A DNA stretch of 34,160 nt from Verrucomicrobiota bacterium. Its GTDB lineage: Bacteria > Verrucomicrobiota > Verrucomicrobiia > Chthoniobacterales > JAFAMB01. Positions 1-34,160 of the stretch are shown piece after piece (positions within the stretch are counted from its first letter, which is position 1; the number at the start of each line of letters is the position of its first letter). The translations under genes and the position numbers were made by a program. The notes below the pieces were generated by a model. That model did no database searches and had not been told where the DNA came from. It saw only the letters and a program-made list of their open reading frames with translations. Where the stretch lies: assembly GCA_019246215.1 (NCBI GenBank), contig JAFAQT010000431.1, positions 1 through 34,160 of the forward strand. The letters run 5' to 3'.

Positions 1-276
1 TAGGGAGCAACAAAGTCATCACGCCTTGCATCGGGCGCATCGAGGATCGACACGCCCCATTTCTGGCAACGGTTCTTGAGCCAGTTCTGAAATTGCTGAG
101 CGATATCGCCTAGGAGGTTGCGAGTAACCCGCAGGCCCTCGCGATAAAGCATTAAAGAAACCGATCACTCGTTCGGGTTGCTGAAAAGGCTGGATTAATC
201 CGTTCAAAAGAATCCGATCAAAACAACGGTAGCCAAATTTAATGCTATTTTTATGGTGTTCGCAGGAGGTGTTCAT
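1..276 (-). pseudogene. 5' part of an unrecognised gene, frame-disrupted and cut by the window edge
   Basis: An ATG at 276 is preceded by a GGAG ribosome-binding site about six bases upstream. The first 42 or so codons read cleanly (FGYRCFDRILLNGLIQPF, then PERVIGFFN). At about 148-153 the frame breaks: the original frame becomes low-complexity and stops at 19. Shifting by one base gives LYREGLRVTRNLLGDIAQQF and then NWLKNRCQKWGVSILDAP, open to the window edge. That second segment looks like true protein and, from memory, resembles the continuation of a widespread family of conserved hypothetical proteins beginning the same way, possibly linked to mobile DNA. I cannot name the function. One extra base or two missing bases explain the break, so this is either a pseudogene or a sequencing error. 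Confidence 0.5.
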
Positions 277-355
277 CGCTTGCTCCTAGGTGGTGAGATA
301 CCAGGAACTTACCGCGATGAATGCCTCTGCGAAATGCCGTGGCAAAACGGGCTAT

Positions 356-372
356 CAAGGGCGAAGCCCTTG
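356..372 (-). terminator. Hairpin downstream of the plsC operon, possible weak terminator
   Basis: CAAGGGC and GCCCTTG form a perfect 7-bp stem with a 3-base loop. On the minus strand it lies about 165 bases after the plsC stop and is followed by a short, imperfect T stretch. A second small stem (CTGGC/GCCAG) sits at 453-468. Apart from these I see nothing in the gap 277-535. The termination role is a guess from position. Confidence 0.25.
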
Positions 373-535
373 CCTAATTAGTTAACAGTCGCCGGTTTCA
401 GACGGAGAAGCATTGCAGAAACCTTTGTGTTCGCTCCGGAGATGGCATCAAACTGGCATGCTAGCCAGAAAAGCTTCAGGCATCATTTGGCGATCTCCTT
501 TACTGATAACTGCCGACTGATACTGACCACGGAAT

Positions 536-1162
536 CTACTGACGCCTTTTCTCGGGCATTTCTATAGCAGCAATTTCGGCCAGCACCTGCTCGCTGATCT
601 TCTGGTAGACTTCTCGATTATGGACCGGGAAATCCTCTTTTTTGAATCGCAACGGCTTGCCGACGACCACTGTGATCGGGTGCGGCCTAATTTTCCCGCC
701 TTTCGGCCAAGCTTCAAAGGATCCAAAGATTCGCATCGGGACGACAGGGGCGAGCGTCCTGGCAATGATCATGCCGATCCCGGGGCGAGCCCGTTGGATC
801 TGTCCGGTCAACGAGCGTGTGCCCTCCGGAAAAATCACCGTGCGATGTCCCTCTTTCAGCAGGTTAATGATCGTGCGAAATGCCGCGAGATCACCCCGCG
901 TAAGATCAACCGGAAGCGCGTTTACCCTGGCAATGATCGCTCCAAGCAACCTCTTTTCGAAGAGGGTCTTACGCGCCAGAAAGTAGACTTCGTTCTTGCA
1001 GGTAATACCGACCAGCGGAGGGTCAAGATAGCTCTGGTGATTCGCGGCCATTATTGCCGGTCCCTCTTCGATGATGTACTCCTGACCATAGGCGCGAAAC
1101 TGGAATATGACCCTGGCAACCGTCGCGCTCAGCACGTAACCCAGCCGATAAAGGGGCTTCAT
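536..1162 (-). CDS. plsC: 1-acyl-sn-glycerol-3-phosphate acyltransferase (PlsC/LPLAT family)
   Basis: A 208-residue acyltransferase of the lysophosphatidate acyltransferase superfamily, expected to add the second acyl chain in phosphatidic acid synthesis at the inner membrane face. The catalytic H-x4-D motif is present (NHQSYLD, His43 and Asp48 when counted from the TTG-initiated form), as is the FPEGTR glycerol-phosphate-binding motif near residues 112-117. The N-terminus (YRLGYVLSATVARVIF) is a plausible membrane anchor. The ATG at 1162 overlaps the cmk stop by one base (TGATG), implying translational coupling; an in-frame TTG three bases earlier is less likely. It is the last gene of tyrA-aroA-cmk-plsC. 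The exact acceptor (lysophosphatidate or another lysolipid) is inferred from the family. Confidence 0.92.
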   Translation of the reverse strand: MKPLYRLGYVLSATVARVIFQFRAYGQEYIIEEGPAIMAANHQSYLDPPLVGITCKNEVYFLARKTLFEKRLLGAIIARVNALPVDLTRGDLAAFRTIINLLKEGHRTVIFPEGTRSLTGQIQRARPGIGMIIARTLAPVVPMRIFGSFEAWPKGGKIRPHPITVVVGKPLRFKKEDFPVHNREVYQKISEQVLAEIAAIEMPEKRRQ

Positions 1163-1839
1163 CAATCGAGGCGGAGAGCTGTCAGAAGCCCTTTCATTTT
1201 TAGGCGTCCAACGATCTCTCCCACAACGCCGTCAATTGTTAGTGATGAACTATCGATTACATGCGCATCCTCGGCGATCGTCAGCGGAGAGGAGCGCCTG
1301 GAGGAATCCGCTCGGTCCCGGTAAAAAAGATCATCGCGTTGTCCTTGGAATGCCCTTCTTTGCGCGCGAACCTCAAGCGATGCATCGATGTAAAATTTGT
1401 AAAGAGTATCGGGGAAAACGATTGACCCGATGTCACGCCCCTCCATGACCAGGTCATCCCAACTCAGAAATGTCCGTAGATGCGCCACAAGAAATTCGCG
1501 CACCTCCGCAATCGCGGAAATACTGGAGACCGTTTGATTGACTTGTTCATTCCGCAAATGCGCCTCGGGATTAATCCCGTCGATCGAGAAAACCAGCTCC
1601 TTGCTTTGCAGATCAAATTTGAAGACAGATTTTCGCATCTGGCCACATACCGCGCTTGCATCGTTCGGCCCGATATGATGCTCACCGGCCAGCCAGGCGA
1701 TCCCTCGATAAAGCGCGCCGCTGTTGACGTAAGAAAAACCAAGTCTCTTAGCGAGCTTGCGCGCGACCGTGCTCTTTCCGGAAGCGGCAGGCCCATCAAT
1801 AGCAATCACGGAAAATTCGGAGACGTTGGCCGGATTCAA
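1162..1839 (-). CDS. cmk: Cytidylate kinase
   Basis: This 225-residue NMP kinase phosphorylates CMP/dCMP. The N-terminus carries the P-loop GPAASGKST (about residues 16-24) in the context VIAIDGPAASGKSTVA that is typical of Cmk, followed by YVNSGALYRGIAW. The MEGRDIGSIVFPD segment is the usual CMP-binding region, with the lid region (RAQRRAFQGQ) after it. Length fits the family. The start appears to be TTG at 1839, overlapping the aroA stop by four bases; a GTG ten codons in would also leave a plausible N-terminus. No clear Shine-Dalgarno site is visible for either. It lies between aroA and plsC, a common bacterial arrangement, but rpsA, which often follows cmk, is about 30 kb away here. Confidence 0.95.
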   Translation of the reverse strand: MNPANVSEFSVIAIDGPAASGKSTVARKLAKRLGFSYVNSGALYRGIAWLAGEHHIGPNDASAVCGQMRKSVFKFDLQSKELVFSIDGINPEAHLRNEQVNQTVSSISAIAEVREFLVAHLRTFLSWDDLVMEGRDIGSIVFPDTLYKFYIDASLEVRAQRRAFQGQRDDLFYRDRADSSRRSSPLTIAEDAHVIDSSSLTIDGVVGEIVGRLKMKGLLTALRLD

Positions 1840-3191
1840 TTTTTTTCTAAAGCTTCGGCCGGGTTAATGACAAGCGTGGGCGGCTTCTCGTCCGGGGCTA
1901 AAAATCTCTGCAGCTGCTCGGGGAAACCTGGGTACGACGTAGCGATGCAATCAGTGTCTTGGATCACAGTCTGATCACGGGCGAACATCCCTGCGATTGC
2001 GAAAGCCATGGCAACGCGATGATCGCCGTAGCTCTTCACGCGCGCCCCCAAAAGCGGGCTGCCGCCGTAGATCTCCAGTCCATCGTCCAGCTCAACGACC
2101 TCGACCCCCATAGCTGTCAAGTTGGTCGCGATGGCCGCCAAACGATCGGTTTCTTTCACGCGTAATTCCTTAGCATCGCAAATTACTGTCTTACCATGGG
2201 CCAATGCACCGGCTACAGCGAGAATCGGGATCTCATCGACGACATTTGGCACCTCGTCCCCTGCGATAATAGTTCCACGCAGCCGTCCACCTTGGATTCG
2301 AACTTCGCCCCTGGGTTCCCGTTGATCGCAATCTGCGATTACTTCGCGAACTCGCGCTCCCATACGTAACAGCACTGAGAGTATCCCTGTCCGGGTCTTA
2401 TTCAGTCCGATGTCGCGGACAAGAAGATCCGAATCTTCTTGCGCAGCGGCTGCCACCAACCAGAAAGCAGCGCTTGAAATGTCGCCGGGAACCGTGAAGT
2501 CTCTGGACTCCGGAACTTGGTCACCATACAAGGAGATGGCAATCCCCTGCCCCAGTTTTTCCCGTTGCGACTGAACGAGAAAATAAGACATCATTCTTTC
2601 GGTATGATCTCGTGTTGGGAACGGCTCCACGACCGTGGTCTTGCCAGAGGCTCTGAGCGCAGCGAATAAGATCGCGCTCTTGACTTGCGCGCTCGCCATT
2701 GGAAGCTCGTACCGAATCGGGCGCAGCCGAGCCCCCCGGATGACAAGCGGGGCTGCCCCATTCGCCCCGAGGGCATCAATCGATGCGCCCATTTGCGTAA
2801 GCGGCTCGATGACTCGACGCATCGGTCGCGACGAAAGCGAGCCGTCACCGACTAATCTAGATTCAAAGGGCTGCGTCGCAACTAGCCCGCAGAGCAACCG
2901 CATCAAAGTCCCAGAGTTGCCACAATCGATTGCCTGAGAAGGAGGATGAAGATTTCCCCGCTGACCGTGAATTATCAATGTCGTTTCTTCCGGTTGTTCG
3001 ATCGTAATCCCGAAATTTCGCATCGCGTTTACTGTGCATTGGCAATCGTGGCTTGGAAGGAAACCACGGACGACGCAGACACCGTTTGAAATTGCGGAGA
3101 GCAGAACCGCGCGATGCGACATACTCTTATCCCCTGGGACTCGAATTTCCGCCTCGATCGTTGGCGCCCTAAAAACCGATAGTTCTGACAT
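1836..3191 (-). CDS. aroA: 3-phosphoshikimate 1-carboxyvinyltransferase (EPSP synthase)
   Basis: This 451-residue protein catalyses the sixth shikimate-pathway step, joining shikimate-3-phosphate and phosphoenolpyruvate. Recognisable motifs in order are VPGDKSMSHRA at the N-terminus, DCGNSGTLMRLL (glycine-rich loop), SSRPMRR, MASAQVKSA, and LRVKETDRLAAI near the C-terminus. The VPGDKS-x-SHR form resembles the Bacillus-type branch rather than the E. coli one; the loop is GNSGT, not the alanine variant of glyphosate-tolerant enzymes. It begins with ATG six bases after the tyrA stop, and its stop overlaps the cmk start, so the three are probably co-transcribed. The C-terminus extends slightly past the usual end with a Lys/Glu-rich tail. 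Confidence 0.96.
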   Translation of the reverse strand: MSELSVFRAPTIEAEIRVPGDKSMSHRAVLLSAISNGVCVVRGFLPSHDCQCTVNAMRNFGITIEQPEETTLIIHGQRGNLHPPSQAIDCGNSGTLMRLLCGLVATQPFESRLVGDGSLSSRPMRRVIEPLTQMGASIDALGANGAAPLVIRGARLRPIRYELPMASAQVKSAILFAALRASGKTTVVEPFPTRDHTERMMSYFLVQSQREKLGQGIAISLYGDQVPESRDFTVPGDISSAAFWLVAAAAQEDSDLLVRDIGLNKTRTGILSVLLRMGARVREVIADCDQREPRGEVRIQGGRLRGTIIAGDEVPNVVDEIPILAVAGALAHGKTVICDAKELRVKETDRLAAIATNLTAMGVEVVELDDGLEIYGGSPLLGARVKSYGDHRVAMAFAIAGMFARDQTVIQDTDCIATSYPGFPEQLQRFLAPDEKPPTLVINPAEALEKN

Positions 3192-3197
3192 AATGCA

Positions 3198-4040
3198 TTA
3201 TGCCGATAACCTATCGCGATTCTCCTTGGCGTCGTCGAGCAAAGCTTGCAATTTTTTCACGTCTTTTTCGCCCAATAAAGTCATGGCTTCTTCCAGCTCT
3301 CTCTTGAAGGAGCGAAGCTGCTCTTGCAAGGCGTCTGCGTTCGCCAGCAGAATGTCCGCCCAGAGCTCAGGCGCGCCCGAGGCTATTCGGGTCGCATCAC
3401 GAAACCCGGGTCCGCAGAGTTCAAGCGCCGCCCTGTTGCTGGTCGCCGCGTGTTTCACCAGCAACGCGGCAATTAAATGAGGCAGATGACTCATCACTGC
3501 AACCAGCTGGTCATGCGCTGTAACGCTCACAAGCACGACGCGCGTGCCCAGTTTTTCCCAAAACCCGGTCACCAGCGTCACGCTCGCTGCCTTCAAGGCC
3601 AATTCCGGACAGAGAAATGTCACCGCACCGGCAAACAAATCATCGCGCGCAGCCTCCGGTCCGGATTTTTCCGAGCCGGCCATAGGATGGGCGGGAACGT
3701 ATTCGCAGCGGCCTCGCAAGGCAGTTGCGAGTACCTCCGCAATGGGTCCTTTGACGCTCGCCACATCCGAAACCACGTGCTCGGGACTCACCAGGTCATG
3801 TAACGCATTTCCGGTCTGTGCGAGTGCCCCGATCGGAGTGGCCAGAATTATCAGACGGCTGTTGGACACTAACTCCGAAAGATCATTCACCACCGATGCC
3901 GTCCGGAACCGCAGTCCGGCCAGCTTTTCAGAAGCGATGCGATCGTATAAGAAGACTCGATAACCGGCACGCAGGGCGGCGAGCGCAATTGACCCGCCCA
4001 TCATTCCAACACCGACAATGCCCACACTGCTTGCTTCCAT
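3198..4040 (-). CDS. tyrA: Prephenate dehydrogenase
   Basis: This NAD(P)-dependent enzyme turns prephenate into 4-hydroxyphenylpyruvate for tyrosine synthesis. With the start at 4040 it has 280 residues. A Rossmann GxGxxG fold lies at residues 10-15 (GVGMMG), and the conserved HPMAGSEKSGPEAA segment supplies the catalytic-region His. The open frame extends to 4106, but that extension would run through a strong hairpin (4054-4081). Homologues also start at the MEASSVGIVG position, so I chose 4040. No Shine-Dalgarno site precedes that ATG; the 13 bases between hairpin and ATG are T-rich. It is the first gene of the tyrA-aroA-cmk-plsC run. No chorismate-mutase or ACT domain is visible. Confidence 0.93.
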   Translation of the reverse strand: MEASSVGIVGVGMMGGSIALAALRAGYRVFLYDRIASEKLAGLRFRTASVVNDLSELVSNSRLIILATPIGALAQTGNALHDLVSPEHVVSDVASVKGPIAEVLATALRGRCEYVPAHPMAGSEKSGPEAARDDLFAGAVTFLCPELALKAASVTLVTGFWEKLGTRVVLVSVTAHDQLVAVMSHLPHLIAALLVKHAATSNRAALELCGPGFRDATRIASGAPELWADILLANADALQEQLRSFKRELEEAMTLLGEKDVKKLQALLDDAKENRDRLSA

Positions 4041-4053
4041 AATCAAAAGCAAG

Positions 4054-4081
4054 ACGGGACGCGCGCAAATGCGCGTCCCGT
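4054..4081 (-). terminator. GC-rich hairpin, intrinsic-terminator-like, between lipoprotein gene and tyrA
   Basis: ACGGGACGCGC pairs perfectly with GCGCGTCCCGT around a six-base loop. On the minus strand it follows the lipoprotein gene by about 33 bases and is followed by CTTGCTTTTGATT, a moderate T tract, then the tyrA ATG. The other strand has no T tract, so termination of the lipoprotein transcript is the likelier role. The core GGACGCGCG recurs in the hairpin at 34057-34082. Confidence 0.6.
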
Positions 4082-4114
4082 TAAGCCTAAGTATCAAAAA
4101 ACCCAAACTCTAGG

Positions 4115-4504
4115 TTAAGGTACCAGAAAGATCTTTCCCGTGTATGGATCTTTCACTTCCGCACCCGGCGGATAGCCTTCCACGTCGACTTCACCTGCGT
4201 TGGGGGCATACGGACTGATGACGCGTCCGGTTTTTCCAGGCACCTTGCTCGCAACGGGATAGTTCTCCGGCTGTGCAGGCGCGGTAGGAGAGGGCGTCGG
4301 AAAGGCTTCAGGAGGCGGCGTTTCTTCCGGTGCCGGCTCCGGTGTCTTTTTGGGTAGCGAGGTTACGGGTGGCGTTGGTGTCGGGACGGCACCATAGCCG
4401 TATCGATTCCCAGTGCCGGCTGTTTTCGGCCCGCTTGTTGTTTGACAAGCAACCAACGCCACACAAAAAGCGATCGGAACCAGAAGAATGAGGTGACGAA
4501 TCAT
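4115..4504 (-). CDS. Small proline-rich lipoprotein, function unknown
   Basis: A 129-residue protein. It begins with a short basic n-region (MIRH), a hydrophobic stretch ([15 protein letters not shown]) and a Cys at about residue 20 within a lipobox-like VAC, so it should be a lipid-anchored envelope protein. A long Pro/Thr/Glu-rich linker follows (about residues 38-90). A compact C-terminal part then contains [18 protein letters not shown] and [11 protein letters not shown], which look like a small conserved tail. I do not recognise a named domain. It stands alone, with hairpin 4054-4081 downstream. Confidence 0.8.
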
Positions 4505-4584
4505 AGGGAAAGGTTTGGACCAGAATTAATTCATTCAAGTTCGAATGACAATCGAAAATCGGGCAGGAACCGCTCACCCAATCG

Positions 4585-5196
4585 TCAATTCCCACCAACC
4601 TGACTCCGCAGAAACTGGATCAACAAGCGGAGTCGCTCACAAACCTCATAAGCTTCGAGCAGCTTTTGCCGCTGAAACGGTTCTCCCACAAAAGCAGCCG
4701 CCACAACATCGGAAAGGATTTCCGGAGAATCAATCTGCTTCAGATGTTCCATCAGATTGGGTGGAAGCGGGACGCCAATTTTTTCGATCCGAAGACAAAA
4801 CTCTTTCACCTTCTCGCTCAACGCGTCCGCTTGCAGTGGATTGCCCAGGATCGACTTCGCGATTTCAATTTTTGCGATTCGGAACGGATTTTCCTGAGTC
4901 CAGGTAATCAGTCGCACACGCGCCAATCCCTGCAGCACGAGATTAGAAGTGCCGTTCTCATTTCCGACGCACGCACGTATCAGTCCGACGCCGGCTACAG
5001 GGCAAAGATCCTCAATTCCTACTGCTTCTTCAATTCCCCTCTTTTTCAGCGCCACGGAAAACACGCGATCGCCCACCAGGCTATGCGCGAGCATGTCGCA
5101 GTAACGACGCTCAAAGATGTGCAAAGGCAGCAGTGAATGCGGGAAGAGCACTGCATTGGGCAAAGGCATCACGGGAACTTCTGTGGGGATTTCCAT
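4585..5196 (-). CDS. LON peptidase substrate-binding (N-terminal) domain protein
   Basis: This 203-residue stand-alone protein resembles the N-terminal substrate-recognition domain of Lon protease. The signature start PVMPLPNAVLFPHSLLPLHI leads into FERRYCDML, followed by GVGLIRACV and ARVRLITW, and an all-helical C-terminal half. No ATPase or protease domain is present. Such solitary proteins are common; their role is not well defined, possibly recognition of unfolded proteins. The ATG at 5196 overlaps the trpB stop (TGATG), with an in-frame GTG directly before it, so translation is probably coupled to trpB. The link with tryptophan synthesis is positional only. Confidence 0.88.
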   Translation of the reverse strand: MEIPTEVPVMPLPNAVLFPHSLLPLHIFERRYCDMLAHSLVGDRVFSVALKKRGIEEAVGIEDLCPVAGVGLIRACVGNENGTSNLVLQGLARVRLITWTQENPFRIAKIEIAKSILGNPLQADALSEKVKEFCLRIEKIGVPLPPNLMEHLKQIDSPEILSDVVAAAFVGEPFQRQKLLEAYEVCERLRLLIQFLRSQVGGN

Positions 5197-6485
5197 CACG
5201 GCGAAGGGATTGAAACTGCATTCGGAAGGCAGCTACTTCTTCCCAGCGGCACTTTCGTCGTCACCTGTTCCTCCTGGTTCCGAGCGGCAAGATGTTGAGC
5301 AATTTGATGCACGTCCTTATCTCCTCGGCCGGACAGGTTAATGATGACAACTTGCTCTCGATTCATTTCCCGCGCATGCTGGATCAGATAAGCGACAGCG
5401 TGTGTTGACTCAAGTGCCGGTATAATGCCCTCAGTGCTCGATAACTCAAGGAACGCGCTTAGAACGGCATCATCCGTGGCATAATCGTATTCCACTCTGC
5501 CAATATCGCGCAAATAGCTGTGCTCAGGCCCGACGGCGGCGTAATCGAGCCCGGCGGACACAGAATGAGTAAGTTGAATCTGGCCGTCATCATCCGCGAG
5601 CAACCAGGTTTTTGTCCCTTGCAGCACCCCGAGCTTACCAGTCTGGAAGCGCGCCGCATGTTCGCCGGGCCGAATTCCGCGGCCGCCAGCTTCCACGCCA
5701 ACCATTCGAACCCCAAGATCGTCCAGGAACGGGTAGAAAAGCCCGATGGCATTACTGCCGCCTCCGACACATGCCACCAGAAGATCCGGCAAACGTTGCT
5801 CCTGTTCAAAGATCTGTCGCTTTGCTTCCTCTCCGATCACCCGGTGAAGATCACGAACCAGCATTGGGTAGGGATGTGGTCCGTACGCCGTGCCAAGAAG
5901 ATAGTGCGTGGACCGAACGTTTGTGACCCAATCACGCATGGCTTCGTTGATGGCTTCCTTCAGCGTTGCCTGACCGGCAGTTACTGGAACAACTTTCGCC
6001 CCCAGGAACTCCATTCGCGCTACGTTCAGCGACTGACGTTCCATATCGACCTTCCCCATGTATACGACGCATTCAAAACCAAACCGGGCTGCGACGGACG
6101 CTGTCGCGACACCGTGTTGTCCGGCGCCGGTTTCTGCAATGACCCGGGTTTTGCCCATCCGCTTGGCGAGCAGGATCTGGCCCATCGCGTTATTGATCTT
6201 ATGCGCTCCGGTGTGCAATAAGTCTTCTCTCTTCAGATAAATTCGCGGCCCTTTTAGTTTCTCTGTGAGTCGTTCGGCATAGTATAGCGGCGTCGGACGC
6301 CCGCAGAACGATCTCAACAAACGATCCAGCTCGAGCTTAAAATTGGGATCTCTCCGGGCCCGGTCGTACTCGTCTCTCAATTCAGAGATTGCAGGCATCA
6401 ATGTTTCTGGAACGAACACGCCGCCATACGGGCCGAAGTGACCCTGAACATCCGGTATCTGGTTGAGTTCAGCTCGGGTACGCAT
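5196..6485 (-). CDS. trpB: Tryptophan synthase beta chain
   Basis: This 429-residue PLP enzyme condenses indole and serine to give tryptophan. Clear motifs are [15 protein letters not shown] at the N-terminus, [11 protein letters not shown], the PLP-lysine segment [10 protein letters not shown], the [12 protein letters not shown] loop, the phosphate-binding GGGSNAIG, and [13 protein letters not shown]. It is the TrpB1 type normally paired with TrpA. No trpA or other trp gene is adjacent here. Another possible start lies six codons upstream at 6503; neither has a good ribosome-binding site. The C-terminus carries about 25 residues beyond the usual HVIQ-like end, rich in polar residues. Its stop overlaps the LON-domain gene. 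Confidence 0.96.
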
Positions 6486-6566
6486 AAGAGTGTAGGGGAC
6501 CATTGCCGGTGTCAGCGGCAGGAATCAAGAAATTCTTTGGAGTCGGATCTGACGAATAGTACCTGT

Positions 6567-7586
6567 TCACCGTTCACCGTGCGCCGCGGACAGGCCGATA
6601 CGCCCTGCCGCCAGGCGAACCGCACGGCGGTGTGGCGACGGCATGGGAACCGAGTCGAGGAGCTCCAGTCGATGCCAAACCTGGCCGAGGCCGACCGTGG
6701 CCGGCGGCTCGCTTAAAAATACGTTCAGACGAACTACATAGCGTGTGATCGGATAGCTCAAGCTAAGAAAAGGGAAATCCCCATTATCTTGCGCCAGGGA
6801 TGGTAGAGTCCACAAACCATGCCAACGTTTGCCCAGGCTCTGCTCCAACAAAATCCGCCCCTCTTTCAACGCTAGAAAATGATTTTCAATCTTTTTTTCG
6901 ATTCTTTGTCGCCCTCTCTTTTTCGGCAGCGACTCAGGATCCTTGGCTGCGCAAAAGGATCGAACCGGACAAATGACGCAGAGTGGTTTTCGAGGCAAAC
7001 AGATTGTCGCACCCAGCTCCATCAAAGCTGAATTCAATAGGCGAGGACGGGTACTCTGAACGTATTTCGACGCAAAATCCCACAGTACTCGGCCCACATC
7101 CGTCTGATCCACCGGCTCTTGCAAATCCAAAATCCGGGTTAAGACTCTTTCGATGTTTGTGTCGACAATCGGCGCCGGCTGGTCAAACGCAAAGCTCGCT
7201 ATTGCGCCCGCGGTATATCTTCCGATGCCGGGTAGCCTCAGCAATTCGTCCACCGCAGACGGGAACTTTTCGTTCCGCTCGAAGACAATTATTTTTGCGC
7301 ATTTGTGCAGATTGCGGGCCCGGTTGTAGTAGCCTAGCCCTTGCCAGGCGAGAAGTACCTCGGATCCATCCGCTTCTGCCAAATCATGTAATGTCGGAAA
7401 TCGCTCGAGCCAACGGTGATAGTAGCGGATGACGGTTGCAACCTGGGTTTGCTGAAGCATCAATTCCGATACCAGAATCGGATACGGATCGCTGGTGACG
7501 CGCCACGGCAGTGTGCGGCCATGACATTGAAACCATGCGGCCAATTCCGTGCGAAACTCCGTGATTTTGCTAAAAAATTGTCCCAT
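6567..7586 (-). CDS. mutY: A/G-specific adenine DNA glycosylase
   Basis: MutY removes adenine mispaired with 8-oxoguanine. From the ATG at 7586 it has 339 residues. The catalytic Glu41 lies in SELMLQQTQVA, the helix-hairpin-helix is LPGIGRYTAGAIASFAF (about 118-134), and the catalytic Asp142 is in PIVDTNIERVL. The [4Fe-4S] cluster is Cys196-x6-Cys203-x2-Cys206-x5-Cys212. A NUDIX-like C-terminal domain (about 235-335), which reads 8-oxoguanine, begins with FLALKEGRILLEQ. The open frame extends upstream to 7712, but this would run into rnhC and carries no family sequence. It diverges from rnhC with only 12 bases between start codons. Confidence 0.95.
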   Translation of the reverse strand: MGQFFSKITEFRTELAAWFQCHGRTLPWRVTSDPYPILVSELMLQQTQVATVIRYYHRWLERFPTLHDLAEADGSEVLLAWQGLGYYNRARNLHKCAKIIVFERNEKFPSAVDELLRLPGIGRYTAGAIASFAFDQPAPIVDTNIERVLTRILDLQEPVDQTDVGRVLWDFASKYVQSTRPRLLNSALMELGATICLPRKPLCVICPVRSFCAAKDPESLPKKRGRQRIEKKIENHFLALKEGRILLEQSLGKRWHGLWTLPSLAQDNGDFPFLSLSYPITRYVVRLNVFLSEPPATVGLGQVWHRLELLDSVPMPSPHRRAVRLAAGRIGLSAAHGER

Positions 7587-7598
7587 CCTGACGAACCG

Positions 7599-8528
7599 GT
7601 GAACTCTTATACGATAGCAATCCAACCTTCCCAGGCAGAAGCGCTCAGAAAGCTCCTTAAAGAGCAAGGATTCGAATTTGCCGATCGACCCTACACAATC
7701 TTTTTCGCCCAAAAAGCAAAACTATCGGTGGCCGTGTACGAAAAGGGCCCAAAGGTTGTCGTTCAAGGGAAAGGAACCGAAGATTTCGTCCGATTCTATC
7801 TCGAACCGGAAATCTTGAAGGAGGCGCGGATCGGCTACGAGGAAGTGCTTAATCCTGCAATGTTCGAGCCGCACTTCGGGATCGACGAAAGCGGGAAGGG
7901 AGATTTTTTCGGACCACTTGTCATTGCCGGAGTTTACGTCGATCGGGAGATCGCCCGACGGCTTCTTTCCCTTGGAGTAACGGACAGCAAAAAAATCGGT
8001 TCGGATCGCAGAATCCGACAACTCTCTGAGGAAATCGATAAAACACCCGGTCTGGCAGCCAATATCGTTCTAATCGGGCCGGAGAAATACAATCTGCTGT
8101 ACGAAAAATTCGCTAATCTGAACGATCTGCTGGCATGGGGTCACGCACGGGTAATTGAGAATCTGCTGCAGCTGAGACCAGAATGCAAAAGGTCGCTCTC
8201 CGATAAATTCGCTAATGAACGAGTGATCCGACGCGCACTATTGAAACGGGCGAGAGAGATTCAGATTGATCAGCAGACCAAGGCAGAATCGGATATCGCC
8301 GTCGCGGCGGCGTCGATCCTTGCCCGGGAAAAATTTGTGCGCTGGATGGACGATCGCGGTAAAGTGATGGGAATCGCCCTTCCAAAGGGTGTTTCAGCAA
8401 CAGTCAAATCGGCCGCCCGAGCTGTCGTGGAAAAAGGAGGTCGTGACTCTTTACGAACAGTTGCAAAGATGCATTTCCGAACTTCGTCCGAGGTTCTCCA
8501 AGAGCCGACCAACGAGGCGAAGAGTTAG
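7599..8528 (+). CDS. rnhC: Ribonuclease HIII
   Basis: This 309-residue enzyme cleaves the RNA strand of RNA-DNA hybrids. The N-terminal TBP-like domain (about residues 1-85), which marks RNase HIII rather than HII, precedes the catalytic GIDESGKGD (94-102). After these come TDSKKI (Asp129) and the SDIAVAAASILAREKF helix. I place the start at GTG 7599, because the N-terminal domain normally begins a few residues before YTIAI and the frame upstream lies inside mutY on the other strand. No clear Shine-Dalgarno site is seen. An ATG at 7416 in the same frame would add 61 residues with no family resemblance. The HU-type gene follows 157 bases downstream. Confidence 0.92.
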   Translation: MNSYTIAIQPSQAEALRKLLKEQGFEFADRPYTIFFAQKAKLSVAVYEKGPKVVVQGKGTEDFVRFYLEPEILKEARIGYEEVLNPAMFEPHFGIDESGKGDFFGPLVIAGVYVDREIARRLLSLGVTDSKKIGSDRRIRQLSEEIDKTPGLAANIVLIGPEKYNLLYEKFANLNDLLAWGHARVIENLLQLRPECKRSLSDKFANERVIRRALLKRAREIQIDQQTKAESDIAVAAASILAREKFVRWMDDRGKVMGIALPKGVSATVKSAARAVVEKGGRDSLRTVAKMHFRTSSEVLQEPTNEAKS

Positions 8529-8685
8529 TGGAACAACGGCAATTCATCCACTAAATCCTTGCCTCATTCGCATTCTGGTCGATAGTCCGGAAACGGCTTA
8601 ACGCCGGGCCTTTGCGGCAACGGCGCCGAGGGCAGAGGGGCCATCGGAAGTGCCATAAAAACTCGAACCTGTGAAAGGATTCGCA

Positions 8686-9021
8686 ATGGCTAACCTGACA
8701 AAACGGGATATCGTTATAAAGATCAGCAATGACACCGGCCTTGTTCAGCATCAGGTGTTTGACGTAGTCCAGAGAACGCTCGATTTGATTACCGATACTT
8801 TGGCGCGCGGCGAAGATGTTGAGCTACGGAATTTTGGGATACTGGAAGTTCGACTCACGAAAGAACGCGTCGGCCGCAACCCGAACCAACCGGGCAGCAG
8901 CTTCAAGATTCCACCTAGAGCCACAGTAAAGTTCAAGGCCGGCAAAGTGATGAGGCAAAAGGTCTCAAAGCTTTCTCCGACTCTTAAGCAGGCACAATCT
9001 TTAAAGGGAGCCGTACTCTAA
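8686..9021 (+). CDS. HU/IHF-family DNA-binding protein
   Basis: This 111-residue nucleoid protein bends DNA as a dimer. It shows the family layout: MANLTKRDIVIKI, two helices, ELRNFGILEVR, then the arm region GRNPNQPGSSFKIPPRATVKF and KAGKVM. The C-terminal tail of some 18 residues (KLSPTLKQAQSLKGAVL) is longer than in E. coli HU. The ATG at 8686 is chosen over a GTG at 8671 because AAAGGA sits six bases before it, one of the few good Shine-Dalgarno sites here. An integration-host-factor-like role is possible; HU and IHF cannot be separated from sequence alone. Confidence 0.93.
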   Translation: MANLTKRDIVIKISNDTGLVQHQVFDVVQRTLDLITDTLARGEDVELRNFGILEVRLTKERVGRNPNQPGSSFKIPPRATVKFKAGKVMRQKVSKLSPTLKQAQSLKGAVL

Positions 9022-9033
9022 GCCCCGAAGATT

Positions 9034-9073
9034 GCGCAACCTGGGTGGCCCAACCGATCTCGAAAGGTTGTGC
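9034..9073. terminator. Imperfect stem between convergent genes, possible bidirectional terminator
   Basis: GCGCAACCT pairs with AGGTTGTGC (nine pairs, one G-U) across a 22-base loop that can fold further (TGGG/CCCA). It lies exactly between the end of the HU-type gene and the end of the convergent release-factor-like gene. No strong T tract is present on either side, so termination is only suggested. Confidence 0.3.
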
Positions 9074-9083
9074 GTAACGCCAG

Positions 9084-9509
9084 CTAACGAGATTCTTCCT
9101 CTTTAATGCTCTCGAGTTGACTCAATAGGTTTCCGAGTTCCTTTGGTATCGGCTGTTGCCCGGGCAAGGCCAGTGGTCGTAATGTGAATTGTGCGAGACG
9201 TTCCGCAACACCCCTCTGTTTAGTTTTGCCCTTGGATTCCCTGATCTTTTCAGCCCTGACGACATGGCGAGTCTTGTTCTGGAGTCGCGCCTCTAGCTCA
9301 TCGGCCAGCAGTCGTCGCGCAAGAAATCTGTTTAGCGATTGGCAATTTCGTCGGCAGCAGCGAACGCGGATCCCGCTCGGCCGATGCCGCAATTCAACTC
9401 CTGACCCCCGCAAAAAGCTCTCTTCTATGTCTCCTTCCGAACAACGAAGGGCTATTAACCGGTCGCGCAAGGCTTTTGCTTTTTTTTCTGAGACTGGAAA
9501 AGCAGGCAC
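9084..9509 (-). CDS. Release-factor-like protein lacking the GGQ segment
   Basis: This 141-residue protein matches the small 'peptide chain release factor-like' family (RF-1 domain without the codon-recognition domains). The N-terminus FPVSEKKAKALRDRLIAL leads to FLRGSG, then VELRHRPSGIRVRC, then SLNRFLARRLLADELEARL and a basic tail. In RF2 and relatives, the SG and the V-x-L-x-H-x-PSGI parts are separated by about 12 residues that include the catalytic GGQ and N-x-T-x-S. Here Gly37 is followed directly by Val38 (junction at 9398/9399) with the frame kept. The protein therefore cannot catalyse peptidyl-tRNA hydrolysis in the known way. Start is GTG at 9509, without a clear ribosome-binding site. 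It is convergent with the HU-type gene and divergent from the next gene. Confidence 0.75.
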   Translation of the reverse strand: MPAFPVSEKKAKALRDRLIALRCSEGDIEESFLRGSGVELRHRPSGIRVRCCRRNCQSLNRFLARRLLADELEARLQNKTRHVVRAEKIRESKGKTKQRGVAERLAQFTLRPLALPGQQPIPKELGNLLSQLESIKEEESR

Positions 9510-9628
9510 AGAAGGGTTTTATACCGATTTTTCGAGAAAAATTCAAACAGAAGGCTCGCTGCGGCAGGGTGTCGTTCCGAGACTTCTTCTTTATGAGCTC
9601 CAGGAATTAGGCTACTCTCTGGTGAGCC

Positions 9629-11125
9629 ATGGAATCAACTGAACTCCTTACGACCAATCGGAAAGCCCTGACGATTAATCTGAACCAGGCAAAGTACGGC
9701 ACGTTTGCAGAGATTGGTGCCGGTCAAGAAGTCGCTCGACACTTTTTCCAAGCAGGGGGCGCAGCCGGCACAGTTGCGAAGTCGATCTCTGCCTATGACA
9801 TGAAATTCAGCGATGAGATCTACGGCAAAACCGCAAGGTATGTCTCAAGGGAACGTCTCGGTCTCATGCTGAACCACGAGTACGATTTGCTTCTGGAACG
9901 GTTGCGGGAAACACGCGGGGAAAGAAGCGAATTTTTTGTCTTTGCCGACACAGTCGCTGCCAAAAGCTTTAAGGGCACAAACGAGGCCCACGGCTGGATG
10001 GGAGTCAGGTTTCAGGCCACCCCTAATTCGGTCCCGAGCGATGTTATTCTTCACGTCAGAATGTTGGACAAGGAAAACGTCTTGCAACAACACGCGCTGG
10101 GGATCATTGGAGTGAACCTGGTTTATGGCGCGTTCTACTATATCGATGATCAGGACCGATTCATCCAGTCGCTGGCGGACAACCTCGGAGTCGACCGAAT
10201 CGAAGTTGATATGATTAACTTCAGCGGAGCACTCTTTGCGAGCGTCGACAACCGGCTGATGAGCCTCAAACTGGTCGAATACGGACTCACTAACGCCGTT
10301 ATGTTCAGTCCTAAGGGTGAAGTCTTGCAGCCCTCTGAGGTTCTTCATCGAAAAGCAATTGTGGTCGAGCGCGGTAGTTTTCGGCCGGTAACACTTGTCA
10401 ATGAGGACATGATGCGATGTGCATTGGCGCAGTTTCTCCAGGAACCCGCTCTCAAAGGTGTGGATGTCGTTGTCTTAATGGAAATTACGATGCACAATCT
10501 GCTTGCATCCGGGAACATCGACCATAAAGACTTTCTGGACCGGGTCGACACTCTGTCCGCCATCGGAAACAACGTCCTGATTTCTAATTACCTGGAGTTC
10601 TACCGGCTGACTTCTTATTTCCGTCGGTACACCAAACAGATGGTCGGCGTCGCGATGGGCATCAATAATTTGCTCGAAGTATTCAACGAGCAATATTACG
10701 AAAACCTGGACGGCGGAATCCTCGAATCGTTCGGACGTCTTTTTAAGAATCTAATCAAACTTTATATCTATCCGATGCGAAAGAGCGCCTATGATAGATA
10801 CTGTCTCGATAATCCGTCGGCCTGCCCAATTCCATTGACTGGCACACTGGAAAGCGATGTTTGGGTCAACGCGATAAACCTGCAAGTCCAAATGCACCTG
10901 CGGAACCTGTACGCGCATCTCCTGGAAAATCATTACATTGCCCCGATCGTGGGATATGACGCATCAATTATGGATATTTTCTCCCGCGACGTCCTCAACA
11001 AGATTCAGACCGGGGTGCCCGGATGGGAACGCATGGTGCCGGAGAAAGCAGCGGCAGTTATCCAGGAACGCAAACTCTTTGCCTGCAAGGACGCACCTGC
11101 AGCGAAACTGGAGCCGGTTGGATAG
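9629..11125 (+). CDS. Large conserved-looking protein of unknown function
   Basis: A 498-residue protein I cannot assign. It has no signal peptide or membrane segment and looks soluble. The N-terminal 130 residues are striking: LTINLNQAKYGTFAEIGAGQ, EVARHFFQAGGAAGTVAKSISAYDM, then DEIYG and RYVSRERL and NHEYDLLLERL. The middle (about 140-260) alternates beta strands and helices (GIIGVNLVYGAFYY, DRIEVDMINFSG). The C-terminal part is helical (SYFRRYTKQMVGVAMGIN, NLIKLYIYPM). From memory similar proteins occur in several phyla under inconsistent names, none of which I trust. The start is ATG 9629; GGTGA lies just upstream. The divergent neighbour starts 119 bases away. It is followed by rnc after 110 bases. 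Confidence 0.85.
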   Translation: MESTELLTTNRKALTINLNQAKYGTFAEIGAGQEVARHFFQAGGAAGTVAKSISAYDMKFSDEIYGKTARYVSRERLGLMLNHEYDLLLERLRETRGERSEFFVFADTVAAKSFKGTNEAHGWMGVRFQATPNSVPSDVILHVRMLDKENVLQQHALGIIGVNLVYGAFYYIDDQDRFIQSLADNLGVDRIEVDMINFSGALFASVDNRLMSLKLVEYGLTNAVMFSPKGEVLQPSEVLHRKAIVVERGSFRPVTLVNEDMMRCALAQFLQEPALKGVDVVVLMEITMHNLLASGNIDHKDFLDRVDTLSAIGNNVLISNYLEFYRLTSYFRRYTKQMVGVAMGINNLLEVFNEQYYENLDGGILESFGRLFKNLIKLYIYPMRKSAYDRYCLDNPSACPIPLTGTLESDVWVNAINLQVQMHLRNLYAHLLENHYIAPIVGYDASIMDIFSRDVLNKIQTGVPGWERMVPEKAAAVIQERKLFACKDAPAAKLEPVG

Positions 11126-11235
11126 TCGGTCGCCACCAGGGTAGAAGATAGATTATCCAGGCCGTTTTTACTCCCGCATGAGGCATGAGCGGTTGCTCGT
11201 GTCTGATCGTGACTGGATTCCAGGACAACTCGTTG

Positions 11236-12051
11236 ATGAATCCCCTAGAACAACGAATTGGATACAAATTCCGAAATTCGCTTCTGTTGGCTGAAGCTCT
11301 GACTCACCCGAGCCTGGGCCACGAAACGCAGCGGCATCATTTCGACAATCAACGTCTTGAATTTCTCGGAGACGCTGTTCTGCAACTGATCTTCACGGAA
11401 CACCTTTTTCGGCTGTTTCCGCATTTCAGCGAGGGGCAACTGACAAAGTTGCGTTCGCGACTCGTGTCACGTGAGGGTTTAAAAGTTCACTCTATCAACA
11501 TCGGACTGGGTACCTACCTCATGATGGGCCGCGGGGAAGAAGCGAGTGGCGGACGCCATCGGGCCTCGATTCTGGCAGACGCGTTCGAAGCCTTGGTCGG
11601 CGCGATGTATCTAGACAGCAATCTCGACGTTGTTCGGCGATTTGTGCTTGATGAGGCGCTGCAGGATATCCAGCGACTCACACATCAGCCGCTCGAGGTA
11701 AATCCGAAAGGGCAACTTCAGGAGATTCTGCAGGCGATCTCCCCAAGGAGCCCGAGTTATGAAATTGTCTCCCAGACCGGTCCCGAACACCAGAAACTAT
11801 TTGTCGCGAAGGTCCTCTGGGAAGGCGTTGAACTTGGTTCTGGAGACGGTTCCAGCAAGAAACAGGCGGAAACAGCCGCGGCTCTTTCGGCGCTCAAAGT
11901 CAAGAGGTGGGAATTAAAGCCTGTGAGATCTGAAACGGAAATGTCCTCCTTCACGCTTCTTGAGCCGCAAGCCCCGATCGAAACTAAGCGGGCGGCTGCC
12001 AGACGTGTACCACGAAAAAAGGGCGGCGGCGAAGAATCAACTGCTCGCTGA
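11236..12051 (+). CDS. rnc: Ribonuclease III
   Basis: RNase III cuts double-stranded RNA during rRNA and mRNA processing. From ATG 11236 it has 271 residues. The catalytic domain shows the signature NQRLEFLGDAVLQL (about residues 38-51, Glu42 and Asp46 acidic), LTKLRSRLVSRE, and RASILADAFEALVGAMYLD with the second acidic pair. A double-stranded RNA-binding domain follows (about 155-225: NPKGQLQEILQA to SKKQAETAAALSALK). A basic, low-complexity tail of some 45 residues (ending RRVPRKKGGGEESTAR) exceeds the usual length. The frame is open back to 11185, but MNPLEQRIGYKF matches the family start. An inverted repeat begins at the stop codon. Confidence 0.94.
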   Translation: MNPLEQRIGYKFRNSLLLAEALTHPSLGHETQRHHFDNQRLEFLGDAVLQLIFTEHLFRLFPHFSEGQLTKLRSRLVSREGLKVHSINIGLGTYLMMGRGEEASGGRHRASILADAFEALVGAMYLDSNLDVVRRFVLDEALQDIQRLTHQPLEVNPKGQLQEILQAISPRSPSYEIVSQTGPEHQKLFVAKVLWEGVELGSGDGSSKKQAETAAALSALKVKRWELKPVRSETEMSSFTLLEPQAPIETKRAAARRVPRKKGGGEESTAR

Positions 12052-12101
12052 CTCCTGACGAGAAGACAGGACCTCAGAATTTTTCTTCAGAAGTCAGGAG
12101 T
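12051..12101. repeat. AGGAGTC-type inverted repeat at the 3' end of rnc
   Basis: ACTCCTGAC (12051-12059) pairs perfectly with GTCAGGAGT (12093-12101), with a possible inner pairing GAAGA/TCTTC. It begins at the last base of the rnc stop codon. It could end the rnc transcript, but similar AGGAGTC words recur at 28342-28356, 29784-29791 and 29907-29914, which suggests a dispersed intergenic repeat. The rest of the gap to 12293 has no gene. Its segment CTGAATTCTGTCTCC (12253-12267) is repeated inverted at 29772-29786. Confidence 0.5.
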
Positions 12102-12293
12102 TGCAGAAAAGCATGGGGAATCGGTCTGTGAATGCTGAGTCATGCGCCTGCGTGCGATCAAGAACTCGACTCGCTAACTGATAGGCCAAGCTGCGGCCGA
12201 TTTGACACCGGTTTCTTCCGACAACAAAGTTGCGCCTTGCGCCATTCAATCCCTGAATTCTGTCTCCTTTCGCCTCTCTTTCCCCACTCCTCT

Positions 12294-13661
12294 CTACAGG
12301 AACTTCCCCGGATTCAAAATCCCCGCAGGATCCAGTGCGCGTTTGATATTCTGGTGCAACGCGATTGACTCTGGGGAAACTGCTCTAGGCCACCACCTCT
12401 TTTTTGCCAATCCAATCCCATGCTCGCCCGTGATCGCACCGCCTGAGGCGATCACATATCGGAAGAGTTCGTCCAACGCCTGCTCCATCTTCTCGCCGAC
12501 TTCCTTTTTGTCGGGCTCGGCAACCATGACGTTGACGTGGATGTTACCGTCCCCTGCGTGTCCGAAACAGGCAACTGGAAACCCATAACGCTCTCCCAGA
12601 CTACCGGCAAACTGCATCAACCCTACCAATTTTCCTCTTGGGACCGCGACGTCTTCATTCAGTTTCTTGAGCCCAGTAGCCTTCAAGGATTCGGAGAAAC
12701 CTCGGCGGAGATCCCAAAGCTTTTCACATGCCTCTTCACCAAATGCGGTCTCAAGGATCAGGGCGCCTGCCGATTTTAGCACGGCCGAAAGCGTCTCGAC
12801 TGACAACCGAACCGGGGCTTCATGCCCATCCAAATCGATCAACAAGTGCGCTTCGCCGGACGGCACGATCCGGCCCGATAGGTGACGTCGTGCAGCATCG
12901 AGCGTAAACCGGTCAGCAATCTCCAAAGCGGACGGCAAATACCCTTCCGAGAAGATTTTCCGGACTGCGGCTGCGGCATCTTCAATAGAGCTGAAACTGG
13001 AGGAGATGGAAGCTCTGGCGGGTGGCAGAGGCAATAGACGCAGCGTCGCCTCAGTCACCACCCCCAGCATCCCTTCAGATCCGACAAAGAGTCCAAGGAG
13101 ATCGAATCCGGTCTTGTTCTTGTGGGTTCGTCCACCCAGTCGAACGATGGTTCCGTCTGCGAGGACAACCTCCAGACCCAGGACATAATGCCGGGTCACA
13201 CCATATTTGAGGCAGCGCGGCCCTCCCGCATTAGTTGCGATGTTTCCACCAATCGAGCTGTTTTTCAGACTTGCCGGATCAGGTGGATAAAACAGCCGGC
13301 ATTTGCTCACCTCGCGTTGTAGATCGCCCGTAATCACGCCGGGTTCAACAACGGCCACGCCATCCGCGGAGTGGATCTCCTTGATCCGATTCATTCTAGT
13401 CAACGCCAGAGCGATTCCGCCCTTCACCGGAACACAACCACCCACATACCCGTACCCCGCTCCACGGGCGGTGACCGGAACTTGCTGCTGATTTGCGAAG
13501 CGCAGCAGGCGCGACACCTGTTCAGTACACGTCGGCACGACAACCACATCCGGCAGATGGCTAGCGAACCATTTATCCTGGCTGTTTGCTTCCCGGGTGA
13601 TCTGATCCCGAAAGATGATTTCCGAACCGAGAAGGGACGCGAGTTCCAGATAAAGATTCAT
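12294..13661 (-). CDS. glcD: FAD-binding 2-hydroxyacid dehydrogenase (GlcD-like)
   Basis: A 455-residue flavoprotein of the vanillyl-alcohol-oxidase fold family. The N-terminal PCMH FAD-binding domain has the PVVVPTCTEQV-like entry (DVVVVPTCTEQVSRLL) and the pyrophosphate loop VTARGAGYGYVGGCVP, then SSIGGNIATNAGGPRCLKYG. The C-terminal FAD-oxidase domain carries PVACFGHAGDGNIHVNVMV, GAITGEHGIGLAKKRWW, and the end motif KRALDPAGILNPGKFL. These are hallmarks of glycolate oxidase subunit GlcD and D-lactate dehydrogenases; the substrate cannot be fixed from sequence. No glcE or glcF is adjacent. The ATG at 13661 is preferred to an in-frame TTG at 13679. It follows fabI by 43 bases. Confidence 0.88.
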   Translation of the reverse strand: MNLYLELASLLGSEIIFRDQITREANSQDKWFASHLPDVVVVPTCTEQVSRLLRFANQQQVPVTARGAGYGYVGGCVPVKGGIALALTRMNRIKEIHSADGVAVVEPGVITGDLQREVSKCRLFYPPDPASLKNSSIGGNIATNAGGPRCLKYGVTRHYVLGLEVVLADGTIVRLGGRTHKNKTGFDLLGLFVGSEGMLGVVTEATLRLLPLPPARASISSSFSSIEDAAAAVRKIFSEGYLPSALEIADRFTLDAARRHLSGRIVPSGEAHLLIDLDGHEAPVRLSVETLSAVLKSAGALILETAFGEEACEKLWDLRRGFSESLKATGLKKLNEDVAVPRGKLVGLMQFAGSLGERYGFPVACFGHAGDGNIHVNVMVAEPDKKEVGEKMEQALDELFRYVIASGGAITGEHGIGLAKKRWWPRAVSPESIALHQNIKRALDPAGILNPGKFL

Positions 13662-13704
13662 TTGGAGGCCGAAACACAACAGAACGGTTCATCTGATCCG
13701 TGAT

Positions 13705-14481
13705 CTACATCCCCATGATCTGATATCCGCCATCGACATAAATCACCTGGCCCGTGATCGCGGTGGCACCGTCGCCGGCCAGGAAAACTCCGGTATTCCC
13801 AAGCTCAGCCGGATCACAACTTCGCTGAAGAGGCGCATGTTCCTGATAGTGTTTCAGCATGGAACTAAAGCCGGCAATCCCCCGCGCAGCTAATGTTGCC
13901 ACCGGACCGGCGCTGATACAGTTCACCCGGATCTTTCGAGGGCCCAGATCGTACGCGAGATAACGCGCGGCAGCTTCCAGACTCGCCTTCGCGACCCCCA
14001 TCACGTTGTAGTGTGGAACGACCTTTGTGGAACCGTAATAGGTCATCGAAATGATGCTCCCGCCGTTGGTCATTAGCGGAGCAGCTTCCCTCGTAATCCC
14101 AACAAGAGAATAAGCGCTGACGTTGTGCGCCAAGAGAAAGGCTTCCCGTGATGTGCTCAGAAAATCGCCTTCAAGAGCTTCCTTGGGCGCAAAAGCCACC
14201 GAGTGTAAGATCAGATCGATCCGATCGGTCTGCTGACGTACATGCTGAAAAAAGTCGGCGATCTCTGCGTCGCTCGTCACATCGCAGGGGCAAAGTGGGA
14301 CGTCCGAACCGAAGGTCGAAACCAGATCCTCGACGTTCTCTTTCAGCCGCTCACCCTGGTAATTGAATATTAACTTCGCGCCCGCAGCCGCCCAAGCCTG
14401 TGCGATCGCCCACGCGATACTGCGCTTGTTCGCCACTCCGAATACGACGCCAATTTTTCCTTCGAGGGATTTTGAGCTCAT
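13705..14481 (-). CDS. fabI: Enoyl-[acyl-carrier-protein] reductase (NADH)
   Basis: This 258-residue short-chain dehydrogenase catalyses the last step of each fatty-acid elongation cycle. The family N-terminus LEGKIGVVFGVANKRSIAWA is clear. The catalytic Tyr158-x6-Lys165 lies in HYNVMGVAKASLEA, and SAGPVATLAARGI covers the substrate-binding loop. The C-terminus VIYVDGGYQIMGM is typical. The ATG at 14481 matches homologues. The open frame extends upstream through a 22-bp hairpin (14484-14532), including an ATG at 14529, but those residues look non-conserved. No Shine-Dalgarno site is visible before 14481; the hairpin ends two bases from the start codon. It is part of the long minus-strand series between nth and glcD. 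Confidence 0.95.
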   Translation of the reverse strand: MSSKSLEGKIGVVFGVANKRSIAWAIAQAWAAAGAKLIFNYQGERLKENVEDLVSTFGSDVPLCPCDVTSDAEIADFFQHVRQQTDRIDLILHSVAFAPKEALEGDFLSTSREAFLLAHNVSAYSLVGITREAAPLMTNGGSIISMTYYGSTKVVPHYNVMGVAKASLEAAARYLAYDLGPRKIRVNCISAGPVATLAARGIAGFSSMLKHYQEHAPLQRSCDPAELGNTGVFLAGDGATAITGQVIYVDGGYQIMGM

Positions 14482-14483
14482 AG

Positions 14484-14532
14484 AGAATGGGTCCAGATAA
14501 GAAAGCCTGACTTTCTTATCTGGACCCATTCT
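14484..14532. repeat. Perfect 22-bp inverted repeat between nth stop and fabI start
   Basis: The arms 14484-14505 and 14511-14532 are exact reverse complements (right arm CTTTCTTATCTGGACCC followed by ATTCT) with a five-base loop CCTGA. On the minus strand the stem starts within the nth stop codon and ends two bases before the fabI ATG. It is AT-mixed rather than GC-rich and is not followed by a T tract, so it is not a typical intrinsic terminator. It could fold in the mRNA to control fabI translation, or be a small mobile inverted repeat. Confidence 0.85.
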
Positions 14533-15220
14533 AAGCAATCGCTTTTTTTCGGGAACCCGGCGCTGCCTCTGAGCGAGCATTCTTAAGGAACATCCCGTAG
14601 CTTGGGCATAGTGTTCCTATCTCGCAGTGTGCACAATCCGGATTTCTCGCGTAACATCTGCGCCGCCCGTGCCAAATCAACCAATGACTGAAATTTGTCC
14701 ATTGCGATCTGGGGACTAGCCGCATGAGATCCGCCTCGATCTTTCCAGGCTCAGTCTTAGTCGTCAGATTGAACCGTGTGGCTAATCGAGTAACGTGAGT
14801 GTCCACGACGATTCCTTCTTCGATCGAAAATGCGTTTCCCAGGACCACGTTAGCCGTCTTCCGACCCACCCCTGCCAGTTTTGTCAGCTCCTCCATCGTA
14901 CACGGAACCTCGCCTCGATACTTTTCGGCCAGGTCTTTTGCCATTGCGCGCAGATTCTTCGCCTTGCTGCGATAAAATCCTGTCGTTTTGATCGCGAGTT
15001 CCAGCTCATCCTGGCAGGCTGCCGCCAATTCGTAGGCAGTCGGATATCTCTGAAAAAGCTCCCTCGTAACGATGTTGACGCGTTTATCCGTGCATTGTGC
15101 GGAAAGAATCGTGGCGACCAACAGCTGGAAAGGTGTCTCGAAATCCAGCTCGCAATGCGCACTTGGATAGACCTCGCGCAGGCGGTCTATAATGCACCGA
15201 AGTCGTTCTTTGATGCGCAT
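14531..15220 (-). CDS. nth: Endonuclease III (DNA glycosylase/AP lyase)
   Basis: This 229-residue enzyme excises oxidised pyrimidines and cuts at abasic sites. Motifs include the N-terminal FETPFQLLVATILSAQCTD, the helix-hairpin-helix LAGVGRKTANVVLGNAF with catalytic Lys121, and VVDTHVTRLATRF with catalytic Asp140. The [4Fe-4S] ligands are Cys189-x6-Cys196-x2-Cys199-x5-Cys205. Length is slightly above the 210-220 usual, with a basic C-terminal tail (SEAAPGSRKKAIA). It starts with ATG 33 bases after the TPR gene. Together with mutY, the window carries two members of the same superfamily. Confidence 0.96.
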   Translation of the reverse strand: MRIKERLRCIIDRLREVYPSAHCELDFETPFQLLVATILSAQCTDKRVNIVTRELFQRYPTAYELAAACQDELELAIKTTGFYRSKAKNLRAMAKDLAEKYRGEVPCTMEELTKLAGVGRKTANVVLGNAFSIEEGIVVDTHVTRLATRFNLTTKTEPGKIEADLMRLVPRSQWTNFSHWLIWHGRRRCYARNPDCAHCEIGTLCPSYGMFLKNARSEAAPGSRKKAIA

Positions 15221-15253
15221 TTTTTCAGGAGCTCAGTTTAAGCGTTCCATGAT

Positions 15254-15955
15254 TTATTTGGAGCCGGTTTCGGAGCTTTCCAAATCGCCTGAATGCGGAT
15301 CCGGCGTTTTCTCCGGTCGAGATGGTGTGGGCAAGCTTAAATCAACTTCCTTCAGGGACTGAGCAAAATAGCGACACTGTTCTTCCGAATAGTATTTCTT
15401 CACGTTTTCGAAATACTTTTGCGCCGTCGGTTTGTCGCCTCGCTGTAGAGCGATTGCTGCGCGAGCATAATAATAAGCAGGCGTCTTGCCCGGAAACATC
15501 ATTAGGTCGACAATTCCGCTCGCCTTGCCTGGCTTTCCATCCAAAAGCGCACATAGCACGAGTTTGAAATCCAGCGTCTCGGAGGCGGGATCCGCCTCCT
15601 TTAACGCCTGGTACTCTTGGGCCGCATCTGCGTATTGGCCCTCAAGCAGTTTCACCTCAGCCAGGTTCAGTTTGGCGGGGTAGAATTTCGGATCCAAAGC
15701 GAGTGCCTCATTAAACTGCTGCGCCGCCTCGTCGTAACGCTTTTGGGTGGTGAAAATGACCCCGCGCAAGTTCGGTACCTCGGGTTTTTTCGAGTCCGCC
15801 CTCTCGGCAGCATCCAGCTGCTTCTCAGCTTCTTCGAGCCTGCCTTGATTGAACGCATTTGTCGCCCGCTGCAAAGCGACGTTCGCTGTCCGCTGATCCG
15901 CGACGCTGGCCCGGAGCAGCAGAACAAAACAACAAACTGTCAACAATTGTCTCAA
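15254..15955 (-). CDS. Exported TPR-repeat protein, function unknown
   Basis: From a TTG at 15955 the protein has 233 residues. The start is decided by TGAGGA a few bases upstream, which overlaps the DAHP synthase stop codon, so translation is coupled. It also yields a neat signal peptide (RQLLTVCCFVLLLRASVA, then DQR). A longer frame to 16051 lies inside the upstream gene and spoils this signal. Residues 24-190 form tetratricopeptide-like repeats (ALQRATNAFNQGRLEEAEKQ, RYDEAAQQFNEALALDP, QYADAAQEYQALKEADP, AAIALQRGDKPTAQKYF). The C-terminal 30 residues are Pro/Ser/Glu-rich. It is probably an envelope scaffold protein; partners are unknown. Confidence 0.82.
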   Translation of the reverse strand: MRQLLTVCCFVLLLRASVADQRTANVALQRATNAFNQGRLEEAEKQLDAAERADSKKPEVPNLRGVIFTTQKRYDEAAQQFNEALALDPKFYPAKLNLAEVKLLEGQYADAAQEYQALKEADPASETLDFKLVLCALLDGKPGKASGIVDLMMFPGKTPAYYYARAAIALQRGDKPTAQKYFENVKKYYSEEQCRYFAQSLKEVDLSLPTPSRPEKTPDPHSGDLESSETGSK

Positions 15956-15962
15956 TGCTTCC

Positions 15963-16976
15963 TCAGAGTTCGCGTCCGATTGCCACCGCGACGCTTCTAA
16001 CCCGCGCGACGAGATCCTCAAAATCAGTAGGAAGCAGGGCTTGCTCGCCATCGCTCTTGGCTTGCTCAGGAGCGTTATGGACCTCGATCATAATAGAATC
16101 TGCACCCGCGGCCACTGCTGCTAGGGCCATAGCCGGAACAAAGTCGCGAAGACCAATCCCATGTGTCGGGTCCACAACCACCGGCAAATGAGTTTCGCTC
16201 TTAAGCACCGGCACTGCATTCAGATCAAGCGTATTACGAGTCATGTTCTCGAAGGTCCGTATACCACGCTCGCACAGTAACACGTTAAAATTTCCTTCGC
16301 TTAGGATGTATTCGGCGCTCATCAAGAGATCCTTGATTGTTGCGGACATCCCGCGTTTGAGCATCACAGGAAGATCGGTTCGCCCAACCTCGCGGAGAAG
16401 CGAAAAGTTTTGCATGTTCCTGGCCCCCACTTGAAGACAATCGGCATATTCACAGACCAATCCCAAGTCTTTCGTGTCCATCACCTCAGTGATAATGGGC
16501 ATTCCGGTGGTGCGCCTCGCCTCCGCGAGAAATTGCAGCCCCATCTTACCAAGACCCTGAAAGCTGTAAGGCGAAGTTCTCGGTTTGAAAGCGCCCCCGC
16601 GCAAAATCTTAGCTCCGGACTTGCGGACTGCTTTTGCAATGACAGTGATCTGCTCTTCGCTTTCAACAGAGCAGGGACCAGCCATCACCACGACCTCTTT
16701 CGCTCCGACAGTTACATTCCCAACCTGAACGTGGGAATGTCTTCCGCGAAATTCATAAGCCACCAGCTTGTATGGTTTCAACACAGGAGTGACTGACTCA
16801 ACGCCTGGAAAGGCGCCCAGAGGTTTTTCCCGAATCTTATCTTCAGGGCCGATAACGCCAATGACCACACGCATTGCGCCACGACTAACTTCGGCTTTCA
16901 GACCCCAAGAACGGATTCGAGCGACGATGTGATCGATCTGTTCCTCGGTCGCATCAGGACGGGTGACAATGATCAT
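15963..16976 (-). CDS. aroF: 3-deoxy-7-phosphoheptulonate (DAHP) synthase, type I-beta
   Basis: This 337-residue enzyme condenses phosphoenolpyruvate and erythrose-4-phosphate, the entry to aromatic amino-acid synthesis. The N-terminal ferredoxin-like regulatory domain (about 1-70: [18 protein letters not shown]) marks the AroF/Thermotoga type. The barrel follows: [60 protein letters not shown] and [17 protein letters not shown]. The N-terminal domain suggests feedback control by tyrosine or phenylalanine, as known in the family. The start is ATG 16976, 15 bases after rnd. The symbol is used in the common annotation sense for this type. Confidence 0.95.
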
Positions 16977-16991
16977 TGCTAAGACGGTACA

Positions 16992-18068
16992 CTAGAGTCC
17001 GAGCAACCGCTGTTGCCAACGCATCAGAACCGAGCTGACTGTTTCTGGTTCTCTCGAGATCCGTTCCAGTGCCTGCCGGGGGGCAATTACGCCTGGATCC
17101 AGCTCCAAACCTTCCGCCACACGGTCTCGCCGATTTTTAAGTTGCTCCATGCGTTGTTCCTCCTCGCTAGTCGGTCGATCGCGAACCAACCGAACCCGCT
17201 GTGGCCATTCCGCTTCGGGCAGCAGCAGGACTTCCTCCAGGAGAGCCGCCAAGCGTTTGCGTCTTGTACCATGGACGCCAGCTGGCAGATTCGCTCTACC
17301 TGCATCGACCGATCGCACCAGCTCAATAAGTTCCTCATTCCGGAGGATTTGAAAACTTGGACGATCCGCTTTCTGCGCCTCGGCGTCGCGCCAATGCCAC
17401 AGAGCTCGTAGTAACGCAAGCTCTCTCCCTCGAAGTGCCGCACTGCCGGGAATCTTCCAGATTCGCTCAGGATCTTTCTCCCGATCCTCCCCAGCAGTCA
17501 GGATAGCTTTTTGGCAGCTTTCCTCAAACCATTCCCATCTGCCTTTGGCACGGAGTTCGTCAGACAACCGCTCAGCCAATTCGATCAAGTACAGAGTATC
17601 GTTGGTCGCATACTCGATCATCGCGGACGTAAGCGGACGGCGAGCCCAGTTCGCTTTTTGCGAAGATTTCGGCAGCTTAATTCCAAAAAACTCCTTTACA
17701 AGTGAAGCCAAACCCACCTCTTTCAATCCGACCAAACGCGCTGCTAGATAAGTGTCGAAGACTTGACCCGGGACAAATTTCGCGCCCCGCCGGAGCATAC
17801 GCAAATCGAAGTCGCAGCCATGCAATATAATCCTTCTCTGAGCGAGAATGGCGTTGAAACGAGTGAAATCGAGCGATTCAAGCGGGTCGATCAGAACGTC
17901 CTGTTCGGGTAATCCAATCTGAATGAGGCAGAGTTTTTCAAAATAGCAGTGAAGGCTGTCTCCTTCGGTATCGACGGCTACCGGGTCGCATTTCTCCAGT
18001 GTGCCGCACCAATCATTCAAGAGCTCACTGTTGGTGATGATCAGCGGATGCGGCTTTATCATTGTCAT
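16992..18068 (-). CDS. rnd: Ribonuclease D
   Basis: A 358-residue 3'-5' exoribonuclease of the DEDD family, acting on tRNA precursors and other small RNAs. The Exo I motif is VAVDTEGDSLH (Asp33, Glu35), Exo II is ILHGCDFDLRML, and Exo III is EYATNDTLYLIEL, of the DEDDy type. The segment LPKSSQKANWARRPLT is characteristic of RNase D. An HRDC domain is likely at about 205-285 (GRELALLRALWHWRDAEAQ and beyond). Two in-frame ATGs (18068, 18062) are equally possible starts. It sits between rho and DAHP synthase in the same direction, with short gaps. Confidence 0.92.
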   Translation of the reverse strand: MTMIKPHPLIITNSELLNDWCGTLEKCDPVAVDTEGDSLHCYFEKLCLIQIGLPEQDVLIDPLESLDFTRFNAILAQRRIILHGCDFDLRMLRRGAKFVPGQVFDTYLAARLVGLKEVGLASLVKEFFGIKLPKSSQKANWARRPLTSAMIEYATNDTLYLIELAERLSDELRAKGRWEWFEESCQKAILTAGEDREKDPERIWKIPGSAALRGRELALLRALWHWRDAEAQKADRPSFQILRNEELIELVRSVDAGRANLPAGVHGTRRKRLAALLEEVLLLPEAEWPQRVRLVRDRPTSEEEQRMEQLKNRRDRVAEGLELDPGVIAPRQALERISREPETVSSVLMRWQQRLLGL

Positions 18069-18111
18069 GGTTTTGATCGCAAGGAAAGGCCTGCTGGTCG
18101 GCTGACAGCCA

Positions 18112-19431
18112 CTAACGAAGCGCTGTGAGAAGCAATTCGGCGTTCGTTCTCGTTGCCTTCAACGTATGTAACAGTACTTCCATCGCCTCGATGGCGGGCA
18201 ATTGCGCGAGCTTTTTCCGTAAGAGGGTCACACGTTGAAATTCATCTGGATGATAGAGCAGGTCATCACGGCGTGTCCCCGATTTCAGAATATGAATCGC
18301 GGGATAAACCCGTTTTTCCACCAGGGTCCGATCGAGGTGCAGTTCCATATTGCCGGTTCCTTTGAATTCCTCGAAAATGACCTCGTCCATGCGGCTCTCC
18401 GTATCAATCAGAGCGCTCGCCAAGATCGTCAGGCTACCTCCTTCCTCACAGTTTCGCGCGGCTCCGAAGAACCGTTTTGGCTTCAGCAAAGCCTTAGATT
18501 CAACGCCACCGGACATAATTCGCCCTTTGCCGGGTTGAAGCGCGTTATAACCTCGGGCCAGCCGGGTGATGCTGTCGAGAAGGATGACAACATCTTTCCT
18601 GAGTTCGACTAGACGCTTTGCCCGTTCGCTCACCAACTCAGCCACCTGGACGTGTCGCGTCGGGCTTTCATCAAATGTGGAACTAAAGATCTCGCAATCC
18701 AGACATTGCCTGAGGTCCGTCACCTCTTCCGGGCGTTCGTCCACCAGTAGCAAGATCAAATGCACATCCGGCGAATTTGCGCGGATCGCTAGGGCGATAT
18801 CCTTGATCAAAATCGTTTTTCCCGTTCGAGGGGCTGCGACGATCAACCCCCTCTGCCCGCGCCCAAGAGGCGCAATTAAATCGACCGCCCGCGCGCTGAC
18901 GCTTCTGCTTCTTGGATTCTCAAGCAGAATCCGCTTGTCCGGGAAAAGAGCCGTCAATTGATCGAAATGCTTCGGTTCACTCCAGGATTCAAGCGGGATT
19001 CCTTCGATGCTTATGACCTGCTCCATGGCCATAAACTTTTCTTTCTCCTTTGGCCCTCGGATATAACCCCTGACCTTGGTCCCGGGTCGAAGGCCGTATC
19101 TTTTGAGAATCGCCGCCGACACATATACATCTTCGGGGCACGGCGAAAAATTGTAACGCTCCCATCGGAGAAAGCCGTAGGTTTCGCTGCTGATCTCCAG
19201 CATGCCCTCGCCGATCAACTGGACCCCTCGGCTTGAGTAGGCCTTGAGCAGGTCAAAAATGAGCTGATGACGGGTGCGCTCGTGCGACACCCGAAGGTTG
19301 AATTGGCGCGTCAGCTCCAGTAGAACGGGATGACTAAGTTGGTGCAGCCTGTCTAGTTCGAGAACATTTCCCTCTTCGCTAAAATATTCTGAACCCGGCA
19401 ATACCGTCGGTTCAGCGCCTGGCTCCTCCAT
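18112..19431 (-). CDS. rho: Transcription termination factor Rho
   Basis: This 439-residue hexameric RNA helicase ends transcription. In order it has a Rho N-terminal helical domain ([19 protein letters not shown]), a cold-shock-like RNA-binding domain ([33 protein letters not shown]) and a RecA-type ATPase. The ATPase shows Walker A PRTGKT (201-206), where most Rho proteins have PPKAGKT, then Walker B-region [24 protein letters not shown], and [21 protein letters not shown]. The ATG at 19431 lies inside the end of coaE (20-base overlap), so expression is probably coupled. The extreme N-terminus is acidic and short, without the long basic insertions of some phyla. Confidence 0.97.
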
Positions 19432-20026
19432 AACATTCGATGACCTCTTGAGATATCAGATTAACTTGTTGAGCGGTGATTCCAGGAAGACAATCGGTCC
19501 ACACGACCCAATCTGCCCGACGGATTTTCTCTTCGAGATCCATCTGGGCTTGAATGATCTGTTCCGCCAGCTCCTTTAATAATCGACGTTCGACTACGAT
19601 CCGTTCAATTTGCGAGGCGCGGCTGCACGCAGTCACAATTATTCGGTCAAAATAAGATTCAGCCCCTGTCTCATACAATAATGGTATTTCCGCAAGGAGC
19701 AGCCCGTCTGCTCCCGTCCGGTCGATCCACGCTTTCCGTATCCGGGGATGGAGAATGGATTCCAGAATCTTTCGCGCCGCCCCATCATGAAATACCAAAT
19801 CCCGCAGCCGGTCCCGTGCTAGATTGCCTTCGGAGTCGAAAACTTGAACTCCGAAAGCAGCTTTAATCTCCTCTTGTACAGCTAAATTGCTATCCGTCAA
19901 TCTTCTGGCTTCGAAATCTGAGCTGAAAAGTTCAACCGGGCCGATTCGACGAAGCAATTCGAACAACTGTTGAGCCACCGTAGATTTCCCGGTTGCGACA
20001 CCACCAGTGATACCGATGCAGGCCAT
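19412..20026 (-). CDS. coaE: Dephospho-CoA kinase
   Basis: This 204-residue P-loop kinase performs the last step of coenzyme A synthesis. The N-terminal IGITGGVATGKSTVAQ carries the Walker A motif, LFSSDFEARRL supplies the acidic acceptor-site Asp, and LLLAEIPLLYETGAESYFD is the family LLxExPLLYE motif. The C-terminal helix (EEKIRRADWVVW) is typical. The ATG at 20026 was chosen to match homologues; a GTG at 20047 is also in frame, and neither has an obvious ribosome-binding site. Its 3' end overlaps the rho start. Confidence 0.94.
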   Translation of the reverse strand: MACIGITGGVATGKSTVAQQLFELLRRIGPVELFSSDFEARRLTDSNLAVQEEIKAAFGVQVFDSEGNLARDRLRDLVFHDGAARKILESILHPRIRKAWIDRTGADGLLLAEIPLLYETGAESYFDRIIVTACSRASQIERIVVERRLLKELAEQIIQAQMDLEEKIRRADWVVWTDCLPGITAQQVNLISQEVIECYGGARR

Positions 20027-20101
20027 CCGTTGTTCGATTTTGAGCACTGCGTTTCACGCGAAAATCACGCCGCCGGCCATTTTCTGAGACTCAACAACTA
20101 T

Positions 20102-21064
20102 TTACGTTCCTAGTTTTATCCGGAAATAATCGATGGTAGCCCTGATACCTTCGTCAAATTCAACCTTAGGGCTCCAATTATTAAGCTGCTTCCGGGCGCG
20201 CGTGATATCGGGCTGGCGAACCTTGGGGTCGTCCACCGGGAGTTCTCGGTACTCGATGCCGACTTTCGCACCGGTGATCTGGAGGATCTTTTCGGCAAAT
20301 TGTTTAATCGTCATTTCCACCGGGTTCCCAATGTTCACCGGGCCGTGATGCTCGCTGATCGCCAGCCGAAATATCCCTTCGATCAGATCCGAGACATAAC
20401 AAAAACTTCGGGTTTGGCTACCATCGCCAAACACTGTTAAAGGTTCATTGTTTAATGCCTGGCTGATAAACGCCGGCACTACCCGCCCGTCGCGCAGCCG
20501 CATTCTCGGGCCATAGGTATTAAAGATCCGAACAATCTTCGTGTCGATGTCATGGAAACGGTGATACGCCATCGTCATCGCCTCCGCGAATCGCTTCGCC
20601 TCATCGTAAACACCGCGTGGGCCGATCGGATTCACGTTCCCCCAATAATCTTCGCTTTGCGGATGGACCAGCGGATCACCATAACACTCCGAAGTGGAAG
20701 CTAGTAGAAATTTCGCCGATTTATCCTTAGCTAAACCTAACGAATTGTGCGTTCCGAGCGCGCCAACCTTTAAGGTCGGAATCGGATGTTCCAGGTAATC
20801 AATTGGGCTAGCGGGAGAGGCAAAATGGAAAACGAAGTCAACTTTACCGGGTACGAAAATGAATTCAGACACGTTGTGCCGGATAAAACGGAAATCCGGA
20901 TTCCCAGCCAGATGCGCGAGATTATCCGGAGACCCGGTGATGAGATTATCAATGGCGATGACGCGAAATCCTTCAGCCAATAAGCGATCGGTAAGGTGTG
21001 ATCCCAGAAATCCGGCTCCTCCTGTTACCACGGCGGTCTTCTTTGAAAGCTTGGATTGGAACAT
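20102..21064 (-). CDS. uxs: UDP-glucuronic acid decarboxylase (UDP-xylose synthase), SDR family
   Basis: A 320-residue extended short-chain dehydrogenase. NAD binding is shown by [11 protein letters not shown] (14-24). [11 protein letters not shown] (80-90) is a hallmark of UDP-xylose synthases, and the catalytic Tyr153-x3-Lys157 falls in [24 protein letters not shown] and [12 protein letters not shown] also match that branch. The enzyme should convert UDP-glucuronate to UDP-xylose for surface polysaccharide. No glycosyltransferase or UDP-glucose dehydrogenase is next to it. It starts at ATG 21064; 116 bases separate it from phoU. Confidence 0.9.
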
Positions 21065-21180
21065 TGGTAAAACGTTGTCACCTCTAAGCGGAGAGTCTCA
21101 GAAGTCGAGCGAAAAAGTCGGATAGTCTCGGATCAGGTGCCCCGCGAGAGTCCATCCTTGTCCCGCCCCAATCGGTGCCA

Positions 21181-21873
21181 TCACTCCTCCACAGCAGCAC
21201 CAAACGTATGCCGAATATCCTCGGCTTGTTCCCGCCAAAACGCATCTTCGCCGATGTTTGTCGCGTGATCTCCGATGCGCTCAAGAGCGCGCGCGATGAA
21301 AATGATATTCAGATACGTCAGTACCTGATCCGGATCAATCCCCATCCGTTCAGCCAGCTTGTCGTTCAGCCCAGAGTTCAGTGTATCCAGGTACCGGTCT
21401 CGCGGCTTCAGCTGTAAAGCAAGTTCCGCATCTCCATCGACGAAAGCACGAAGACTATCGCGGAAAATCCCGAGGGCTTCCCGATAGAGAGGCTCAAGCA
21501 AAAAGATCTCGGGAACCGCAGACCGCAAATTCAACTTTTTCGCACGCCGAGCAATCACAACCGACTGATCGGCAATTCTCTCCAGGTTAGAGCTCAATTT
21601 CATCGTGGAGATTACCTGCCGCATGTCTGACGCCACAGGGTGGAATCGGATCATTATTTCCACTCCCTCTTTGTCGATTTGCTTTTCCAGCACGTCCACC
21701 TCCTCATCGTCAGCAATCGCTAGATTACAGAGTGCGCTATCCCTTTTTAAGAGGCCTTGCATCGCATTCTCCAGCAACCGCTCCGCCAGGCTCGACATCA
21801 TAAGGACGTCATTTTTCAGGCTATTAAGCGCAGCGTCAAAACTAGTTCTTATGTGTCGACCACGTTCCAGCAT
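21181..21873 (-). CDS. phoU: PhoU-type phosphate-signalling protein
   Basis: With the start at 21873 it has 230 residues, the usual PhoU size. It is all helical with two PhoU repeats, each carrying the metal-binding E-x-x-x-D signature: NLERIADQSVVIA in the first and LERIGDHATNIGEDAFW in the second. PhoU usually links the PstSCAB transporter to the PhoR kinase and represses the Pho regulon. Here no pst or phoBR gene is adjacent; the neighbours are argS and uxs. The frame is open to 21948, which would overlap argS and add a basic, non-conserved extension, so the MLERGRHIRTSFD start is preferred. Confidence 0.92.
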   Translation of the reverse strand: MLERGRHIRTSFDAALNSLKNDVLMMSSLAERLLENAMQGLLKRDSALCNLAIADDEEVDVLEKQIDKEGVEIMIRFHPVASDMRQVISTMKLSSNLERIADQSVVIARRAKKLNLRSAVPEIFLLEPLYREALGIFRDSLRAFVDGDAELALQLKPRDRYLDTLNSGLNDKLAERMGIDPDQVLTYLNIIFIARALERIGDHATNIGEDAFWREQAEDIRHTFGAAVEE

Positions 21874-21919
21874 ACGAATCGCAATAAACGCGAAGTACCG
21901 CAGCTTTACCAGCCGGGCC

Positions 21920-23620
21920 CTACATTTTTTCAGGAACCTGAATCCCAAGCAGGTGGAGACCGGTCCGCAAAAGACGCGAGAAAATGTCGCATAGAATTAA
22001 TCGTGCCTCGCGCACCGCAGGCTCCGCAGAGAGCACCGGGCAGGATTCATAGAATCCGTGAAATTCCGCGGCCATGTCGTACAGGTAAGTCGCCAGGATG
22101 TTCGGCTTAAAGCCGTCCAGGACCGCCGACACAATATCAGGGAATTGGAGAATCTTTTTTGCAAGACGCAATTCTGCTTGTTCTCGCAAAATTATCGAAA
22201 TCGTTGCCGAGAACGGAATTGGCAGCTTCCGAAAAATGGAGCGGCACCGAACATAAGCGTTTTGCAGATAGGGTGCAGTGTTGCCCTGAAGCGATAACAT
22301 CTTGTCCCAGGAAAAGATATAATCCGTCATGCGGTGCTGAGAAAGTTCCGAGTATTTGACTGCGCCGATCCCCACGATCCTGCTTACCGAACGACGTTCC
22401 TGCTCTGATAATTCGGGATTTTTCTCGGCGACAATTGCTGTCGCGCGAAGAACAGCCTCATCCAGCAAAGCCTGAAGAGGAACCGATTCTCCAGATCGAG
22501 TGCGCATGAGCTTGTGGTCCTCTCCCAAAATGCTTCCGAAAGCGATATGTTGAAGGTCCCCTTGGTATCCCAAACGACGGGCAAGGCTGAACAACTGCTG
22601 AAAGTGGAGCTGTTGAGGTGCGCCAACGACGTACCAGATCGCTTCTGCTCGCCAGCGATCCAATCGATACTGCAATGTTGCTATATCGGTCGCCGCGTAT
22701 GGATATCCGCCGTCGGATTTTCGGATGATAAATGGATCTTCACTTAACGCCCGATCCCAGACCACAACTGCTCCGTCGCTGACCTCAGCAAATCCACGCT
22801 CCTGCAACTCCTGCACAACGCGCGGCAATTCCGGGTTGTAAAAGCTTTCGCTCAACTGGTAATCAAAGCGGACTCCAAGGAGGTCATAAATCTTAGCGAA
22901 TCCCTCGATCGAAAGATCAACACATCGCTGCCAAATCCGGCGATTCTCATTGTCTCCTCGTTGGAGTTTCACCAGTTCTTGACGGCATTCTTCCAGAATA
23001 GCGGAATCCTTTTTTGCTGCCGTGTCGGCTTCGCGATAGATGCGAACCAATTCCGAAACCGGGTCTGAATCGAGATTTTCCGCGATCAGTAAGTGCTTCC
23101 AACCGAAGATAATCTTTCCAAATTGAGTCCCCCAATCGCCGATGTGATTATCGGTGATTACATGGTGTCCGAGAAACCGGGTGATGTTTGCCAGAGCGTC
23201 CCCGAGAACCGTCGATCGGATATGCCCAACATGCATCGGCTTAGCGATATTCGGCGAACTGAAATCGATCACCACCGTTTTGGGATTTTCCGTTCTTTCG
23301 ACGCCAAGGCGCTCATCCAAAGCAAGTTCGTGAAGGCGATGGCCGAGAAAATCCGGTGATAGCCTGAAATTGATGAATCCGGGACCGGCAACTTCAGCAA
23401 TGCCGATGTCGCTGAGCGATAGATGCGCCACAATGCGTCCCGCGAGGCTTCTGGGCTTCTGTTTTAGCTTCTTCCCGAGCACCATCGCTGCATTTGTCTG
23501 GTAATCGCCGTGTCGCGGATCTGCAGTCGGAGTTGCTTGCAGCAGTCCACCGTTCCCAATACCGATCGCTCGAAGAGCATCTTGCAGACGCTCTTGCAGT
23601 ATTTCTGAGACGGTCGCCAT
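21920..23620 (-). CDS. argS: Arginyl-tRNA synthetase
   Basis: This 566-residue class I synthetase charges tRNA-Arg. The N-terminal additional domain covers about residues 1-110. SSPNIAKPMHVGHIRSTVLGD holds the HIGH-like motif HVGH (130-133). GDWGTQFGKII, the catalytic fold, and GEDHKLMRTRSGESVPL (in place of a strict KMSKS) follow. A DALR anticodon-binding domain ends the protein (AELRLAKKILQFPD to LRTGLHLLGIQVPEKM). Length is in the family range. The ATG at 23620 follows the PTS-like gene by only three bases. Confidence 0.97.
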   Translation of the reverse strand: MATVSEILQERLQDALRAIGIGNGGLLQATPTADPRHGDYQTNAAMVLGKKLKQKPRSLAGRIVAHLSLSDIGIAEVAGPGFINFRLSPDFLGHRLHELALDERLGVERTENPKTVVIDFSSPNIAKPMHVGHIRSTVLGDALANITRFLGHHVITDNHIGDWGTQFGKIIFGWKHLLIAENLDSDPVSELVRIYREADTAAKKDSAILEECRQELVKLQRGDNENRRIWQRCVDLSIEGFAKIYDLLGVRFDYQLSESFYNPELPRVVQELQERGFAEVSDGAVVVWDRALSEDPFIIRKSDGGYPYAATDIATLQYRLDRWRAEAIWYVVGAPQQLHFQQLFSLARRLGYQGDLQHIAFGSILGEDHKLMRTRSGESVPLQALLDEAVLRATAIVAEKNPELSEQERRSVSRIVGIGAVKYSELSQHRMTDYIFSWDKMLSLQGNTAPYLQNAYVRCRSIFRKLPIPFSATISIILREQAELRLAKKILQFPDIVSAVLDGFKPNILATYLYDMAAEFHGFYESCPVLSAEPAVREARLILCDIFSRLLRTGLHLLGIQVPEKM

Positions 23621-23623
23621 CCC

Positions 23624-24100
23624 CTAAGTGGCTTGGGATCGAGCGGCCTTATTGTCGAAGATGCTCAGTATCTCATCGGCCGACTCTGCCTTTGCAAGCT
23701 GTTCGCGGACAGATTTGTCGTTCAGAAATTTGGCAATCGCGGCAAGCGTCCGGAGATGGACCTGAAACTGATCCTTCGGCACCACAAACAAAACGATGAA
23801 TCGGACCGGAGAATTGTCTAGTGAGTCGAACTCGATCCCTGTGGAGGAGCGCCCAAATGCCGCGACCACCTCGCTCACGCAGTTCGAAGAGGCGTGCGGG
23901 ATCGCGATCCCAAATCCAATTCCGGTGCTCATCGTCTCCTCCCGCTGGCGCAAAGCGGCAAGAATTGAATCTCTGTCCGACGTTCGAACCCGGCCCTTAT
24001 GCACCAACAGATCGATCAACTCCACGATTGCCGCCCACCTTTCGGTTGCCTTCATCTCGGGGATGATTTGATCTACTGATAAAAGGGAGCCTAGTGTCAT
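23624..24100 (-). CDS. ptsN: PTS EIIA-type (PtsN/fructose-like) phosphotransfer protein
   Basis: A 158-residue EIIA domain. The phosphoacceptor His69 lies in GIGFGIAIPHASS, and REETMSTGI precedes it as in PtsN. The core continues through PVRFIVLFVVPKDQFQVHLRTLAAIAKFL. Stand-alone proteins of this kind usually act in nitrogen-related PTS signalling rather than sugar uptake. No HPr or EI gene is in the window. The ATG at 24100 has GAGAG just upstream; the frame runs to 24124 but MTLGSLL fits the family. It leads the minus-strand series and is divergent from the GlgA-like gene. Confidence 0.88.
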   Translation of the reverse strand: MTLGSLLSVDQIIPEMKATERWAAIVELIDLLVHKGRVRTSDRDSILAALRQREETMSTGIGFGIAIPHASSNCVSEVVAAFGRSSTGIEFDSLDNSPVRFIVLFVVPKDQFQVHLRTLAAIAKFLNDKSVREQLAKAESADEILSIFDNKAARSQAT

Positions 24101-24143
24101 AGCTCTCGATCGAGAATGCCGCACCTTAGCAAGTCGCTGTCCT

Positions 24144-24169
24144 TTGACAAGAGTCTTTCACTTGAAAGA
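24144..24169. promoter_or_regulatory. TTGACA next to a palindrome in the ptsN/glgA-like divergent region
   Basis: TTGACA (24144-24149) resembles a -35 box reading toward the GlgA-like gene. Directly after it TCTTTCA (24154-24160) and TGAAAGA (24163-24169) form a palindrome around a two-base centre, in the spacer where an operator would sit. No convincing -10 box follows at 16-18 bases. This is a weak guess. The rest of 24101-24270 shows nothing else. Confidence 0.25.
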
Positions 24170-24270
24170 TGCAAACGCTATTCATAAGGCGGAACATCAA
24201 ATCTGCCGTTTCGATTCAATGTTAAAAGTCGACCGGTGTTATCATAACCACCAAACCCTGAGTCTATTGC

Positions 24271-25719
24271 ATGAAGATTTTAATGGCAACCAGTGAGTTC
24301 TCCCCACTCGGCTCGACCGGTGATCTGGGGGATCAGCTCCGTATTCTGGCGATCGAACTGAAAAACCTTGGCCATGACGTCAGCGTGATCATCCCTTTCT
24401 ATCGATCCGTTCGCGACAGCAGGTATGAAATCCGTCCGACGCAGGACGAGCTCCAAGTCAATCTGGGAGGAAAACGAGCCTCCTTCGACCTCCTCGAGGC
24501 GACCAGTCCGGAAGGAATTCAGGTTCACCTGGTTCGCCGCGATGAGTACTTCGATCGCAGCGGTATTTATGGGGGGGACGGCAGGATCTACGAAGATAAC
24601 GCCGAACGATTTATCTTCTTCTCGAAGGCCGTCTTGGAAGTCGCCAGCAGGATTTTGCCTTCTCCGGAGCTGATCCATTGCCATGACTGGACGACCGCGC
24701 TGGTTCCGGTCTTCGCTCGGGATCGTCAAATGCCGTTTCGTACGGTTCTGACAATCCACAATTTGGAATATCAGGGATCATTTTGGAGTTTCGACTTTGC
24801 ATTGACCGGTTTACCTGGAAGCTATTTCGGTCCGCGCGGCCTTGAGTTTTACGGGCGGCTGAATTTCCTGAAAAGTGGAATTCTCTACGCAGACGCCGTG
24901 ACGCTGCCGGGCGAACCGGCTCTCTTCGAGGCGTTTACCCCTCAGCACGGCTTCGGGCTCGATGCGGTTCTGCAGGAAAACCGTTTTCATCTTTACGGCG
25001 TTCCGCATGGTGTCGACTATGCACAAACAACCCCCCCTTTCGAAAAACTGATCGGCAAACACCAACAGTCCAGTGGGACCAACGGAAAATTGAGGTGCCG
25101 GGAGGCGCTCCTGGAGGAGCTTAAGCTTGAAAAAAGTCCGAACGGAACTGTCATCAATTTGCCGATTGAGACCACAGACGAGGGGGCGTTCGGCGCGGTC
25201 AAACCGACTTTGGATCTTATTCTAACCGCCGATACCTGTCTTGTGATCACGGGGAAGGCACTAGATCAGGATCTCGCGGAGGTCATTGTGGCAGAGAGAC
25301 AATATCCCACCCGCTTTGCACACCTCGCAAAAGCGGACGCCACCCTCCGCTTACTCTGCCTAGCTGGCGCAGACGTGGTTCTGCTGCCCTCCTCGCTTGG
25401 ATTACGTAGCGAGAACGCGATAGCGGCGATGCGCTACGGGACATTGCCCATCGTTAAAGCTCGTAGAGGCGTGCATCAAATCGTCTCGGACTATAATGCT
25501 GGCACAGAAAGCGGCTGCGGCTTTGTCTACAACGACCATTCTCCCATGGCGCTCTGGGATTCTATTCGGCGCGCTAACCAGCTCTACCGAAGATCGGAAG
25601 AATGGAAGAAAGTAGCGGAGCGCGCGGAAACACTCGATTTCTCTTGGACAGAATCAGCGAAGGCGTTTGTCAGGTTGTACGCCAATCTCTTGAGACACCA
25701 GCAAGCCACTCAAGCTTAA
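24271..25719 (+). CDS. Glycogen-synthase-fold (GT5, GlgA-like) protein with degenerate active-site motifs
   Basis: This 482-residue protein keeps the starch/glycogen synthase architecture: N-terminal MKILMATSEFSPL, GIYGGDGRIYEDNAERF, HCHDWTTALVP (136 on), TIHNLEYQGSF, LNFLKSGILYADAVT, HGFGLDAVL, GVPHGVDY and RYGTLPIVKARRGV. Several residues known to matter in E. coli GlgA are missing. K-x-G-G-L at 15-19 is STGDL. The ISRL-x-x-QKG region (Arg300, Lys305) is replaced by INLPIETTDEG (295-305). The FEPCGL loop with Glu377 is LGLRSE (376-381). It may be an inactive or repurposed paralogue. No glgB or glgC is nearby; an aminotransferase follows after 56 bases. ATG 24271 matches the family start. 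Confidence 0.85.
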   Translation: MKILMATSEFSPLGSTGDLGDQLRILAIELKNLGHDVSVIIPFYRSVRDSRYEIRPTQDELQVNLGGKRASFDLLEATSPEGIQVHLVRRDEYFDRSGIYGGDGRIYEDNAERFIFFSKAVLEVASRILPSPELIHCHDWTTALVPVFARDRQMPFRTVLTIHNLEYQGSFWSFDFALTGLPGSYFGPRGLEFYGRLNFLKSGILYADAVTLPGEPALFEAFTPQHGFGLDAVLQENRFHLYGVPHGVDYAQTTPPFEKLIGKHQQSSGTNGKLRCREALLEELKLEKSPNGTVINLPIETTDEGAFGAVKPTLDLILTADTCLVITGKALDQDLAEVIVAERQYPTRFAHLAKADATLRLLCLAGADVVLLPSSLGLRSENAIAAMRYGTLPIVKARRGVHQIVSDYNAGTESGCGFVYNDHSPMALWDSIRRANQLYRRSEEWKKVAERAETLDFSWTESAKAFVRLYANLLRHQQATQA

Positions 25720-25775
25720 AAGACCCAAATCTAACGAGCGCTTGGACTTTCAAGATTTTCGGGCTAACGCCTCCA

Positions 25776-27155
25776 ATGCTCCCAGAAATTGTTACCGCCA
25801 TCCCAGGACCACGCTCGCGCGATCTCTCATTGGCTCTCTCGAAATACGAAAATCGCAATATCACCTACCTGGCCTCGCATTTCCCGGTATTTTGGGAGAA
25901 AGCTTCCGGAGTGAATGTCTGGGATGTCGACGGCAATCGTTTCTTGGATCTCAGCGCCGGTTTCGCAGTGGCCGCTCACGGCCATACCCACCCGTCGATT
26001 CGCGCCGCGATGATTGACCAATCCGCGAAATTGATTCATGCCATGGGAGATGTCCATCCCGCCGAGAACAAGCTCCTTCTCTGCCGGAAATTAAGCCAAA
26101 TCACATTTGAGCGGTGGGGACTCGGCACCGGAAAAACGACCTTGTGCAATTCCGGCTTTGAGGCAGTCGAAGTCGCGATCAAAACTTCGATGTTGCATAG
26201 CGGAAAGCCTGGCGCAATCGGGTTCACCGGCGGGTATCACGGGTCGGGATACGGAGCCTTGGAGGTGATCGGAATTCGTTGGTTTCGCGAACCGTTTCAA
26301 CAACAGCTGCGCGATTTCGCCACTTTGATCCCGTATCCCAACTGTTACAGGTGCCCGTTTGGCAGATTGGAAGGATACCGGTTGGACGGATCCCGTTTTC
26401 CAAATTGCGCAAGTTCTTGTCTGACCGCAATCGAGGATCAAATCTCTCAGGCTATTCGCCAAAGACCAATTGGATGCATCGTCGTCGAACCTTGCCTGGG
26501 GCGCGGGGGCGAGGTGGTGCCCCCTCTTGATTTCCTGCGAATGCTGCGCCAGCTCTGTGACACCTACAAGATCCTGCTTGTTTTTGATGAAATCTATACC
26601 GGGTTCAATCGAACCGGCGCGCTTTTTGCCAGTGATCAGTTCGGCGTCTATCCAGACCTCCTCTGTCTTGGAAAGGGATTGACGACAGGGTTTCCGTTGG
26701 CCGCCTGCATTGGAAGGGCAGAGATCATGGATGCTTGGCCGCGGTCGACCGGTGAGGCGCTCCACACGACCACATTTCTCGGGAACCCGGTAGGCTGTGC
26801 CGCCGCACTCGCTTCGATCGAACTTCACCTGGAGAGCGGCGTTGGAAAACGTGTCCAGATACTCGGAAGACGCTTGCGCGATCGAATCAAAGAAATGGCT
26901 CTGCCTGCGATCGGCCATGTCCGAGGGCTGGGTTTGATGATCGGCGCAGAACTTGTCAAGAAGGATGGCCTTCCCGATCCGGATCTCGCGTTGCGGACGG
27001 TTCTGGCTGGATTGCAGGATGGCCTGCTTTTTCTTGGAGGCGGACAGGATGGAAATGTTTTGTCCTTCACGCCACCTTTCTGTATCGAGGTCGATGAAAT
27101 CGATTACACCTGCGCGAAAATCTACGAGTATTTGCGTTTCGGATCGGTCTCGTAG
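25776..27155 (+). CDS. Class III (acetylornithine/4-aminobutyrate-type) aminotransferase
   Basis: From ATG 25776 it has 459 residues and is a PLP-dependent fold-type I transaminase. Evidence is VWDVDGNRFLDLSAGFAVAAHGHTHP, NSGFEAVEVAIK, GYHGSGYGAL, IVVEPCLGRGG, LLVFDEIYTGFNRTG (Asp271) and LCLGKGLTTGFPLAA with PLP-binding Lys300. The substrate is not clear. An unusual insertion NCYRCPFG then NCASSC (Cys190, 193, 211, 215) could bind metal, though similar segments occur in some relatives. The open frame reaches back to 25602 inside the preceding gene, but those residues are not family-like. Its last 34 bases overlap the convergent Dabb gene. Confidence 0.9.
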   Translation: MLPEIVTAIPGPRSRDLSLALSKYENRNITYLASHFPVFWEKASGVNVWDVDGNRFLDLSAGFAVAAHGHTHPSIRAAMIDQSAKLIHAMGDVHPAENKLLLCRKLSQITFERWGLGTGKTTLCNSGFEAVEVAIKTSMLHSGKPGAIGFTGGYHGSGYGALEVIGIRWFREPFQQQLRDFATLIPYPNCYRCPFGRLEGYRLDGSRFPNCASSCLTAIEDQISQAIRQRPIGCIVVEPCLGRGGEVVPPLDFLRMLRQLCDTYKILLVFDEIYTGFNRTGALFASDQFGVYPDLLCLGKGLTTGFPLAACIGRAEIMDAWPRSTGEALHTTTFLGNPVGCAAALASIELHLESGVGKRVQILGRRLRDRIKEMALPAIGHVRGLGLMIGAELVKKDGLPDPDLALRTVLAGLQDGLLFLGGGQDGNVLSFTPPFCIEVDEIDYTCAKIYEYLRFGSVS

Positions 27156-27433
27156 TCCAAAACCATTGAATCCCGGGTACTCGGCTTGATGGTTTCTTCA
27201 ATGAACTTAATATAAACCGGGTCCTCCACAAACATCGCCATGCGCTCTTTGGAATCGAACTCGACCGCAAAAAAGAAAGGCCACTCATTTTCCTGATCAA
27301 TCCGGCGGCCACATCGCACGTTCATCGCAACCGGAATTTTCAATAGCTGCATCCGGGTTTGCATCAAGAGTACCTCCAAGCGCTCCGAGGTGATCTCCGG
27401 TTTGAGTTTATACAATACGATGTGATGGATCAT
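27122..27433 (-). CDS. Dabb (stress-responsive alpha/beta-barrel) domain protein
   Basis: A 103-residue protein starting MIHHIVLYKLKPEITSERLE, the typical opening of the Dabb family of small dimeric ferredoxin-like barrels. The middle holds MQLLKIPVAMNVRCGRRI and EFDSKERMAMFVEDPVYIKFIEE, also typical. Family members have varied or unknown functions; no catalytic role can be read here. The ATG at 27433 is chosen over an extension to 27517 that would run into the prmA start region. The gene converges on the aminotransferase with a 34-base overlap at 27122-27155 and diverges from prmA. Confidence 0.85.
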   Translation of the reverse strand: MIHHIVLYKLKPEITSERLEVLLMQTRMQLLKIPVAMNVRCGRRIDQENEWPFFFAVEFDSKERMAMFVEDPVYIKFIEETIKPSTRDSMVLDYETDPKRKYS

Positions 27434-27487
27434 GTGCGCGTCTTCTTCTAGAAAGTCGTTCTGCAGTAAGCAAGGAATATCGATTGA

Positions 27488-28318
27488 ATGCTCGTCTGGA
27501 GAAAAATAAGCACCCAAAAATGGCTCGATTCATGGCAAGAAAGATTAGCGTTCCTCGGCCGGGAGCGGCTAGCCATCAGCCAGTTTACAAGCGCCCGCAA
27601 AGTCCGCCTCGAGGTCTTTGACGTGACCGTAAACGAATCGGCCCTGCTGTTGAGGTGCTTTGGCGGTGAGGTTCGCGACCTTAATCATTCAACCGCAGAT
27701 TGGGTTCGCAGCGTTGTTTCGAGAAAGCCGATCTCCATTCGGGGGCGATTGCGGATAGTCAATGACGAACCGATTCGGGGAACGGTTCGCGATTTAAACA
27801 CAATTTACATTCCGGCGAACCTCGCCTTCGGAACCGGAGAACACGCCACGACGGCTGGATGCCTTCGGCTGTTAATTGATCTTGCCCCAAAAAAGCGTGA
27901 TTGGGAATTTCTCGACGCGGGCACTGGGACTGGGATTCTGGCCATCGCGGCTTTGCGACTGGGAGCGAAAAGAGCTCTCGGATTCGATTTTGATGCCACC
28001 GCCATTCGGGTTGCCAAGACTAACGCTCATCTGAACAAGGCGAATGGCTTGAAACTGTTTCGTGCGGATGTTCTAAAGTATACTCCGGAAGGTAGTTTCG
28101 ATCTGGCGGCGGCAAACCTCCATAGCGAGCTGTTCCGGAAAGCTGCGGCGAGACTTTGGCCGGCAATAAAGCCGGAAGGAAGATTGATCATTTCCGGCCT
28201 GATGCGTGATCAGATCGAGGCGACCAGCGAGAAAATCCTCGATCTCGGTGGCCAAATCGAAATGACGCGCACCCGTGGAAAGTGGGTGACGATGGTGGCA
28301 CATAGGACGGAGATATAG
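27488..28318 (+). CDS. prmA: Ribosomal protein L11 methyltransferase-type protein
   Basis: A 276-residue SAM-dependent methyltransferase. The PrmA signature ANLAFGTGEHATTAGCLRLL (about 113-131) precedes motif I FLDAGTGTGILAIAALRLGA. The motif ALGFDFDATAIRVAKTNA binds SAM, and LAAANLHSELF replaces the usual NIL segment. The N-terminal 90 residues are shorter and less conserved than in E. coli PrmA, so trimethylation of L11 is likely but another protein target cannot be excluded. ATG 27488 gives a sensible N-terminus, though the divergent Dabb gene start is only 54 bases away. Confidence 0.85.
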   Translation: MLVWRKISTQKWLDSWQERLAFLGRERLAISQFTSARKVRLEVFDVTVNESALLLRCFGGEVRDLNHSTADWVRSVVSRKPISIRGRLRIVNDEPIRGTVRDLNTIYIPANLAFGTGEHATTAGCLRLLIDLAPKKRDWEFLDAGTGTGILAIAALRLGAKRALGFDFDATAIRVAKTNAHLNKANGLKLFRADVLKYTPEGSFDLAAANLHSELFRKAAARLWPAIKPEGRLIISGLMRDQIEATSEKILDLGGQIEMTRTRGKWVTMVAHRTEI

Positions 28319-28601
28319 GTAAAATATAAGCAGGAACCAGGAGTTAGGAGTTTCGGAGGAAAAGGGCTGAGGGGACAGAGAATAGTCAACGCGTGCGTAG
28401 AATCGAGACGTGAATACCGCAGCGTTCTTTCGGGAGCGGAAGAGGCCCTCCGAACGCATACACGCGCGATTCGGTCGGCCATTCCGCAATTCCTGCAGTG
28501 AGACTCTGCCTTCGGTCCGAGAGCCTGCAGCCTCTCTCCTGGCTTTCGAATTCCATGGTTGAAAAGACCGAGTGGCACATGTAGTCCTGAAAACAGTCCT
28601 T
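28319..28601. other. Intergenic stretch without a supportable gene
   Basis: This 283-base gap between prmA and the aspartate-type aminotransferase holds no convincing gene or RNA. Its start is purine-rich, with CAGGAACCAGGAGTTAGGAGT (about 28337-28356), which resembles the AGGAGTC repeats in other gaps. A promoter for the next gene is expected but I cannot point to one. Confidence 0.4.
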
Positions 28602-29765
28602 ATGCAACTTTCCTCTAGAGCGTCCAGTTTAACTCCTTCTCTTACCCTTTCGATCGACAGCAAGGCCAAGGCGATGAAATCCGAAGGTATCGATGTTTGC
28701 GGCTTCGGAGCAGGCGAGCCCGACTTCGACACTCCCGAACACATCAAGGCTGCCGCCATCGCTTCTCTGGAAGCGGGATTTACCAAGTATACCCCCAGTT
28801 CCGGCATTCCTGAACTCCGCCAGGCAATTGCCGACAAATTTCTGCTAGACAATGGAATCGATTACAAACCATCCCAGATCATCGTCAGCGACGGCGCCAA
28901 GCATTCCTGTTACAATGCCATTCTCGCGACCTGCCAGCCAGGGGACGAGGTGATCATTCCAGCTCCTTATTGGCTGAGCTATCCAGAAATGGTGCGCCTT
29001 GCCGGGGCAGATCCTGTCTTCGTTCACACCAAAGAAGAAGATGGGTGGAAGCTGACAGCCGAGGAATTCGAAAACGCAATGACTCCGCGGACTAAGATGA
29101 TCATCCTGAATAGTCCCGGTAACCCCACCGGCGCCGTGTATACCAAAGAGGAACTCGATTTTATTGGAAAAGTTGCCGCGCAAGAAGAAATCCTGATTCT
29201 GTCGGACGAGATCTATGAAAAGCTGGTGTACGATGATTCTAAGCACGTCAGCATCGCGGCGCTTGCGCAGGAGTATTACGAACTCACCATCACCGTGAAC
29301 GGTTTCAGTAAATCCTACGCGATGACCGGTTGGCGTCTTGGGTATTTAGGGGCACCCGAAGCGATCGCCAAAGCCATTGACTCCATTCAGAGCCACAGCA
29401 CGTCGAACGCGTGTTCGTTCGCGCAGAAAGGGGGGCTCGCAGCGCTCAAAGGTGACCAGCAACCCGTCACAGACATGCGCGACGAGTTCAATCTCCGCCG
29501 TGAATACATGCTGGAACGGCTGTCCAAAATGCCGCACGTCAGTGTGGTGCGTCCAAACGGCGCGTTTTACGTTTTTGTCAATGTTACCCAGCTTGGACTC
29601 ACCTCCCAGAATTTCGCCGATCGCTTACTGAGCAAGGCAAACGTCGCCGTAGTTCCAGGGATCGCCTTCGGAGACGATCGAACCGTGCGTTTGAGCTATG
29701 CGACCAGCTTGGACGTGATTAAGAAGGGGATGGACCGGTTCGAAGAATTCTGCCGGACGCTCTAA
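28602..29765 (+). CDS. aspC: Aspartate/aromatic-type aminotransferase (class I/II)
   Basis: This 387-residue PLP enzyme belongs to the aspartate aminotransferase I-gamma-like group. It has IDVCGFGAGEPDFDTPEHI, FTKYTPSSGIPELRQAIA, the LNSPGNPTGAVYTKEEL active-site stretch, LILSDEIYEKLVYD, and the PLP lysine at 237 in NGFSKSYAMTGWRLGYLG. It likely makes aspartate and may also transaminate prephenate or aromatic keto acids, which would link to tyrA, aroA and the DAHP synthase. ATG 28602 fits the family start; a GTG at 28572 is in frame. No good ribosome-binding site is seen. The end is followed by an AGGAGTC repeat segment. Confidence 0.92.
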   Translation: MQLSSRASSLTPSLTLSIDSKAKAMKSEGIDVCGFGAGEPDFDTPEHIKAAAIASLEAGFTKYTPSSGIPELRQAIADKFLLDNGIDYKPSQIIVSDGAKHSCYNAILATCQPGDEVIIPAPYWLSYPEMVRLAGADPVFVHTKEEDGWKLTAEEFENAMTPRTKMIILNSPGNPTGAVYTKEELDFIGKVAAQEEILILSDEIYEKLVYDDSKHVSIAALAQEYYELTITVNGFSKSYAMTGWRLGYLGAPEAIAKAIDSIQSHSTSNACSFAQKGGLAALKGDQQPVTDMRDEFNLRREYMLERLSKMPHVSVVRPNGAFYVFVNVTQLGLTSQNFADRLLSKANVAVVPGIAFGDDRTVRLSYATSLDVIKKGMDRFEEFCRTL

Positions 29766-29771
29766 GGGGTA

Positions 29772-29916
29772 GGAGACAGAATTCAGGAGTCGCAAAATAC
29801 GAGGTGCCCTTGCGTGCTGCGGCTGATGATCCATCCGCGTGAATGCGATCAAAAAATTTTACCCGGCCCACCACTAGCTGGAGTCGACGCGGCGCTTATC
29901 ATCTCCTGACTCCTAA
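29772..29916. repeat. Intergenic element bounded by AGGAGTC / GACTCCT inverted ends
   Basis: The gap from the aminotransferase to the ABC permease begins with GGAGACAGAATTCAG (29772-29786), an inverted copy of 12253-12267. It is followed by CAGGAGTC and ends with CTCCTGACTCCT (29903-29914), just before the permease ATG at 29917. AGGAGTC and GACTCCT are inverted relative to each other. The interior contains no gene. It looks like a degenerate dispersed repeat rather than a regulatory site. Confidence 0.45.
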
Positions 29917-30714
29917 ATGCTCCAAAAATATTTGTCGGTTTACTTGGTGATGCTGCGCAACTCCCTTATCCGGGAGATGAATTTCAAGCTGAATTTTCTT
30001 CTGTGGATGGTCGTGGAATCGCTTTGGTTCGTAGGCCAGCTCGTCTTTATCGAGGTGATTTTCAGTCACGTAAATCAAATCGGGGACTGGACAAAGTGGC
30101 AGATGGTTTTACTCGTCGGTACACACCAGATCATCAGCCAAATATTTCAAGGGTTCTTCTACACTAATCTCGTCAATCTGCCCGAGCTCGTTCGAACCGG
30201 GAAACTCGACTTCATCCTTCTGCAACCGGTGGACGGCCAGTTCTCCGTCTCAGTCCGCCAATTTGGGCTGGACGGGATCGTCAACGCTTGGGTGGGCGTC
30301 GGAATCGTAACCTACTCTTTGTACAGGTTGCACGTCGTACCTGGACTGAGCCAGATCGTTCTTTACCTGGCCACCATGCTACTTGGGGTAACGATTCATT
30401 ACGCGATCTTGTTCTCTCTTGGAACGGCTAGCTTCTGGACCGTCCGGTCACAAGGGCTTATCTGGGGCTATTACAATGTTATGAACTTAGCTCGTTACCC
30501 CGACGCCGTATTCAAAGGACTTGTCAAATTTGTCTTCAGCTGGTTGATCCCGGTCATTGTCGTTACTAACGTCCCGGCGCGCGTATTGATGAATACCTCT
30601 CAGACGCCCTGGTGGTTAGCCGGGCATCTTCTGTTGGCTTCATGCTTGATGCTTTTTTTTTCCAGAATCCTCTGGCGATTTGCGCTCAATCGGTACTCCA
30701 GCGCAAGTTCCTAG
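29917..30714 (+). CDS. ABC-2 family transporter permease
   Basis: A 265-residue integral membrane protein with about six hydrophobic segments. It resembles the ABC-2 permease group with DUF990-like members (COG3694-type): LRNSLIREMNFKLNFLLWMV at the N-terminus, VGTHQIISQIFQGFFYTNL, the conserved LPELVRTGKLDFILLQPVDGQF loop, and LVKFVFSWLIPVIVVTNVPA near the end. Such proteins normally work with an ATPase and a second permease encoded alongside. Neither is in this window; upstream is an aminotransferase and downstream a DksA-like gene. The substrate is unknown. ATG 29917 directly follows an intergenic repeat and lacks a Shine-Dalgarno site. Confidence 0.85.
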   Translation: MLQKYLSVYLVMLRNSLIREMNFKLNFLLWMVVESLWFVGQLVFIEVIFSHVNQIGDWTKWQMVLLVGTHQIISQIFQGFFYTNLVNLPELVRTGKLDFILLQPVDGQFSVSVRQFGLDGIVNAWVGVGIVTYSLYRLHVVPGLSQIVLYLATMLLGVTIHYAILFSLGTASFWTVRSQGLIWGYYNVMNLARYPDAVFKGLVKFVFSWLIPVIVVTNVPARVLMNTSQTPWWLAGHLLLASCLMLFFSRILWRFALNRYSSASS

Positions 30715-30818
30715 GAGGCACATATTTCCTCTTGCACGGCTATGCAATTGCCAGTATATGTTCGCCCTCCGTGTTGGGGGAACGGTTACCAAAAACAGCA
30801 GATTTGTTTGTCGAGCGT

Positions 30819-31403
30819 ATGGCGAAATCAAAAGCACAAAAGAAGGACGCACCGTTGGAAAACGGAGAGGTTGATTCAACCGATTTGGAAAATCAGCAAG
30901 CACCTTCGCCGGCTATTGAAGATGGCGACGAAAAACTTCCTCCCTTCCTGCGGAAACAAAAGAGCAAGTTGCTGCAGCTTCGCGACACTCTCCTCGACTC
31001 AATGATGGGAGTTTCGCGGGATACCCTCCGCTCACGGGCCGAAGGCAGCGAAGCGTCCGCCTTCGGAATGCATCAAGCAGATGCCGGGAGCGACGCGTAC
31101 GACCGGGACTTCGCACTGAGCCTCCTCTCACAAGAGCAGGATGCCTTGTACGAAATTGAAGAGGCGCTCAAACGCGTGGACGCCGGAACTTACGGTGTCT
31201 GCGAGATGTCCGGGAAACCTATCCCACACGCGCGGCTTGAGGCGATCCCATTTGCAAGGTTCACGGTTGAATGCCAGACCCAAATTGAAAAACAAAAAAA
31301 GGCAATGCGGGTCAGACAGCCTGTCACTTCCCTTTTCGGTTTGACCGACGAGGAAGGCAGTGAAGGAGAAGAAGAAGACACCATCACCGATTCGAAAGAT
31401 TAG
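30819..31403 (+). CDS. DksA/TraR-family protein with half of the zinc-finger cysteines
   Basis: From ATG 30819 it has 194 residues. A Lys/Glu/Asp-rich N-terminal 40 residues precedes a coiled-coil region ([19 protein letters not shown]), then [13 protein letters not shown] and [19 protein letters not shown], the DksA-like core. The zinc finger normally has C-x2-C-x17-C-x2-C. Here it reads Cys128-x2-Ser131-x17-Thr149-x2-Cys152, so two ligands are lost while spacing is kept. The tail is strongly acidic ([18 protein letters not shown]). It may modulate RNA polymerase. It precedes rpmG by five bases and so probably shares a transcript with rpmG and rpsR. The upstream open frame (to 30612) overlaps the permease and is not family-like. 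Confidence 0.82.
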
Positions 31404-31408
31404 CTGTC

Positions 31409-31582
31409 ATGCCGAGGGACATCATTATTCTTGAGTGCACGGAAGCGAGAGCGGAAGGCAAACCGGTTTCTCGTTACATCAGCACTCGTAACAAGAAGAG
31501 CCCCAACACACCGGGCAGGCTGGAAAAGAAAAAGTACAATCCTTTCCTGCGCCGACGCACTCTGCACCGGGAGGTGAAGTAA
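31409..31582 (+). CDS. rpmG: Ribosomal protein L33
   Basis: A 57-residue basic protein: [20 protein letters not shown], then [19 protein letters not shown] and [18 protein letters not shown]. The [10 protein letters not shown] and KYNPFLRR(R)TLHRE segments are the L33 signature. It has only one cysteine, so it is the zinc-free type of L33. It begins five bases after the DksA-like gene and ends three bases before rpsR. This agrees with a ribosomal-protein transcript. Confidence 0.95.
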
Positions 31583-31585
31583 GTC

Positions 31586-31825
31586 ATGGAGCCGAAGAAT
31601 GCCAAACGCAGATCGAATTTTCGACGGGCAAACCGGATTATGCCGCGCCGTCGCATCGATATAGCCACAGAGGCTATCGACTACAAAAATCCGGATCTGC
31701 TCAAGAAATTTGTGACGGAAAGCGGGAAAATTCTGCCGCGACGGGTCACCGGTATGCCCGCCCATCTGCACCGGAAGATCACCCGCGAAATCAAACGAGC
31801 TCGTTCGATGCTCTTGATGAAGTAA
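31586..31825 (+). CDS. rpsR: Ribosomal protein S18
   Basis: A 79-residue basic protein of the small subunit. The signature [20 protein letters not shown] is followed by [20 protein letters not shown] and RARSMLLMK, fitting S18 well. The N-terminal basic extension ([20 protein letters not shown]) is typical. Many bacteria place rpsR with rpsF and rplI; here rpmG precedes it. The ATG is three bases after the rpmG stop. Confidence 0.96.
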
Positions 31826-31858
31826 CAATCGAACTACTCCCCGTAAGACTCCACCCTT

Positions 31859-31878
31859 GCGGAAGAAACTATTTCCGC
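31859..31878 (+). terminator. Short stem after rpsR, possible terminator or rpsA leader element
   Basis: GCGGAA (31859-31864) pairs with TTCCGC (31873-31878) around eight bases, followed by a pyrimidine-rich but not T-only stretch. It lies in the 154-base gap between rpsR and rpsA. It might end the DksA-like/rpmG/rpsR transcript or belong to the rpsA leader, where S1 often regulates itself. Nothing else in the gap is assignable. Confidence 0.22.
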
Positions 31879-31979
31879 CTAACTTCTATTTCCCTCTGAT
31901 TTCGTGAAGGCGGCCTGTTTTGGCTGCCCGAATCAGATTAACCTAAGGCAATCGTGGTTTGTTGGTGTTTGTAAACGTT

Positions 31980-33659
31980 ATGACAGAGATGCAGGAGCTA
32001 ATCGCGAAGTCCCTGCGCGATTTTAAAGAAGGTAGCATCGTTAAAGGCCGCGTTTTGGAAATCCGGCCGCGGGAGGTTCTGGTGGACATCGGTTATAAAT
32101 CCGAAGGCGTGATCCCCGCCTCCGAGTTCGACGACATGGGCGACGTTGAGGTCGGCGACGAAGTTGAGGTGCTGCTGGAAAAGCTCGAAAACGAGGATGG
32201 GATGGTTGTTTTGTCCAAGGAAAAGGCCGCTCACAAACAGAACTGGGACAAAATCGTCAAGGTCTTCGAAGGCGATGGCTTGATCAAAGGTAAAGTAAAG
32301 GCCGTCGTAAAAGGCGGCTTAACTGTCAATATCGGAGTCGAAGCGTTCCTCCCTGGTTCACAGATCGATATTGTTCCGCCGAAGGATCTACAGCAGTTCG
32401 TGGGGAATACGTACGACTTTAAGATCGTCAAGATCAATGACGAACGCAAAAACGTAGTGCTTAGCCGCCGCGAGATCATCGAGCAAGAACGGGCCGAAAA
32501 ACGCACTCGGTTCCTTGAGACCGTGAAGCTGGGCGATACCGTAAAAGGAGTCGTCAAAAACCTGACCGATTTCGGTGCGTTTATAGATCTCGATGGAATG
32601 GACGGCTTGCTTCATATCACTGATATGACTTGGGGCCGATTGACTCACCCAAGCGAACTTCTCAAGATCGGCCAGGAAATTGACGTTGTTGTCCTCGATA
32701 TCAACAAAGAAAAGGAGCGCGTATCACTCGGCCTTAAACAGACGCAGCGCAACCCATGGGACAAGATCGAAGAGCGATTCCCGGTCGGCGCGACGGTGCA
32801 CGGGAAGGTGACGAACCTTGTTCCTTACGGGGCATTTGTGGAGATTGAGGAAGGTGTTGAAGGGCTGATCCACGTTTCGGAACTCTCCTGGACCAAACGG
32901 ATCACCCGCCCTTCCGATGTGCTCACTCAAGGCCAATTGATCGAGGCTGTCGTTCTGGGGGTCAACAAAGAGGAGCAGAAAATCTCTTTGGGTGTTCGCC
33001 AGCTGGAGCCTAATCCGTGGGATGTAATCGAGCACAAATATCTCATCGGATCCCGTGTTAAAGGCAAAATCCGGAACATGACCGCTTACGGCGCATTCGT
33101 GGAACTTGAAGAGGGGATCGACGGCATGATTCACGTTTCAGATCTGAGCTGGACGCGCAAAATCAATCATCCAAGCGAAGTGTTAAAGAAGAATGATGAT
33201 GTGGAGGCGATCGTGCTGGACATCGATAAGGTCAATCAGCGCATCAGCCTTGGCGTGAAGCAGTTGGATTCCGATCCTTGGAAGGAAATCGACCAAAAGT
33301 ATAAAATCGGTGACTTGGTTCGGGGAAAGGTGACGAAGCTCGCCAGCTTTGGGGCTTTCGTCCAATTGCAAGATGATATCGATGGCTTAGTACACATTTC
33401 TCAGCTCAGCGAAGAGCATGTGGCTAAGGTCAAGGATGTTCTCAAAGTTGGCCAGGAAGTCGAAGCGAGAGTCATCAAGGTCGATAAAGCGGAGCGCCGT
33501 ATTGGATTGTCTGTCAAGGCGGCTCACTATTCCGACGAAGAGCTCCGGCGTGAAACAGAGGCATTCGACAGCCTGCGCCCTGGCGAAGACATGGTTGGAC
33601 TGGAACAGGCGTTCCAGGCAGCCGAGGAAGAATATCGTCCAGGTGATCGGCGCAAGTAG
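31980..33659 (+). CDS. rpsA: Ribosomal protein S1
   Basis: This 559-residue protein has six S1 OB-fold repeats, as in Gram-negative S1. They begin near EGSIVKGRVLEIRPREVLVD, GLIKGKVKAVVKGGLTVNI, GDTVKGVVKNLTDFGAFID, GATVHGKVTNLVPYGAFVE, GSRVKGKIRNMTAYGAFVE and GDLVRGKVTKLASFGAFVQ. Repeats 3-6 hold the GAF(I/V) and (H)VS-L-W motifs for RNA binding; repeat 1 and 2 are the ribosome-docking type. The acidic C-terminal tail is short. The ATG at 31980 is chosen over a TTG at 31959. S1 binds mRNA during initiation, relevant in a genome where many genes lack Shine-Dalgarno sites. Confidence 0.97.
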   Translation: MTEMQELIAKSLRDFKEGSIVKGRVLEIRPREVLVDIGYKSEGVIPASEFDDMGDVEVGDEVEVLLEKLENEDGMVVLSKEKAAHKQNWDKIVKVFEGDGLIKGKVKAVVKGGLTVNIGVEAFLPGSQIDIVPPKDLQQFVGNTYDFKIVKINDERKNVVLSRREIIEQERAEKRTRFLETVKLGDTVKGVVKNLTDFGAFIDLDGMDGLLHITDMTWGRLTHPSELLKIGQEIDVVVLDINKEKERVSLGLKQTQRNPWDKIEERFPVGATVHGKVTNLVPYGAFVEIEEGVEGLIHVSELSWTKRITRPSDVLTQGQLIEAVVLGVNKEEQKISLGVRQLEPNPWDVIEHKYLIGSRVKGKIRNMTAYGAFVELEEGIDGMIHVSDLSWTRKINHPSEVLKKNDDVEAIVLDIDKVNQRISLGVKQLDSDPWKEIDQKYKIGDLVRGKVTKLASFGAFVQLQDDIDGLVHISQLSEEHVAKVKDVLKVGQEVEARVIKVDKAERRIGLSVKAAHYSDEELRRETEAFDSLRPGEDMVGLEQAFQAAEEEYRPGDRRK

Positions 33660-33715
33660 TCTTTCAAAACTTGTTTACAATATCTCCTATCAGAGGATCG
33701 TTTGGATAAAGCATT

Positions 33716-34051
33716 ATGGATAAACCGCAAATTGTCGCCTATCTGAAAACTCATTGCGGCTGGAGCAATGGTGTGCGCGCAGTCCTTGCAAAGTACAGCC
33801 TGCCGTACGAAGAAAAGGACATCATCACGAACCCGGCTTTTCGGTGGGAAATGGAGCAAAAGAGTGGTCAGCCACTTTCTCCATGCATTGAAATCAACGG
33901 GATCATGCTTGCTGATGTCAGTGGGGAGGAGGTGGAACATTATCTCCTGACCAAAGATTTGGTTCAAGCCAACGCTGCTCCGATCGACGTGCCTTTGAAC
34001 GCGCCATGCCCGCCCGAACAGCACGAAGCCAATCTCTTCTTTCGAAAGTAG
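33716..34051 (+). CDS. Glutaredoxin-family protein with CGWS active site
   Basis: A 111-residue thioredoxin-fold protein: MDKPQIVAYLKTHCGWSNGV, with the active-site pair Cys14-x2-Ser17 (CGWS) instead of the dithiol CPYC or the monothiol CGFS. LPYEEKDIITNPAFRWEME and the PCIEINGIML strand with a cis-proline position are consistent with glutaredoxin. The C-terminal 25 residues (VPLNAPCPPEQHEANLFFRK) form an extra tail with another Cys. It may act in thiol transfer or iron-sulfur handling; exact role is unclear. It follows rpsA by 56 bases and is followed by a strong hairpin. Confidence 0.85.
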   Translation: MDKPQIVAYLKTHCGWSNGVRAVLAKYSLPYEEKDIITNPAFRWEMEQKSGQPLSPCIEINGIMLADVSGEEVEHYLLTKDLVQANAAPIDVPLNAPCPPEQHEANLFFRK

Positions 34052-34056
34052 GAATT

Positions 34057-34082
34057 TATGGACGCGCGTCCGCGCGTCCATA
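34057..34082 (+). terminator. GGACGCGCG hairpin after the glutaredoxin gene
   Basis: TATGGACGCGCG (34057-34068) and CGCGCGTCCATA (34071-34082) are exact reverse complements with only two bases between, so the closing base pairs must open to make a loop. It follows the stop codon by five bases. A short TTG follows, not a T run. The core matches hairpin 4054-4081. The remaining 34083-34160 shows no feature. Confidence 0.5.
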
Positions 34083-34160
34083 TTGAACGATTTCACGCCA
34101 CATTCCGACCCCAGGAGGTCCATCGGCGGGAACCGTCCACCTCACTCTACAAATTCGAGA

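Follow-up and report, generated by a model that had tools for sequence, protein, structure and literature searches.

A glycogen synthase homologue that has lost its ADP-glucose site, probably kept as a glucan-binding protein in a Verrucomicrobiota lineage

Introduction

What becomes of a glycogen synthase gene when the residues that hold its sugar-nucleotide donor have been replaced and the rest of the protein has been kept? The question is raised by a gene at 24271-25719 on the forward strand of the window (the whole stretch of Verrucomicrobiota DNA analysed here, 34,160 nucleotides), which we refer to as pseudo-GlgA. An initial annotation had described it as a GlgA-fold protein without most of the known catalytic residues and had offered three suggestions for its role: a regulatory paralogue, an enzyme with a different donor or a glycan-binding protein. 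The start and sizing of bacterial glycogen particles are poorly known, and a natural separation of GT5 functions would allow both to be probed. Non-catalytic GT5 relatives are already known from plants, of which the Verrucomicrobiota case is a new variant. In the open-access literature, outside which most subscription papers fall, work on glycogen synthase pseudoenzymes, inactive GT5 proteins and Verrucomicrobia with GlgE yielded no description of this case.

Results

The reading frame at 24271-25719 is open throughout its 482 residues, and the GT5 layout that the initial annotation reported is indeed there, with HCHDW at residues 136-140 and HNLEYQG at 163-169. PF08323 identifies a GT5 domain (213.8 bits) in a protein of full GT5 length. 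With the GlgA model TIGR02095 pseudo-GlgA scores 324.0 bits against a cut-off of 328.45, which three other copies from its genus (g1) pass with 344-349 bits. The GT-B fold is retained over the full length of the predicted structure (AlphaFold mean pLDDT 91.5, pTM 0.89), for which the best solved match found by Foldseek is the glycogen synthase of A. tumefaciens (1rzu, TM 0.88), and the model includes both secondary-structure elements, a strand and a helix, on either side of the old Arg300/Lys305 loop. The nearest protein records come from Verrucomicrobiota and are 82%, 73% and 71% identical.

Eight residues touch ADP-glucose in bacterial glycogen synthases, namely His161, Val211, Asn246, Arg300, Lys305, Glu377, Gly380 and Leu381 (PMC7137382); we used these as the donor contact set, in E. 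coli GlgA numbering, and took residue equivalences from a sequence alignment with the E. coli protein. Pseudo-GlgA keeps one of the eight, His161. Serine replaces Lys15 (codon 15, 24313-24315, forward strand) and Asp replaces Gly18; ETTDEG stands in place of RLTSQK at codons 300-305 (25168-25185, forward strand), with Arg300 changed to Glu and Lys305 to Gly; and GLRSE stands in place of EPCGL at codons 377-381 (25399-25413, forward strand), with Glu377 changed to Gly, Cys379 to Arg and Gly380 to Ser. The changes first noticed at Lys15, Arg300/Lys305 and Glu377 are therefore real, although that at Lys15 is by itself weak evidence, because Arg, Ser, Thr or Cys also occurs at this poor marker position in otherwise intact donor-site enzymes of the order. 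No displaced basic residue fills the lost donor loop, residues 295-310 of pseudo-GlgA containing neither Lys nor Arg.

The same losses recur in the eight other copies from the family (f1), which rules out sequencing error or chance. Across the nine f1 copies 13 of 72 donor contacts are kept, compared with 186 of 192 in 24 GT5 sequences of family f5, whose donor site is intact. Arg300, Lys305 and Glu377 are missing from all nine, which span four genera, position 377 is Gly in every one, and no f1 copy has the canonical motifs. The alignments thus strongly support the loss of glycogen synthase activity that had been claimed for pseudo-GlgA. For such genes, the annotation 'glycogen synthase' by homology alone would be misleading.

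Loss of the donor site has not been accompanied by loss of the gene, which was found in nine of 11 f1 genomes and in all four genera, with no internal stop in any copy and with intact orthologues at 48-82% identity; no copy was detectable in two genomes of genus g2 (G004 and G005, 84% and 78% complete). Within g1, dN/dS (Nei-Gojobori) is 0.092-0.134 for pseudo-GlgA, 0.066-0.123 for argS and 0.048-0.082 for the neighbouring aminotransferase, figures that are approximate since some dS values are near saturation. A dN/dS of 0.09-0.13 together with open frames in the copies found leads us to reject a pseudogene and bears out the earlier remark against simple decay. As a GT5 that lacks the catalytic residues and is kept by selection, pseudo-GlgA answers in these respects to the description of a non-catalytic starch synthase like plant STARCH SYNTHASE 5 (SS5).

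The gene also stands where a glycogen synthase gene would be expected. Upstream lie a divergent PTS EIIA/PtsN-like gene (23624-24124, reverse strand; PF00359, 118.8 bits) and an argS-like arginyl-tRNA synthetase gene named by sequence and position (21920-23620, reverse strand), both of which served as synteny markers and the latter also as the dN/dS yardstick. Downstream lie a class III aminotransferase gene (25776-27155, forward strand; PF00202, 295 bits) and a Dabb-domain gene (27122-27517, reverse strand; PF07876), a neighbour conserved in synteny. These four genes are the f1 flanks, subsets of them flank the intact-motif GT5 genes of f5, and the PtsN-like gene is the same neighbour in f5, f12 and f1. 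By synteny, pseudo-GlgA is orthologous to the intact glgA that a related family carries. A search of the genome for a second, canonical glgA found none, the other PF08323 match being a GlgM-type GT4, and found no GT3 glycogen synthase; with the assembly 95.9% complete, the absence of further GT5 and GT3 genes is not absolute. As the sole GT5 of its genome, at a conserved argS/PtsN-like/glgA locus, pseudo-GlgA is not a paralogue, contrary to the first suggestion.

Other enzymes of glucan metabolism are present in the genome: GlgB, GlgP, GlgE, TreS and GlgC, the last as two full genes (G000:C366 and G000:C109). The GlgM-type GT4 is encoded by a separate gene (C384 in G000), scores 533 bits with TIGR02149 (glgA_Coryne; cut-off 302) and has the motifs with the donor-binding His, Asn, Arg, Lys and Glu; the same model gives no match to pseudo-GlgA, which does not qualify as a GlgM. 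In Gram-positives, such a GT4 coexisting with GlgE is thought to be GlgM and to make maltose-1-phosphate (PMC11046441, PMC4981310, PMC7137382), and we infer that this one is GlgM as well. Since GlgC, GlgB, GlgP, GlgE and TreS are present alongside the GT4, a glucan route without a GT5 is available, and glucan synthesis in this organism would be independent of pseudo-GlgA. Genus g4 of the same family lacks the GlgM-type GT4 in both of its genomes (G009 and G010; loci L008, L009, L078 and L079); these have no active GT5 either, and keep GlgC, GlgB, GlgE and TreS.

The acceptor side presents a different picture from the donor side. The glucan-acceptor residues of CLg1GBSS include Glu10, Leu20, Tyr101, Asp151, Trp152 and Phe185 (PMC6086201), six that we chose from the published description; His153, variable even where the donor site is intact, was left out. 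The six correspond to Glu9, Leu19, Tyr100, Asp139, Trp140 and Phe171 of pseudo-GlgA, where all six are present, Tyr100 being matched by sequence only and lying one column off the E. coli tyrosine in the alignment. Asp139-Trp140, equivalent to E. coli Asp137-Trp138, is encoded at 24685-24690 on the forward strand. Acceptor contacts are kept in 51 of 52 cases in the f1 copies and in 144 of 144 in their f5 relatives.

This asymmetry extends to the two halves of the protein. For the N-terminal, glucan acceptor half (residues 1-240; 24271-24990, forward strand) f1 and the intact donor-site enzymes have mean pairwise identities of 0.70 and 0.69, whereas for the C-terminal, nucleotide-sugar donor half (residues 241-482; 24991-25719, forward strand) these are 0.49 and 0.62. 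The ratio of C- to N-terminal p-distances is raised in families without the donor site (1.76 in f1, 1.53 in f6 and 1.44 in f9) compared with those that keep it (1.08 in f5 and 0.96 in f8), and codon distances within genera run in the same direction, less sharply. An apparent 25-fold N/C contrast in dN within f6 (genus g28) was discarded as partly an artefact of the chimeric C-terminus of L153 (G073:C67), a frame of 758 residues that follows GT5 to about residue 415 and continues as unrelated sequence, either a gene fusion or a misassembly.

An order-wide comparison of about 88 aligned GT5 sequences places these observations in a broader context. Most donor residues are lost in f1, f4, f6, f7, f9 and f12 and nearly all are kept in f5, f3, f10 and f8; f2 keeps Arg300, Lys305 and Glu377 and has lost Val211 and Asn246. 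No GT5 match was obtained in the f13 genomes, in genus g8 or in most f12 genomes of genus g18, and GlgE and GlgM were found order-wide. Acceptor Asp137 is lost in all f6 copies and in f9, and the acceptor residues of f4 are gone except Trp138, Asp137 and Phe169. In f4 GT5 relatives such as L105 and L190, even Glu9 and most motifs are lost, the frames are open and dN/dS is about 0.26.

A first GT5 tree joined the inactive families with f2 and was set aside, long branches being mixed in. Trees of GlgB and of GlgM place f1 apart from f6, f9 and f2, as does a GT5 tree built without the catalytic columns (support 88/84), and a topology test does not reject a single inactive clade (p-AU 0.34). With these three trees in agreement, at least two losses is the better-supported reading, and the donor site was most probably lost two or more times independently in the order. 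In a tree without plant sequences, pseudo-GlgA nests among the GlgA proteins of its own order, apart from bacterial outgroups. Val-Ser is replaced by Pro-Gly at codons 213-214 (24907-24912) in f1, and proline at the codon 213 position occurs also in f2, f9, f7, f12 and nearly all of f6. In f2 it stands alongside Arg300, Lys305 and Glu377, and the change may have come early in the loss.

Discussion

We consider it probable that pseudo-GlgA is a non-catalytic, glucan-binding pseudo-glycogen-synthase, an ancestral glgA kept in place in an organism of the GlgM/GlgE type. The ancestral glgA of the lineage would have lost its ADP-glucose site and stayed at its locus, with glucan made through the GlgC-GlgM-GlgE and/or TreS routes. 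The protein has very probably ceased to transfer glucose; its N-terminal groove would plausibly still hold malto-oligosaccharide or glycogen chains; and it might, without catalysis, hold primers for glycogen particles, scaffold them or regulate them, a role that can be likened to that of non-catalytic SS5 at starch granules. Because the donor residues are lost and the groove for glycogen chains is kept, binding of glycogen rather than its synthesis is the probable function, and 'glycan-binding protein' is the best supported of the three original suggestions. Conservation of the acceptor residues may alternatively serve folding only. That activity has been lost with the glucan-holding half under selection suggests a second, non-catalytic job for GT5 proteins in bacterial glycogen metabolism, in a lineage where GT5 and GlgE occur together and the GT5 has been switched off or lost.

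Comparison with known systems sharpens this proposal. Pseudo-GlgA has the fold, length, locus and acceptor-side residues of GlgA (GT5) from E. coli and A. tumefaciens, but lacks the donor site and Glu377 and falls just below the TIGR02095 cut-off. It resembles plant SS5 (SSV) as a retained GT5-related protein without glycosyltransferase activity, but would be of independent origin and has a C-terminal domain that is kept but altered; it does not belong to the plant SSIV/SSV clade, lying within the GlgA of its own order and in synteny with glgA. GlgM, the GT4 maltose-1-phosphate synthase, is a related GT-B enzyme that uses ADP-glucose, but it keeps the His, Asn, Arg, Lys and Glu that pseudo-GlgA does not. 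In the chlamydial Criblamydiaceae and Waddliaceae, of a related phylum, a GlgA-GlgB fusion marks the breakdown of the GlgC-GlgA pathway where GlgE is present (PMC7935935). There, fusion and truncation occurred and glgC was lost, whereas pseudo-GlgA is an intact protein with point changes in a genome that keeps glgC.

The strongest competing explanation, which we regard as unlikely but worth keeping in mind, is a cleft reshaped to take a different donor or a small ligand, giving a glycosyltransferase or a sensor of new specificity. Eighteen residues are invariant in f1 but seldom seen in relatives whose donor site is intact, and several lie in the old donor loops; those near the old donor site (P213, G214, P298, D303, S375, L376 and G377) could mean a new ligand, and Arg379, present in eight of nine copies, could hold a phosphate instead of Arg300/Lys305. 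However, the catalytic positions have no conserved Glu, Lys or Arg, residues 295-310 of pseudo-GlgA include no Lys or Arg, and constraint is weaker on the C domain, where the donor site would lie, than on the N-terminal half, which makes the 'different donor' suggestion less likely. We also doubt that the gene is a slowly decaying relic, made redundant by GlgM/GlgE and on its way out. The missing GT5 matches in f13, g8 and most of f12 g18, the order-wide occurrence of GlgE and GlgM and the relaxed C domain would suit such a relic, but a dN/dS of about 0.1, the lack of stops across several speciations and roughly 50% divergence, and an N domain conserved to the degree seen in intact donor-site relatives amount to purifying selection that largely contradicts decay.

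A joint pathway with the adjacent class III aminotransferase, for example an amino-sugar route, is very improbable. The 56-base gap noted by the initial annotation holds (probable start ATG at 25776), and the two genes share a strand and are neighbours in several families, but the partnership drawn from it is uninformative: the aminotransferase equally adjoins active glgA, and in f1 genera g2 and g3 the inactive GT5 is kept with no aminotransferase beside it. Continued use of ADP-glucose through displaced residues is scarcely credible, since the full-length GT5 fold and the retained His161, Asp137 and HGVD loop are set against seven changed contacts out of eight and Gly at Glu377 in nine of nine copies.

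It is possible, and we put it forward only tentatively, that the glucan-binding role proposed for pseudo-GlgA applies across the order, whose pseudo-glycogen-synthases, independently inactivated two or more times, would act as dedicated, non-catalytic primers or scaffolds for glycogen in GlgM/GlgE glucan builders and be the bacterial counterpart of SS5. The loss of Asp137 in f6 and f9 and the greater loss in f4 mean that the same job cannot be assumed order-wide, and glucan binding may fail in parts of the order.

Two further GT5 variants were seen among the relatives. One genome (G176) carries, beside its resident f8 copy, a second GT5 (L111:1144-2643) whose motifs are all canonical (KTGGL, EPSGL); in the tree it groups with the outgroups and thus represents a transfer or contamination. 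The f8 GT5 sequences themselves (for example L065 and L068) have His or Arg in place of N162 and Ala in place of Gly18, keep the other donor residues and form an altered variant that is possibly active.
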